A DNA stretch of 64,000 bases, taken from assembly GCA_002238965.1 (NCBI GenBank), contig MPNJ01000001.1:310001-374000 (forward strand), written 5' to 3'. The position numbers and the translations under genes are program-made. The notes under the pieces are model-generated. The model worked only from the letters and a program-made list of their open reading frames with translations, did not search any database and was not told the DNA's origin. Source of the DNA: Nitrospinae bacterium bin107. GTDB taxonomy: Bacteria > UBA8248. The first letter of the stretch is position 1. Every line of letters starts with the position of its first letter. Positions 1 to 64,000 of this stretch are shown piece by piece.

Positions 1-1798
1 CCAAGTCGCCTTGTTCGCGAAGCCTCAAGGAAACTTCTCCCGTTTCGGCTTCGCGCGCGCCGAGGATGAGCATGTACGGTATCTTGTCTCGCTGGGCTTC
101 CCTTATTTTATACCCAATCTTCTCATTTCGGAAATCCCCCTCCGCGCGGAAGCCGGCGGCGAGCAGCTTGCTCTCCACCTCGCGGCCGTAGGGAATGTGA
201 TCGTCGGTGATCGTCATGATGCGCGCCTGCTCGGGGGCGAGCCACGTGGGAAACGCGCCCGCGTAGTGTTCGATCAGCCCGCCCACGAAGCGCTCCATCG
301 AACCCATGACGGTTCTGTGGATCATGATGACCTTATGACGCGCACCGTCCGCGCCGACGTAGTTGAGATCAAAGCGCTTGGGCAGGTTGAAGTCGAACTG
401 GATGGTGGGTCCCTGCCAGCCGCGGCCCAGGGCGTCGCGCATCTTGATGTCGATTTTCGGGCCGTAGAACGCCGCCTCGCCCTCGATGCGCTTATAAGAG
501 ATGCCTCGCTTCTCGAGCGCGCGGGTGAGCGCCGCCTCCGACGCCTCCCAGTCCTCAATCACCCCGGCGTACTTGCTGAAATCGGAAGAATCGTGCACCG
601 AGAGTTCAGTCTCGAAATCCACATACCCGAATGTCTTCAGCATGTAGTGCGCCAGATCGATGACGCCCAGCACCTCGTCTTCGGCCTGTTCCGGCGTGCA
701 GAAGATGTGCGCGTCATCCTGGGTGAAACCCCGCACCCGGAGCATCCCGTGCAGCGCGCCGCTTCGCTCGTAGCGGTAGACCGTGCCCAGCTCCGCCAAG
801 CGGTAGGGCAGATCGCGGTAACTGTGTATCTTCTGCTGATAGATGAGGATGTGGCCCGGGCAGTTCATGGGTTTCAGGACGTATTCATCCTCGTCGATGT
901 TCAGGACATACATGTTTTCCCGGTAAAAATCATAATGGCCCGAAGTCTTGAAGAGCACGTCGCGCGTGATGTGAGGGATGGAGACGAGCTGGTAGCCGCG
1001 CTTGACGTGCTCATCCTCCCAGAATCGCTCGATCACCTTTTTGACCGTCGTGCCACGAGGCTGCCAGTAGATGAGGCCGCCGCCCGCATCCTCATCGACC
1101 AGGAAAATACCGAGTTGCTTGCCGATGACGCGGTGGTCTCTTTTTTTCGCGTCCTCGAGCATTTGCAGATGATCGGCCAGGCTTTCTTTCGTCGCAAAGG
1201 CGGTGCCATAGATGCGCTGCAGCATCTTGTTCTTCTCGTCGCCTCGCCAGTAGGCGCCCGCCACGCTCAGGAGCTTGAAGTTGCGCAGCCAGCCCGTCCC
1301 GGGCACGTGCGGCCCCCGGCAGAGATCCACGAATTCGCCCTGTCGGTAGATGGAAAGCGCCTCGTCCTCAGGCAGGTCGTGGATCATCTCTATCTTGTAG
1401 TTCTCGCCCCTTTCCCCGAAAAGGGACAATGCGTCCGCGCGGGAGATGTCCTCGCGCTCGATGGCGTATTTCTTTTTGGCGAGTTTTTTCATTCTCGCCT
1501 CGATCGACTTCAGATCCTCGGGCGTGAAGGTGACGTCGACGTCGATGTCGTAATAAAACCCGTTTTCGATCGGGGGGCCGATGGTGAGCTGCGCACCCGG
1601 GTAGAGTTCCTGCACGGCCTGGGCCATGAGGTGTGCCGTACTGTGGCGCAGAATCTCCAGGCCCTCCTCGGAATCGAGGAGGATGAACTCCGGCTCGGCG
1701 TCGTCGGGAAGGCCGCGATTCAAATCAACGGGCGCGCCGTCAATCTTGAGTGCGATGGCATTATTGGGCAAGTCTTTTTGCTTGGTTTGCTGAGACAT
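1..1798 (-). CDS. thrS: Threonine--tRNA ligase, 3' end cut by the window edge
   Basis: Charges tRNA-Thr in the cytoplasm. About 599 codons are visible; the C-terminal anticodon-binding domain is cut off at base 1. Reading the minus strand gives the editing-domain motif RHSTAH at residues 51-56 and CRGPHVP, the catalytic-core motif PMNCPGH, class II motif 2 (YRYERSGALHG) and the stretch MIHRTVMGSMERF. The Cys and His residues in these motifs are the expected zinc ligands. The ATG at 1798 gives only about 45 residues before the editing domain, so the usual N-terminal TGS domain is shortened. The frame stays open upstream to about 1891 but has no ATG, GTG or TTG and does not look like TGS. A GAGGAG stands 27 nt upstream of the ATG, too far for a normal ribosome site. 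Identity is certain; the start is less so. Confidence 0.95.
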   Translation of the reverse strand, partial: MSQQTKQKDLPNNAIALKIDGAPVDLNRGLPDDAEPEFILLDSEEGLEILRHSTAHLMAQAVQELYPGAQLTIGPPIENGFYYDIDVDVTFTPEDLKSIEARMKKLAKKKYAIEREDISRADALSLFGERGENYKIEMIHDLPEDEALSIYRQGEFVDLCRGPHVPGTGWLRNFKLLSVAGAYWRGDEKNKMLQRIYGTAFATKESLADHLQMLEDAKKRDHRVIGKQLGIFLVDEDAGGGLIYWQPRGTTVKKVIERFWEDEHVKRGYQLVSIPHITRDVLFKTSGHYDFYRENMYVLNIDEDEYVLKPMNCPGHILIYQQKIHSYRDLPYRLAELGTVYRYERSGALHGMLRVRGFTQDDAHIFCTPEQAEDEVLGVIDLAHYMLKTFGYVDFETELSVHDSSDFSKYAGVIEDWEASEAALTRALEKRGISYKRIEGEAAFYGPKIDIKMRDALGRGWQGPTIQFDFNLPKRFDLNYVGADGARHKVIMIHRTVMGSMERFVGGLIEHYAGAFPTWLAPEQARIMTITDDHIPYGREVESKLLAAGFRAEGDFRNEKIGYKIREAQRDKIPYMLILGAREAETGEVSLRLREQGDL

Positions 1799-1892
1799 AA
1801 ACGGGCGTTGGCTGGCGCCGCAATCTCCTCTTGAAGTTCCTCGAATTATCCCCGCGATGCGGCGGCGATTCGCCTCATCGTCAATTCCAAAT

Positions 1893-1967
1893 TGGTAGGC
1901 GCGGGCGGTTTTGAACCGCCGACCTCTTGCGTGTCAAGCAAGCGCTCTCCCCCTGAGCTACGCGCCT
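1893..1967 (-). tRNA. tRNA-Val (anticodon GAC)
   Basis: Complete cloverleaf on the minus strand: 7-bp acceptor AGGCGCG/CGCGCCT, D arm GCTC/GAGC, anticodon stem CTTGC/GCAAG around loop TTGACAC (anticodon GAC), T arm GGCGG/CCGCC with loop TTCAAAA, discriminator A and an encoded CCA. It lies between thrS and clpX on the same strand. Confidence 0.96.
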
Positions 1968-2182
1968 TTGTCCGGCATATCCGGTATATCGAAATGATAG
2001 GAAAGCGGCCCGCGCATTGTCAACGCGCGCTTTCCCCACGACAACGAAAAATAACGCCCCTCATGAAAAAACCAACGAGCCTTCGCCGAGGGGCAGACAC
2101 CCCCTGGAGCCGCGCAAGATGGAATATGCGGCCTGAGGCTCATGAAACGCTCTACTGACGGAGGAATGATGCGGAAGATGGC

Positions 2183-3424
<1,242 letters not shown>

Positions 3425-3476
3425 CGATCATTCCCCCTCGGTGAAGAACGCTTCCCGAAACAAAACCGGCTTCCGG

Positions 3477-4127
3477 CTAGGAGCCGTTGTTCTCCTCATT
3501 CGTGCCGTCATCGCCGCCGACGTCCGGTATGCCGCCCTTTGGATCCGAGCGCGCGATGATCACGTCGTCGAGCAGGCCGTAGTCCTTCGCCTGCTCGGCC
3601 GTCATAAAATTATCACGATCGGTGTCTTTTTCAATCTTCTTGATCGACTGACCGGAGTGTCTCGCGAGAATGTCGTTCAGTTCTTCGCGCATGCGGAGAA
3701 TCTCGCGCGCCTGGATGTCAATGTCGCTCGCCTGTCCCTGAACGCCGCCCAGGGGCTGATGGATCAGGATGCGCGAGTTGGGCAGGGCGTAGCGCTTGCC
3801 CTTGGCGCCCGCCGTCAGCAGGAGCGCGCCCATGCTCGCCGCCTGGCCGATGCAGATGGTCGACACGTCAGGCTTGATGTACTGCATCGTGTCGTAAATC
3901 GCGAGACCCGCCGTGACGGCCCCGCCCGGACTGTTCACGTACATGGCGATATCCCTATCGGGTTCCTCCGCCTCCAGGAAAAGTAGCTGGGCCGTCACCA
4001 GATTCGCGATGGTGTCGTCTATCGCCGTGCCCAGAAAGATGATTCTCTCCTTGAGCAGGCGGCTGTAGATATCATACGCCCGCTCGCCTCTGTTCGTCTG
4101 CTCCACCACCATGGGTACGAGTGCCAC
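3477..4127 (-). CDS. clpP: ATP-dependent Clp protease proteolytic subunit
   Basis: Serine peptidase forming the tetradecameric chamber that partners ClpX. It has 216 residues. The catalytic triad is visible: Ser98 in GQAASMGA, His123 in LIHQPLGG and Asp172 in DTDRDNFM. The oligomerisation region with MYVNSPGG is intact. The C terminus ends in an Asp/Gly/Asn-rich tail ([13 protein letters not shown]), typical of flexible ClpP tails though a little long. The gene follows tig by only 3 nt, so translation is probably coupled. Confidence 0.98.
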
Positions 4128-4130
4128 TGT

Positions 4131-5507
4131 TTATCCATCCTCTTTCGAATCGCCGTCCGGCGCTTGATCCTCCCCCGACCCCTCCTCGGAGTCGTGGGAA
4201 TGCGCTTCATGTACGGCGGCATCGTGAACGTCGAATTCCACGTCGGCCTGATCATACAGCCAACTCACCGTCTTGTTGTAGTTGATGTTCGAGACGAGCG
4301 AGGCCATCGCCCCGGTCGTCATCATTCTCTCGCGAAGTTTCTCGGGCGTCATGCCGTAGCGCGCGGCCGAGACTCTGAGCTGCGCCTCGACCTCCTCGGC
4401 GCTCGCCTCGATTTCCTCGGCCTCGCGGATGCGCTCCACGAGGATGAGCCGGCGCACTTGCTCCTCGGCCTGGGGTCTTACCTCCTCGCGCAACTCCTCA
4501 ATCCTGGCTTCGGAAAGCTGAACGTCGGGGTTTTCCTGGCGCATCCTGCGCTCGTATTCGCGAATCTGCTCATCCGCCTCCCCCTTGACCAGCGTGGGAG
4601 GCACCTCGAAAGGATGCGCCTCCAGGAGAGCGGCCAGAAGCTCCGAGATTCCGTGTCCGCGCGCATTGGAATCCTCCATGGATTCCATCTCTTTGACGAC
4701 GTCCGCCCGCAGATCCTCCGTGCTCGTATAGCCTCTCCCCAAAGATTTTACGAATTCCTCGTCCAACTCGGGCGGATGCGCTTCCTTGATCTCCTTCAGA
4801 TGCAGGTGGAACCGCAAGCTCTTGCCCGCAATGTTGGGCGAGGCGCCCTCGGGAACGTCGACCTCGACGTCCGCCTCCTCGCCGATCCGCATGCCGGTGA
4901 GCGCGTCGCTCAACTCCTTTTCGCTCTCATCGCCGCCGATCATGAGGGCCTGGTTCTCCCCCCGGGTGCCGGGCACGGCCTTATCGTCCTCGAAGCCCTC
5001 GATGTCGAAGAGAACGTAGTCTCCCGCCCGGGCCTCCCTGTCCACGTCCTCGAAGGTGGCGGCCCGCTGCCGGAGCGCCTCGATCTGCTGATCGACATTC
5101 TCGTCCGTCACCGTGTGGCGGTGGACCTTAAGTTTAAGGCCCTTGTACTCGCCGAGTTCGAAGGGGGGGATGACCTCCACCGTCGCCTTGTACGTCAACT
5201 CGGGCGCGTCGTCGTCCATATTGATGTCGGTCACGTTCGGCTCGCCCACCGGACGCATGCCCCTGTCCTCCAGCAGGCTGCGGTAGGAAGTCGAAATCAC
5301 GTGGTTCAGAACCTCCGCCTGCACCTCCTCGCCGTAGTAGCGCTCGAGCACGCGGCGAGGGATTTTCCCCTTCCGGAAACCCTTCATCTTCACGCGCCCC
5401 GAGAGCCGCCTGTAGGCGCGCTCTATCTCGTCGGCGACTTCGGCGCGTGGAACGGCGACTTCGAGACGCTTCGTGCAGGCGTCGATGTCGCTCACTGTCC
5501 CGGTCAT
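4131..5507 (-). CDS. tig: Trigger factor
   Basis: Ribosome-bound chaperone and peptidyl-prolyl isomerase acting on nascent chains. It has 458 residues, within the usual 430-480. The ribosome-docking signature GFRKGKIP is at residues 43-50. A central FKBP-like domain follows (DYVLFDIEGFEDDKAV region), then the helical C-terminal arms. The last ~30 residues are acidic and His-containing (HDAAVHEAHSHDSEEGSG), a disordered tail. It is the first gene of the tig-clpP-clpX unit. Confidence 0.96.
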   Translation of the reverse strand: MTGTVSDIDACTKRLEVAVPRAEVADEIERAYRRLSGRVKMKGFRKGKIPRRVLERYYGEEVQAEVLNHVISTSYRSLLEDRGMRPVGEPNVTDINMDDDAPELTYKATVEVIPPFELGEYKGLKLKVHRHTVTDENVDQQIEALRQRAATFEDVDREARAGDYVLFDIEGFEDDKAVPGTRGENQALMIGGDESEKELSDALTGMRIGEEADVEVDVPEGASPNIAGKSLRFHLHLKEIKEAHPPELDEEFVKSLGRGYTSTEDLRADVVKEMESMEDSNARGHGISELLAALLEAHPFEVPPTLVKGEADEQIREYERRMRQENPDVQLSEARIEELREEVRPQAEEQVRRLILVERIREAEEIEASAEEVEAQLRVSAARYGMTPEKLRERMMTTGAMASLVSNINYNKTVSWLYDQADVEFDVHDAAVHEAHSHDSEEGSGEDQAPDGDSKEDG

Positions 5508-5568
5508 TCCTCACTCTCCAGAATCAAAATGCAATCAAAATCGATCAACATGAAAAAATCAAGGTATT

Positions 5569-5653
5569 TGGTGCGAAGGGGGGGACTCGAACCCCCACGC
5601 CCGAAGGCACTGGATCCTAAATCCAGCGCGTCTACCAGTTCCGCCACCCTCGC
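5569..5653 (-). tRNA. tRNA-Leu (anticodon TAG)
   Basis: Class II tRNA on the minus strand with a long variable arm. Acceptor GCGAGGG pairs with CCTTCGC (one G-T). The anticodon stem CTGGA/TCCAG encloses TTTAGGA (anticodon TAG). The variable arm is TGCCTTCGGGCG, the T arm GGGGG/CCCCC, with discriminator A and an encoded CCA. It sits just upstream of tig on the same strand. Confidence 0.96.
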
Positions 5654-5831
5654 ATCCCCTTGGCGAGCAAAGGCTTATACTCGAAAATCACTCTTGAATC
5701 CACCGCCCGCAGAGAGTCCCCCGGGCCGGGATTACGCGCCTCTCAATCTAGTCGCACAGGGGCGGGCCGTCAACGGGGAAATCAGAATGCGGCCATCCGC
5801 ACGGGCGTGATGCGCCAAGTGGAAACGAAAG

Positions 5832-9605
<3,774 letters not shown>

Positions 9606-9952
9606 AAGCCGCCCCGAATCAAATGCTTAAAGGTTCAATCCTCAAATGCTTAAAGGTTCAATCCCGAACCAAAGGATGGTTATAAGGGATTTTCCGGCGC
9701 GAGAAAAGCACTAAAAAATTGGCGGGAGGATTAGAGCACAGCCGCGGTGCATGGAAGATCGCCGCTCCTTGAGTCGCGAGGGAGATATTCTCATTCGTCG
9801 GCCTGATGTTCGCCGTGAAATCGTATCGAAGATGGTATAGTATACTAGAACACGAGGTCATATATTATGAGTAAGCCTTCTCTATCGCAAGAAGGTGATG
9901 GGGAACTTATTCCACATGGATATTGCCCTGAGAGATACGGGGAGGAGTGATG
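9606..9952. other. metH leader and intergenic region
   Basis: About 350 bases without a gene. It holds the 2 x 23-bp tandem repeat next to metH and a short AT-rich palindrome TAGTATACTA at about 9837. I see no convincing coding sequence, no cobalamin B12-box motif and no clear terminator. Confidence 0.5.
9619..9664 (-). repeat. Perfect tandem duplication of 23 bp in the metH leader
   Basis: Two identical 23-bp units, 9619-9641 and 9642-9664, abut head to tail. On the minus (metH) strand each unit begins GGATTGAACC and continues TTTAAGCATTTGA. The proximal unit lies 13 nt upstream of the metH start, so both units are probably in the untranslated leader or over the promoter. The function is unknown: it could be a duplicated regulator site or simple slippage. 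Confidence 0.85.
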
Positions 9953-10216
9953 ATGGATCATCCCGCCATTCAGGCCGAAGTAGATAAAAATTACGAGGCT
10001 TTCCAGAAATTGCTCCCGGGACTGACCCAGGAGCACAATGGAAGGTTCGCACTCATGCGCGGCGAAAAAGTGGTGAACATTTTCGATTCCGTTCATGACG
10101 CGGTCGTTTTCGCCAAAGAGAAATACGACGACGATTTGTACTCCGTACAGAAGATAACCGAACAAGCCGTCGATTTGGGGATTTTTTCGCATGCCGTCCA
10201 TGTCGTTTCAGTATGA
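9953..10216 (+). CDS. Small protein, copy A of a family paired with a retropepsin (DUF5678-like)
   Basis: It has 87 residues and no assigned function. It is a paralogue of the small protein at 14777-15040. Shared positions follow the pattern N-x-E-x-F, LPxL, G(R/K)FAL, V-x-(I/V)FD, then L(Y/F)S(V/I)QKI, LG and a final SHAVH. The ATG at 9953 is 7 nt after GGAGG; in-frame GTG (9947) and ATG (9950) lie closer to the site. The 3' end overlaps the start of a second reading frame at 10191. In the intact copy that frame encodes a retropepsin-like aspartic protease. The resemblance to DUF5678 is from memory. Confidence 0.75.
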   Translation: MDHPAIQAEVDKNYEAFQKLLPGLTQEHNGRFALMRGEKVVNIFDSVHDAVVFAKEKYDDDLYSVQKITEQAVDLGIFSHAVHVVSV

Positions 10217-10277
10217 CCCCGCCGTCGGCCCTATCATTCACATTCTCTTTACACAAGCAGGAGCGTTGACCTTATAA
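10191..10277 (+). pseudogene. Remnant of a retropepsin-like protease gene (N-terminal 28 codons)
   Basis: A second frame opens at the ATG inside the SHAVH codons of the preceding gene, exactly where the intact retropepsin starts at 15021. It reads MPSMSFQYDPAVGPIIHILF and 8 more residues, then meets TAA. There is no DTGAS catalytic motif. About 15 nt later the interspersed repeat that starts at 10294 takes over. I read it as a retropepsin gene truncated by repeat insertion or deletion; a genuine 28-residue peptide is less likely. Confidence 0.6.
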
Positions 10278-10293
10278 GAGAGGCAAACTTCAG

Positions 10294-10760
10294 GGGGCTG
10301 TTGAAAAAGTCCAGATCAGCGATTTTAGTTGCGCGGACGCTTTTGAAGTTGACTCCCCCCCTTGAGGGTCGGGCATCCCGAGGGGAATGCCCGACAACGA
10401 GACAAGGGCGAAGCCCGCAGGCGAGTTGGTGGGGGTGCTTTTTCAGTGGAATGTCCCCCCACCGATTCAGCCTTCGCACAAACCGCTCGGCTTCATCGAC
10501 TCCCCCTCAAGGGGGGAGTGATTTTCCTCTCTCGTGTGTCGGCCACGACCCTCAAGGGGGGAGTGATTTTCAGCGCGCTCCCTCTGTGGGATTTTTTCAA
10601 CAGGCCCTCAAGGGGGGAGTCGATCCAACCTGCTTGAAAGGGTTTGCGGTATTGTAGGGGACGCATATGTGCGTCCCTGCTTTTTCGCCGCCCGCCACGG
10701 GTCGCATTTATGCGACCCCTACAGAACCATCTCGATCCGCAAGGGCCTTTTTCAACAACC
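10294..10760 (+). repeat. Interspersed repeat cluster (copy 1 of a family at 10.3, 20.6 and 47.7 kb)
   Basis: No gene is seen between 10278 and 10849. The stretch opens with GCTGTTGAAAAAG and contains CCCCCCTTGAGGG and CTCAAGGGGGGAGTG arms in both directions, a GGTGGGGG...CCCCCCACC hairpin and the string TTCAGCCTTCGCA-AAC-GCTCGGCTTC. It ends with TTTTTCAACAACC near 10755. Hairpins with arms GCGTCCC and GGTCGCAT lie at about 10655-10715. The same building blocks recur at 20634-20940 and, inverted, at 47505-48010. Confidence 0.8.
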
Positions 10761-10849
10761 TCTTCAGAGGCATTTTCATGATCGCGGGGTGGGACGGGAA
10801 ATACTACTTCTCCCTTTGAGTTTCGGCGTTCGCGACCGCCCGAAACGAA

Positions 10850-11659
10850 TTACTCCTTGTGGCTGACCTCTTCCTCGATGAAGGCGTAGGCGTTGTGGTC
10901 GTGGATGGACTCGAAGTTCTCGACCTCCACCTGGAACCACCGGATGCGCTTGTCGTTTCTGAGCAGAAGGGCCGCCTCGCGCACCACGTCCTCTACGAAG
11001 CGAGGGTTGTCGAAAGCCGTCTCGGTGACGAATTTTTCATCTTCGCGCTTGAGGATAGGATAGAGTGCGCAACTGCCCGCGCTCTCGGCAACCTCGACGA
11101 GCTCCTCTATCCAGAACTCGCCGTCGAAGCGCACCTTGATGCGTACGTGCCCCCGCTGGTTGTGCGCGCCGCGCAGGCTAATCTCCTTGGAGCACGGACA
11201 CAGGGTGGCGATGCGCACCATGATGCTCAGGATGAAGTCGTCCACAGCCCCCGCCGAAGCGTCGAAACCGCACTCGAGGGCCATCAGGCCCTCGGCGCCC
11301 GTCACCGGGGCGGCCTTTTGCATGAAGTAGGGAAAAGTGACGGAAAAATGCGCCGTCTGGGCGTCCAGGCGCTCGCGAATCGTCTGCAGGAGCGAGGGCA
11401 CGCTGTCCACGCCGATGGCGTCGGTGTGCTCGTTCAACACTTCCAGGAAACGGCTCATGTGGGTGCCCTTGAAGTGGTGCGGCAGATCCACATACATGTT
11501 GACGTTGCCGATGGTGTGCTGGGCGTCCTTCGCCCGGTCCTTCACCACGATGGGGTAGCGGATGTTCTTGACACCCACCTTGTCTATCTTGACGTTGCGC
11601 TCATCGGAACTCGCCTGCACGTCGGCGAGGTCGGCCGGCTCCGTCGGGAGGCCTGACAT
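10850..11659 (-). CDS. folE2: GTP cyclohydrolase FolE2
   Basis: Metal-dependent type IB GTP cyclohydrolase, making 7,8-dihydroneopterin triphosphate for folate (and queuosine) synthesis without the zinc-dependent FolE. It has 269 residues. Family motifs are DLPHHFKGTHMSRF and LCPCSKEIS, whose Cys is the active-site ligand, followed by NQRGHVRI. The C-terminal region FVEDVVREAALLLRND is complete. It is transcribed alone on the minus strand. Strong family match. Confidence 0.94.
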   Translation of the reverse strand: MSGLPTEPADLADVQASSDERNVKIDKVGVKNIRYPIVVKDRAKDAQHTIGNVNMYVDLPHHFKGTHMSRFLEVLNEHTDAIGVDSVPSLLQTIRERLDAQTAHFSVTFPYFMQKAAPVTGAEGLMALECGFDASAGAVDDFILSIMVRIATLCPCSKEISLRGAHNQRGHVRIKVRFDGEFWIEELVEVAESAGSCALYPILKREDEKFVTETAFDNPRFVEDVVREAALLLRNDKRIRWFQVEVENFESIHDHNAYAFIEEEVSHKE

Positions 11660-11773
11660 CGAATCTCATCCTTTCCGCTCTGTTTCCAGAACATTGGCTC
11701 AGCGACTTTTTCAGCTTCTCATTTTACCGGCGCCGCCCCCAGCGCCGAACCGAACCCAGCGGGGTCTCGCGGC

Positions 11774-12109
11774 CTATTTCTCGGGCTGCTCTTTTCTGAT
11801 GCGCTCGATCTTGGCCATTTTATCGGAAACGGCCGCGCCCAAATCGATCCCCCGCGCGTTGGCGTAGTTCATCACGGCGATCATGACATCCGCCGCTTCA
11901 TCCGTATAGTCCGCAGACTCTACCTCGCGGCCTTTCCATTCCTTTTTCTCCAGATTCGCGAGTTCTCCCGTCTCGCCAGCAAGCTCCAGGGCGAAAAACC
12001 TGGGCTCACGAACCGGAAACGCCTCTTCCTGATAACGCGCGAATTCGGCTTGCAGGGCGCGAAGCCCCTCGTAGGAACGCGGCAGCCTGGGAGCGTCCTC
12101 TCCATTCAC
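11774..12109 (-). CDS. MazG-type nucleotide pyrophosphohydrolase
   Basis: All-alpha NTP pyrophosphohydrolase fold that cleaves NTPs or dNTPs to the monophosphate and pyrophosphate. The metal-binding motifs are present: ELAGETGELAN, then DEAADVMIAVMNYA. An open frame extends to an ATG at 12250, but those 47 residues do not look like MazG. The GTG at 12109 follows GGGGGGA with 8 nt spacing and puts the protein start just before LPRSYEGLRALQAEF, so I prefer it (111 residues). The substrate cannot be told from sequence. Confidence 0.8.
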   Translation of the reverse strand: MNGEDAPRLPRSYEGLRALQAEFARYQEEAFPVREPRFFALELAGETGELANLEKKEWKGREVESADYTDEAADVMIAVMNYANARGIDLGAAVSDKMAKIERIRKEQPEK

Positions 12110-12343
12110 CGGAATCGTCCCCCCAACGCAAGCCCCGGAACCGGAAAACTCCCTCCGGCGCACCCGGTCGAGCACGCAGAGTCCAAGTTTCTCACTCAGA
12201 ATCAAGGGCGTCAATCGACAAGCGCGAATCTCGATTGACGCAGGATTCACCAGATTCTACTCTCTCCCAAAAGGCAATCATCATTTCGACAGCCAAGCGG
12301 GCGCAAAGACGCCCCGAAAGCACTCAAACGGAGGGAAGTCCCC

Positions 12344-13339
12344 TTGCCCAACATCGATCTTCATCACCACATCTACATCCCCGAGGCGGAAGAGCTCGCC
12401 GCCAAAGAGCGCGAAAGACGCCCCCAGCACGCCGACAGCTTCGAAGGGTTTTTCCCGCCCGTCTCCTCGCGCTACAACGCGAAGATGACGGAGGAGAGCT
12501 GGGCCGTGCAGCTCGCCGACGCCGAGCGCAAGCTGAGCGACATGAAGGCAGACAGGCTCGACATGGCGCTGGCCTCACCGCCGCCCCCCACGTTTTATTA
12601 CTGGATAGGCGGACAAGCGGGCGAGGAGATCATCCAGATCCAGAACGACGGCGTGGTCGATTTCTGCAACCAGAACGCCGCGTACTTCCGGGGCCTTTGC
12701 AACCTGCCTATGCAGAACGGTGGCGAGGCAGCCGCGGCCGAACTCGAGCGCGCGATGGGCAAGGGCCTGCTCGGCTGCATCATCTCCGACCGCATCGGCG
12801 CCCACGCGCTGGACGAGCCCCAGTACGAGGCGTTCTGGGCGGCGGCGGAGCGGCTCGGCGCCCTGGTGTTCATCCATCCCGATTTCGCGGACTACAAGCC
12901 GCTGTTCCCCTTCTACATGGCGAACTGCATCGGCAACCCGCTGTCCACCACAATCGCCGTCACCAGGCTCATTCTCTCGGGCCACTTCGAGCGCTACCCG
13001 AACCTACAGTTGCTTCTCGCCCACGCGGGCGGAAACCTCCCCTGGTCGGTCGGGCGCATCCAGCACTGCTGGGAGGTGCGGCCGGAAACCAAGGTGCACA
13101 CGCCGCATCCGCCCCGCCACTATTTCAAGAACCTCTATTTCGACGTCATCACCTTCAACCCCTCGGCGCTGAAGTGGATGGTCGAGGAGGTGGGGGCCGA
13201 CCGCGTCGTGTGCGGCACGGACTACCCCTACGACATGATGCAGCAGCGCGTCGTGGATTATGTGGAGGGAGCTGGCCTCACTGAAGATGCCCAGGAGAAA
13301 ATCCTGCGCGAGACGCCGGCGAGGCTCATGAAGCTCTGA
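12344..13339 (+). CDS. Amidohydrolase family 2 (ACMSD-like) protein
   Basis: Metal-dependent hydrolase or decarboxylase of the amidohydrolase_2 family. It has 331 residues. The N-terminal metal motif is DLHHH; further conserved elements are LVFIHPDF, LLLAHAGGNLPW and the C-terminal CGTDYPYD, whose Asp is the usual metal-site acid. The start is a TTG preceded by GGAGG at 9 nt. The MetE-like gene follows on the same strand 93 nt downstream, so a shared pathway is plausible, but no substrate can be named. Confidence 0.85.
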   Translation: MPNIDLHHHIYIPEAEELAAKERERRPQHADSFEGFFPPVSSRYNAKMTEESWAVQLADAERKLSDMKADRLDMALASPPPPTFYYWIGGQAGEEIIQIQNDGVVDFCNQNAAYFRGLCNLPMQNGGEAAAAELERAMGKGLLGCIISDRIGAHALDEPQYEAFWAAAERLGALVFIHPDFADYKPLFPFYMANCIGNPLSTTIAVTRLILSGHFERYPNLQLLLAHAGGNLPWSVGRIQHCWEVRPETKVHTPHPPRHYFKNLYFDVITFNPSALKWMVEEVGADRVVCGTDYPYDMMQQRVVDYVEGAGLTEDAQEKILRETPARLMKL

Positions 13340-13432
13340 GACGCGAGCGGAAATGAGGAGGTATTCAGCAACGGCTATCCGTCTACCCGAGGAAGATGAT
13401 TCGCCGAAACCATTTCGAGCGGAGGAATCGAC

Positions 13433-14605
13433 ATGTACATCGCCACGAGTGACCTCATACTTCCCACCACCATCACGGGCTCCCTGCCCCGTCCGGCCTG
13501 GTTCCGCCAGAACATCGGGCGCAGGACGTTCCGACAGGCGATGATCGACGCGGACTTCCGCGAGCAGTATCTCGACAACGTCTCCTGCGTGATCCGGGAT
13601 CAGGAGCGCGCGGGGCTGGACATCGTGACCGACGGCGACGCGCGCTTCGACACCAACGTGGGCGGGCGCGACTGGGTGGGCTACATCGTCGACAGGCTGG
13701 GTGGCTTCTCCGGCTATGAAACATCGAGAAGCCACGCGACCTGGGGCGGTTCCGTGCCGGGCGAGATAATGTACGAGGTGCTGGAAGCGAGGATGCTCCC
13801 CAGGGTCACCGGCAAGGTGAGCGAGGGCCCCCTCGAATACGCCCAGATGTGGCGCTGCGCGCAGGCGATGACGGACAAGCCGCTCAAGTTCGGCTCCATC
13901 AGCGCTGATTGCGTGGAATCCATCATCTCGAACGAGTTCTACGACGACAGGCGCGAGCTATGTCTGGACCTGTGCGAAATCATGCACGCGGAATTTCACC
14001 GCCTGGCGGACGCGGGCTGCCAGGTATTCCAGGTGGAAGAACCCTGGGTGCACCGCTTCGATTTTCACGCCGAGGATTCGGAGATGTCGATGGAGTTCTA
14101 CGTGGATGCGTTCAACAGGAGCGTGGCGGGTCTCAGGGACAAGCTGGAGCTCTGGTGCCACACCTGCTGGGGGAACCCGGCCCAGCAGCGGTTCTATGAG
14201 GCGTCCAAGAGCTATGCGCCCGCGCTGGAGTACATGAACGAACTGGACGTGGACGTGCTCACCTTCGAGTGCGCGAGCACGGGCGGCATGGACTTAGGCG
14301 AGATCGGAAAGCGCATCACGAAACCCAAGGTGGCCATCGGCGTCATCAACCACCGGGGACTCCAGGTGGAGCGTCCCGAAGAGGTGGCCGCCCTCATCCG
14401 GAAGGCGCTCGAGACGATTCCCGCCGAGCGGCTCTGCATCTCCACCGACTGCGGCTTCGGGCGCGAAGGCATGAGCCGCCGCCACGCGTTCTACAAGATG
14501 GTGGCGCTCTCAAGGGGAACGAACATCGTGAAGAAAGAACTCGGCCTGCCCGAGACCTACATCCCCGCGAGCGACGGGGCCTTCACGCTGAGTGACGAGG
14601 ATTAG
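13433..14605 (+). CDS. MetE-like (UroD/MetE fold) methyltransferase, stand-alone C-terminal-type domain
   Basis: It has 390 residues and resembles the catalytic half of cobalamin-independent methionine synthase, not the ~750-residue MetE. Motifs are TTITGSLPRPAWF at the N terminus, DIVTDGDARFD, HTCWGNP and a closing STDCGFGREGMSRR with the zinc-type Cys. Short MetE-like proteins often act on other methyl donors or are uncharacterised; here a true metH is also present, so a role in bulk methionine synthesis is doubtful. The ATG follows GGAGG at 7 nt. The last residues, SDGAFTLSDED, reappear at 15533-15568. Confidence 0.82.
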   Translation: MYIATSDLILPTTITGSLPRPAWFRQNIGRRTFRQAMIDADFREQYLDNVSCVIRDQERAGLDIVTDGDARFDTNVGGRDWVGYIVDRLGGFSGYETSRSHATWGGSVPGEIMYEVLEARMLPRVTGKVSEGPLEYAQMWRCAQAMTDKPLKFGSISADCVESIISNEFYDDRRELCLDLCEIMHAEFHRLADAGCQVFQVEEPWVHRFDFHAEDSEMSMEFYVDAFNRSVAGLRDKLELWCHTCWGNPAQQRFYEASKSYAPALEYMNELDVDVLTFECASTGGMDLGEIGKRITKPKVAIGVINHRGLQVERPEEVAALIRKALETIPAERLCISTDCGFGREGMSRRHAFYKMVALSRGTNIVKKELGLPETYIPASDGAFTLSDED

Positions 14606-14606
14606 G

Positions 14607-14628
14607 GGGACAGGTCGCGACCTGTCCC
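14607..14628. repeat. 22-bp perfect palindrome, first of the GGGACAGGTCG family
   Basis: Half-site GGGACAGGTCG is followed directly by its reverse complement. It begins one base after the stop codon of the MetE-like gene. Close relatives lie at 21540-21561 and 50856-50883, and degenerate ones near 26031, 47582 and 54220. It could act as a transcript-end hairpin; no T-run follows. Confidence 0.85.
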
Positions 14629-14776
14629 TACAGGATGATCTCCCGTTTGCGGGCGTGGCTCTTGATCGTCAATCCTCAATTTCGACTATGGGAGATTCGG
14701 ACGCCACCGCAAGGCGCTCTCCGGCGCATTCGCCCGGACTATGCTATAGTTTCGGAAAAGCGGGAAGGAGGCCGCG

Positions 14777-15040
14777 ATGAAACCGACGAGAGAACAAAAA
14801 GAGCGGGAAATCGACGACAACCTCGAATTTTTCCTGGCGGAGCTTCCCCGCCTCAAGCAGCATCACTTCGGCAAATTCGCGCTTCTCAAGAATAAAGAAC
14901 TGGTCGCGGTTTTCGACACGCCAGGAGACGCGCAGACGGCAGGCGCCCGACTTTTCGAGGGCGGACTCTTTTCGATCCAGAAAATCGACGACACCCCCGT
15001 CAGTCTGGGGTCTTATTCCCATGCCGTGCATCTGGGGTGA
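14777..15040 (+). CDS. Small protein, copy B of a family paired with a retropepsin (DUF5678-like)
   Basis: It has 87 residues and is a paralogue of the protein at 9953-10216, with the same conserved pattern (LPRLKQHH, GKFAL, VAVFD, LFSIQKI, SYSHAVH). A strong AAGGAGG lies upstream of the ATG. Its last 20 bases overlap the start of the downstream retropepsin, which is read in another frame. No signal peptide, membrane segment or known catalytic motif is visible. Biochemical function unknown. Confidence 0.82.
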   Translation: MKPTREQKEREIDDNLEFFLAELPRLKQHHFGKFALLKNKELVAVFDTPGDAQTAGARLFEGGLFSIQKIDDTPVSLGSYSHAVHLG

Positions 15041-15461
15041 ACACGACGGAAATCAGGTGTTCGTGGACCTCCATATCCTATCCCTGGAAGATACAGAGCG
15101 TTTCCCGGCGGGAATGGGCAGGAAAACTCCACACGCCTTCAAGGCGCTGGTGGACACCGGCGCTTCCTTGACGTGCATCACGAAAAACGTGGTGGAGGCC
15201 GTCGGCGTGGAACCCGTTGGCAAAGTGCCCATCAGCGGCGTAACCGGTCAAACTTTCCATCATGCGTATCTGTTTCATGTCGCCTTCACCGTGAAGGCCG
15301 AAGGCCGGAACATCGCAGAAACACACCTTGTCGGTTCCGCCATTCAGGGAGCCGAGTTCATCGCGCCTCGCGGCGATTTCGACGTCCTGCTCGGAATGGA
15401 CATCCTCTCGGTGGGTTCGTTGGCCGTCGAGGGCAACGGAACGTACAGCTTTTCGTTTTGA
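15021..15461 (+). CDS. Retropepsin-like aspartic protease
   Basis: It has 146 residues, the size of a single-lobe pepsin that must dimerise to work. The catalytic motif LVDTGASLTCI is at 43-53. The C-terminal hydrophobic-Gly motif DVLLGMDIL at 121-129 is the second retropepsin hallmark. There is no signal peptide or zinc knuckle, so it is probably cytoplasmic. The start lies inside the preceding gene at the SHAVH codons, giving translational coupling. The truncated copy at 10191 has exactly the same arrangement. Substrate and partners are unknown; the small protein just upstream is the obvious candidate. Confidence 0.85.
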   Translation: MPCIWGEHDGNQVFVDLHILSLEDTERFPAGMGRKTPHAFKALVDTGASLTCITKNVVEAVGVEPVGKVPISGVTGQTFHHAYLFHVAFTVKAEGRNIAETHLVGSAIQGAEFIAPRGDFDVLLGMDILSVGSLAVEGNGTYSFSF

Positions 15462-15532
15462 AGACGTGCTTGCGGGAAGAGCGCCGCGCGGCGGGGCGAA
15501 CACTCCTTAGCATTCCCGAAAGCGGAAATGAA

Positions 15533-15564
15533 TCCGACGGCGCGTTCACGTTGAGTGACGAGGA

Positions 15565-15568
<4 letters not shown>
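15533..15568 (+). pseudogene. Isolated 3' tail of a second MetE-like gene
   Basis: The last 11 codons plus TAG encode SDGAFTLSDED, identical in protein to the end of the gene at 13433-14605. Four codons differ and all four changes are synonymous, which points to a former coding copy and not a recent duplication. The frame upstream (reading IPESGNE) is only loosely similar and then merges into unrelated sequence. Its TAG overlaps the stop of ftsH on the other strand. Confidence 0.65.
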
Positions 15569-17400
<1,832 letters not shown>

Positions 17401-17620
17401 CGTCCCCCTCCTTGGGGGAGGAAAGCGGCTGGTTCGATCATCTGGCGGGCGCCGCGCAAGACGCAAGGGACGCCACGGCCCGAGCATACCAGATTCGCGG
17501 GGCGGCGTGAATTTGGGGGGGAGCAGGGGGTACGGGTTCATCCGTCGCCGTACGTCGAGACGATTCGGACATGGGAGACGGCGCGAATGGTCGGGAGAGA
17601 AGAAGGAGCGAGCTCTTGGG

Positions 17621-17773
17621 ATGTTGCAAGGCCTTTCCCCTCAGCTGAAGGTAAAATACGGCTTGGCTTTTGTCCATGGGAATGACGGGAAGCGGGCGTT
17701 CATCAAAACGCTTCACCGGGCGAAGAACAACAACCTCCGCAATGCCCGAAAGAAGCTGAGAGAAATCAAATGA
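17621..17773 (+). CDS. Doubtful small ORF in a gene-poor gap
   Basis: It would have 50 residues, basic (ending NNLRNARKKLREIK), with no recognised family. No good ribosome site precedes the ATG. The surrounding gap 17401-18022 otherwise holds only the ftsH promoter region and nothing recognisable. Listed because it has a protein-like composition; it may be a relic. Confidence 0.2.
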   Translation: MLQGLSPQLKVKYGLAFVHGNDGKRAFIKTLHRAKNNNLRNARKKLREIK

Positions 17774-18022
17774 AAGTCGGCGCCTGGCGGGTCGCCACCC
17801 CCTCGCGTGGCCGAAGCCATACGGGTATTGCGAAATGCCTCAGGCGCCTGACAGCAGAGTAGACTGATTGAGAAAACGAGCCAAGGAAACGTAAATCCGC
17901 GATAATTGATGTTGCAAGAATTCGAACTCGTCACCAAGAACTCCCACCCCTCCCCCTTGCGTATATCGCCGCGTTCGTTTTTAATGGGGCGACATCTTTT
18001 TCAACCCATATCTGGAGCGAGT

Positions 18023-18667
18023 ATGCGAGAAGCGGATGAATTCGACAGGCCGCCGGGCCCGCTGTTCGGGCTTTGGAGCGCGTTTTATATCGACAAATGG
18101 CAGTTCATCAAGCGAAACCTCATGGGAGCCCGAAAAGAGCGCAAGCAAGCGTTCCGCGACACCCTGAAGCCGGGCGACCCGATGCCGGACGTGCGCTTGA
18201 AGACCTCGGACGACGCCGCTTTCGACCTCTCCGATTTCAAGGGCAAGAAGAACATCGTTGTCGAGTTCGGGGCCATCACGTGACCCCCCTACCGCCGGCA
18301 GGTGGCCGGCGTCGAGGATTTGCAGGATAAGTACAAGGATGAGGACGTGGTCTTCTTCGTCGTCTACTCCAAGGAGCCCCACGCAGGGGAGACGCGCCAT
18401 TTCAAGAAGTACGCGCAGCACGAGACGTATGAACACAAGAAACAGTACGCGCAGGAGATGGTGTCGGAATTCGGGATGAAGGTGCCCGTGCTCATCGACG
18501 ACCTGGACGAGAGCGTCGTGCACGCCTTCGGGCGCATGCCGAACATGACGTTCATCGTGGATAAGGAAGGCAAGATCGCCTACAAGTCCGACTGGATGGA
18601 GTCAGAGCGCATCGAGGAGTTGCTCGACAAACTGCTGGCCGAACAGACGGAGGCGGCGACCGCCTGA
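18023..18667 (+). CDS. Deiodinase-like selenoprotein (thioredoxin fold), TGA read as selenocysteine
   Basis: It has 214 residues if the in-frame TGA at 18281-18283 is read as Sec87. Without that, the gene appears as two broken ORFs. Around the TGA the frame reads VVEFGAIT-U-PPYRRQ, matching the active site of iodothyronine deiodinases (FGSxTUPPF). Downstream FFVVYSKEPHAGE matches the deiodinase motif near VIYxxEAHA, and MPNMTFIVDKEGKIAYKSDW is the thioredoxin-fold end. The ATG at 18023 has GGAG upstream. A hairpin with an AGGT-containing loop follows the TGA. The bacterial substrate is unknown; a redox role (peroxiredoxin-like) or reductive dehalogenation are the options. No membrane anchor was found. 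Confidence 0.85.
18284..18317 (+). promoter_or_regulatory. Candidate bacterial SECIS element
   Basis: Immediately after the TGA, bases 18293-18298 (CGCCGG) pair perfectly with 18306-18311 (CCGGCG) around the 7-base loop CAGGTGG. Bacterial SelB recognises a short hairpin in the coding sequence with G and T in the apical loop, as in the AGGTCT loop of E. coli fdhF. The loop GT is about 19 nt from the TGA, a plausible distance. Confidence 0.7.
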
Positions 18668-18773
18668 CGAGGAGTCGAAGGATACGCCCCGCAAGCGGGG
18701 GCGAGCAGTATGATACAAGGATATACGGGCGGCCCATGCGGCGGGTCGCCCTTTTCCGTACGCATCGCGAAGG

Positions 18774-19883
18774 ATGAGAAACTTGACCTCCACCGAATAC
18801 GCATGGTTTCTGCCGACGGGAAGATACGGCGACGGGCACACCATCAACGCCAAGACGCCCGAGCGTCCCCCGACGGTGGAGTACATCTCGGAAGTCGCGC
18901 GCGCGGCGGAAGACGCGGGCTTCGTGAACCTGCTCGTGCCGACGGGTACGCATTGCCTGGACGCCTGGATGATCACCCTGGCCGTCGCGCAGCGCACCGG
19001 ACGCATCAAGTTCTGCGTGGCCTTCCGGCCCGGGCTTTCGAGTCCCGTGCTCACCGCCCAGCAGGCGAACACGTATGACGCCGTAACGGGCGGGCGGCTC
19101 ACCGTGAACGTGGTGACGGGTTCGACGCCTGTGGATCAAAAACGCTACGGCGACCACCTCGACCACGCGGAGCGCTACGCGCGGACGGAGGAGTTCCTGG
19201 ACGTCGTGAAGGCGCTCTGGACGAGCGATGAGCCGGTGAGCTATTCAGGGAAATACTACCAGGTCGAGAACGCCACGCTGTACGCCGAGCCCGTCTCGAA
19301 GCCCCATCCCACGATTTTCCTGGGCGGAAGCTCGGAAGCCGGCCGCCGCGTGGGCGCCAAGCACGCCGACGTGCACATGATGTGGGCGGTAGCGCCGGAG
19401 CAAGTCGCCGAGGACGCGGCGGACATGCGACGCCGCGCGGAGGAAGTCGGGCGCGACGACCTTCGCTTCGGCTTGCGCCTCCACGTGATGTGCCGCGAGA
19501 CCCAGAAAGAAGCCCGCCGCGCCGCGGAGGCGCTTTTAGAGGACAGCGCGCTCGAGAACACGCGGATGTGGGCCGACCAGAGGAATCGCTCCGAGAGCGA
19601 GGGCCAGCGCCGCATGAACGAGTTGTATGAGGGCGGCTCTCCCTGGCTCACAGATACCCTCTGGATGGGCGTGAACAAGGTGCGCTCGGGCGCGGCGGCC
19701 ATGCTGGTCGGCACGCCGGACATGCTGGCCGCGGCGCTCAGGGAATACGTGGACCTGGGCGTCCGCAACTTCATCCTATCGGGCTGGCCGCATCTCGAGG
19801 AAGCCGAGATTTTCGGGCGCGAGGTGATGCCGCTCCTGGCGGACACGAACCCTGCGCGGCTCGACTCGCAACAGGTCGCCTAG
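18774..19883 (+). CDS. LLM-class flavin-dependent monooxygenase, SsuD-like
   Basis: It has 369 residues and belongs to the alkanesulfonate monooxygenase branch of the luciferase-like family. SsuD-type features are FCVAFRPGLSSPVLTAQQA, then GGRLTVNVVTGS, YTGKYY-like YSGKYYQV, FLGGSS and a C-terminal LSGWPHLEEAEIFG. These enzymes use reduced FMN supplied by a partner reductase to cleave C-S or related bonds; the flavin reductase gene follows 41 nt downstream. The exact substrate (sulfonate, dialkyl sulfone or other) cannot be assigned. The ribosome site at the ATG is weak. Confidence 0.9.
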   Translation: MRNLTSTEYAWFLPTGRYGDGHTINAKTPERPPTVEYISEVARAAEDAGFVNLLVPTGTHCLDAWMITLAVAQRTGRIKFCVAFRPGLSSPVLTAQQANTYDAVTGGRLTVNVVTGSTPVDQKRYGDHLDHAERYARTEEFLDVVKALWTSDEPVSYSGKYYQVENATLYAEPVSKPHPTIFLGGSSEAGRRVGAKHADVHMMWAVAPEQVAEDAADMRRRAEEVGRDDLRFGLRLHVMCRETQKEARRAAEALLEDSALENTRMWADQRNRSESEGQRRMNELYEGGSPWLTDTLWMGVNKVRSGAAAMLVGTPDMLAAALREYVDLGVRNFILSGWPHLEEAEIFGREVMPLLADTNPARLDSQQVA

Positions 19884-19924
19884 AGCAAAGCGAACCCTCC
19901 CCTCTCACGACATAAGGACAAAAG

Positions 19925-20614
19925 ATGAACTACCGCGTCTTCGACACCTCTGAAATCGACCACTCGCAGATTTACCGGCTCCTCATCGGCTCGGTCGTCC
20001 CCCGGCCCATCGCCTGGGTGAGCACGATGAGCGCTGCGGGCGTGGCGAATCTGGCGCCCTTCAGCTTCTTCACCATGGTGTCGCACCAGCCGCCGATGGC
20101 GTCGATTTCCGTCGGAGAGCGTGAGAACAAGCCAAAGGACACCGCGCGCAACATCCTGGACACCAAGGGCTACGTTATCCACACGGTGGTGAACGGCTGG
20201 GAGGAGGCGATGAACGTATGCGCGGGCAACTTCGCCCCCGATGAGAGCGAGTTCGAGGCGGCGGGTCTCGATATGGTCCCCGCAGACCTCGTGGACGCGC
20301 CGCGCATCAAGGACGCCCCGGTGGCGATGGAGTGCCGCTTTGAGCGCATGATTCCCTTTGGCAATGAGTGGGTGACGCACCTGGTCATCGGGGAGGTGCT
20401 CCGCTGGCACGTGCGCGAAGACCTGATACTCACCGATGAGGAGAAAGTATACATCGACCCCGCGAAGCTCCAGCCCGTGGGCAGGCTGGGCGGCCCCCGG
20501 TACTGCCGCACGCAGGACATCTTCGAGATGCAGGCCCCCTACATCCAGCCCGACAGGGTGCACCCCAACGACCCGGCGCAGAACGACGTCCAGGCGGTGA
20601 AAAAGGGTTCCTGA
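19925..20614 (+). CDS. Flavin reductase-like, FMN-binding split-barrel protein
   Basis: It has 229 residues. N-terminal IGSVVPRPIAWVST is the hallmark of the flavin_reduct domain, followed by NLAPFSFFTMVSHQPP and KDTARNILDTKGYVIH. The C-terminal FEMQAPYIQPDR is typical of the longer members. It probably supplies FMNH2 to the SsuD-like enzyme just upstream, making a two-component monooxygenase. Related proteins can also act as other FMN-dependent enzymes. Confidence 0.88.
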   Translation: MNYRVFDTSEIDHSQIYRLLIGSVVPRPIAWVSTMSAAGVANLAPFSFFTMVSHQPPMASISVGERENKPKDTARNILDTKGYVIHTVVNGWEEAMNVCAGNFAPDESEFEAAGLDMVPADLVDAPRIKDAPVAMECRFERMIPFGNEWVTHLVIGEVLRWHVREDLILTDEEKVYIDPAKLQPVGRLGGPRYCRTQDIFEMQAPYIQPDRVHPNDPAQNDVQAVKKGS

Positions 20615-20633
20615 GCGCGGAGGGGCGGAGAAG

Positions 20634-20940
20634 GGGTTGTTGAAAAAACTCCTTGCAGGTAGGACCAACCCACTCCCCCCTTGAGGGTCGGTCTCCCTCG
20701 GGGAAGACCGACGGCAAGACGAGGGCGAAGCCCGAAGTCGCGCCGGTGGGGGGTATAATTCGAAGTGGCGATAAAACGCGATTCACCCCCCACCGCATCA
20801 GCCTTCGCAAAAAACGCTCGGCTTCTGTCGGGCTTTCCCCTCGGGAAGCCCGACCCCCTCAAGGGGGGAGTGATTTCATAAGCGAATGTCGATTAAGAAA
20901 TTCACTCCCTGTTTTTTGAGGGACATTTTCAACCACCCCG
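20634..20940 (+). repeat. Interspersed repeat cluster (copy 2)
   Basis: Fills the gap 20615-21028. It begins with GTTGTTGAAAAAACTCC, then CCCCCCTTGAGGGTCGG, a GGTGGGGGGTATAATTCG ... CCCCCCACC hairpin, the string GCATCAGCCTTCGC and CTCAAGGGGGGAGTG. It ends near TTTTCAACCACCCC. The central ~150 bases are the reverse complement of 47740-47900, and the same modules occur at 10350-10600. No gene is seen. Confidence 0.82.
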
Positions 20941-21028
20941 AGAACCACGCCCTTGCGCGGTGGTTTCGCGCCCTAGTATCATCTCGCGGAAATTCATTTC
21001 GTTCACACAAAATCACGAGGGAAACGAT

Positions 21029-21499
21029 ATGAGAAAAACCATTCTGGCCGCCATGGTTGTAGGGCTTTGTCTGACCCTGGGCGCAGGGGCGGAGAATGCC
21101 CGTGCGATGGACGACGCCGTATCGAAGCACATGGTCGCTGAGGCGACACTGACGGCGCATTTCATCGCCGCAGCCATCAAGGCGGGCATGAGCAAAAAAG
21201 AGATTAACGCCGCTCTCGCCAAGGTGGCGAAGAACTCCGTGATCTCGGAGTTCTGGATCAGCGACGAAAAGGGCCGGATAGAGTTCACCAACATTCCCGG
21301 AACGAGTTTCAAGTTCCCCACCGACGTGAACGCCAAGTCGCAGGCGGCGCCTTTCGCCGCGATCCTGAGCGGTGCGAAGAAGATGGTCGTCCAGGGCTTT
21401 CAGGCGCGCGTGCTGGACGGCAAGTCCTTCAAGTACGTGGGCGTGGCGGGCGTGGACAAGGCCCGCATCGTGCAGGTCGGCGTGGCGGGGAAGAAATAG
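21029..21499 (+). CDS. Secreted cache-like small protein
   Basis: It has 156 residues. A clear Sec signal peptide spans about 1-26 (hydrophobic AAMVVGLCLTLGAGA, cleavage near ARA). The rest resembles a periplasmic single-cache sensor domain, with ISEFWISDEKGRIEFTNIPG matching the usual W-I-x-D-x-x-G-x-I-x-x-T core. No kinase or transmembrane output domain is attached, so it may be a free periplasmic binding protein. GAGG lies ahead of the ATG at 21029; upstream frame sequence is repeat-derived. Function unassigned. Confidence 0.7.
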   Translation: MRKTILAAMVVGLCLTLGAGAENARAMDDAVSKHMVAEATLTAHFIAAAIKAGMSKKEINAALAKVAKNSVISEFWISDEKGRIEFTNIPGTSFKFPTDVNAKSQAAPFAAILSGAKKMVVQGFQARVLDGKSFKYVGVAGVDKARIVQVGVAGKK

Positions 21500-21539
21500 G
21501 GGCGCTGAATGGGGGTGTTGATAAAGCGCCGGTTTCGTA

Positions 21540-21561
21540 GGGACAGGTCGTGACCTGTCCC
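21540..21561. repeat. 22-bp near-perfect palindrome of the GGGACAGGTCG family
   Basis: GGGACAGGTCG then TGACCTGTCCC, one mismatch at the centre. It lies 41 nt after the preceding stop. A GGGTTGTTGAAAAAACC segment follows at about 21602, so two repeat types sit side by side before pdxH. Confidence 0.8.
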
Positions 21562-21705
21562 AGAGGCGGCGAGATTTTCTTCGTCATTCCGAGTGATGAG
21601 GGGTTGTTGAAAAAACCTCCTTTTCAGGGAGTAGAGGGGGCACCTCTCTCGACCGGAAAAACAACCCCCCGACCCCCAATCCGCCGCCTGATTGAGCAAT
21701 GAAAG

Positions 21706-22365
21706 ATGAATGAAATGGATGAAAATCTAATCCGGGAGATGGCGGCGGAAGCGCTCGACGTCGCGAGTGTCGATGGCGACCCCATCGCGCAATTCCGCCG
21801 CTGGTACGCGCAGGCGAGAAGCGCGGGTATACCGCGCGAGGACGCGATGACGCTCGCCACGCTGGGGCCCGGCGGCGCGCCCGCTGCCCGCATCGTCCTC
21901 TACAAGGACCTCGCAGACTTAGGCTACGCGGAGGCGGACTTTCCCTTCTTTACGAACTATGAGAGCGACAAGGCCGAGCAGCTCGCGCGCGACGCGAGGG
22001 CCGCCCTCGTCTTCCACTGGAAGCCCCCCGCCCGGCAGGTGCGCGCAGAGGGCGCCGTGGAATTTCTGCCCGCCGGGATTTCAGACGCCTATTTCGCCAC
22101 CCGCCCGCGCGGCAGCCAGATAGGCGCGTGGGCCTCACCCCAGAGCCGCGTGGTGCCCTCCCGCGAATATCTCGAAGAACAAGAGCGCGCCCTGGAAGCG
22201 GAATACGCGGGCCGAGAGGTGCCGCGTCCCCCCCACTGGGGCGGCTACGTCCTGAAACCGCACTGCATCGAGTTCTGGCAGCACAGGGACAGCCGCCTCC
22301 ACGACCGGGTGCGCTACACGCTGGAGGCGGGCGGTGAGTGGCGGGTCGAGAGGCTCGGGCCGTAG
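21706..22365 (+). CDS. pdxH: Pyridoxamine 5'-phosphate oxidase
   Basis: FMN-dependent oxidation of pyridoxine or pyridoxamine 5'-phosphate to pyridoxal 5'-phosphate. It has 219 residues. Family motifs are [13 protein letters not shown] near the N terminus, [35 protein letters not shown], and [12 protein letters not shown]. The C-terminal signature [16 protein letters not shown] is complete. It stands alone on the plus strand; a HigA-like gene follows 34 nt downstream. Confidence 0.96.
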
Positions 22366-22399
22366 CACTCAACGGATGATTATGAAAGGAAAACAAGAC

Positions 22400-22657
22400 A
22401 TGTCCATGAAGAACCCGCCTCATCCGGGGCCTTCCGTCCGCCACGATTGCCTTGAGCCACTGGGCCTTAGCGTAACGGAAGGTGCTCGGAGGCTCGGCGT
22501 GAGCCTTAAAGGATTATCCCGCCTCGTCAACGGGCATTCCCGCATCTCGCCCGAGATGGCGATTCGCCTCGATAAAGCCTTCGGCGGAGGAGCCGAGGTG
22601 TGGTATCGCCTCCAGACGGCCTACGATTTCGCGCAGGCGATGAAAGAGACTGATTAG
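22400..22657 (+). CDS. HigA-like antitoxin without a HigB toxin
   Basis: It has 85 residues, a helix-turn-helix XRE family addiction-module antidote: [23 protein letters not shown], then [20 protein letters not shown]. The ATG at 22400 follows AAAGGA. HigA genes normally follow a higB toxin; here pdxH is immediately upstream and the next gene is an AbiJ-type protein. It may be an orphan regulator or control its neighbour. Confidence 0.85.
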
Positions 22658-22712
22658 GGCGAGGCGAGCGGATAGGGAACGATAGCAGTTTTGTAAACGA
22701 GGAGATTAGCTC

Positions 22713-23645
22713 TTGCCGATTATTGATATCTTTTCGAGGCGAATGCGCCGAGCGGAAAAAACGGAACCCGATGTGTATCAATACGACGAGATTCCTGAAA
22801 CTCTACGAGTCCAAGTATATCGCATCTTCAGTAAATCAATTGGCAACTCTTATTATAAGCTATTCAATGAAAGAAACAAAATCTGGGACAGACTTCGTGA
22901 AACTATCGCGCAGGAGTTGGGGCGAATAACCATTGCTCATCAAGATGAACCTAGAAAAGATTGCCTTCATTTTTTACAATCAGAACAAGATATCTACCAA
23001 TGGATGGATTTAGTAGAACTTGGGATGCAGGCTATTGACCAAGATTGTCGGAAATACGGGTTTTATGATCGTCCCCGATGGGGCATTACACAAATACCAG
23101 ATGACGCAATTAAAGAACTGAACTTTCGCTTTAGGGACGCAAGGCTTGGTTATCAGTATGAGAATGGTCAGATCGTTCGGATTGACAACCAACTGATCCA
23201 CGCCGAAGTCACGAAACCCGCTCTGCAACTGTTATCTGATCCTCGTTTCAAAGGCGCAGAGGAGGAGTTTCTCAAGGCACACGAACATTACCGCACTCGG
23301 GAATATGAAGATTGCATCTCGAACGCGCTCAAAGCATTTGAGAGCACCCTGAAAGCGATATGCGATTTGAATAGCTGGGAATACTCACCAGGGCATAGAG
23401 CTTCCGATTTGCTGAAAGTAATTCGCAGAGAGAAATTACTTCCAGACTATCTGGATACCTCATTCGATCAGTTATACGGTACGTTGCATTCGGGCTTGCC
23501 AAAGGTACGTAATGAAGCAGGCGGTCATGGGCAAGGCGCGGTGCCCCGACAAACACCCGATTACATTGCCGCTTATGCTTTACATTTGGCCGCGAGCAAG
23601 ATTGTGCTGTTGCTTCGTGCATTCCAAGCAACCGAAAGCAAGTGA
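22713..23645 (+). CDS. AbiJ-type protein with abortive-infection C-terminal domain
   Basis: It has 310 residues from a TTG start with GGAG 8 nt upstream. The N-terminal MPIIDIFSRR ... DVYQYDEIPETLRVQV resembles the AbiJ N-terminal domain 4 family. The C-terminal ~110 residues resemble the Abi_C domain (AFESTLKAICD ... KVRNEAGGHGQG ... YALHLAASKIVLL). Such proteins are linked to phage defence by context; the mechanism is not established here. The gene is visibly more AT-rich than its neighbours, suggesting horizontal gain. The orphan HigA gene lies 55 nt upstream on the same strand. Confidence 0.75.
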   Translation: MPIIDIFSRRMRRAEKTEPDVYQYDEIPETLRVQVYRIFSKSIGNSYYKLFNERNKIWDRLRETIAQELGRITIAHQDEPRKDCLHFLQSEQDIYQWMDLVELGMQAIDQDCRKYGFYDRPRWGITQIPDDAIKELNFRFRDARLGYQYENGQIVRIDNQLIHAEVTKPALQLLSDPRFKGAEEEFLKAHEHYRTREYEDCISNALKAFESTLKAICDLNSWEYSPGHRASDLLKVIRREKLLPDYLDTSFDQLYGTLHSGLPKVRNEAGGHGQGAVPRQTPDYIAAYALHLAASKIVLLLRAFQATESK

Positions 23646-23654
23646 GATACCCCC

Positions 23655-24371
23655 CTACGCCTTAATCCCCTGAATGCCCCAGGAGGTGTCCTTGGCCGTC
23701 ACGAAGACGTAGTCCTCATCGCCCAGGATTGCGACAGAGTGGACGACGTCGGCCGGCATGTGGACGATGTCGCCCGCGGTGACGGTTTCGGTCTCGCCGC
23801 CGATGGTCGCGCGCGCGGAACCCGACAGGACGATGGCGAACTGCTCGTTGGGGTGTGAATGCGGCTCGGCAATACCGCCGGGCGGGATGCGCATCTTGCC
23901 GAAGATGATTCGCTCGCCCGTCACCCACGCGCCTTCGGTCGGGCTGTAGGCCTCACCCGCCAGGCCCTTTTCCATCGCCTCGGTGTCGTAGAAATAAGGG
24001 ACGTGCTCTTCGGTTTTTTTCATCTCGGTGGGCGTGCCCTCTATCGTCGTCGCCGTGTCTTTCGCCACGATGAACTCGTAGTCCACCTCGCCCAGCACCT
24101 CGGCCGCGTGCACGGCGTTCGCGGGCCGGTAGGCGATGTGGCCGGGCGTCAGGACCCGCTCGTCGCCCTCGATGTTCAGGCGGGTGCTGCCCGCCAGGCA
24201 ATAGCCGAACTGCTCGTTCGCGTGGGCGTGCGCGCTCGAGCGCGTGCCGGCGGGCATGCGCATCTTGCCGAAAATGAGCCGCTCGCCCGTGACCCATGCG
24301 CCCGCCGCCGAGCTGTAAGCCGCGCCCGCCAGGTTCTTTTCCATCTCGTCCGTCTTGTAGAAATACGTCAT
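23655..24371 (-). CDS. Tandem cupin (bicupin) protein
   Basis: It has 238 residues made of two ~120-residue repeats. Each begins with an F-Y-x-T-(D/E)-x-M-E-K-x-LAG segment, continues with GAWVTGERxIFGKMR, then the cupin metal motif: HAHANEQFGYCLAG in repeat 1 and HSHPNEQFAIVLSG in repeat 2. Each closes with a PA-(N/D)-x-VH element. Both metal sites look intact. The ATG at 24371 follows AAAGGA; the longer frame to 24407 is not needed. Function unknown; cupins include dioxygenases, isomerases and storage or sensor proteins. Confidence 0.85.
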   Translation of the reverse strand: MTYFYKTDEMEKNLAGAAYSSAAGAWVTGERLIFGKMRMPAGTRSSAHAHANEQFGYCLAGSTRLNIEGDERVLTPGHIAYRPANAVHAAEVLGEVDYEFIVAKDTATTIEGTPTEMKKTEEHVPYFYDTEAMEKGLAGEAYSPTEGAWVTGERIIFGKMRIPPGGIAEPHSHPNEQFAIVLSGSARATIGGETETVTAGDIVHMPADVVHSVAILGDEDYVFVTAKDTSWGIQGIKA

Positions 24372-24423
24372 CGCCTTTGGTCCTTTCTCTTGAAAAATTA
24401 TCCGCACCGCACAAAGCGGTGAA

Positions 24424-24467
24424 TATCGCCCATCGGCGCGCGTCGGGCAAGTAGGGGGCGTTCACGA
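24424..24467 (+). repeat. CCCATC-CGGGCAAG repeat, copy 1 of 3
   Basis: Matches copies at 25411-25452 and 25894-25936 in the same orientation: TATC(A/G)CCCATC, then GCGCG(T/C)CGGGCAAG, then GTTCAC. Copies 1 and 2 flank the segment containing the candidate small RNA and the DUF3800 gene. Confidence 0.75.
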
Positions 24468-24524
24468 AAGTGGGGCATTCCTAAACATTTTCTTGTGGGA
24501 TGGTCGTGTAGTGAAAAATAATGG

Positions 24525-24553
24525 TTGAATTTAGAAACCGAAACGGTTATAGT
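24525..24553 (+). promoter_or_regulatory. Sigma-70-type promoter for the candidate small RNA
   Basis: TTGAAT at 24525-24530 and TATAGT at 24548-24553 with a 17-bp spacer, the optimal spacing; the -10 box matches the consensus at 5 of 6 positions. Transcription would start near 24560, just ahead of the structured segment. Confidence 0.55.
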
Positions 24554-24559
24554 TAATGG

Positions 24560-24658
24560 TGAAGTTGATGAAAAGGTTCCTCCCCGATGACAAGGACCCA
24601 AGGGGTCCTCTCCAGCCTCCAGCGATGGAAGCCGGAGTAGTCGGGGAGGTCGCTTTTT
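24560..24658 (+). ncRNA. Candidate structured small RNA with terminator-like end
   Basis: A 9-bp closing stem CCTCCCCGA (24579-24587) pairs with TCGGGGAGG (24641-24649). Inside are two hairpins: AGGACCC/GGGTCCT with a 3-base loop (24593-24609), and an irregular stem 24611-24636 capped by TCCA-GCGA-TGGA, a GNRA tetraloop. A run of five T follows at 24654-24658. With the promoter upstream this makes a ~99-nt transcript with a three-way junction. It ends 12 bases from the stop of the convergent DUF3800 gene. I do not recognise it as a known riboswitch or sRNA family. It could instead be an elaborate bidirectional terminator. Confidence 0.55.
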
Positions 24659-24670
24659 GTGGCCTGCTAT

Positions 24671-25342
24671 TCAATAGTAATATCTATTCCCACTCCGAAA
24701 AATATCGAACTCGCTGCGTACTGCTCTCTTGATACGGTCGTAAAAGTGCATATTATTTCTATTCCATTTCTGAAACACCGCCCAGCAACAGTAGTCCGCC
24801 ACTTGCAGTCCGTAATGCGACCGTGATGCGTGGTGTAGAATCCGATACTTCATTCCCTCCGGCAACATCTCGGCCAACGCAAGGCGTGTTCCTTTTTCGA
24901 CGGCTTGCCGCTTTCTGTTCACCGGAAGCCTGTCGGTAATCACGATGACCTCTTCGGCGTCTGCATTCAACTCTCTGGGCAAAACGAATTTCAACAGGTA
25001 GCCGATCATCTTCGGATAGAAACGTCTGTCCGCCTGCAAAGCCGGACCGGTCTTTCGCTTCTCGACCACAAGAGCGTCAATCCGCATATTACGCATACCG
25101 CCAAGATTTTCTGCGATCAGGTTGAACACGCCATTGCGCACATGCCTGTTGTCATCGGAGCAGTGGAAATACTCCATGTCCAATCCGTATTCGAGACAAT
25201 CATGTTTGTAGTCATTCAGCACATTATAGACCGGAAACGGCCGGCGCATACTGACGCTCGTCAGCACGAAGTAGCGCGTTCCTTTGTGGCTGAAATCGAG
25301 ATTGCCCGCCTCGTCAAGAAAAATGTAGGCGCAACGACTCAT
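24671..25342 (-). CDS. DUF3800 protein
   Basis: It has 223 residues. The N-terminal YIFLDEAGNLDFSHKGTRYFV is the DUF3800 signature, with the acidic pair of an RNase H-like fold. A later Asp sits in VIVITDRLPVNRKR, and the C-terminal HYGLQVADYCCWAVFQKW is the third conserved block. Members are uncharacterised and often found near mobile or defence genes. The gene is less GC-rich than its surroundings and lies between repeat copies 24424 and 25411, which suggests acquisition as a cassette with the adjoining small-RNA candidate. Confidence 0.82.
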   Translation of the reverse strand: MSRCAYIFLDEAGNLDFSHKGTRYFVLTSVSMRRPFPVYNVLNDYKHDCLEYGLDMEYFHCSDDNRHVRNGVFNLIAENLGGMRNMRIDALVVEKRKTGPALQADRRFYPKMIGYLLKFVLPRELNADAEEVIVITDRLPVNRKRQAVEKGTRLALAEMLPEGMKYRILHHASRSHYGLQVADYCCWAVFQKWNRNNMHFYDRIKRAVRSEFDIFRSGNRYYY

Positions 25343-25410
25343 ATCGTCTTTTAATCAAATCCATAAATAGACTACGGCGGCGTTTACAAATTCATATTCA
25401 GAAGGTGGAC

Positions 25411-25496
25411 TATCACCCATCAATGCGCGTCGGGCAAGGGGGAACGTTCACCACAATGGGGCGTTCACGAACGTGGGGCGTTAATAAAACGCCCCA
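25411..25496 (+). repeat. CCCATC-CGGGCAAG repeat, copy 2, with adjoining hairpin
   Basis: 25411-25452 is the repeat copy. It runs into GGGGCGTTCACGAACG and a perfect 9-bp hairpin TGGGGCGTT-AATAA-AACGCCCCA at 25474-25496. No T-run follows the hairpin. Confidence 0.75.
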
Positions 25497-25529
25497 CTAC
25501 AGAGCATGAACTCCCCCCTGCGGGTTGCG

Positions 25530-25821
25530 CTAGATCAGGTCATCCACGGTGACGCCGAGCGCTTCGGCGATGGCGGCCAGCGTTCTCGTCGAGCCCGTGC
25601 GCCTGCCCGTCTCGATTTGGGAGAGGTAGACCGGGTGGACCCCGGCGGCGGCCAGATCACCCTGCTTCATACCGCGATGATTACGGTACACGCGAACAGG
25701 GTTTTCACCGGCCAGGAGGCGACCCGCCACATCGACGGGAAAGGACTCGCCCCCCTCCGCCTTGGGCGCGATCGTAAAGCCCCTCATCGCTCATGAGCGC
25801 CTCGGCTTCCCCGTTCGACAT
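25530..25821 (-). pseudogene. XRE-family antitoxin gene with a frameshift
   Basis: The ATG at 25821 follows AGGAG at a good distance and encodes MSNGEAEALMSDEGLYDRAQ, a typical N terminus for RelB/HigA-like antitoxins that follow a RelE toxin. The frame then runs to a stop. The rest of the protein, FPVDVAGRLLAGENPVRVYR and a helix-turn-helix ending in LGVTVDDLI, continues in another frame. The junction is in the G-rich stretch near 25745-25765. This is a frameshift mutation or a sequence error. A shorter ORF from 25787 would keep only the HTH. Confidence 0.7.
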
Positions 25822-25830
25822 GACGTTCTC

Positions 25831-25893
25831 CTATCCTCGGTGCACCTGACCGCGCGAAACGATGTGCAGCACGTTGATGACGCAGACGCCGAC
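25831..25893 (-). pseudogene. C-terminal remnant of a RelE/ParE-type toxin
   Basis: The frame ends VGVCVINVLHIVSRGQVHRG and a stop, ten bases before the antitoxin ATG. The V-x-V(I/L)NVLH pattern is typical of the final strand of RelE-family toxins. Upstream the sequence passes into the CCCATC repeat copy 3, so only about 20 codons of the toxin remain. Confidence 0.55.
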
Positions 25894-26140
25894 TATCACC
25901 CATCCGCGCGCGCCGGGCAAGCAGGGGCGTTCACGAGGGATTGTTGAAAAAGCCCCCCTGACAAATACTCCTCCTCGGTCGGAATTGACCACCGCCGGAA
26001 TGACGAACAAAGCCGCACCGCCTCGTAAGGACAGGCACAGGGGCCTGTCACTACGGTCCCCTCCCCGGTCGGCTACATCCGCCGAATCACGAAATCAGGA
26101 CTTTTTCAACAACCCCGACAAGGGGAGCTTTCTCAACAAC
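25894..26140 (+). repeat. CCCATC repeat copy 3 followed by TTGTTGAAAAAG-type repeats
   Basis: 25894-25936 is repeat copy 3. It is followed by GATTGTTGAAAAAGCCCCC (25938), a degenerate GGACAGGCACAGGGGCCTGTC palindrome near 26031 and inverted TTTTTCAACAACCCC at about 26102. Through 26260 there is no convincing gene. Confidence 0.7.
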
Positions 26141-26260
26141 CACGCATCCCCGCGCGGCATCTCTCCGGATTGACGGGCGGCGGAGTCCGTAATAGGTTTC
26201 CGAAAGAGGGCGGCCCCCCGGGGGCCGCGCGCAAACCCTTCGCGCCCGAGGGGAACTCCC

Positions 26261-27040
26261 ATGCCGAACCAAACTGCCGCGCCGATGTGGCGGATGATTC
26301 TCCCGCTCCTCATGGCGGCGCTCCTGCTTTCCCCCGTCTTTGCCTGTGCGGAGGGGTTCTACGTCCGCGCCGCCCTGGGCGTCGACCGGACGCTGGAGAC
26401 GCGCTTTCGCGACGTCGACCCCACGCGCGAGGACGTCGCCGCCCTCTACGGCGACGTAACCGGGATCGACGGAAACCCGACGCAGGCGGTGGGCGACTTC
26501 GGCACCGGGGCGGGCTTCTCCCTCGGCCTGGGCCGCGTCCTCACGCCCACCCTGCGCCTCGAGGCCGCCCTCGCGCACCACCCCGAGCTCGCCTTCGAGG
26601 GCGACGCCAACTACCGCGGGACCCCGGGCAGCCAGTCCGTCACCGCCGACCTCTCGGCGACCTCGGTCATCCTGACGGCTTACCTGGACCTCCCGCGATT
26701 CGGCGGCCTGCGCCCGTTCATCGGGCTGGGCGGGGGCCTGTCGTACGTCCGCATCGACCGGACGCTCATGCGTTTTCCGGGCCTCTCGCAGACGACCACC
26801 GTCCCGGGCGGGCGAAGCCTCAACCTCGCCTGGACCGCATCGGCGGGCGTCGCGAAACCGCTCACCGAGCGGCTCACCCTCGACGTCGCCTGGCGCTACG
26901 CGGATTCGGGCGCTGTGGAGACCGCTCAGGGGAACATCCGCGTCCTGCGCCCGGACCGCGACCTCTCGATCCTCATCGGCAAAACGCGCGCGCGCCTCAC
27001 CGGCCACGGCGTATGGATTTCCCTGCGCTACGCCTTCTAG
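26261..27040 (+). CDS. Outer-membrane beta-barrel protein
   Basis: It has 259 residues. A Sec signal peptide covers about 1-30 (MILPLLMAALLLSPVFACA). The mature part has alternating-residue strands (FYVRAALGVD, GFSLGLGRVL, LRLEAALAHHPEL, LNLAWTASAGVAKPL, LTLDVAWRYADSG) and ends in SLRYAF with a terminal Phe, the signal for outer-membrane assembly. Size and pattern fit an eight-stranded barrel of the porin-like family. GGGG lies just upstream of the ATG. A 503-codon frame on the opposite strand is a GC-driven shadow. The gene is followed by a 550-base gap holding the long inverted repeat. Confidence 0.78.
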   Translation: MPNQTAAPMWRMILPLLMAALLLSPVFACAEGFYVRAALGVDRTLETRFRDVDPTREDVAALYGDVTGIDGNPTQAVGDFGTGAGFSLGLGRVLTPTLRLEAALAHHPELAFEGDANYRGTPGSQSVTADLSATSVILTAYLDLPRFGGLRPFIGLGGGLSYVRIDRTLMRFPGLSQTTTVPGGRSLNLAWTASAGVAKPLTERLTLDVAWRYADSGAVETAQGNIRVLRPDRDLSILIGKTRARLTGHGVWISLRYAF

Positions 27041-27095
27041 AACGGACGCGCGGGACGCGGGCGGCCGAACGACCCGGCCCGCGAGAAGAACCCGC

Positions 27096-27529
27096 GCGCA
27101 ATTGCCCGCATTTACCTTTCGCGCGCATTCGGGGGATTCCGGTATCATGGCGGAGCCGGTCGCTTCGCTCCCGGATATGGAAACCCTTCCCGGTCGGGTC
27201 AAACGCTCGCTCATCACTCGCGTGAAACCCTTCCTCATCGGTCGGGTTTTATATCCGAAAATATCGATAAATATAGATAAATTCACGGGGTTTTTCGATA
27301 AATTATCGAGGGGAAATGCGGGGAATTGCGGAGCCCGGATGCAGGCAGATGCGCATGCGAAAACCGGTTCCGACGGCTGGGTCCCGCCGCCGAATTCGGG
27401 CGCAGGGGAATTCTGCCATGAACAGCTATTCACGCGATGACGGCAAATGCGCGGAATTGCGGGCAGGTGCGGGGGTGATGGGCGGTAATTTCGTGAATCG
27501 GCGGTTCTATCGTAGAATCGGGGGCGGTA
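27096..27529 (+). repeat. Long dispersed repeat, left copy (~433 bp)
   Basis: About 90% identical by eye to the reverse complement of 41045-41477. It has a GC-rich body around an AT-rich core, TATATCCG..TCGATAAATATAGATAAATTC..TCGATAAATTATCGA. The outer parts contain GCGCATTTGCC-type words in opposite orientations. Both copies keep the same open frame of about 112 codons (from 27102 here), but most differences change the amino acid, so it is probably not coding. No transposase is nearby. Confidence 0.88.
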
Positions 27530-27590
27530 CGCCCGCCGACACGGTTCGGTGGGACTGTCGTAAGTAATTGTATTCAGGCGTCTTACCAGA

Positions 27591-28832
27591 TCAATCAATA
27601 ACGACGTGTTCGCGGTGAGGCTCTCCCAGGTGCTCCATTCCCGTCTCGGTGACGAGGACGGTATATTCCGCGTGCACGCCGCCCTCCCCGAATTTGCCTG
27701 AGGGCAACTCCACCGAGAGCACCGCGCCCGCGGGCAGGGAAATGTCTGAATTTGCAGGCAAAAACGGATCGTCGAGCTTCACGGGCTCGCTCAGCGTATA
27801 GGGCAGCTCGCGCGCCTCGATGCCTATCGTGTGTCCGCAGAAGGCGCCGTTGTAGCGCGGCAGGCCCGATTTCTTCGCCGCCGCCACCGCCGCGCGAAAA
27901 ATCCCGGACGGCTTCACCCCCGCCCTGATCACCCCAAAGGCGGCCTCGAGCCCCGCCTGGATGGCGCTCCACTGCGCCTTGCGCTCCGCGTTCGGCTCGC
28001 CGAACGAGCCGCAACAACCCACATCCCCGCAGTAGTGGTTCAGCCGCATCCCAGCATCGAAGAAAAAGCCGTCTCCAGGCTCGAATTTCCGCTCAGAGGG
28101 TGGGAAAATCGAGGCCGAGCGCCTCCCGCCACCTAGATGAAACCAACTCCATTTCCCGCCTCCTGCGGCCACGGTGCGGTAGTAGTGGCTCGCCACCTCG
28201 CGCTCGGTTCGCCCCACGGCCATCTCCTCGTGAAACGCGACGACGGCTTGTTCGTTCAAGAGCGCCGCGGCGCGCATGCGCTCGATCTCTTCTTCCGTCT
28301 TTTGAAGGCGAATCAGGCGAAACAGGCTCGAGGCATCCATAAAAGATACACCCGGCAGAGCCGCTTCCAGGGCACCGCGCGTAGCCGGGCGAATACCTTC
28401 GTTATCGAGCGCCACTTTCCCGCTCGACAAACCCCGCTCACGTAATATCCTGAGCAGAGCGTCCACAGAATTCGCCTCCCGCGGGGCGTCTTCGGCGATG
28501 AGAGATATGTAATTCCTCTCTTCTTCGGTAGCTCCCGCTTCGCCGGGCGCCATATCGAGCGCCGAACGGGGGCCATAGCCCCTCACGTCCTCGATCCACG
28601 ACCCTGTTGCTGCATAATAGGTCTCATCCTGACGGGAGAGGATTAGCCCCGGAGGTGAGGACTGATCGCGAAAAAACAACGCGAATGTCTCCGTCGTGGC
28701 GTCGCCATATGTGTATTGCGCCCACCCCTGAAAACCCGAAAGATACAAGACGTTGTGACGTGTGGTCGCTATCAGCGCGTCGAGATCGAATCTCTCCATG
28801 TACTCAAGCGCGCGTTGTTTATGAAAAAGCAT
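27591..28832 (-). CDS. M24-family metallopeptidase (Xaa-Pro peptidase/creatinase-like)
   Basis: It has 413 residues, with an N-terminal creatinase-like domain and a C-terminal pita-bread fold. The five metal ligands are visible: Asp in FFFDAGM, Asp in CGDVGCCG, His in CGHTIGIE, Glu in SVELPSG and Glu in VHAEYTV. M24 members cut Xaa-Pro peptides or act as creatinases and related C-N hydrolases. Its position beside a TRAP-TAXI permease, 39 nt downstream of that gene on the same strand, hints that it handles the imported compound. Confidence 0.87.
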   Translation of the reverse strand: MLFHKQRALEYMERFDLDALIATTRHNVLYLSGFQGWAQYTYGDATTETFALFFRDQSSPPGLILSRQDETYYAATGSWIEDVRGYGPRSALDMAPGEAGATEEERNYISLIAEDAPREANSVDALLRILRERGLSSGKVALDNEGIRPATRGALEAALPGVSFMDASSLFRLIRLQKTEEEIERMRAAALLNEQAVVAFHEEMAVGRTEREVASHYYRTVAAGGGKWSWFHLGGGRRSASIFPPSERKFEPGDGFFFDAGMRLNHYCGDVGCCGSFGEPNAERKAQWSAIQAGLEAAFGVIRAGVKPSGIFRAAVAAAKKSGLPRYNGAFCGHTIGIEARELPYTLSEPVKLDDPFLPANSDISLPAGAVLSVELPSGKFGEGGVHAEYTVLVTETGMEHLGEPHREHVVID

Positions 28833-28871
28833 TGATACCCTCTCAGGAAGAAGAGCGAATTATTGTTGGGA

Positions 28872-31800
28872 CTAGTTTCGCTTGTAATCCTTGATCTGCC
28901 GGATGAGCGGAATCGCGCCGCAAACCAGGCCCGCTACCAGCATGGTGATACTGAAGAAAATGACGAACAAAATAAACGTGATGAAACAGACGAACAATAG
29001 GATTCGCTCGTATTTATAAAGCCTCCCCAGAAGCCAGCCTTGTGTGCCCGCCGAAAAAGCGATGAACCCCAGGAGCGTCATGGATGCGGAGAGAGCGACA
29101 CGCAAAGGATGCGCGAACGTAAGCAGGGCCGGGTCGAACATGAACAAAAACGGCACGATAAAGCCGACGATGGCGAAGCGAAGAGACATCATGGAGGTCT
29201 GGAAATAGGACGCGCCCGCCAGTTTGGCTCCCACGAGCGAAGCTATCGCCACGGGCGGCGTAATGGCGGAGAGAATCGCGAAATAGAAGATGAACATATG
29301 GGCGGCGACACGGTCTCCTTTGGCGGCCACGAACTCCTTCACCCATTCGGCTCCGTAAACATGCGTAAGTTCAGGACCTACGAGTTTAATCAGCACGGGG
29401 CCGCCCAGAATGGCGAGCAGCACGTATGCCGCCGTCGTCGGCATGCCCATTCCCAAAATCGCACAGCAAATCGCAGTGAGCAGGAGCGCAACGAAAAAGC
29501 CATCGAGACCGATATAATAGGCGCACCCACCGCCCGCCGCAGGGCCGATAAAGCATATATCCTGAGCGAGAGCCTCGATCATATAGGCGAATTTGTTTCC
29601 CACGCCCGTGATGGTCAAAACCTGAACAACGACCTCGATGGTGGCCAGCGTCACGGCGAACTCCGCCCCTTGCCTTCCACCTACTCTTAAAGCATCGCGA
29701 ATGCTGAAAATCCAGTTCGCGGCACTCTGCGCGGCTTGTACGCCTGCGCCAGTCTCGCCCGTATTCTTTGCCCGCTGCAGGTAGGTGAACGGATTACAAG
29801 ATACGGCCAGCACCTGTTTCATGCTCGGCGTTGCGCTCTCGGCGTCAGATTCTTCCGAGCCGAATGAAAAAATAACCTTCTGCACGATAATGGCCAATCC
29901 AAAAAAGATCAGGCCGTCATAGATGAACCCGAAGGGAACGAACCATTCGCCGAAATTCGCTATCGCGGGGACAAGCGCATAAATCCCTTTTTGCACGTAA
30001 TATGCACCCACCCAAATCATGACAAAATACCAGGGTATTGTCGTAGTAGGCTGCGCTCCATTCCCCCTGAAAACAGACCATGCACTGAGCAAAGCAAGCA
30101 CAATGGCGGCCCCGGCCACGCCCGAAGACCAGCCGAAAGCACTCCATAAGGCCAGCAAAGTGAGCGGGAAGATGGCAAGCCAGCTACGCTCTATCTCATT
30201 CCTGAATGCACCCACCCAGGAGAAGATGCGGGTGAAAACACTAACCAGAACAAACCCGGTGACACCCAATGCCAGAGCGGCCCGTATTGCCGCGCCCCAA
30301 GTTGGTTTCCCGTATATCCCCAGTGGCACTCCGAAACCCAATTCGAAAATCGAGAAGAAAGCAAAAAGGAAGAACGCAAAAACCCAAAACGTGACCGGCA
30401 CGAAAACGAATATTTCATCTGCGATTGTCTTATCGCCCCTCCTCATCGTGCCCAGGAATTCCGCCACTCTCCGGTAAAACCAAACGCCCACCATGATGAA
30501 TACTGACATGACGCCCGCAAACACAGGCGTTCTGCCCTCGAAGAGGAAATAGACCAAAAACGCGAGGGGCACGAGATAGAACCATCCGTTCTTCAGTTCC
30601 GTTTTCCAACTTGGTATCTCGGAAGCTGGCAATGGCTGGATATTCAGCGCACCGGCCGCAAAGTGGATGTTGATCCCCACGATGGTGAAATACAAGATGG
30701 CCGGTATAGTGGCGTATCCGATAATCTGGAAATACGGCACTTCGATAAGTTCACTCATAATGAAGGCGCCCGCCCCCATGACAGGAGGCATGATCTGCCC
30801 CCCGCTGCTGGCCGCAGCCTCCGCCGCTCCGGCGATGTGCGGGCTCAGCCCTATTCGTTTCATCAGGGGAATCGTGAACGTGCCGGTGGTCACGACGTTA
30901 CCAGACGCGCTGCCCGACACCGTACCCATGAGCGCACTCGACCCCACTGCGGCGAGACCGGCGCCCGCGCGCATTTTCCCGAACATGCCTAAAGCGAAAT
31001 TCACGAAAAACCGGCCGGCGCCCGATTCATGCAGAAACGCTCCTAAAATAAGGAACATGATGATGAAGGTAGCCGAAATAACGACCAGAAAACCCAGTAC
31101 GCCACCGATAAAGTCCGTCGAGAGTTTCGCCTGAAGTTCGAGCCACGTATGGCCGCCATGCCCGAAAGGAGGTGCGAACAGATTGCCCCAAATCCCATAG
31201 ACGAAAGCAATAACCGCCAATGTTGGCAGGGGAGGCCCGAAACAACGCCTCGTCAATTCGAGAGCGACGACAAGCATGACGAAGCCGACCCGCGCATCGC
31301 CAATCGTCGGGGCGCCGGGGCGGTCAACCATTTCCTCATGATAGTAGAACAAGTACAGGCAGGCGGTTGCCACGAAAAAAAGCATGCCGGCGTTCAGGCC
31401 AATGGTGAACCCGGCCGGAAAAGGATGCGCAGGGTATTCTTCAAATACCTCTTTGATTCGTCTTTTGGCCCAAAAAAGAGGGAAAGCGAACACAATTACC
31501 GGCCAAAGGGACAAGACACTTCTCACCTCATCGCTTTGCCCGGACCATAAACTTACACGCCATCCGATTAGAATAAGCGCCACAAAGAAAACCGCGAGGT
31601 AAACACCCGCCTTTTTCACCCCTTCGGCAGGCCTGAAGAAAACGGCGAACAAAGTCCACATCACAGGAATAGCGGAACATGCGATCAGCAACCACCAGAG
31701 TGTGGGTTCATGTGTGCTTTCGGGCAAAGAATCCCAATACAAGAACAAAATCGGCGCAGGAACAAAACTCAAAACCCATAGCAAAAGCGCGAGCCATGAC

Positions 31801-32186
31801 TTCTCGACAACCATCATCGCTATCCATATAACGAACGGTAGCGCATAAACCCACCAAACACTCGCATCAGACCAACCTTCTCCCATTTCATAAACGAAAT
31901 AGTAGAAAATCACGGTGGGAACCAAGGACAAAAGATACAAAACGGGAAGAAAATTCAATTTGCGAATTTTATCCCCATATATCTGAGGCATCGCCCCGGC
32001 GCCGCCGATGAGGAGAATGGTATAGGCCAACAGCATGTGCATGTTGGGGTGCATCTCACCCGGTAAAGGCCGCAGATAGACTGCGGATATGTGGTACAAA
32101 CCCGAGAGCACGCATAGCCAGGAGGTGATAAAAACCAGAGCCCTTACGAGAGGAGCCGACTGGTTGGGTTCTGATTCAGCAGTCAT
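28872..32186 (-). CDS. TRAP transporter fused DctQM-type permease, TAXI class
   Basis: Inner-membrane permease with small and large TRAP subunits fused, driven by an ion gradient. It has 1104 residues and is strongly hydrophobic throughout, larger than the 650-900 usual for TAXI permeases. The DctM-like core is recognisable from GTVSGSASGNVVTTGTF and IGLSPHIAGAAEAAASSGGQ near residues 410-460, and from ILGMGMPTTAAYVLLAI with FYFAILSAITPPVA near the C terminus. Between them lie ~300 extra residues with several membrane segments. It is divergent from the TAXI binding-protein gene at 32457. Confidence 0.93.
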   Translation of the reverse strand: MTAESEPNQSAPLVRALVFITSWLCVLSGLYHISAVYLRPLPGEMHPNMHMLLAYTILLIGGAGAMPQIYGDKIRKLNFLPVLYLLSLVPTVIFYYFVYEMGEGWSDASVWWVYALPFVIWIAMMVVEKSWLALLLWVLSFVPAPILFLYWDSLPESTHEPTLWWLLIACSAIPVMWTLFAVFFRPAEGVKKAGVYLAVFFVALILIGWRVSLWSGQSDEVRSVLSLWPVIVFAFPLFWAKRRIKEVFEEYPAHPFPAGFTIGLNAGMLFFVATACLYLFYYHEEMVDRPGAPTIGDARVGFVMLVVALELTRRCFGPPLPTLAVIAFVYGIWGNLFAPPFGHGGHTWLELQAKLSTDFIGGVLGFLVVISATFIIMFLILGAFLHESGAGRFFVNFALGMFGKMRAGAGLAAVGSSALMGTVSGSASGNVVTTGTFTIPLMKRIGLSPHIAGAAEAAASSGGQIMPPVMGAGAFIMSELIEVPYFQIIGYATIPAILYFTIVGINIHFAAGALNIQPLPASEIPSWKTELKNGWFYLVPLAFLVYFLFEGRTPVFAGVMSVFIMVGVWFYRRVAEFLGTMRRGDKTIADEIFVFVPVTFWVFAFFLFAFFSIFELGFGVPLGIYGKPTWGAAIRAALALGVTGFVLVSVFTRIFSWVGAFRNEIERSWLAIFPLTLLALWSAFGWSSGVAGAAIVLALLSAWSVFRGNGAQPTTTIPWYFVMIWVGAYYVQKGIYALVPAIANFGEWFVPFGFIYDGLIFFGLAIIVQKVIFSFGSEESDAESATPSMKQVLAVSCNPFTYLQRAKNTGETGAGVQAAQSAANWIFSIRDALRVGGRQGAEFAVTLATIEVVVQVLTITGVGNKFAYMIEALAQDICFIGPAAGGGCAYYIGLDGFFVALLLTAICCAILGMGMPTTAAYVLLAILGGPVLIKLVGPELTHVYGAEWVKEFVAAKGDRVAAHMFIFYFAILSAITPPVAIASLVGAKLAGASYFQTSMMSLRFAIVGFIVPFLFMFDPALLTFAHPLRVALSASMTLLGFIAFSAGTQGWLLGRLYKYERILLFVCFITFILFVIFFSITMLVAGLVCGAIPLIRQIKDYKRN

Positions 32187-32325
32187 GTTTCTCCTTCCTT
32201 CTCCACTATGGGAAAACCTTCATTGATAGATAAAACTATATATGAATTATCCCATTCTAACGGATTGCCTGATTGTTCCGCCAGTGACTCACTACCATTC
32301 TTAATTCACCTTACATTTCACATGC

Positions 32326-32356
32326 TTGACCAAACCACATCGTTTTGCTTTATTAT
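32326..32356 (+). promoter_or_regulatory. Possible promoter of the TAXI binding-protein gene
   Basis: TTGACC at 32326-32331 and TATTAT at 32351-32356, spacer 19 bp (slightly long). It lies in the 270-base divergent region between the permease and the binding-protein gene, about 100 bases upstream of the latter. Confidence 0.35.
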
Positions 32357-32456
32357 AGCGGCATCAACCCAAAGTAAAGGGCCGGCATTTTTCATGAGTT
32401 TCGACATATAAAATCGAAACAGCAGGTAATTTTCACTACTTCCAAAGGAGATTCAA

Positions 32457-33425
32457 ATGAGGAAAACCACACTTCGGCTGATTACGTTGGCAGCAGGCCT
32501 TGCCCTGGTTATCAGCGCGGCCCCGGCGGCGGATGCAGCCAAAATCCTTCTGGGAACGTCCCAGCCAGGAGGCGCCACCTTCGAGATCGGAACCGCGATG
32601 GGCAAAGTCATCACGGATAACTCGGGCGGAAAAATTTCCGTAGATGCAGCCGTCACCGGTGGTTCCACCGCAAACGTCCGCATTCTTCAGAAAAAGAACA
32701 AAATGCAGCCTTTCCGCATGGGCATGGCTACGGCGCCGGCCGTCGCATGGGGGCAGACGGGCAGAAAACCCTTCAAGAAACCCCAGGACGTTCTGGCCCT
32801 TGGAGCCCTTTACCCGTTGACGGTCGTCTACACCACATTTAAGACCACCGGAATCAAGAAATGGTCAGACCTCACCGGCAAACGATTCGTCGTTGGCGGT
32901 CGTGGCGGCTCAATTTACATCGTCACGCAGCTTGCTCTGAAACACAGCGGCATTAAAGCGAAAAGAGAATTCTTCAACAACAACCAGAATTCGGCCGCCA
33001 TCAAAGACCAAAGAGTGGACGCAGGCTTTTTCTTCCTGAACGGTGGCGTTCCCGCACCCGTGTACATGGACCTCGCCCGTACGCTCTCCGGCAAACTCCA
33101 TTTCTTCGGTCCCGATGAAGCCACCATTAAAAAGCTGGCTGTGAACGAAGCGGGCATCGTACGCGATATCGTGGGCGCCGGCTCCATCCCCGGTTACAAC
33201 AAGGACATCATAAGCTGGGGCCAGATGTGGTCTTTGATGACCAACAGCAAAATGAGCAACGACAATGCATATGCGATTGTCAAAGCCCTGTACGACAACC
33301 ACAAGCAAATCACCAAATACCACCCGGCCGGAAAATTCATCACCAAGAAAACCGGACTTCGCGGTCTGAAGAAACTCAAAATGCACCCGGGTGCAGCTCG
33401 TTACTGGAAAGAAGCGGGCATGTAA
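32457..33425 (+). CDS. TAXI-family TRAP transporter solute-binding protein
   Basis: It has 322 residues. A signal peptide spans about 1-26 (LITLAAGLALVISAAPAADA). The mature protein begins with ILLGTSQPGGATFEIGTAMG, the TAXI hallmark (T-x-x-x-G), followed by VTGGSTANVRILQ and WSDLTGKRFVVGGRGGS. It captures the substrate in the periplasm for the divergent fused permease. The ATG follows AAAGGAG. A strong terminator follows the gene. The substrate is unknown; TAXI proteins often bind glutamate-like or other carboxylates. Confidence 0.93.
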   Translation: MRKTTLRLITLAAGLALVISAAPAADAAKILLGTSQPGGATFEIGTAMGKVITDNSGGKISVDAAVTGGSTANVRILQKKNKMQPFRMGMATAPAVAWGQTGRKPFKKPQDVLALGALYPLTVVYTTFKTTGIKKWSDLTGKRFVVGGRGGSIYIVTQLALKHSGIKAKREFFNNNQNSAAIKDQRVDAGFFFLNGGVPAPVYMDLARTLSGKLHFFGPDEATIKKLAVNEAGIVRDIVGAGSIPGYNKDIISWGQMWSLMTNSKMSNDNAYAIVKALYDNHKQITKYHPAGKFITKKTGLRGLKKLKMHPGAARYWKEAGM

Positions 33426-33442
33426 GCTTCACCGAAACACTA

Positions 33443-33472
33443 AAAGCCCCCTGCTTCGGCGGGGGGTTTTTT
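33443..33472 (+). terminator. Rho-independent terminator after the TAXI gene
   Basis: CCCCC (33447-33451) pairs with the G-run 33461-33466 around a short loop, followed by six T. It lies 20 bases after the stop codon. Confidence 0.85.
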
Positions 33473-33561
33473 GTTGCCTGTTCAAGTTTGCCATTAACAA
33501 TAAAAAAAATGTTACAGTTGAACCTCACCCACATCTGAAAATTCATTCCCGGGAGAAGAAA

Positions 33562-34170
33562 ATGAGCACATCCGGTTTTGAGACATTTCATCTCGTAAAA
33601 CCCGATGAAGCCGAAGGTGAAGTATCACAGATTTATGACGAAATATGCCGGTTAAAAGACCCGCGCTGGCTGGGACCTTTGTTCGGGTTTTTCGCTCATG
33701 TACCTGGTCTCTTGCGTGGATTCTGGGAACTACAAAAACGTCTCGAAGTGCTGGATGGCCACATTTCACGTGAGTTGACCAATCGCATAGCCATGGTTTG
33801 TGCGGTCGCCTCAGACTGTCCACGATGCGTGAATTTTCACAAAACCGACCTTGTCCACCGCATGGAACTCGATGAGTATGAAGTGGAAAAACTCCATGAC
33901 TTTGAAAATGCAGATTTGCCTGAAGCGGAAAAAGCGGTATTCCGAGTGGCCAGAAAACTCACGCTCAACGAACAAATGAGCGACGAAGAGTTCCAGGCGT
34001 TGCGCGTGCATGGCTTTGACGAGCCGGCAATCGTGGAAATCGTTTCAGTCGCCTTACTGGAGGGCGGCTTTGCACGTCACGCGAGCGTCCTCGCGCGATT
34101 TGAAGACGGTATGGACTGGCCGGCACAACATACCCCGTCCGCCGAATACCGAAGCGTCATCGACAGTTAA
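33562..34170 (+). CDS. AhpD-like/carboxymuconolactone decarboxylase-family protein
   Basis: It has 202 residues. The redox motif SDCPRCVNFH gives Cys86, Cys89 and His93, the AhpD-type C-x-x-C-x-x-x-H active site, with the typical helix ELTNRIAMVCAVA before it. Such proteins are small peroxidase or disulfide-redox enzymes. The ATG at 33562 follows GGGAGAAG; the longer frame from 33391 runs back through the terminator and is not used. It stands alone between the TRAP-TAXI and sugar ABC genes. Confidence 0.88.
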   Translation: MSTSGFETFHLVKPDEAEGEVSQIYDEICRLKDPRWLGPLFGFFAHVPGLLRGFWELQKRLEVLDGHISRELTNRIAMVCAVASDCPRCVNFHKTDLVHRMELDEYEVEKLHDFENADLPEAEKAVFRVARKLTLNEQMSDEEFQALRVHGFDEPAIVEIVSVALLEGGFARHASVLARFEDGMDWPAQHTPSAEYRSVIDS

Positions 34171-34203
34171 GGGTTCGTGCGCAGACAATATCCGAACAAA
34201 AAT

Positions 34204-34467
34204 TTATTTATCGCCTGGGCGTTCCTGGGAAAGGCTCATCCGTGAATGGATACTCTCGCTGGTCTTGCTTGCCCGCTTATTCTTTTCCAGAACCAAGGAC
34301 CTTTTGGGTAGCATTTTCTTCGAAATACTGTACTGAGTCGTGTCGGCAGGGTAGTTGTAAAGCGTGACAAGACACGCATCGGTTTCAACGCGAGTTTCCT
34401 CGGCAACTGCGCTGGACATGCTCATCAGAAAGAAAACAATGATCCCCAACATTTTAAGATAGCGCAT
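34204..34467 (-). CDS. Small secreted protein of unknown function
   Basis: It has 87 residues. A convincing signal peptide is at 1-22 (MLGIIVFFLMSMSSAVA, cleavage before EET). The mature part is short and basic, with one Cys. GAGG precedes the ATG. I recognise no family. The codon pattern is less GC-rich than the bulk of the window. Confidence 0.5.
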   Translation of the reverse strand: MRYLKMLGIIVFFLMSMSSAVAEETRVETDACLVTLYNYPADTTQYSISKKMLPKRSLVLEKNKRASKTSESIHSRMSLSQERPGDK

Positions 34468-34711
34468 TCAAAAAACCCTCAAGAACTATAGCGTTAAGAC
34501 ACGCAAGTGAGAATTATAGCATGTCATTGATGAAATGATTTGTCTCATTGAACATTTCCTGAAAATTTTCGTATCGATAAACAATCCCATCCCCGATAAG
34601 GTTTAGGTTAGTCCTAAAAAACTGCAGCTTTACAAATTTGATGGGTGATGGTACGCATTCGTTCGCCCATTTATTTGGGAGCTATATTACCTTACTTGGA
34701 AGCGAGGTCCC

Positions 34712-36670
34712 GTGCCTGAATCCAAGAACTTGCTCAGAATGATGGAAATCGACAAATCCTTTCCGGGCGTTCATGCGCTCAAAGAAGTCGATTTCGATCT
34801 CGCCGAGGGCGAAATTCACATTCTGTTGGGTGAAAACGGGGCCGGAAAATCCACACTCATCAAAATTTTGGCAGGCATGTATCACGCCGACTCAGGCCAA
34901 ATCGAGATTAGCGAAACACCCACCATTATCCCCGACGCCAGAACCGGGCGCGATTTGGGAATCAGCGTCATCTACCAGGAACTGAACCTGGTGCCTGATC
35001 TGAGCGTGGCCAAAAACATCTTCCTGGGTCGTGAACCGGTACTGCCTGGCATCATGAAGCGTGTGGATTGGGCTAGAGTCGAGCAAGAATCCCTCGCAAT
35101 CATGGAGCGCCTGGACGTGAAAATCGACGTCAACGCGCCGGTCCGCTCTCTAAGCGTCGCGGATCAGCAAATGGTGGAGATCGCCCGGGCTCTTGTATTT
35201 GACTGCAAAATATTGGTGATGGATGAGCCCACATCTTCTCTGAGCGGGCATGAAATCGAGGAACTTTTCAAGGCCGTCAACCGGTTGCGAGAACACGGTG
35301 TCGGCATCATTTACATCTCCCACCGCCTTGAGGAAGTCCACGAGATTGGAGATCGCGTCACCGTCCTGCGCGACGGGGAATATATGGGCACGTGGGAAGT
35401 CAAAGAGGTGGAACTCGATTTCCTGATCACGCAGATGGTGGGGCGCACACTTGATGAGAAATTCCCCTGGACACCCCGTGAACATGGAGAAGTAGCTTTG
35501 CGGGTGCGTGGACTCACCCGAAACGGCGTATTCGAAGACATCAACTTCGACCTCCACTATGGAGAAATCGTCGGCCTCTCGGGTCTCGTAGGGGCAGGGA
35601 GAACAGAAGTGGCGCGGGCCGTAATGGGCGCGGATCCCGTTGATAGCGGCACCGTAGAGATGACTCGTGCGACAAAAGAAAAAGAAGAGATACAAAATCT
35701 CCCCCACTATCCGCTCTGGATGGCCATCTTGGACGTGGTTGTCTTAATTATGGCTTTGCCCTTGTTCACCGTAATTTTTCAGGGAATTTACGATCCTGTC
35801 ACGCTCAACATGAATTCACCGCCACCGCTATTCAGTGGCAAGTGGTTTTATGAATGGATCATCGGCGGACCGTTATACAATATACCGAACGGCCCCACCC
35901 CCTATATCGTCGCCGCCGGGTTGGTCGTTTTACGGCAAGCGGGTCTCTGGTTTATGGAGCGGCAGTATCATTGGCGCACTTTGGTCATCGACTTCGCAAG
36001 CTGGTACGCCCTCGCGATAGGTGCGATGGTCATTACGAGTCTGTTCACTCAGAATTTCGTTCTCGAATGGGTCATGATCTGGGGTGGCGTCGCTATGGTT
36101 CTGATTCGATTCTTGACAATCCTTACCTATGAGCGCAAGTGGACTCCAACCTTGGCCATACGACGCGGGCTGGGGCTATTGCCCGAGGACAGGAAAACCC
36201 AGGGCCTTACCCAGGTTCTCTCGGTCGCCTTTAACACCACAAGCGCGAATCTCCGCCGCCTCATTAAACGGTGGCTGCTCAACTTGACCATGGAAAAAGA
36301 TCTCGTAGATGAACACATCAATCAGCTAAAAATCATGACGCCGGATCAGGAGACGCAAATACGCTTCCTGTCAGGCGGCAATCAGCAAAAAGTCGTTCTC
36401 GCCAAATGGCTCTTCAGACGCGCGAATGTACTCATCTTTGATGAGCCGACTCGCGGAATAGACATAGGCGCAAAATTCGAAGTTCACTCGCAAATGCTGC
36501 AACTTGCCAAAGACGGCGCCGCCGTCATGATGATCTCGAGTGAATTGCCCGAGATTCTTGGAATGAGCGACCGCATTCTGGTCATGCGAGAAGGACAACT
36601 CACTGCAGATATCGGCAGAAACGATGCGACACAGGAACAAATACTGCGTTATGCCATGACCGCGGATTGA
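34712..36670 (+). CDS. RbsA/MglA-type sugar ABC ATPase with a membrane-helix insertion in the second ATPase domain
   Basis: It has 652 residues; RbsA-type proteins have about 500. NBD1 is regular: Walker A GENGAGKS at 40-47, Walker B ILVMDEP at 167-173, His204. NBD2 starts near 260 with the usual degenerate Walker A GLVGAGRTE (291-299), but after SGTVEM (~317) a stretch of ~165 residues is inserted before GLGLLPEDRKTQGL (486-499). The insert has four hydrophobic segments, about 335-358, 397-415, 422-445 and 447-472. LSGGNQQK (553-560) and VLIFDEP (573-579) are intact. The start is GTG with GAGG upstream. It is first in an operon with two permeases and a binding protein. The frame is continuous, so this is not a frameshift artefact. 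Confidence 0.92.
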   Translation: MPESKNLLRMMEIDKSFPGVHALKEVDFDLAEGEIHILLGENGAGKSTLIKILAGMYHADSGQIEISETPTIIPDARTGRDLGISVIYQELNLVPDLSVAKNIFLGREPVLPGIMKRVDWARVEQESLAIMERLDVKIDVNAPVRSLSVADQQMVEIARALVFDCKILVMDEPTSSLSGHEIEELFKAVNRLREHGVGIIYISHRLEEVHEIGDRVTVLRDGEYMGTWEVKEVELDFLITQMVGRTLDEKFPWTPREHGEVALRVRGLTRNGVFEDINFDLHYGEIVGLSGLVGAGRTEVARAVMGADPVDSGTVEMTRATKEKEEIQNLPHYPLWMAILDVVVLIMALPLFTVIFQGIYDPVTLNMNSPPPLFSGKWFYEWIIGGPLYNIPNGPTPYIVAAGLVVLRQAGLWFMERQYHWRTLVIDFASWYALAIGAMVITSLFTQNFVLEWVMIWGGVAMVLIRFLTILTYERKWTPTLAIRRGLGLLPEDRKTQGLTQVLSVAFNTTSANLRRLIKRWLLNLTMEKDLVDEHINQLKIMTPDQETQIRFLSGGNQQKVVLAKWLFRRANVLIFDEPTRGIDIGAKFEVHSQMLQLAKDGAAVMMISSELPEILGMSDRILVMREGQLTADIGRNDATQEQILRYAMTAD

Positions 36671-36692
36671 TCCGCGTTTGGAGGTAGATTGA

Positions 36693-37706
36693 ATGAGCGC
36701 CGCAGCTTCAACGGGTAATGAGAAACTCTTTCTAGGTTACTCGGTCAAGGATATTCCCTTTGAGCGCTTACTCCTCATTTCCGCTTTCATAGTTTTGATG
36801 ATTTTCTATACTTTCGCGACAGAAAATTTCCTCACCCTCGAAAACTTTGTGAATGTAGTGCGCCGTGACGCATGGCTCTTTTTCATAGCCTATGCCCAAA
36901 CATTGGTCATCATTTCGGCAGGATTCGACCTTTCACAAGGCTCAATCATGAGCGTAGTGAGCGTCATGGCCTGGAGTGCGATGCTGCATTTCGGGTTTTT
37001 CATCGGCCTCATCGCCGGCCTCGGCATCGGCCTGCTGTGCGGCGTCATCAATGGATTTTTCGTCGGCGTGGCAAGGGTGCAGCCGTTCATCGCGACATTG
37101 GGGATGCTCTTCATCGGCAGCGGCGCAGCCCAGCTTTGGACCGGCGGCCTTCAAATGGGGGGTGCGCGCGAGGGCGCAACTTTGCCCAAACACGTCGAAG
37201 ATGCTTATGTCCTTTTGGCTAAAGGAAACCTGGGTCCCATTCCCTTCACCTTCATCTGGATAATTATCGCGCTGGCCACGATGTGGTATCTGCTCAAATA
37301 CACCCGCTTCGGCACTTATGTGTACGCCTTGGGTGGAAACGAACAAACAGCGATTTCCGCAGGCATCAACTTTCCCGCCATGAAGATCGCCATTTTCGGC
37401 ATAGGCGGTCTTCTGTGCGGTTTCGCGGGCCTTCTTCTTTCAGCAAGTGTCAGCGCGGCGGGCGAACCGAGGCTGGGCGGTGGCGATCAACTGCTCCAGT
37501 CGATCGGAGCGACCATCATCGGCGGCACGCATATTTTTGGCGGGCGAGGCGGCGTGTTAGGTACGACGCTGGGTGTTTTCCTGATCATATTCCTGGTGAA
37601 CGGACTGAACATCATGGGAATCGATACCTACCGGCAACAAATAGTTGTCGGCTTGGTGATTCTCGCTTCAATCTGGGTGAGCACCCTGCGTGAGCAAAAA
37701 AACTAA
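36693..37706 (+). CDS. Sugar ABC transporter permease 1 (RbsC-like)
   Basis: It has 337 residues with about nine membrane helices, BPD_transp_2 family. Typical features are SAGFDLSQGSIMSVVSVMAW and GVINGFFVGVARVQPFIATLGM, GGNEQTAISAGIN and IGATIIGGTHIFGGRGG. The ATG follows GGAGG. It starts 22 nt after the ATPase gene, 15 nt before permease 2, and is about as similar to it as paralogues in a heterodimeric channel. Confidence 0.93.
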   Translation: MSAAASTGNEKLFLGYSVKDIPFERLLLISAFIVLMIFYTFATENFLTLENFVNVVRRDAWLFFIAYAQTLVIISAGFDLSQGSIMSVVSVMAWSAMLHFGFFIGLIAGLGIGLLCGVINGFFVGVARVQPFIATLGMLFIGSGAAQLWTGGLQMGGAREGATLPKHVEDAYVLLAKGNLGPIPFTFIWIIIALATMWYLLKYTRFGTYVYALGGNEQTAISAGINFPAMKIAIFGIGGLLCGFAGLLLSASVSAAGEPRLGGGDQLLQSIGATIIGGTHIFGGRGGVLGTTLGVFLIIFLVNGLNIMGIDTYRQQIVVGLVILASIWVSTLREQKN

Positions 37707-37721
37707 GGGAGATAATAAATC

Positions 37722-38717
37722 ATGGCGAATGTAGCGGAGGCTCCTGTCAGACCTTCTGCCTCCTTATTGGCCAAGTTCAATTACGAGAAATATGGTTTGC
37801 TCGTCGTGTTCATCATGATGATGCTCATATTTTACATTCTCCAGTTGATGGGCTACGTGAACAACTTTATCGAAGCCCATAACCTGACCAACCAACTCAG
37901 AAACGCTTCTCTACTGTTCTTCATCGTCGCCGGACAAAGTATGGTGCTCCTGGTCTCAGGCATCGATTTAAGTCAAGGGTCCTTGCTCAGCCTCTCAAGT
38001 GTGGTGATGGCGCAGGGCATATTGGACTTCGGCCTGGCCGTGGGCGTGTTGATGGGTATTGGAATGGCGACGATGTTCGGTTTTATCAACGGCTACCTCG
38101 TGGGCCGTGTGAAAATACAACCTTTCATCGTCACCTTGAGTATGCTTTTCATCTGCGCCGGCATCGCTTTGGTATTCACGGGCGGACGCACGATTCACCA
38201 GTTCACTGGTGAGCAAAAAGACATCCTGCAAACCATCGGCCTCACGGATTTCTTTCATATTCCCGGCACGCTGTTCATCGCCATATTCTTTTTCATCATT
38301 CTCTATCTGCTGACGAAACGTACGGTGCTCGGCCGGGCAATCTATCTGACGGGCGGGAACGAAGAGGCTGCGCGTCTCTCAGGCATAGATACCGGCAAGG
38401 TGAAACTCATATGCTATTTGATCAGCGGCATCTGCGTAGGCATCACCTCGTTCCTTTACCTGGCGAGACTCCCGGCCACGAACGGCCTCGCTGGATTTCA
38501 ACTTGAATTCCAGTCATTGGCGGCCACCGTGGTGGGGGGCACGACGTTTCACGGTGGTGAGGGCGGTGTGACGCAAGCTGTGATCGGGACGCTGTTCCTG
38601 ACATTTTTGCTCAATGGCCTCATACTCTTGGGTGTAGGCACATTCGCCCGGGAGGTAGTGGTAGGCGTTTTACTTATTACGGCAGTTGTTTTGAGTTCCC
38701 GCAAGCGGCGGGAATAG
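37722..38717 (+). CDS. Sugar ABC transporter permease 2 (RbsC-like)
   Basis: It has 331 residues and is a paralogue of permease 1, with matching motifs: SGIDLSQGSLLSLSSVVMAQ, GFINGYLVGRVKIQPFIVT, TGGNEEAARLSGI and ATVVGGTTFHGGEGG. Having two permease genes implies a heterodimeric channel; simple RbsC systems use one. GGGAG lies upstream of the ATG. Confidence 0.92.
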   Translation: MANVAEAPVRPSASLLAKFNYEKYGLLVVFIMMMLIFYILQLMGYVNNFIEAHNLTNQLRNASLLFFIVAGQSMVLLVSGIDLSQGSLLSLSSVVMAQGILDFGLAVGVLMGIGMATMFGFINGYLVGRVKIQPFIVTLSMLFICAGIALVFTGGRTIHQFTGEQKDILQTIGLTDFFHIPGTLFIAIFFFIILYLLTKRTVLGRAIYLTGGNEEAARLSGIDTGKVKLICYLISGICVGITSFLYLARLPATNGLAGFQLEFQSLAATVVGGTTFHGGEGGVTQAVIGTLFLTFLLNGLILLGVGTFAREVVVGVLLITAVVLSSRKRRE

Positions 38718-38806
38718 AAAATATGTTCATAGGGTAGTCAATTTTTCCCTTTCGCGGAGGAGAGCGCTTCGTCCGTGAAACCCATTCTGCGAGGAGGAGA
38801 TTCAAG

Positions 38807-39865
38807 ATGAAAAAACTGTTCCGCTCTTTCATGATTCTCGCTTCCGTCGTCACATTCTTGTTTGTGTCGATGGCGGCGGCCCCGGACGCTGACGCCCGGG
38901 TGAAGGCGAAAAAGAAATACAAAATAGCCGTCGTCGTGCCGAACGGCGTCGACCCCTATTTCTTCTCGAAATGGTACGGCAGCGTCCAGGCGGCCAAAGA
39001 CGCCGGCGTGACCGTGACCATGTTCGACGCGGGCGGCTACGAGTTCCTGCCCAAGCAGGTGGCCCACGTGGAGGACATCATCGCGGCGAAGTACGACGGG
39101 ATGATCATCTGCCCGATCAGCACCAAAGGCATGGTGAACGCTGTACACAAGGCGATGGACAAGGGCATCAAGGTCGTCGTGGACAACATTGACCTCGACA
39201 GCGCTCGCGTCAAAAACCGCGTCATGAAAAACAGCTATGAATTGGGCCTTCTCATCGGCGCCACCATGGCCCACGCCATCAACTACCAGGGTAAAGTCAT
39301 GATGCTGCCCGGACCCAGCGGCATCGAAATGGTGACCTCCATGGCCAAAGGGTTTGAGGACTACCTGAGCCACTATCCGAAAATCAAGGTCGTGGCCAAG
39401 GAATTCACCAAGTCCAACGTGCAGCATGCCTACCAGACGGCGGAGGACCTGCTCAAGAAGCACCCGGACGTCAAAGGCATTTACCCTTGGGCGACACTCA
39501 TCGCCCGCGGTACGGTGGACGCCGTGAAAGCGGCCGGCTACAAGCCCGGCCAGATCAAGATCGTGACGCACAACCTCGTCGTCGGCATCGAGAAAGACAT
39601 TCGTGACGGCTGGGTGCATGCGGCTGTCCTGGCCGAGCAGATCGCCATGGCGAAAGAAGCCGTCTATAACGTGATCGACCTGATTGAAGGCCGGCAGCCC
39701 CCCGGCGCGCCTCATCGCGGCGGCACGCTCAGCTATATCAAGAACTACATGGCCTACCAGCACAACCTCGACATTCTGGATCGAAGCGGCATCGAAGCGC
39801 CCAAGAACTGGATGATCAAGCGCCAAAAGCGCGCGACGAACATCGTGGGCGGCAAACGCCGTTAA
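38807..39865 (+). CDS. Sugar ABC transporter periplasmic binding protein (RbsB-like)
   Basis: It has 352 residues. A signal peptide lies at about 1-31 (SFMILASVVTFLFVSMAAA). The mature part is a Peripla_BP_4-type type-I binding protein starting YKIAVVVPNGVDPYFFSKWY, with DGMIICPISTKGMVNAVHKA and later KVVVDNIDLDSA. A GAGGAGG precedes the ATG. It closes the four-gene operon and is followed by a terminator. The ligand is unknown; a monosaccharide or a polyol is the usual guess for the family. Confidence 0.92.
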   Translation: MKKLFRSFMILASVVTFLFVSMAAAPDADARVKAKKKYKIAVVVPNGVDPYFFSKWYGSVQAAKDAGVTVTMFDAGGYEFLPKQVAHVEDIIAAKYDGMIICPISTKGMVNAVHKAMDKGIKVVVDNIDLDSARVKNRVMKNSYELGLLIGATMAHAINYQGKVMMLPGPSGIEMVTSMAKGFEDYLSHYPKIKVVAKEFTKSNVQHAYQTAEDLLKKHPDVKGIYPWATLIARGTVDAVKAAGYKPGQIKIVTHNLVVGIEKDIRDGWVHAAVLAEQIAMAKEAVYNVIDLIEGRQPPGAPHRGGTLSYIKNYMAYQHNLDILDRSGIEAPKNWMIKRQKRATNIVGGKRR

Positions 39866-39886
39866 GCATTATCCCCACTGAAAGTC

Positions 39887-39921
39887 AAAACCCCCGTCGG
39901 GTAAAACCGGCGGGGGTTTTT
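39887..39921 (+). terminator. Rho-independent terminator of the sugar ABC operon
   Basis: AAAACCCCCG pairs with CGGGGGTTTT around a GC-containing loop, followed by more T. It lies 22 bases after the binding-protein stop and could also serve the convergent gene at 39942. Confidence 0.88.
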
Positions 39922-39941
39922 CATAAGCCCTCTTATCTCGC

Positions 39942-41024
39942 CTACAACCCTTTCACGTATATGCTGAGCCCCATTCGCCCTGTCGACCCGCCGGGTTGTG
40001 GATCCGAAATCTCATCCGTCTGAACATCTCCTGCCCCATCCACGGCCCGCACCGTCACAGGATAGAATCCGTTTTTCTCAAAACGCATGGGAAATGCCCA
40101 GAGGCTCCAGGCGAGAGGCCCCAGCGGCTTCTTGAGCAATGCGGGCGCCCAGGGCCGAGAATACTTCCCCTGTCCATAAGTCACTTCCACCCTGTGGATT
40201 CCCCGCTCCCCCGCGAATGCGGAGCCCACGAGCCAGACTTCAGACGCCTGAACCTCCACGCGCCTTCTGGGAGCCTCGAACCGGCTGAGCGTCTCCACAA
40301 TCGCCTCATCGGACCAGCCTCTCCTTTGCCAATAGCCGCCATGGCCCTTCGTCGTAATCTCAATGGATTCAATCCACTTGACGTTCTTGAGGCCGTAAGT
40401 CCCAGGCAATAGAAGTCTGAGCGGAGCGCCATGATCCCGGGGAAGAATTTCCCCGTTCATACGGGTGCAAAGAAGCGTTCTCGAATCGAATGCCTGCTCG
40501 ATAGATATCGCATCATGGTATCCATCCGCCGCGCGAAAAATCACCCTGGCGGAAACCGAGCGGCGAACGTTTTCCTCCACACCGGAGCGCTCAAGGAGGG
40601 TCTTGAGCGGCACTCCCTCCCACAAGGCGTTCCCTATCTGCCCGCCGCCCACCGGGTTTCCGATGCAGGTCATCGTCGCCCAGGTTTTCTCCTGCCTGAG
40701 CGCGCTCAACTCCGCGTAAGCAACGGAAAGAGGCTCGGTTACTTCACCCTTGACGTTCAGCCGCCATTCCCGGCGGGAGAGCTTGGGCGCTGAATGGCCG
40801 ATGCTCTGCACGTAGAATTTGTCATTCGCCGTGACTTCGGGAACCACACGCGCGGCGAACTCGAGGATGCCCTCTCCGGGCCTGGGCGTCTCGACGGGAC
40901 GGCTGTTCAGCCAGTCGAACAGGCGGCCCATCATCGAGGCCTGCGCGTCGCGCGGGATTCCGACCACGGCCAGGGGCGCGACTCGCCCCGCAACCTGCAG
41001 CAAGCGGCGTCTGGTGACGTTCAT
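39942..41024 (-). CDS. Sulfite-oxidase-family molybdopterin oxidoreductase
   Basis: It has 360 residues. The N terminus has a twin-arginine-like start (TRRRLLQVAG), so export by Tat is likely. The molybdenum-ligating Cys120 is in MTCIGNPVGGG, followed by RDHGAPLRLLLPGTYGLKNVKW, typical of the oxidoreductase_molyb domain. The C-terminal ~120 residues form the Mo-co dimerisation domain (SAFAGERGIHRVEVTYGQGK ... YPVTVRAVDGAG). No heme domain is fused. The substrate may be sulfite, a sulfoxide or another oxyanion. It lies alone next to the right copy of the long inverted repeat. Confidence 0.9.
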   Translation of the reverse strand: MNVTRRRLLQVAGRVAPLAVVGIPRDAQASMMGRLFDWLNSRPVETPRPGEGILEFAARVVPEVTANDKFYVQSIGHSAPKLSRREWRLNVKGEVTEPLSVAYAELSALRQEKTWATMTCIGNPVGGGQIGNALWEGVPLKTLLERSGVEENVRRSVSARVIFRAADGYHDAISIEQAFDSRTLLCTRMNGEILPRDHGAPLRLLLPGTYGLKNVKWIESIEITTKGHGGYWQRRGWSDEAIVETLSRFEAPRRRVEVQASEVWLVGSAFAGERGIHRVEVTYGQGKYSRPWAPALLKKPLGPLAWSLWAFPMRFEKNGFYPVTVRAVDGAGDVQTDEISDPQPGGSTGRMGLSIYVKGL

Positions 41025-41044
41025 GGCGCTCCTTAACCAAGAAA

Positions 41045-41477
41045 ACCGCCCCCGATTCTACGATAAAACCGCCGATTCGCGAAATTAACGCCCATCACCC
41101 CCGCACCTGCCCGCAGATCCGCGCATTTGCCGTCATCGCGTGAATAGCTGTCCATGACAGAATTCTCCTGCGCCCGGATTCCGCGGCGGGCCCCGGCCGC
41201 CGGAACCGGTTTTCGCAGGCGCATCTGCCTGCATCCGGGCACCGCAATTCCCCGCATTTCCCCTCGATAATTTATCGAAAAACCCCGTGAATTTATCTAT
41301 ATTTATCGAATTTTTCGGATATAAAACCCGACCGATGAGGGAGGGTTTCACGCGAGCGATGAGCGAGCGTTTGACTCGACCGGGGAGGGTTTCCGTATCC
41401 GGGAGCGAAGCGGCCAGCTCCGCCATGATACCGGAATCCCCCGAATCCGCGCGAAAGGCAAATGCGGGCAAATGCGC
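41045..41477 (-). repeat. Long dispersed repeat, right copy (~433 bp, inverted)
   Basis: Reverse complement of 27096-27529, so the two copies bracket about 13.5 kb. It starts 21 bases upstream of the start codon of the molybdopterin gene. The remaining gap to 41602 has no gene I can support. Confidence 0.88.
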
Positions 41478-41602
41478 CCCCGGCTCGATGGCGGCGCCCC
41501 GATAAACCCTCCGACGCAAACGCGTTCGTGGGGATGAAGGTCAACCGCGGCCGGCGAGTGATTGACCCCCGTTGCGCGCCCGTCCCGCCCCGCCTGCGCC
41601 GC

Positions 41603-42661
41603 TCAGGAAACCGCCGTTCGCGTCCCGGCATTCCCCTGTTTCTCCAGCGGGAAATGGCAGGCGGTTTCGACGCCACCGGGATAAGGCGCCAGCACCGGCA
41701 TTTCCTGTCGGCACCTCTCTTCTCTTTGGGGACACCGGCTGTAAAACCGGCAGACCTGCGGGGAGGGGTCGACGGGGCTCATCGGCTCGCCGGTCAATCG
41801 CACACGCTCGCTGCGCTCGGTCGTGTCGATGGCGGGTATGGCGGAGAGGAGCGCCCGGGTGTAGGGGTGGCGCGGGCGGCGCAGGATTTCCCCGGTGGGC
41901 CCGGCCTCCACGATTTTGCCGAGATACATCACCAGAACCCGCTGACAGAGCAGCCGGACGACGTTCAGGTCATGGGAGACGAACAGGTAGCTCATCCCGA
42001 GGCGGTTTTTCAGATCTTCGAGGAGATGCAGGATGACCGCCTGAACCGAAACGTCCAGGGCGGAGGTGGGCTCGTCCAGAACCAGGAGAGAGGGGTCCAG
42101 GGCTATCGCGCGGGCGATTCCGACCCGCGCCTTCTGTCCGCCCGAGAGTTGATGCGGATACCGGCCCAGGAACTCCGGCGCGAGACCCACCAGCTCGCAG
42201 AGTTCCTCCACGCGCATTCTCAACCCGGGGCCGCGCCGCATCCCGCCCAGGCGCAGGAGCGGGTCGGCAATCGCCCGAAAAGTGGTGAATCCGGGATTCA
42301 GGCTTTCCGTCGGGTCCTGGAACACCATCTGGATTTTCCGGCGCATCTCGCCCTGGATGAATCGGCCCGCCGGAATCCCCCCGATGTTCCTGCCCTCGAA
42401 GGCGATGGCGCCCGATGTCGGGTCCAGCAGGCGGGCGATCAATCGGGCGAGGGTGGACTTCCCGCAGCCGGACTCGCCGACGAGGCCGACGCTCTCCCCC
42501 GCTTGTATCGAGAAAGTCACGCCGTCCACGGCATGGAGATAGCCCGCCTCGCCTCGTTCTTCGGCCCCCACGCCCCGCAGCGAATTCCAGACCCTTCCCG
42601 CCGCTCCACTCCGGCGGATCGGGAACTTCTTCATGAGGTCGACGATTTGGAGCAGAGCCAT
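41603..42661 (-). CDS. Dipeptide/oligopeptide ABC transporter ATP-binding protein (DppF/OppF)
   Basis: It has 352 residues from the ATG at 42661; the longer frame to 42772 runs back into the preceding gene. Walker A is GESGCGKS, the signature LSGGQKARV and Walker B LLVLDEPTSALD. The C-terminal oligo_HPY domain has the cysteines of CRFYSRCPQREERC, which suggests the usual iron-sulfur-type or Zn cluster of these subunits. Its ATG overlaps the stop of the upstream ATPase gene. It is last in the five-gene unit. Confidence 0.94.
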   Translation of the reverse strand: MALLQIVDLMKKFPIRRSGAAGRVWNSLRGVGAEERGEAGYLHAVDGVTFSIQAGESVGLVGESGCGKSTLARLIARLLDPTSGAIAFEGRNIGGIPAGRFIQGEMRRKIQMVFQDPTESLNPGFTTFRAIADPLLRLGGMRRGPGLRMRVEELCELVGLAPEFLGRYPHQLSGGQKARVGIARAIALDPSLLVLDEPTSALDVSVQAVILHLLEDLKNRLGMSYLFVSHDLNVVRLLCQRVLVMYLGKIVEAGPTGEILRRPRHPYTRALLSAIPAIDTTERSERVRLTGEPMSPVDPSPQVCRFYSRCPQREERCRQEMPVLAPYPGGVETACHFPLEKQGNAGTRTAVS

Positions 42662-43632
42662 CAGAGAGGATACCGGCAGGCGACGAGATGGCCGGCTCCC
42701 GTCCCCAGGCGGGGAAGCGGGGACTCCAGGCAATCCCGGGCGAAGCGTTCGCACCGCTCGCTGTAGCGGCAAGCCGGGAGTTCCGCGCGCAGGTCCGGCA
42801 GGTTGCCGGGAATCGAAGAAAGCTCGGCGAGGTCTCTGCTCGCATTCGGCGTGGCCCCGATGAGTTTCGCCGTGTAGGGATGCCGCGGACGCATGAACAG
42901 GTGTTCGGTATCGGCCACTTCGACGACGTGCCCCGAGTGCATGACGATTATCTTGTCGCAGTATTCCGCAGCGAGCCCCAGGTCGTGCGTGATGAGGATC
43001 GTTCCCATGTTTCTCTCACGCGCCGCGTCCTGGATGAGGTCCATGATCACCGCCTGTGTCGTGACGTCCAGGCCCGTCACGGGTTCGTCCGCTATCAGGA
43101 GCCATGGGTTGGAGGAGATGGCGATCGCTATCATCACGCGCTGGCACATGCCGCCGGAGAGTTCGAACGGGTAGGCGCGGTAGCGCTTCTCAGGGTCCGG
43201 GATGCGGACCTGGTTGAGCAGATCGAGTGCGCGCGCGCGAATCTGCCGGCCGCGGAAGCTGCTGTGTCGATAGATGACGTCCTCGAGTTGTCTTCCGATG
43301 GTCCGGATGGGATTGAGCGCCGTTCTCGGGCTCTGGAAGATCATGGAGAGCTCACGTCCTCGCATTTCCTGTAGCTCTTGCTGGGACTTCTCGAACAGAG
43401 AGATGCCCCCGAAAACTATCCGGCCCGAGGTGATTCTCGCCGCCGGGTCCGAGATTCCCATGATGGCGTAAGACATCACGGACTTTCCCGAGCCGCTCTC
43501 GCCGACGACGCCGACCGTCTGTCCCTTTTCGATCTGGAAACTGACGTTCTCGAGGGCCTTGACGACGCCGGTGCGTGTGCGGAATTCGAGCGAGAGATCC
43601 TCGACGACCAGAAGCGGGTTCCGTGATTCCAT
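42661..43632 (-). CDS. Dipeptide/oligopeptide ABC transporter ATP-binding protein (DppD/OppD)
   Basis: It has 323 residues from the ATG at 43632 (a GTG is one codon upstream). Walker A is GESGSGKS, the signature LSGGMCQRV and Walker B LLIADEPVTGLDV. The C-terminal end has the Cys cluster CRYSERCERFARDC. The start overlaps the permease stop and the stop overlaps the next ATPase start. Confidence 0.94.
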   Translation of the reverse strand: MESRNPLLVVEDLSLEFRTRTGVVKALENVSFQIEKGQTVGVVGESGSGKSVMSYAIMGISDPAARITSGRIVFGGISLFEKSQQELQEMRGRELSMIFQSPRTALNPIRTIGRQLEDVIYRHSSFRGRQIRARALDLLNQVRIPDPEKRYRAYPFELSGGMCQRVMIAIAISSNPWLLIADEPVTGLDVTTQAVIMDLIQDAARERNMGTILITHDLGLAAEYCDKIIVMHSGHVVEVADTEHLFMRPRHPYTAKLIGATPNASRDLAELSSIPGNLPDLRAELPACRYSERCERFARDCLESPLPRLGTGAGHLVACRYPL

Positions 43633-44477
43633 CACGTCCTCATTCTCGGGTCGATCAGGTCTCGAAGGCCGTCACCCAGAAGGTTGAAGCACAGCACGGC
43701 GAGCATCAGGGCGGCTCCGGGGAAGATGGCCAGCCACCACTCGCCTGAAACGATAAACTTCGCGCCCTCGGCCACCATGATCCCCCACTCGGGCGTCGGG
43801 GGCCGGACGCCGAGGCCGATGAAGGAGAGTCCCGCCGCATTCAGTATGGCGTAACCCATGTTCAGCGAAATCTGAACCATCATCGGCGGCATGATGTTGG
43901 GCCCCATGTGGAAGAGCAGAATCCGCCCGTGCCCGTTTCCTGAAAGGCGCGCCGCCTCCACGAACCCCGCCTCGCGGCGTGAATTCGCCTCGGCCCGCGC
44001 CACGCGCGCATAGAAGGGAAAGTTGATGACGGCCGTGGTATAGACGATGTTCTCGATCGTATTTCCCAGAGCCGATACGATGCCCATGGCCAGCACGAAA
44101 AGGGGAAACGCCATGATGGTGTCGGTGAGGCGGCTGATGAGTTTGTCCGTCACCCCTCCGAAGTAGCCCGCGCAAACGCCGGCGACGCTTCCCGCGACGA
44201 AGGAGAGCGAAACGGCCGCCACCGATATCGCCAGGTCGAGCCGTGTGGCCGTAATCACGCGGCTGAAAACGTCCCGCCCCAGATTGTCCGTGCCGAACGG
44301 ATGCGCCCACGTGGGCGGCTTGAGGGCGTTGGCCGTGTCGCTGGCGAGGGGGTCGTAGGGTGCAATCCAGGGGCCGAACAAACCGAGAGCCATCAGCAGG
44401 AAGAAAAGGATGAAGGAGAAAAACGTGACCGGATTCTCACCCATCACGTAGCGCAGGTGCTGCATGTGGGCTTTCAT
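43632..44477 (-). CDS. Dipeptide/oligopeptide ABC transporter permease (DppC/OppC)
   Basis: It has 281 residues, an N-terminal OppC-type segment (FSFILFFLLMALGLFGPWIAPYDPL) and the GTDNLGRDVFSRVI motif, then five further helices with the EAA loop EAARLSGNGHGRILLFHMGPN. It starts 4 nt after the other permease gene ends. Confidence 0.94.
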   Translation of the reverse strand: MKAHMQHLRYVMGENPVTFFSFILFFLLMALGLFGPWIAPYDPLASDTANALKPPTWAHPFGTDNLGRDVFSRVITATRLDLAISVAAVSLSFVAGSVAGVCAGYFGGVTDKLISRLTDTIMAFPLFVLAMGIVSALGNTIENIVYTTAVINFPFYARVARAEANSRREAGFVEAARLSGNGHGRILLFHMGPNIMPPMMVQISLNMGYAILNAAGLSFIGLGVRPPTPEWGIMVAEGAKFIVSGEWWLAIFPGAALMLAVLCFNLLGDGLRDLIDPRMRT

Positions 44478-44481
44478 TCAC

Positions 44482-45507
44482 TCAGCCTTCCAGCCCGATC
44501 CGCGGATCGACCACCGTATAGAGGATGTCGATCGCCAGGTTCAGGAGCACGTACATCAACGCCATGGCCAGAACGAAACCCTGCACGGCGGCGTAGTCCG
44601 AGGCGATGAGGGCCTCGATGGCGAACGAACCGATGCCCGGCCAGGCGAAGACTTTCTCCACCAGAACATTCGCTCCCAGCAAAAAAGAAAACACCATGCC
44701 GAGCGTGGTGAGGACGGGGAGAATGGCGTTTTGAAAGGCATAGACCCACAGCACCGTCCGGCGTGACAGGCCGCTCGCCCGCGCCGTGCGAACGAAGTCG
44801 CTCGACAGAACCCCCAGCATGGCGGCCCTCGTCATCCGCGCGAGCGGGGCCAGGGCGAAGATTCCCAGAGTCGAGGCGGGGAGAATCATCTGGGAGAATG
44901 ATGCCCTGAATACCTCGAGATCACCCGCGATGAGGCTGTCGATCAGGTAGAAGCCCGTGACGTGATCGGGAGCGATGTGGATGATGCCCAGGCGTCCGAG
45001 CGGAGCGGGCGAGAGCCCCAGCAGAAAATAGAAGATATAGACGAGGAACAAGCCGGTGAAGAAGGTGGGCAGCGAAACCCCGATGGTCACAACGAGACGG
45101 CAGAGGTGATCGATGAGTGAATTGGGCCGCGTGGCCGCCAGTATTCCCAGGGGGATGGCGATGGCGACGGCGAGAAACAAGCCCATGAACGTGAGTTCGA
45201 GCGAAGCCGGAAGCCGCGTGGCGAGTTCTTCGATGACGGGTTGGCCCGTGCTGATGGATTTGCCCAGATCACCATGCGCGAGATTCTGGAGGTAGACCCA
45301 GAATTGTTCGGGCCAGCTTTTGTCGAGTCCCAGAGAGGCGCGAATCTCGGCGATGGATTTCTCATCCGCCGCAGGCCCGGCGAAGAACACCGCCGGATCG
45401 CCCGGCAAGGCCCGCGTCAGGATAAACGTCACCACGATGATCCCCATCACGACCGGCGCCGCCTGGAGGAGACGCCGGCCGATCAGGAATAGGGAATCGC
45501 GTTTCAT
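44482..45507 (-). CDS. Dipeptide/oligopeptide ABC transporter permease (DppB/OppB)
   Basis: It has 341 residues from the ATG at 45507 (TTG one codon earlier). First helix VVMGIIVVTFILTRALPGDPA, then LGLDKSWPEQFWVYLQNLA, the DppB-type N-terminal block, and the EAA loop FVRTARASGLSRRTVLWVYA. The ribosome site is GGGGGGG. Confidence 0.94.
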   Translation of the reverse strand: MKRDSLFLIGRRLLQAAPVVMGIIVVTFILTRALPGDPAVFFAGPAADEKSIAEIRASLGLDKSWPEQFWVYLQNLAHGDLGKSISTGQPVIEELATRLPASLELTFMGLFLAVAIAIPLGILAATRPNSLIDHLCRLVVTIGVSLPTFFTGLFLVYIFYFLLGLSPAPLGRLGIIHIAPDHVTGFYLIDSLIAGDLEVFRASFSQMILPASTLGIFALAPLARMTRAAMLGVLSSDFVRTARASGLSRRTVLWVYAFQNAILPVLTTLGMVFSFLLGANVLVEKVFAWPGIGSFAIEALIASDYAAVQGFVLAMALMYVLLNLAIDILYTVVDPRIGLEG

Positions 45508-45556
45508 CAATTCGTCCCCCCCTTCAAAGGACGCCCAGCTTTGCTGCGAGCCGGCT

Positions 45557-47218
45557 TCAGGCCTGTTTCGGCAATTTCTTGAACGACCTCACGTCGAGTT
45601 GACGGTGGAACCAGTATTCGTAACCTTCGACGTGCTTTTGCATGGCGACATCGAGATAGGGCTGCCAGAGCGGGATGAGGGGAACGTCCTCAAAGGCGAT
45701 TTTGATGAACGACTTGACGCGCTCCGCGTAGCCGGGGCTGCCCACCGGCATGTGCAGGGTCTCGTCCACCAGCTTGTTCAGCTTCGGGTTGTCGTAGTTC
45801 ATCGAGTTGAACAGGCGCTTGGGCTGGTAGGCCCAGAAGAAATAATACTCTGGGTAATTCAGCCAGCCGCCGAAGTTCTTGAGGTGCATCGCCAGCTTCT
45901 TCTCCACGAGCGCCTTCGTCCGCCAGCCCGAACCGGGGATCTTGTCGAGCTTCGCTTCAATCCCCACCTTCCCGAGTCCTTCCTGGATGAGAAGCGCCGT
46001 CGGCTCCGTCCAGTAGGCGAGCCCGAGGTTGAACGACAGCGTGACCTTGAACCCGTTCGCGTAGCCGGCCTCCTTGAGCAGGGCTTTCGCCTTGGCCGGG
46101 TCGGTGTCGTAGGGGAACGGCTGGGGCCACAGCGTGCCGGCGGGATCGGGTGATTTCGCTCCCCACAGAGGCAGGCCGCGCTCATAGGCCGCCGCCTTGA
46201 ATATCTTCTCGTAAGGCATGGCGTAGGCCATCGCCTGGCGGACCCGCACGTCGGCGAAGGGCTTGAAGTTCAGGTTCAGCCCGACGGCGTGGATGCAGTT
46301 CTCGATGGGGACTCCTGCGATCTTGAGTTTCTTGTTGCTCGTGAGTTCCTTGGTGTCCTTCGGCGGGAGATCGAGGGACACGTCGGCGTCTCCCCGCAGC
46401 AGGAGGGCGCGGCGCGTGGAGGCGGACGCCACCTCGCGTATGATCACCCGCTTCACGCCGGGCAGGGGACCCGACTTCCACGCATCGTTGCGAACGTAAA
46501 CGGTCTGCTGGCCGGGCTTCCAACGCCCCAGCTTGAAGGCGCCGCCCCCTTGCGGGCTTTTGTGCAGATACTCGGTCGCCCACGGGTCGCTCTTCGTGGC
46601 CTTGGCCTTGGCGGCCGCCGAATTGATGATGAGGGGCACGGGAACGCCCAGGTCGGGCAGCGTGAGTTTGCTCTTGCGGATGAAGTTGATTTTGAACGTG
46701 TGCTGACCCACGGCGACGAACTGCTCGGGCTTGATGAGCGAACCCGCCTTCATCTGCACGGCAGGGAAACCGCCGAGCGAAACTGCGCGATCGAAAGACC
46801 ATTTCACGTCATGGGCGGTGACGGGTTTTCCGTCGTGGAACCTGGCGTCTTTGCGAATCTTGAAGGTGACGGACATGCCGTCGGGCGCAAAGCTCCAGGA
46901 TTCCGCCAGTTCCGGTTCTATCTTCTGGTAGTCGTACATCACGTTGCCGTCGGGCAGCTTCTTGCGCCCATAGGTGACGAGGCGGTCGTAGATGTTCACG
47001 GCGACCTGGTAGCTCGGACGGTTGGTTCCCTTCCTGTGGATGTCCATGCTGTTGGGGCCGTTTCCGATCACGACCACGAGCGTGTCGCGGCCAGCTGCCG
47101 CTTCGGCGGGCAGGTATTTCAGGAGCGGCAACAGCCCCGCCCCGGCGGCGGCGCCTGCTCCTATTTTCAGAAAATCACGGCGTTTGACCTGCTTGTTATC
47201 CGGTGCGTTCTGGTTCAT
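45557..47218 (-). CDS. Peptide/nickel ABC transporter substrate-binding protein (SBP_bac_5)
   Basis: It has 553 residues from the ATG at 47218, which follows GGAG. The signal KRRDFLKIGAGAAAGAGLLP suggests Tat export. The body is a type-II binding protein with ELAESWSFAPDGMSVTFKIRKDARFHDGKPVTAHDV, the SBP_bac_5 signature. It starts the opp/dpp-like operon. A urea or nickel role (NikA-like) is possible given the urease on this contig, but nothing in the sequence proves it. Confidence 0.92.
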   Translation of the reverse strand: MNQNAPDNKQVKRRDFLKIGAGAAAGAGLLPLLKYLPAEAAAGRDTLVVVIGNGPNSMDIHRKGTNRPSYQVAVNIYDRLVTYGRKKLPDGNVMYDYQKIEPELAESWSFAPDGMSVTFKIRKDARFHDGKPVTAHDVKWSFDRAVSLGGFPAVQMKAGSLIKPEQFVAVGQHTFKINFIRKSKLTLPDLGVPVPLIINSAAAKAKATKSDPWATEYLHKSPQGGGAFKLGRWKPGQQTVYVRNDAWKSGPLPGVKRVIIREVASASTRRALLLRGDADVSLDLPPKDTKELTSNKKLKIAGVPIENCIHAVGLNLNFKPFADVRVRQAMAYAMPYEKIFKAAAYERGLPLWGAKSPDPAGTLWPQPFPYDTDPAKAKALLKEAGYANGFKVTLSFNLGLAYWTEPTALLIQEGLGKVGIEAKLDKIPGSGWRTKALVEKKLAMHLKNFGGWLNYPEYYFFWAYQPKRLFNSMNYDNPKLNKLVDETLHMPVGSPGYAERVKSFIKIAFEDVPLIPLWQPYLDVAMQKHVEGYEYWFHRQLDVRSFKKLPKQA

Positions 47219-48169
47219 CACTCATCTCCTTCGTTGCGCACGGCGACGCGGGTTGCGGGGAAAATGTTCCATGTAGGTGAAGATTCGAGCCGAAAGAACG
47301 CTGCCGCCCCATTGCTACATTCATCAGGATATGAGCCATACGTGTCTTGTGGGTTTCGTGATCGTTAAATAGGGGTTTCGGGATTGTTTCCCGAATGTTT
47401 CCGGTATGTCGGTCGATGGCGGGAATCACCCGAAGATAATCAATCCCGCCAGATGCGGAAATGAGCGTTCCGGCCATCGTTCCCCGTTCGAACCGGCGCG
47501 ACGCGGGTCTGTTGAAAAAGCCCGATGATGGTGGAATGGCAGTGTAGGGACAACCCTCCGTGGTTGTCCTTTTGCAGGATGGTTACAATCAGGACAGGCA
47601 CGGAGGCCTGTCCTGTATCGGGGTGAATATGATCGACGGGCGGCCACGGGTCGAACTTCCCGAAGAGGGGAGTTCGACGCCCCTACGGGCGGAACCCGAC
47701 CGAGGAGAGGGAAGAATTACTCCCCCCTTGAGGGGGAGTCGCAGAAGCCGAGCGTTTTATGCGAAGGCTGATGCGGTGGGGGGTGAAATGCGATTTATCG
47801 CCACTCCGAGTTATACCCCCCACCGACTCGCTTGCGGGCTTACGCCCTTACCTCGTCGACTCCCCCTCAAGGGGGGAGTGATTCACCCCGACCTACACGG
47901 GCTTTCCCCTCGGGAAGCCCGACCCCCTCAAGGGGGGAGTGGTTGTTGGGGGACTCTGCATGGGGAGAATGGTTTGGGGTGATCCGTAAGGCCTTTTTCA
48001 ACAACCCCGACGCGGGAGCGTTTTCTCGTATCCATCCCCCTCATTTTCTCCTCCCGCCGTTGCCAAAACCGCGCCTCGCCCATAGTATTCCCGCATCGTC
48101 TGATACCGGATGCCGCTCCCTCCTCAGGACGGGAGCGAGCCTACACGAGAGGATACGAAAGGATGCGTC
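47219..48169. repeat. Long intergenic region with repeat cluster (copy 3, inverted)
   Basis: About 950 bases without a convincing gene. 47505-48010 carries the interspersed modules: CTGTTGAAAAAGCCCG, degenerate GGACAACC/GGTTGTCC and GGACAGGC/GCCTGTCC palindromes near 47545-47610, CCCCCCTTGAGGGGGAGTCG, a GGTGGGGGG...CCCCCCACC hairpin pair, GCGAAGGCTGATGCGGTGG and CTCAAGGGGGGAGTG, ending CTTTTTCAACAACCCC. The middle is the inverse of 20745-20815. The rest probably holds the promoters of the peptide-transporter and amidase genes. Confidence 0.75.
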
Positions 48170-50482
48170 ATGGAGGATAAGAGCGGGGCGTTCCGCCTCG
48201 AAGAAGCGAGCATCGGGGATCTGCACGCGGCGATTCGCGAGGGCCGCACCACCTGCGTCGAAGTGGTGGAGCGCTACCTGGAGCGCGTCCGCGCGTACAA
48301 CGGCGTCTCCAGCATGCTGGTAACCGAAGACGGCTCGCCCGTCCCCGAAGCCAGGGGCACGATGCGCGGCGGCTCGCCTATCAGGTTTCCTACCGAAACC
48401 GTGAAGGCGACCGACTACCTGCCCGATCTGGATAAATACGCAGGCCCGCCCCTCGAGTTCGGCCGCATGGAGGATACGGCGTCCGACCCCGGCGTCCAGC
48501 AGCAGTACGGCATGATCGTCGGTATCCCGAACGCGGGCCAGGTGAACGCCCTCGCCACACTGAACATCCGCGGCGAGCGCTCCGTTACGTGCAAGGGCGA
48601 TTTCGACAGGCATCCCGCGGAAGGCCCCCTGCCGCCCGGCGCGCCGCCCATGTGCGAGGTCTTTCGCCACTACCCCGACGCGCTGGAGCGCGCGGCGGAG
48701 CTCGACGCCGAATACGGCGCCGACCTCGACCTCGAAAAAATGCCGATGTATGGGGTCACCTTCTCCTTCAAGGACCCCTTCGACACGAAGGACATGCGCT
48801 CCACCGGCGGGGGCGACGCCGCTTATGACATCGATTTCCCCGCGCGCGACCACATTCTCGTCGAACAGCTCAGGAACAAGGGCGCCATCATCTTCGCCAA
48901 GGCCGTGAGCACCGAATACAACGGGCGCGCCGGCGACCCGGGCGGGCGGCACGCGCCCGAGAAGGTGCTGCCCTCCGTCCTGGGCTACCAGCGCAGCACG
49001 TGGGGCGGAAACCCCTCGAACCCCTACGACACCACGCGCGCGGCCTCACTGGGTTCGAGTTCCGGCTCCGCCCTCTCGGTGAGCACCAACATGGTGATGG
49101 CGAGCCTGGGCGAGGAGACGAGGGCCTCCTGCCGGGGACCGTCGAACCACAACGCCGTCGCGCTCATCCTGCCGCACAAGGCGATGCTCGGCTTCGACGG
49201 CGGGGCCATCGGGGCGGACATCTACTGCGACAGGAGCGGCATCATCACGAAATCACTCGCCGATTGCGCAAAAGTGCTCGACTCCCTGAAGGACCCGGTG
49301 AACGGCTATTACGACCCGCGCGATCCGTTCACCACGGTGCCGCGCTCCTCCGTCCTGGATACGCCTTACGCGTCGCACATCAAGACGAGCGGGGAGGCGG
49401 GCGCGCTCGAAGGCGTGCGTATCGGGGTCATCCGCGAGTCCATGGTGTATCCGAGGGGCTCGAAATCGGAAGAGCCCATCGTCAACGCGGCAGGCCGGGA
49501 GATTAATGAGGTGCTCGGCCAAAAACTCGGTGCGAAACTCCTCGAATCCACCGACCCGCTCTGGGCGGGCGATCCCGAGATCGAGACGATGAAGACGGAT
49601 TTCCGCCGCGCGCTCGCCAGGCTCATCCCCGTCTTCATGCCGGACATCATGTTCCGTCTCACGCCCGAGGGCGAGCCGCTCTTCACCGAGTTCGCCGAGG
49701 CCATCGTCCCCACCGAGTTCGCACCGGGCGTCGTCTTCGGCTCGGGCGATATGCAGCCCATCGACTACATGCTCGCCATGGGCGAGGGCAGAATCGAGCA
49801 GCCGGTCAACCTCGACCTCCCCACCGTACAGCAGCAGGAACTCGCCATGACATTCCGCTACCACATCCACCAGTACCTATCGCGCCGTGCGGAGGACTGG
49901 AAGGAGCGCGGGTTCGCAGAGACCATCACCGGCTTTCCGGAGTTGAACGCGCGCTCCAAGTTCTGGGGCGACGACCACCGCGCCGCCTTCAGGAACTGGG
50001 AGGAAGTCGCAGACCCGCGCAATCCCCACGGGGGCCGCCAGGGGGTGAACGAGCGCATCATGCTGCGCGAACTCCTGCGCCGCGTGGACATGATGGTGAT
50101 CCTGGAAAACAAGCTCGACGCTCTCGTGCGCCTGCACACGCCGTTCCCGCCCGCCATCATCGGCGGCGCGGTCCAGCCCGGCCTCCTGCTCAACTCCCGG
50201 CCCGAATCGCAAAGCGGGCCGAACGCGGGGCTGACGGAAGTGCTCGTGCCGGCGGGCTACGTGCGCACGACCTATGACCCCGTTTTCGAACTGAGCGAAG
50301 ACGGGACGCGGTTCATCTCCGCCCATAACGATCAGGCCACCACCATCCCAGAACCCGGCCTGCCGTTCTCGCTCGTGTTCCGCGCCGAACCCGGCAGGGA
50401 GGACGTGCTGCTCCGGATCGCCTCGACCTACGAGGCGGCTTCCAAACGCCGCATCCCCCCGCCCGACTTCGGCCCGTTGTAG
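48170..50482 (+). CDS. Large amidase-signature-family enzyme
   Basis: It has 770 residues, well above the ~470-550 of most amidases. The signature domain begins near 190: the catalytic Lys201 lies in TFSFKDPFDT, the cis-Ser in the GSSSGS block (295-300), and the nucleophile is probably Ser320 in ETRASCRGPS, where the usual DTGGS is replaced. The first ~180 residues and the C-terminal ~150 are extra. The ATG at 48170 follows AAAGGA. It may cleave an amide of an imported compound or a polyamine-like substrate; no closer assignment. It stands alone. Confidence 0.85.
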   Translation: MEDKSGAFRLEEASIGDLHAAIREGRTTCVEVVERYLERVRAYNGVSSMLVTEDGSPVPEARGTMRGGSPIRFPTETVKATDYLPDLDKYAGPPLEFGRMEDTASDPGVQQQYGMIVGIPNAGQVNALATLNIRGERSVTCKGDFDRHPAEGPLPPGAPPMCEVFRHYPDALERAAELDAEYGADLDLEKMPMYGVTFSFKDPFDTKDMRSTGGGDAAYDIDFPARDHILVEQLRNKGAIIFAKAVSTEYNGRAGDPGGRHAPEKVLPSVLGYQRSTWGGNPSNPYDTTRAASLGSSSGSALSVSTNMVMASLGEETRASCRGPSNHNAVALILPHKAMLGFDGGAIGADIYCDRSGIITKSLADCAKVLDSLKDPVNGYYDPRDPFTTVPRSSVLDTPYASHIKTSGEAGALEGVRIGVIRESMVYPRGSKSEEPIVNAAGREINEVLGQKLGAKLLESTDPLWAGDPEIETMKTDFRRALARLIPVFMPDIMFRLTPEGEPLFTEFAEAIVPTEFAPGVVFGSGDMQPIDYMLAMGEGRIEQPVNLDLPTVQQQELAMTFRYHIHQYLSRRAEDWKERGFAETITGFPELNARSKFWGDDHRAAFRNWEEVADPRNPHGGRQGVNERIMLRELLRRVDMMVILENKLDALVRLHTPFPPAIIGGAVQPGLLLNSRPESQSGPNAGLTEVLVPAGYVRTTYDPVFELSEDGTRFISAHNDQATTIPEPGLPFSLVFRAEPGREDVLLRIASTYEAASKRRIPPPDFGPL

Positions 50483-50560
50483 GGGTAGGCGGAACTTAAG
50501 CGGGTCGGACGACGCGACTGGATTGCAGTTGCGGTTCGCAAACTTGGTCGAGGTTTACCC

Positions 50561-50588
50561 GTATGGGCCGTTCGCGAACGGCCCATAC
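50561..50588. repeat. 28-bp perfect palindrome
   Basis: Half-site GTATGGGCCGTTCG and its reverse complement with no loop. It lies in the 413-base gap 50483-50895, which also holds VIPGEPG-type degenerate repeat sequence and a TTTTTCAACAGG module near 50792; no gene is seen. Confidence 0.9.
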
Positions 50589-50855
50589 TCTCTTCCTCAT
50601 CGATCGAGATAGACCACCGTCATTCCGGCGTATGCCGGAAGCCAGGGATTTTGTCTTTTCGTAATTGTTCTTCGCTTTTTCCCATCTGAGTGGTGTGAAC
50701 ATGAAACACCGGCTCATGTTGATCCTCATCGGCTCTGGATTCCGGCTTTCGCCGGAATGACGGCGGAGCGGTTCGACTCGACCCGAAAGGGGTTTTTCAA
50801 CAGGCCCGATGGACGAGGGTTTGACACGACCGAAGAGAGAGCAACTACGCCTTTC

Positions 50856-50883
50856 GCAGGGACAGGTCGCGACCTGTCCCTGC
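50856..50883. repeat. 28-bp perfect palindrome of the GGGACAGGTCG family
   Basis: Half-site GCAGGGACAGGTCG followed by its reverse complement, 13 bases from the stop of the HigA gene on the minus strand. Confidence 0.9.
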
Positions 50884-50895
50884 CACTACCGTATC

Positions 50896-51201
50896 CTAAG
50901 CGCCCTTCGCTTCGAGCGTCGGTATTCCGCTTACGTCCACCGTGCGTTCCGCGCGCGCCAGATCGTGGTTGCGCTGGAGATTGACCCAGAAGCCCGAGCC
51001 GTTGCCGAATAGCTTGCCGAAGCGGACGGCCATCTCGGCGGTGACCGGCTGCTTCTCGTTCAGGATGTCGTAGAGCGTCTGCCGGGATATGCCGAGAGCC
51101 GCGGCCACCGCCGTCTTGCTCACCCCGAGGGCGGGCAGGACGTCCTCGCGCAGGACTTCTCCCGGATGCGCCGGGTCGATGGAAGGGTGTCTCTCGATCA
51201 T
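50896..51201 (-). CDS. higA: HigA-family antitoxin
   Basis: It has 101 residues from the ATG at 51201; GAGGA lies upstream. Typical HigA: HPGEVLREDVLPALGVSKTAVAAALGISRQTLYDILNEKQPVTAEMAVRFGKLFGNGSGFWVNLQ, helix-turn-helix plus the conserved WxxLQ. It normally represses its operon and neutralises HigB. Its ATG overlaps the stop of a toxin remnant. Confidence 0.92.
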   Translation of the reverse strand: MIERHPSIDPAHPGEVLREDVLPALGVSKTAVAAALGISRQTLYDILNEKQPVTAEMAVRFGKLFGNGSGFWVNLQRNHDLARAERTVDVSGIPTLEAKGA

Positions 51202-51252
51202 CAGTGGTAATCCTCTATGTCCACGTCCGTTGCGCCGTCTCGCCTCTTCGGG
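51199..51252 (-). pseudogene. C-terminal remnant of a HigB-type toxin
   Basis: The frame ends RRDGATDVDIEDYH and a TGA that overlaps the HigA ATG (TGATG), the usual higB-higA junction. DVDIEDYH is the usual end of HigB/RelE-like toxins. Upstream the sequence changes abruptly into runs of C and G of the interspersed repeat at 51255, so the toxin is lost. Confidence 0.65.
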
Positions 51253-51254
51253 CA

Positions 51255-51425
51255 CCCCCCCCTACCCCCCCCCTTGTCAGGGGGGGTATGAAAAGGCTCC
51301 GCCCGCCGCCGGTAGAAGGGCTTTTGTTTTTTCTCGCCCCTTTGAGGAGGGGGCTTTTCCGCTTTTACCCCCCTGACAAGGGGGGGGTTGCCTTTATCCC
51401 CTGAGGAGGGGCTTTTCAACAAACC
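51255..51425. repeat. Inverted repeat pair with CCCCTTGTCAGGGGGG arms
   Basis: CCCCCCCCCTTGTCAGGGGGGG at 51263-51290 and its inverse CCCCCTGACAAGGGGGGGG at about 51369-51388 enclose ~100 bases. A TTTTCAACAAACC module follows at 51411. The rest of the gap to 51671, with a GTCGCAT/ATGCGAC palindrome near 51475, has no gene. Confidence 0.75.
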
Positions 51426-51671
51426 TCTATACGGCCCCAACGGACCCATTACAATCCAGGCTTTTGTTGCAGAAGTCGCATAGATGCGACCCGCCGCTGC
51501 GATTCCCCGCTCACGGGCGACCCGCGCGGATTTTATGATATGCTCCTTCAAAATCAACGGAAGGCTCAAGACTCGATTACCGCTTCATGGACGGGTCATT
51601 TCACAAATCTGGAGCGGGCGTGAAGCGACTGCCTGTATCGACACAGGCGGCTGCCTGCCAGGGAGGATTTC

Positions 51672-53066
51672 ATGACTGACAGTTCCCATCAGAAACCACT
51701 CGACCTGCTCGTTACGGGCGGCACGGTCGTCTCCGGTCACGGCCGCCAGGAGGCTGCTCTCGGGGTCCGGGACGGGAAGGTCGCCTGCGTGGGCGCGCCC
51801 GAGAGCATGCCGGCCGCCGATGAAGTGCTGGATGTGCCGGGCAAGCTCGTTCTTCCGGGCGTCATCGACCCCCACGTCCATTGCCGGGCGTATTCGAACC
51901 ACATCGATTCCCTGGCCGACGTTGCGCGCAGCGCCGCGCACGGAGGCGTCACGACCATGGTCGTTTTCGCCACGGGCGAGGAGAACGAGACCATGCTCAA
52001 CACTTTGGATCGCATCCGCGAGGAGGGCGAAGCGGGGAGCGTGGTCGACTTCTCGCTGCACGCCTGGATATTCGAGGACTTCGACTACCTCGCCGAGATC
52101 CCCAGGGCCATCGATGGCGGCGTCACGAGCTTCAAGGTCATGATGGGCTACAAGAAGCGGGGCCGCGGCCGCTGCATCCCGGACGAATACTTCTACGCGG
52201 CGCTCGAAATCGTGGGGCGTCATGGGGGCACCGTGCTCGTCCACGCCGAAAACGGTCCTGTCATCGACTACCTGGAGAATAAGGCCTTCGACGCCGGAAT
52301 GGACGGCGCCGATTTCCAGGAATACTCACGCCCGCCGGAGCTTGAGGCCTCATCGGTCGCGAAATCGATCCACCTCGCCGATCTGGCGGGCTGCCCGCTC
52401 TACATCGTTCACCTCACGGCGGAGCTGGCCCTCGATGAGGCGCGGCGCGGGCTGGCCGCCGGGAAGAATATCGTCGTGGAAACCTGCCCGCAGTACCTGA
52501 CCTTGACGGGAGATGCCGTGCGGGAGATGGGAGCGCCGGCCAAGGTGGCGCCTCCGCTGCGCGAGGAGGCGGACATTTCCGCTCTGTGGAAGGGGGTCCA
52601 GGATGGATGGATCCACCTCGTCGGGAGCGATCACGCCCCCTACACCCGGGCGCAGAAGAACGATCCGCCCTTCACCCAGTCTCCCTTCGGCGCGCCCGGC
52701 ATCGAGACCCTCCTTCCGGTTCTCTACAGCGAGGGCGTCGCCCGCGGGCGGATTTCGGTCGAGCGCCTCGTGCAGCTCACGAGCGAGAACCCGGCGCGCA
52801 CCCTGGGCTTCTACCCGCAGAAAGGCGCGCTCGGGGTCGGCTCCGACGCCGACATCGTCGTGATCGACCCCGAAGGTAGTTCAACCGTGACGGCGGCGGG
52901 ACAGCACACGAATTCCGACTACTCGCTCTTCGAGGGATGGGAACTCAGCGGCAGACTGGAGCATAGTCTCCTGCGCGGAAAGCCGCTCCTCCGGGACGGG
53001 GAACTCGTGCAGGAGCCGGGCTACGGGCAGTTCGTTCCGCGCGGCAAGCCCGAAGTCGCCCTGTAG
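51672..53066 (+). CDS. Dihydropyrimidinase/hydantoinase-like cyclic amidohydrolase
   Basis: It has 464 residues. The binuclear metal site is readable: DPHVHCR, the carboxylated Lys in TSFKVMMGYK, His in VLVHAEN, His in YIVHLT and Asp in VGSDHAPY. The start is the ATG after GGGAGG. Such enzymes open cyclic imides, hydantoins or dihydropyrimidines. The luciferase-like oxidoreductase starts 12 nt after it, so the two probably form an operon. A nitrogen-salvage role is plausible; the substrate is not fixed. Confidence 0.9.
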   Translation: MTDSSHQKPLDLLVTGGTVVSGHGRQEAALGVRDGKVACVGAPESMPAADEVLDVPGKLVLPGVIDPHVHCRAYSNHIDSLADVARSAAHGGVTTMVVFATGEENETMLNTLDRIREEGEAGSVVDFSLHAWIFEDFDYLAEIPRAIDGGVTSFKVMMGYKKRGRGRCIPDEYFYAALEIVGRHGGTVLVHAENGPVIDYLENKAFDAGMDGADFQEYSRPPELEASSVAKSIHLADLAGCPLYIVHLTAELALDEARRGLAAGKNIVVETCPQYLTLTGDAVREMGAPAKVAPPLREEADISALWKGVQDGWIHLVGSDHAPYTRAQKNDPPFTQSPFGAPGIETLLPVLYSEGVARGRISVERLVQLTSENPARTLGFYPQKGALGVGSDADIVVIDPEGSSTVTAAGQHTNSDYSLFEGWELSGRLEHSLLRGKPLLRDGELVQEPGYGQFVPRGKPEVAL

Positions 53067-53078
53067 GAGGATGGATCG

Positions 53079-54101
53079 ATGAAATTCGCCTTGCACTACA
53101 GCTATCAGTCCCGCACCGGTGACTGGGTGGGCGCCTATCACAATTCGCTGGAGCAGATCGCTCTGGCGGAGAAGTACGGCTTCGACATGGTGACGACGAG
53201 CGAACACCACATGGTGGAGGACAACGGCTATTTCCCCTCCAACATGGTGACCGCCGCCGGCATCGCCACCCGGACGGAGAAGATGCGGATCGGCACCTGC
53301 GTCCTCCTCCTCCCCTTCTATCACCCGCTGGCGGTGGCAGAGGACGCCGCCGTGCTGGACATCATGTCCAAGGGCCGCTTCGTGCTGGGGGTGGGGCTCG
53401 GCTACAGGCGGGAGGAATTCGCGGCATTCGGCGTCCCCTTCGAGGATAGGGCCGCCCGCTTCGAGGAGTCTTTGGGACTCGTTCGCCGGTTGTTGACGGA
53501 ACGCGGGGTGACGCACCCGGGTCCTCGCTTTCCCATGGAGGACGTGACCCTCATGCCCCGGCCCGAGCAGACGCCCTGCCCGCCCATCTGGGTGGGGGCC
53601 AAGCTGCCCGCCGCGGTCCGCCGCGCCGCGCGCATGGGAGACGCATGGCTCGCCGATCCGGTCACGCCGCTTAAATTGCTCAAGGAGCGGAAACAGGTCT
53701 ATCTCGACGCCCTGGCCGAAGCCGGGAAGGACGCATCTGGCGTGGAGTTCCCCTTAAGGCGCGAAGCCTACGTGGCCGAAGAGAGCGAGCAGGCCTGGGA
53801 GGAGGCGCGCGAACCCATGCTCTACAACTACCAGGAGTATCTCGATTGGGGCCACCTGGTGGACGACGATGGCAAACCGGTGGAGCGGGGCGCGGAAGCG
53901 ACGGAAAATCTACGGGGGCGATTCATTCTGGGGTCGCCGGATGACTGCATTCGCCAGATCGAACGATACCGGGATGAACTCGGAACGACCTCCATGCACT
54001 TCCGCATGCAGTTTCCGGGTCTCGAGCACGCCAAGATAATGAACGCGATCCGGCTGCTCGGTGAGGAAGTCCTCCCCCATTTTCACCGCACGGCGGAGTA
54101 G
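53079..54101 (+). CDS. LLM-class flavin-dependent oxidoreductase (luciferase-like)
   Basis: It has 340 residues, a TIM barrel with GFDMVTTSEHHMVEDNGY, VTAAGIATRTEKMRIGTCVLLLPFYHPL and GVGLGYRREEFAAFGVPF, typical of the group that includes alkanal monooxygenases and F420- or FMN-dependent enzymes. A GGAGG precedes the ATG. It is coupled to the hydantoinase-like gene, which suggests it acts on the same compound. No flavin reductase gene lies next to it. Confidence 0.9.
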   Translation: MKFALHYSYQSRTGDWVGAYHNSLEQIALAEKYGFDMVTTSEHHMVEDNGYFPSNMVTAAGIATRTEKMRIGTCVLLLPFYHPLAVAEDAAVLDIMSKGRFVLGVGLGYRREEFAAFGVPFEDRAARFEESLGLVRRLLTERGVTHPGPRFPMEDVTLMPRPEQTPCPPIWVGAKLPAAVRRAARMGDAWLADPVTPLKLLKERKQVYLDALAEAGKDASGVEFPLRREAYVAEESEQAWEEAREPMLYNYQEYLDWGHLVDDDGKPVERGAEATENLRGRFILGSPDDCIRQIERYRDELGTTSMHFRMQFPGLEHAKIMNAIRLLGEEVLPHFHRTAE

Positions 54102-54550
54102 CAGCGCGCCGGCGCATAAGAGCAAGCAAGCCCGCACGAGCCGGAGTTCGAGGGCCTTCGAAAACCCCCTCGAGGGGAGGGAATCCCGATCATCGAATTG
54201 TTCAACGTAGCGGACAGGCCGCTGTGCCTGTCCGAGGTCGCAACCTGTCCCTACCAAAACACGATCGATCGCTCCTCGCTCATGTCAAAATCTCGTTCAT
54301 CGGAGCATTTTCAACAGCCCCCCGTGAGGGGATCTATTTCCGTGAAATCCTCGACGACGCTTCATATAATGCCACCAAGGGCCGGGGCGAGACCTGCTTC
54401 GGATGGGTTCGGCATGCTCGGTGTCCGCTCATGCCCGCCGGCTCCTCTCCGGGCGATTCACGCCGGAACGTGAGCGCATCGCCTTGGCGGAGGCGGTCAG
54501 AAGCGCAAATGCGAAAGGCCGCCGATGCGAGAAATTGCAAGGAGAGACGG
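54102..54550. repeat. Gene-free gap with palindromes and TTGTTGAAAAA-type modules
   Basis: Contains GGACAGGCCGCTGTGCCTGTCC and GAGGTCGCAACCTGTCCC at 54217-54255 (degenerate members of the GGACAGGTCG family), and ATTTTCAACAGCCCCC at about 54308. No protein gene is supported before 54551. Confidence 0.7.
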
Positions 54551-55509
54551 ATGATGCGCACCACAGCCGCGTTGATTGCGATAGCCGCGATGCTCCTCCT
54601 TTCCGGTTGCGGCTCCGGGAGTCGGGAAAACATGGCGTCGATGGAATTCGATACCGAACGAACGTCGCAGCAGGTCAGGCTCGGCACGATTGCAAGGGTG
54701 GAATCCGCCACCACGGTGCTTGCAAGCGATCAGCACGTGTTTCGCTTCGATGGAGGACGTCGCGCACCTTCACCAAATGCGAAGGCGTGGTCTGCGGCGT
54801 AAGCCCGACTCCCGAGGGTCTGGATGCTGCGCTGGCGCGCGCCCTCGGCGACCCACGCTCCGACTTCGGCGGCAAACATTTCGCTGAGCGTTTGAAGGAT
54901 TCCCTGACGCTCAAGCCGCAGACAGAAACCGTTCGCGGCGTCCCGCTCGTGGAAGGCTTCGGTCTGCGCACCGGTGAAAGGGCGTTCAGCGCAAGGTTTT
55001 ACGGCGGTTGGCTCGAAGAGGGCGCTTTCTTCGTCAACCGGACAACCCTGACGATCAGGGATGGGCAGGGCCGGCCCGTGGGGCCGGGCGATGTCTTCGA
55101 CTCCAGCGCCCTCGGCGTGGCGAGTACCACGGCGCCGACGGCCCGACAGGATATGTCCGCCACATGGAAAGGGGTGATGATCGGCGTGGACGTGAGCAAC
55201 CAGGTGACCCGCGGACAGTTCGTGCGGGGCGATGCGACGCTCGACATCGACGACCTCGCCAATCCGGCGGTCGACGTCGTTTTCAACAATCTCCGGGATC
55301 ACGAAACCAGCGCCAGCCTGGACGGCAGGAGCATCCCGCCCTGGGAGAACGTTCCGCTCCACGGCGGCGCATTCGGGGAAAAGTCGACCGGAAGCGAGGA
55401 CTACATTCAGGGACGCTTCATTGGTGAGGACCATGCCGGCGCCGTGGGCGTCTTCGAACGCGGCGAAATCGTAGGCTCATTCGGCGCCAACAGGCAGCGC
55501 GTCGAATAG
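54551..55509 (+). pseudogene. Lipoprotein with TbpB-like C-terminal barrel, interrupted by a frameshift
   Basis: The first part from the ATG at 54551 has a lipobox LLSGC (Cys20) and reads ATTVLASDQHVFRFDGGR before running into a stop at 54800-54802. In the -1 frame the protein continues TFTKCEGVVCGVSPTPEGL ... and ends YIQGRFIGEDHAGAVGVFER ... IVGSFGANRQ, resembling the barrel end of transferrin-binding-like surface lipoproteins (GxFxGxxAxEvxGxF). The break lies between about 54745 and 54775. A one-base deletion or a sequence error explains it. With the frames joined the protein has about 318 residues. It may bind a metal complex or a protein at the surface. Confidence 0.7.
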
Positions 55510-55549
55510 ACTTCATTCTTCGGTGAGCGGAAACGCACTCAGCCCTCCG

Positions 55550-56407
55550 CTAGAACTTTCTGAGCGGCGTCGCCTCCCGGCCGAAAAGCGTTTTTCGGGC
55601 GATGTTCCATATCTCGAAATGGGTTTTTCTCATGACTTCCGGCGATTCCGCCAGCCAGCGGACGAGCGCGCCGGGGCCTGTGAGCAGCGTGCAGCCGCCC
55701 GCAAGGCCGGAAGCTCCCGCCAGCAGGGATTCGACCTGCTCCGCGATGTGGTTCAACGCCTCGTCCGCCCCGCCTGCGACGTAGAAAGAACCCAGATAAG
55801 GATACGGCTCGAACAGGCCCATCCGCTCGGGGTTTGATTCTTCAGGCTTCACCTCCATTACGTCGCGCAAGAGGGGCGCGCCCCCATAGTCGACATGCAG
55901 CTTGAGTCTCAAGGACGAATATTCAAAATGCTCGCCCGAGGCGACCCGGCCGTGGTAGAGCGATTCTCCGTAAAGCAGCCTCGCCCCCTCGGCCATGGAG
56001 ATTCGCGTCTCCTGCGCGTAGATGGAATCTTTATAGGGAATGATCGGGTCGGGCAGGAGCTCGAGGCCACTCCCCGCGCCCATCTCGATTTTCGTCGTGG
56101 ATATCACAGGCTCGCCCAGGCTCTTGTAGACCTTGGTGGCGCCCTGCGTCGTCCACAAGACGCGCGCGCCCTCATCGAGCGCGATTTCGAGTTCCAGAAC
56201 GTCGCCGCCCACGTGCCCGCCCGTCGGATTGATGAGCGTCATGTGGGCGGGGTACTCCCCCTCGGGATAATTGGGGCGCATCAACTGCAAGGGCACGCGG
56301 AAGAACGAATCCGCGAGATACGTCCGCTCCCCCGCACGCTTGAATTTTGCGAGAGCGACGCCGTGGCGTCCCACGCGGGAGGGCGCGCTTGCGCTTAAGA
56401 GCGGCAT
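55550..56407 (-). CDS. ureD: Urease accessory protein UreD (UreH)
   Basis: Scaffold for nickel insertion, acting with UreF and UreG on the apo-urease. It has 285 residues. Family blocks are YLADSFFRVPLQLMRPNYPEG, INPTGGHVGGDVLELEIALDEGA, WTTQGATKVYKS and LLPDPIIPYKDSIYAQETR. It is the last gene of the cluster; its ATG overlaps the stop of ureG. Confidence 0.95.
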   Translation of the reverse strand: MPLLSASAPSRVGRHGVALAKFKRAGERTYLADSFFRVPLQLMRPNYPEGEYPAHMTLINPTGGHVGGDVLELEIALDEGARVLWTTQGATKVYKSLGEPVISTTKIEMGAGSGLELLPDPIIPYKDSIYAQETRISMAEGARLLYGESLYHGRVASGEHFEYSSLRLKLHVDYGGAPLLRDVMEVKPEESNPERMGLFEPYPYLGSFYVAGGADEALNHIAEQVESLLAGASGLAGGCTLLTGPGALVRWLAESPEVMRKTHFEIWNIARKTLFGREATPLRKF

Positions 56408-57024
56408 CAGGCCTCCACGAATAGGAGTTCGCGCTCGATCCAGCCGATCACCTCATCGAGACCCTGTTCGGCTTTCAGGTTGGTGAACAGAAACGGGCGC
56501 TCGCCGCGCATCTTGCGCGCGTCCCGGTCCATGACTTCCAGGCTCGCGCCCACGAGAGGCGCCAGGTCTATCTTGTTGATCAGCAGGAGTTCCGAGCGCG
56601 TGATGCCGGGGCCGCCCTTTCGGGGAATCTTGTCCCCCGCCGACACGTCGATGACGTAGATCGACGCGTCCACGAGTTCGGGGCTGAAAGTGGCGGCGAG
56701 GTTGTCCCCACCGCTCTCGACGAAAATGATGTCCAGCGGATGGAAATCGCGCGCGAGTATCTCCATGGCTTCGCGGTTCAGGGATATATCCTCGCGGATC
56801 GCCGTATGCGGGCACCCGCCCGTCTCCACGCCTGAGATTCGCTCGGGCGAGAGCGCGCCGCTGCGCGTCAGGAACTCCGCGTCCTCTTTCGTGTAGATGT
56901 CGTTCGTCACCACGGCGATGGCGTACCTGTCGCGCATCCGCTTGCACAGCTTGTCCACCAGGGCGGTCTTGCCCGATCCCACCGGCCCGCCCACGCCTAT
57001 CTTTACGGGCGCCTTATCCATCAT
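56407..57024 (-). CDS. ureG: Urease accessory GTPase UreG
   Basis: It has 205 residues from the ATG at 57024, which follows GAGGAGG; the longer frame to 57258 adds unrelated Arg-rich sequence. P-loop [15 protein letters not shown], metal motif CPH in [13 protein letters not shown] (the CPH nickel/zinc site) and the GTPase switch [17 protein letters not shown]. Delivers nickel to the active site using GTP hydrolysis. Confidence 0.97.
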
Positions 57025-57035
57025 CGTTATCCTCC

Positions 57036-57716
57036 TCAAGAAACGAACAAGCGCGTGTGAAGTCTCCTGTGCGTCATGGCGCGTATCTCGTGCCCCGGCC
57101 CCCAGGAATGAGCATCCTCCAGAGAAAGCGCCGTCGCGGTCTCTACCGCCTCGCGCACTTCGCCTTCCAGGTTCGAGATGACGCGCTGGCCTTCGGTTTG
57201 GCCGAGCGGAACCAGCCGCACGGCGGCGGAAACCAGGCCGGATACGACGCCGTAGCAAAGCGATTCGAGGCCCTCTTCACAAGCCAGGCCTAAGGATTCT
57301 GCGACGCAGCCAAGTGTTATCGGGTAGTGGCCTAAAGTCCGCTCCCGCCTTGCCTCCTCATCCAGCTCGTCCAGCAAAGTATCCTCGATGAAGCCCCGCG
57401 CCGTGCGCAGGAACTGACGGCCCACGCTCCTGCTCGCATCGCGCAGCGATTTGACGGGCCGCGCGGCGTCGTAGGCGGCGTCGAGGGCCATCACGCGGGG
57501 AAGATCGGCCTCCTGCTTGGCTAGATAAGCCTCGCGCAGATAGACGCCGTCCAGCGTCGCGGCGCCGTGGCGCAGGACGGAAGCGATGAATTCCTCGAGC
57601 TCTGCAGCCGAAGTGATGCGTCCTTCTGTTACATAGGTTTCAAGGCCGTAGGAATGGGCGAAAGCCCCGCGCGGGAACGCGGAATCGGAAATCTGGAGGA
57701 GCCGGTAGGCGCTCAT
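57036..57716 (-). CDS. ureF: Urease accessory protein UreF
   Basis: It has 226 residues, all-helical. N-terminal [24 protein letters not shown] is the UreF signature. Further blocks are [19 protein letters not shown] and [16 protein letters not shown]. It works with UreD and UreG in nickel loading. It starts 3 nt after ureE. Confidence 0.94.
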
Positions 57717-57719
57717 CTT

Positions 57720-58163
57720 CTAATGGTGATGAGAGTGAAAGGCGCCGAAATCATGCGTGAAGGGTTCTTTCGCCTTCTCGCATCTGACGCCCATCTTGAC
57801 GAAATACGCCTCCAGCACGGAGTCATAGGGCGTGAGGACGCGGCCGTCCTGCACGCAGATCGGCGCGTGACGGTTTCCCACCTGGTAGCAGAGGCGGCCC
57901 ATTTCGGTCTCGGATTCCGCGTAGAGGACGAGCACGTCTTCGGGGATCGCGGCCACGACCACCACGCGCTCCCCATCCTCGAAGAGAACGTCGCCCTCCT
58001 TCAAAGGCTGCCCGGTCGGCAGTTTAACGCCGAGTTCGGTGCCGGTATCGGTGCGCACCCGCTGGCGGCTCCTGAGCCTGTCCTCCCAGCCCAGGGCCAC
58101 GCGCTCGACGCGCCTGCTCTCATCGGCGCAGAGCCTGCCCCGTATTTCTTCCACGAGGATCAT
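57720..58163 (-). CDS. ureE: Urease accessory protein UreE (nickel metallochaperone)
   Basis: It has 147 residues with the two-domain UreE layout: RRVERVALGWEDRLRSRQRVRTDTG, then GRLCYQVGNRHAPICVQDG with the nickel-binding His in NRHAP. The tail FHSHHH is a His-rich nickel-binding end. It supplies nickel to UreG. Confidence 0.93.
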   Translation of the reverse strand: MILVEEIRGRLCADESRRVERVALGWEDRLRSRQRVRTDTGTELGVKLPTGQPLKEGDVLFEDGERVVVVAAIPEDVLVLYAESETEMGRLCYQVGNRHAPICVQDGRVLTPYDSVLEAYFVKMGVRCEKAKEPFTHDFGAFHSHHH

Positions 58164-58172
58164 CGCCGCCTC

Positions 58173-59885
58173 CTAGAAAAGAAAATACCGCTGCGCCATG
58201 GGGAGCACCTCGGCGGGTTCGCACGTGAGCGTTTCCCCGTCCGCCTTTACCACGTAGGTTTCGGGATCGACCTCGATATCGGGCAGGGCATCGTTCAGCT
58301 TCATGTCCTTCTTGCCGATGGAGCGGCAGTTCGAGACGGGCGCCACGATCTTGCCCAGACCCAGTGCGTCGCCCAGTCGATCCTCTGCCGCCGCCCCTGA
58401 GACGAAGGCGTAGGAAGTGGGTCCGATCGCCTTGCCCATCGAACCGAACATAGGCCGGCCCAGAACGGGCTGCGGCGTTGGGATGGAGGCGTTGGGGTCG
58501 CCCATCGCCGCGTGGGCGATGAAGCCGCCCTTCACCACGACTTCGGGCTTCACGCCGAAAAAGGCGGGCTTCCAGAGCACCATGTCCGCCATCTTGCCCA
58601 CTTCGATCGAGCCGACGTAATCGGAAATCCCGTGTGCAATCGCGGGGTTGATGGTGTATTTCGCCACGTAGCGCCTGGCGCGGTAGTTGTCGTTGGCGCC
58701 GCTTTCCTCGGCCAGCGCGCCGCGCTGTCGCTTCATCTTGTCCGCCGTCTGCCAGGTGCGGATGACCACCTCGCCCACGCGGCCCATGGCCTGGGAGTCC
58801 GAACCCATCATGCTGAACGCACCCATGTCGTGGAGAATGTCTTCCGCCGCGATGGTCTCCGCGCGGATCCTCGACTCGGCGAAGGCTACGTCCTCTGGAA
58901 TCTTGGAATCTAAGTGGTGGCACACCATGAGCATGTCGAGATGCTCGTCCACCGTGTTCACCGTGAAGGGCCGCGTGGGGTTCGTCGAGGAGGGCAGCAC
59001 GCCCGCCTCCCCGCACACGCGGATGATGTCGGGCGCATGGCCGCCGCCCGCCCCTTCGGTGTGGTAGGTGTGGATGGTCCGGCCCTTGAACGCGGCGATG
59101 GAGGTCTCGACGAAGCCCGACTCGTTCAGCGTATCGGTATGGATGCACACCTGCACGTCCATATCCTCCGCCACGCCGAGGCAGCAATCGATCGCCGCAG
59201 GCGTGGTTCCCCAGTCCTCATGGAGTTTCAGCCCCACCGCGCCCGCGCGGATCTGCTCGATAAGAGGCTCCGGCCGCGAGGCGTTTCCTTTGCCCAGAAA
59301 TCCCAGGTTCATGGGGTAGGCCTCCGCCGCCTGGAGCATCCGGGCGATGTTCCACGCCCCCGGGGTGCAGGTGGTGGCGTTCGTGCCCGTGGCGGGGCCG
59401 GTTCCCCCGCCGAACATGGTGGTGACGCCCGAGGAGAGCGCCTCGTCAATCTGCTGGGGACAGATGAAGTGGATGTGGGTGTCGATGCCGCCTGCGGTGA
59501 GTATCATCCCCTCGCCCGCCAGCACTTCCGTGGAGGCGCCGACCGTCATGTCCACCCCCTGCATCAGGTGCGGATTGCCCGACTTGCCGACCCCGACAAT
59601 CTTCCCGTCCTTGATTCCCACATCCGCCTTCACCACGCCCCAGTAGTCGAGTATCAGCGCGTTGGTAATGAGCAGGTCGAGCGCTTCGCCCTCACGCGTC
59701 TCGGTGGGGGATTGCCCCATCCCGTCTCTGATGACCTTGCCGCCGCCGAATTTCGACTCATCGCCGTAGACGGTGCGGTCTTCTTCGACCTCGATGAAGA
59801 GATCGGTGTCAGCGAGGCGCACCTTGTCCCCCACCGTGGGGCCGAACATGTCGGCGTAGGCGCGCCTGTCCATGCGAAAAGCCAT
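58173..59885 (-). CDS. ureC: Urease alpha (catalytic) subunit
   Basis: It has 570 residues, normal for the catalytic subunit. The dinickel site is intact: HIHF in [14 protein letters not shown], the carbamylated Lys in [14 protein letters not shown], the His of [21 protein letters not shown] and the catalytic flap [13 protein letters not shown]. Hydrolyses urea to ammonia and carbamate. ATG overlaps the stop of ureB. Confidence 0.99.
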
Positions 59886-60256
59886 CAGTCCGTCCCCCCG
59901 TAGCCCTCGGCGCGGGCTTTCTCGAGTGCGCCCTCGCGCACGGCGGCCGAATCGAGCGCGCCCTCCGTCAGCGCGTTCAGCCCCATGGCGGTGCGCGCGC
60001 CCGCGAAGGCGACGAGCGTCACCTCCTTCTCATCGCCGGGTTCGAAGCGCACCGCCGTTCCCGCCGGAATGTCCAGCCGCATGCCGAAAGCCGCCTTCCT
60101 GTCGAAATCGAGCAGGCAGTTCACCTCGAAAAAATGAAAGTGGGAACCCACCTGGATGGGCCTGTCGCCTCGGTTCGCCACGATGAGCGAGGCGGTTTCG
60201 CGCCCCTCGTTCAGGACGATCACGCCGTCCGCCAGAATATATTCGCCGGGTATCAT
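59885..60256 (-). CDS. ureB: Urease beta subunit
   Basis: It has 123 residues. [20 protein letters not shown] and [17 protein letters not shown] with [14 protein letters not shown] are diagnostic. It packs against the alpha subunit. The stop overlaps the start of ureC. Confidence 0.97.
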
Positions 60257-60266
60257 GCGCTCTCCT

Positions 60267-60572
60267 TCAGCCTCGTATCGGGTCGTGCACCGTCACGAGC
60301 TTGGTGCCGTCCGGGAACGTGCCCTCGACCTGCACCTCGTGGATCATCTCGGGCACCCCTTCCATGACGTCCTCTCGCGTGAGAATCGTCGCGCCGTATC
60401 GCATCAGCTCGGCCACGGATTTCCCGTCGCGCGCGCCTTCGAGCACCTCCGCCGTGATGATGCTGACGGCTTCGGGGTAATTGAGCTTGAGGCCGCGCGC
60501 GCGGCGCGCGCGCGCCAACTCCGCCGCAACGAAAACGAGGAGCTTCTCCTGCTCCCTCGGTGTCAGATGCAT
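60267..60572 (-). CDS. ureA: Urease gamma subunit
   Basis: It has 101 residues with [14 protein letters not shown], the block [15 protein letters not shown] and the closing VTVHDPI. First of the urease structural genes, 10 nt before ureB and 34 nt after the urtE stop. Confidence 0.97.
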
Positions 60573-60606
60573 CGCCTGCCTCCTGTCAAAAAACTCCTGC
60601 GGGCGG

Positions 60607-61302
60607 CTACGCGGTCAGGCGGTCGAGCAGCGCTGTGTCGCACTCGCCCTGCGCTTGTCCGGTGGCCGTGAATTCCCCTTTTTCCATCACGTAATATCGA
60701 TCCGAGAGCCGCCAGGCGAACTCCAGGTACTGCTCCACGAGGATGATGCCCACGTCGCCGCGTTCCTTGATCTTCCAAAGAACGCTCTCGATGTCCATGA
60801 TGATGGAGGGCTGGATGCCCTCGGTCGGCTCATCGAGCAGCAGGAGCTTGGGTTCGCTCACCAGGGCGCGGGCGATGGCGAGTTGCTGCTGCTGTCCGCC
60901 GCTCAGCACCCCACCCTTTCGTCCGAGCATCTCCCTTAAAACGGGAAACAGCTCAAAAACGCCCTCGTCATACCTCCGGGGGCGGTCGGGGTGGGCTTCC
61001 AGCCCCAGCAGTAGATTCTCGTGCACGCTGAGCTGCGGAAAAATCTCCCGCCCCTGGGGGACGTAGGCGACACCCATCCTCGCGCGCGCCTCGGGTCTCG
61101 AAGCAGTGATGTCGCTCTCCAGGAATTCGACTTTTCCCGCTTTGGGCTTGAGCAGACCAACGATGGATTTCAGGAACGTGGTCTTGCCCATGCCGTTTCT
61201 GCCGATGATGCCGGCAATCTCGCCGGGACCAACCTCTATGTCGAGCCCACGCAGAATGTGGCTTTCGCCGTAGTAGGCGTGGAGTTCCTCAACCCTAAGC
61301 AT
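60607..61302 (-). CDS. urtE: Urea ABC transporter ATP-binding protein UrtE
   Basis: It has 231 residues, a LivF-type ATPase. Walker A GRNGMGKT, signature [12 protein letters not shown] and Walker B LLLLDEP with the UrtE-typical EGIQPSI. Its start overlaps the end of urtD. It is next to ureA, as in many urea-transport/urease clusters. Confidence 0.94.
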
Positions 61303-62062
61303 GTTCCTCGCTTCCCCTGCCCAGATAGAGTTCGATGACCCGCTCGTCCTTATGCACGTGATCGATGGAACCCTCGCATATTACGGCGCCCTCGTGAAGC
61401 ACGGTGACTCGCTCGGCGATCTCCCGCACGAATTTCATGTCATGCTCGATGACGAGAACCGAGCGATGCTCGGCGATGCGCCGCAAAAGCGCCGCCGTCT
61501 TATCCGTCTCCCTGTCCGTCATACCGGCCACGGGCTCGTCGACGAGCAGGAGATCCGGGTCCTGCACCACCACCATGCCGATTTCGAGCCACTGTTTTTC
61601 GCCGTGGGCCAGCAGGCCGGCCCGCCAGTTGCTCTTGGACGTGAGTCCGATGACGTCGAGCGTTTCCTCCACCCGCTCCCGCGCCTCGGCCGTGGCCCCG
61701 CCGAAAAGAAGCGAGGTCACCTTCTTGTGCTGTTTCACGGAGAGTTCGAGGTTATCGCGCACCGTGAGGTTCTCATAAATGGTCGGCGTCTGGAATTTTC
61801 TGCCGATGCCTGCGTTCGATATCTCTTCCTGGCGCATCCGCGCGAGGTTGGTTTTCTCCTTGAATACCACCCGCCCGGAATCGGGCTTCACCTTGCCCGT
61901 CACGACGTCGAGCAGGGTGGTTTTTCCCGCCCCGTTCGGGCCGATGACGCAGCGCAGCTCCCCCCTGTCCATGCTGAAGTTAAGCTCGTTCAGCGCCTTG
62001 AAACCGTCGAAGACGACGAACACGTCCTCCATATAGAGTATGCTTTTCGATGTCAGCGCCAT
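61295..62062 (-). CDS. urtD: Urea ABC transporter ATP-binding protein UrtD
   Basis: It has 255 residues, a LivG-type ATPase. Walker A GPNGAGKTTL, then FQTPTIYENLTVRDNLELS, the UrtD-style signature LLAHGEKQWLEIG and LLLVDEPVAGMTDRE. Adjacent to urtC and urtE with short or overlapping junctions. Confidence 0.94.
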   Translation of the reverse strand: MALTSKSILYMEDVFVVFDGFKALNELNFSMDRGELRCVIGPNGAGKTTLLDVVTGKVKPDSGRVVFKEKTNLARMRQEEISNAGIGRKFQTPTIYENLTVRDNLELSVKQHKKVTSLLFGGATAEARERVEETLDVIGLTSKSNWRAGLLAHGEKQWLEIGMVVVQDPDLLLVDEPVAGMTDRETDKTAALLRRIAEHRSVLVIEHDMKFVREIAERVTVLHEGAVICEGSIDHVHKDERVIELYLGRGSEEHA

Positions 62063-62070
62063 GTTTTCCC

Positions 62071-63234
62071 CTAGCCTTCGCTGCGCAAGGCCGCGAGATT
62101 CTCATCCGCCGCCACGCGCTCTTTTCGGCGGATCCATCTTTCCAGCTTGCGTGGCGCATCGCGCACCACGCCGAGGATTCCGTCCGGGAAGAACTGAACG
62201 ACCAGGACGAATATGCCGCCCAGGAAATAGAGCCAGTAATCCGGGTAACTCGACGTGAGGTAGCTCCGCGCCCAGTTCACCCCGATAGCGCCGATGACGG
62301 CGCCGATGAGCGACCCCCGCCCGCCGACCGCCACCCAGATGACCATCTCGATGGAGGGAAGCACGCCGATCCGCCCGGGGGTGATGATGCCCACCTGGGG
62401 CACGTACAACGCGCCGGCGACCCCCGCCAGCATGGCGGAAACGCTGAAGACGAACACCTTGTAGTTCGCGGGCGTATAGCCCGAGTAGAGCACGCGGTTC
62501 TCCGCGTCCCGGATCGCCAGAAGAATCTTCCCGGCGCGTGATTTCACTATCCAGCGGCAGAGCAGGTACGCGCCGCAAAGCGTAAGCGCGGTTACGATGT
62601 ATAGCCCCCGCTGCGTGGACACTTCCGTGAGCGTGAAGCCGAGTACCTTCTTGAAGTTGGTGAGGCCGTTCGTGCCGCCCAGGTTCACCTCGTTGCGGTT
62701 GAAGACGAGCCAGGCGGAAAGCGCCAGCGCCTGCGTGATGATGGCGAAGTACACGCCGCGAACCCGCGTCCTGAATGCGAGGAAGCCGAAGACGGCCGCC
62801 AGCGCGCCCGGCACCAGCGCGACCGCGAGCGTGGTGAAGAAAAATGAGTGGAACGGTTTCCAGAACAGGGGCAGCTCCTTCACCTGGTTCCAGACCATGA
62901 AGTCGGGCAGCTTGCTCTGGTAGACCCCCTCGCCGCCGATCTCGAGCGTGAGGTACATGCCCATGCAATAGGCGCCCAGGCCGAAGAACACGCCGTGGCC
63001 CATGCTCAGGATGCCGGTGTAGCCCCATATCAAATCGAGGCCCAGCGCCAGGATGGCGTAGGCCAGGAATTTACCGAACAGGTTGAGCGTGAAATCCGAG
63101 ACGTGGAAGAAAGAGCCTGGCGTCCCGAAGGCGTTCAGCGAGGGCATCGCGACGATGAACCAGAACGCCGCAAGCACGAGAATGACGCCGCCGACCTTTT
63201 TCTCCATCCTGTCCACCAGAGTTTCACCCGGCAT
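62071..63234 (-). CDS. urtC: Urea ABC transporter permease UrtC
   Basis: It has 387 residues, a LivM-type permease with about ten helices. It includes LAILALGLDLIWGYTGILSMGHGVFFGLGAYCMGMYL, VYFAIITQALALSAWLVF and the NVG/TNGLTN core. The N-terminal extension before the first core helix is normal for UrtC. Confidence 0.94.
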   Translation of the reverse strand: MPGETLVDRMEKKVGGVILVLAAFWFIVAMPSLNAFGTPGSFFHVSDFTLNLFGKFLAYAILALGLDLIWGYTGILSMGHGVFFGLGAYCMGMYLTLEIGGEGVYQSKLPDFMVWNQVKELPLFWKPFHSFFFTTLAVALVPGALAAVFGFLAFRTRVRGVYFAIITQALALSAWLVFNRNEVNLGGTNGLTNFKKVLGFTLTEVSTQRGLYIVTALTLCGAYLLCRWIVKSRAGKILLAIRDAENRVLYSGYTPANYKVFVFSVSAMLAGVAGALYVPQVGIITPGRIGVLPSIEMVIWVAVGGRGSLIGAVIGAIGVNWARSYLTSSYPDYWLYFLGGIFVLVVQFFPDGILGVVRDAPRKLERWIRRKERVAADENLAALRSEG

Positions 63235-63240
63235 AACGTA

Positions 63241-64000
63241 TCAAGCCCCTCTCGTGCGGATGGCGAACAGGCCCTCCGGCCTTCTTTGCAGGAAGAGGAT
63301 CACCAGAACCAGAATCACCACCTTGCCGAACACTGCGCCCATCGCGGGCTCGAGCATCTTGTTCATGCCGCCGATGCCGAAGCCCGCCACGATTGTTCCC
63401 AGAATCTTGCCCACGCCGCCCGTCACCACCACCATGAACGAATCCACGATGTAGTTCTGGCCCAGGTCGGGCCCCACGTTACCGACCTGGCTCAGGGCCG
63501 CGCCCGCCATGCCCGCCAGCCCCGCGCCGAAGGCGAACGTGCCCGCATCCACCCGCCGGGAGGGAACGCCCAGGCAGGTGCTCATGCCCCGGTTCTGGGT
63601 GACGGCGCGAATCCGCAGGCCCGCTCTCGTGCGGAACAGGAACAAATACGTGCCCGCCACGCAGAAAACGGCCAGCGCGATGATGAACATGCGGTTAAAG
63701 GGAAACTGGACGCCGACCATCAGGTGATACCCCCCGCTCAGCCACTCGGGGGATTTCACGTCCACGTTCTGCGCGCCGAACACCTGGCGGACGGCTTGCC
63801 GGAGAATCAGGCTGATCCCCCAGGTGGTCAACAGCGTCTCCAGCGGCCGGCCGTACAGGTAGCGGATGATGGAAATCTCCATGAGATAGCCCATCAGGGC
63901 CGAAGCCAGAAAAGCGACGGGTAGCGCCAGGATGAAATACCAGCCAAAGTAATTTTGCGGCATATAAGAGATAAAGACGCCCTGGATGATGAAGGTGGCG
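63241..64000 (-). CDS. urtB: Urea ABC transporter permease UrtB, 5' end cut by the window edge
   Basis: At least 253 residues are visible and the frame stays open to base 64000 (reading ATFIIQGVFISYM before FGWYFILALPVAF), so the start lies outside. LivH-type helices and TTWGISLILRQAVRQVFGAQNVDV, RAVTQNRGMSTCLGVPSRRVDAGTFAFGAGLAGMAGA, and the UrtB-typical SQVGNVGPDLGQNYIVDSFMVV, are present. It is followed by urtC 6 nt on. The urtA binding protein is probably just upstream. Confidence 0.95.
   Translation of the reverse strand, partial: ATFIIQGVFISYMPQNYFGWYFILALPVAFLASALMGYLMEISIIRYLYGRPLETLLTTWGISLILRQAVRQVFGAQNVDVKSPEWLSGGYHLMVGVQFPFNRMFIIALAVFCVAGTYLFLFRTRAGLRIRAVTQNRGMSTCLGVPSRRVDAGTFAFGAGLAGMAGAALSQVGNVGPDLGQNYIVDSFMVVVTGGVGKILGTIVAGFGIGGMNKMLEPAMGAVFGKVVILVLVILFLQRRPEGLFAIRTRGA

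Follow-up and report, generated by a model that had tools for sequence, protein, structure and literature searches.

A 64,000-nucleotide stretch of a Nitrospinae bacterium genome (hereafter, the window) contains a reading frame for a relative of the deiodinases that is interrupted by an internal TGA. This raises the questions of whether that codon is read as selenocysteine (Sec) and what the resulting protein may do. Animal deiodinases strip iodine from thyroid hormone. Bacterial deiodinase-like proteins were described in 2005 from Sargasso Sea data as four Sec and six Cys forms, for which a redox function was thought possible (PMC1088965), and deiodinase-like selenoproteins were also found in GOS data (PMC2398784). 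Recent reviews give the motif of the bacterial family as UxxC (PMC9312934, PMC13188914), and one of these, from 2026, describes the functions of the group as largely unknown (PMC13188914). The literature that we searched yielded no function for any bacterial deiodinase-like protein and no paper pairing Nitrospinota with selenoproteins; papers containing both 'Nitrospin' and 'selenocysteine' do exist.

The interrupted gene

Re-translation of the forward strand from the ATG at 18023 gave a frame whose sole interruption is a TGA at codon 87, followed by 127 more codons and a terminal TGA at 18665-18667 (Table 1). With the internal codon translated as Sec (U), the local peptide reads VVEFGAITUPPYRRQ, which bears out the continuous frame and the FGAIT-U-PPY context described in the initial annotation. 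The EPHAGE motif that it placed 40 residues further on is present, at residues 118-123, but the spacing from U87 is 31 residues. Mechanical open reading frame (ORF) calling splits such Sec genes into pieces, and the gene had indeed been missed in this way, standard ORF calling returning only fragments of 125 and 121 aa. The window protein contains no cysteine and is predicted to have a helix (residues 13-45) followed by a thioredoxin fold. No transmembrane stretch was found at the N-terminus, where an anchor was sought by hydropathy (best 19-residue mean, 0.61).

Table 1. Coordinates of the deiodinase-like gene, its elements, neighboring genes, and related loci of the source genome (G000)
Feature	Position	Strand	Remarks
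Sec-containing deiodinase-like protein gene	18023..18667	+	214 aa with TGA read as U, plus terminal TGA
In-frame TGA read as Sec (U87)	18281..18283	+	Motif FGAIT-U-PPY; TGA in Nitrospinota homologues; Sec machinery
Likely Shine-Dalgarno sequence, GGAG region	18012..18018	+	Few bases before ATG; conserved in genus
Bacterial SECIS hairpin	18293..18311	+	CGCCGGC-AGGUG-GCCGGCG; 7 bp; 5-nt loop with GGU
Codons 115-133 (Y115, E118, H120, H133), proposed proton relay	18365..18421	+	Mapped on Dio3; roles from PMC11592359, PMC9141512
Amidohydrolase (PF04909)	12344-13339	+	About 5 kb from gene; homologue adjoins deiodinase-like gene in L035
Methionine-synthase-like protein (PF01717)	13433-14605	+	
Luciferase-like (SsuD-like) FMN monooxygenase	18774..19883	+	Neighbor; functional link putative
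Flavin-reductase-like protein	19925..20614	+	Neighbor; directly beside deiodinase-like gene in second genus
Sec paralogue L002	G000:C4:53586-54224		Two further paralogues 62% and 43% identical
Sec paralogue L003	G000:C17:314195-314800		Motif TTGAITUPPY; longer C-terminus
selD, itself a selenoprotein gene	L022:1501-2463 (G000:C32:206681-207643)		KAGG-U-GSK

Decoding of the internal TGA

The source genome (4.37 Mb, 96% complete, with named close relatives that are mostly Nitrospinota MAGs) holds three paralogues, counting the window gene. Each has TGA at the site, and we regard the paralogue groups as ancient. Across 18 genomes of the phylum, TGA was found in every homologue that spans the site, in the context GAITUPP(Y/F) throughout; rows scored as 'none' were weak matches to distant sequences or fragments that reach no further than the site. 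Neither Cys nor a frameshift occurred at the Sec site among the site-spanning Nitrospinota homologues searched, and so the kind of homologue that the initial annotation had named as evidence against Sec, with such a change and no conserved flanking motif, was not encountered in this phylum. Elsewhere, the position is Sec in families f7, f49, f56, and f240 and Cys in G290 and G207. Alignment to syntenic DNA revealed that the flanks on both sides of the TGA vary mainly at third codon positions. Because the same TGA and context recur in all site-spanning homologues while the flanks vary in this manner, we rejected a chance TGA.

All four genes for Sec incorporation (selA, selB, selC, and selD), which the initial annotation had proposed to look for and whose absence it would have held against Sec, are encoded in the source genome and scored above curated cut-offs. 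Profile matches reached 576 bits for selA, 386 bits for the adjoining selB, 334 bits for selD, and 76 bits for tRNA-Sec, which ARAGORN identified as a 97-nt tRNA-SeC with a UCA anticodon. The selD gene has an in-frame UGA of its own.

Folding placed a SECIS-type hairpin inside the coding sequence, starting nine bases past the TGA, and hairpins of this type were seen in most relatives. Compared with random synonymous versions, hairpin energy gave a P value of about 0.11 for the window gene and of 0.008-0.16 across members. This signal is modest, and single-sequence energy, being weak proof of a SECIS, was replaced by a family-wide test of synonymous variation. Among 25 distinct main-subfamily sequences, the observed/expected ratio of synonymous differences at codons +4 to +8 was 0.068, the lowest of 111 five-codon windows, and the ratio elsewhere in the gene was 0.974 upstream, 0.845 at codons +9 to +20, and 0.997 beyond +20. 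Codons +4, +5, and +6 are CGC, CGG, and CAG in 25 of 25 sequences. An overlapping antisense frame was rejected as the cause since the dip is too narrow. Covariation adds little to the SECIS case: one stem pair differs on both sides between subfamilies or paralogues (C-G to G-U), and a control with the partner slid by one column scored equally high. The synonymous freeze at codons +4 to +8 is the strongest evidence for Sec decoding, and family-wide freezing of synonymous sites offers a sharp test for bacterial SECIS elements.

These data also bear on other explanations of the TGA. A true stop, whether in a decayed gene, between two half-genes, or created by a sequencing error, would fit the division of the gene by standard ORF calling. 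Both halves are nevertheless conserved together across the phylum, the TGA recurs in genomes that were assembled separately, and the frozen SECIS codons accompany a full Sec machinery; given the invariant TGA and the synonymous freeze, we rejected a true stop as highly improbable. Reassignment of TGA throughout the genome, for example to Trp, found no support and has a negligible probability. The window gene itself ends in TGA (its relatives end in TAA), tRNA-Sec with a UCA anticodon is present together with SelA, SelB, and SelD, and no other credible sense TGA appeared in the part of the window aligned with a relative. To look for other selenoproteins, the window was compared with syntenic DNA from two relatives, and shadow frames dominated the first result. 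Filtering left the TGA at 18281 and five further sites, at least two of which lie antisense to an FtsH gene; the alignments covered about 41 kb of the window, plus a few matches beyond. The window also contains an Rfam match to RF02514 (5' ureB sRNA) at 59443-59719 (+; 94.9 bits), which may be explained simply by conservation of the urease-coding DNA.

We conclude that the internal TGA almost certainly encodes Sec. Decoding through SelB and tRNA-Sec(UCA), which would read the UGA at 18281 by way of the downstream hairpin within the coding sequence, is strongly supported. In terms of identity and decoding, as distinct from substrate, the sequence evidence makes it very likely that the gene encodes a deiodinase-like selenoprotein with UGA decoded as Sec.

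Relationship to deiodinases and redoxins

Pfam matches of the window protein were to Redoxin (4e-18, 65.9 bits), T4_deiodinase (PF00837; 9e-16, 58.3 bits, above the cut-off of 27 bits), and AhpC-TSA (2e-13). The best NCBIfam match was NF038285 deiodinase_rel (2.6e-27), followed by ResA (1.5e-12), a difference of about 49 bits, and the two other paralogues gave the same order of matches. The NF038285 score of 96.2 bits is below the model cut-off of 250, which belongs to a 347-position 'deiodinase family protein' model, as compared with about 214 aa for the window protein. Searching PDB sequences returned ResA (1.3e-7), type II deiodinase (2e-7), and type III deiodinase (3e-7). An AF2 model of moderate confidence (pLDDT 68.8; low around residues 86-89 and 119-132) had a thioredoxin-fold-like shape with a long N-terminal helix, and Foldseek placed ResA and Bcp structures first and Dio3 (4tr3) at rank 19 (E 4e-9), the model being slightly closer to ResA/Bcp than to Dio3; the alignment behind this model took in distant Bcp-like rows, which may bias it. 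Fold comparison thus does not separate a deiodinase-like protein from ResA or Bcp, but the conserved residues do. The bacterial deiodinase-like affiliation proposed in the initial annotation is supported by NF038285, PF00837, and the catalytic-residue map, with Redoxin scoring slightly above T4_deiodinase. In a tree that included Bcp proteins for comparison, a 100/100 branch separated these from animal Dio2/3 together with all the bacterial deiodinase-like proteins, and the Nitrospinota A and B forms grouped with G065 (87/75). Long branches make the internal position of Dio uncertain. In the PDB Dio chains, Cys replaces Sec (the title of 4tr3 names a SeCys->Cys mutant), and they are labeled Cys in the tree.

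When mapped on mouse Dio3, the window protein has counterparts of Thr169 (T86), Sec170 (U87), Pro171/172 (P88/P89), Phe173 (Y90), Tyr197 (Y115), Glu200 (E118), His202 (H120), and His219 (H133). This set, and with it the T-U/C-P-P core and the Y-x-x-E-x-H segment, is invariant in 29 distinct Nitrospinota members, the Y90 position being Tyr or Phe. Ser, Thr, Tyr, Glu, and the two His residues form the proposed proton relay of deiodinases (PMC11592359, PMC9141512); the hydroxyl of Ser167 is absent from the Nitrospinota proteins, with Ala84 in its place in 29 of 29 members. Also missing from the window protein are the recycling cysteines of Dio3 (proximal Cys168, I85; distal Cys239, V154), the Phe258 gate (P173), and the omega-loop residues Trp207 (R125) and Asp211 (a gap), and the loop between the two His residues is about four residues shorter. 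The proximal Cys is required for glutathione recycling in Dio1 and not for deiodination itself, and DTT can substitute for it (PMC11592359, PMC9141512). The half-reaction machinery therefore appears to be largely kept, and the internal recycling route appears to be gone; with no cysteine in the window protein, an outside thiol would have to reduce the oxidized Sec.

The protein shares with the known bacterial deiodinase-like selenoproteins the thioredoxin-fold class, the PF00837 match, UGA-encoded Sec with a bacterial SECIS, and occurrence in marine bacteria. Unlike the reviewed family with its UxxC motif, it has U-P-P-Y and no Cys, and the motif within the Nitrospinota set is U-P-P-Y/F. Animal Dio1-3 share FG-x-x-T-U-P-P-(F/Y) and the equivalents of Thr169, Tyr197, Glu200, His202, and His219, whereas the window protein lacks their transmembrane anchor, as judged by hydropathy, in addition to the substitutions noted. 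Bcp/AhpC-TSA and ResA/TlpA proteins belong to that fold class too and resemble the window protein in sequence apart from the active-site insertion, but their CxxC or PxxxTxxC motif is absent from the window protein, where the site reads AITUPPY, and the aligned Bcp proteins do not carry its Y-x-x-E-x-H ... H segment. It is well supported that the window protein is a new member of the already known bacterial deiodinase-like selenoproteins, probably a cytosolic one with a thioredoxin fold. The term 'deiodinase-like' is apt, and deiodinase activity itself is putative, because thyronine-specific features of the animal enzymes are missing and Redoxin slightly outscores T4_deiodinase.

Relatives in other groups have FGSFTUPPF, FGSFTCPPF, GACTUPPY, and similar motifs, and all but G065 are without a His219 equivalent. 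Three Sec proteins from outside the phylum (L103, L113, and L115 of family f7) have FGSFTUPPF or FGSYTUPPY, nearer the animal motif around Sec; their N-termini carry what looks like a signal or anchor segment, and they have no His219 equivalent. A Cys form (L095 of G290), with FGSFTCPPF and REAHP, is also near the animal motif, with Cys in place of Sec.

Gene neighborhood and possible reactions

The SsuD-like monooxygenase and flavin reductase genes follow the deiodinase-like gene in the genus. This downstream pair had been put forward as a contextual clue to the substrate; it is present, but its conservation as a pair is confined to the genus, and the clue is weak. In a second genus (L035), the order is amidohydrolase, deiodinase-like gene, flavin reductase. 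The surroundings of the paralogues differ: MFS transporter genes lie beside a relative of one, and a different luciferase-like gene and a DinB/mycothiol-transferase-like gene lie beside another. FAA-hydrolase, amidase, and isochorismatase genes occur near a relative. The neighborhood gives a weak hint of redox work in catabolism or detoxification and, being conserved in one genus, partly in a second, and different around the paralogues, was rejected as a decisive functional clue.

Judging from the conserved residues, the Sec87 selenolate would attack the substrate and the Thr86/Tyr115/Glu118/His120/His133 network would deliver a proton, after which a thiol of the thioredoxin or low-molecular-thiol type may reduce the oxidized Sec. 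The enzyme thus described probably works with Sec and an outside reductant, and two classes of reaction were considered for it. It may be a 1-Sec peroxidase or thiol-redox protein, peroxiredoxin- or ResA-like, that resembles deiodinases only around the active site. Redoxin as the top Pfam match and the ResA and Bcp structures heading the Foldseek list are consistent with such a role, as is Pro173 at the Dio3 Phe258 position, where thioredoxin-fold proteins usually have a cis-Pro. Arguing against it are the lack of the Prx PxxxTxxC layout and of a resolving Cys, the invariant Y-x-x-E-x-H ... H relay, which the aligned Bcp sequences do not have in this form, and the lead of the deiodinase profile over that of ResA. 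We consider this role a serious possibility that falls somewhat short of an even chance; a redox role was also suggested for bacterial members by the Sargasso Sea authors (PMC1088965).

An alternative is reductive dehalogenation of natural organohalogens, in which Sec would remove I+ or Br+ from aromatic rings in the manner of Dio1-3; together with flavin enzymes, such a protein would help to degrade or detoxify halogenated aromatics of marine origin. We put this reading forward tentatively, with slightly less than even confidence. The retained proton-relay residues point in this direction, including the His219 equivalent that is absent from most other bacterial relatives found, as do the flavin reductase nearby in two genera, the amidohydrolase (adjacent in one genus and at a distance of about 5 kb in the window), and the FAA-hydrolase, amidase, and isochorismatase genes near a relative. 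Some relatives may be sponge-derived, going by isolate names, and in sponges bacteria capable of debromination are selected for by brominated metabolites (PMC12203066). The absence of Ser167, Trp207, Asp211, Phe258, and the two recycling cysteines of Dio3 speaks against dehalogenation, as do the different neighbors of the other two paralogues. The more specific proposal that the three Sec-dependent, nearly cysteine-free Nitrospinota enzymes are aerobic reductive dehalogenases of natural organoiodine and organobromine compounds is speculative, and we think it rather unlikely. If true, they would form a bacterial counterpart, minimal in its active site, of the thyroid deiodinases. With Sec fixed across the phylum, three old paralogues, and almost no competing cysteine, the Nitrospinota proteins form a compact set of candidates, useful for asking what the bacterial relatives of thyroid-hormone deiodinases do.
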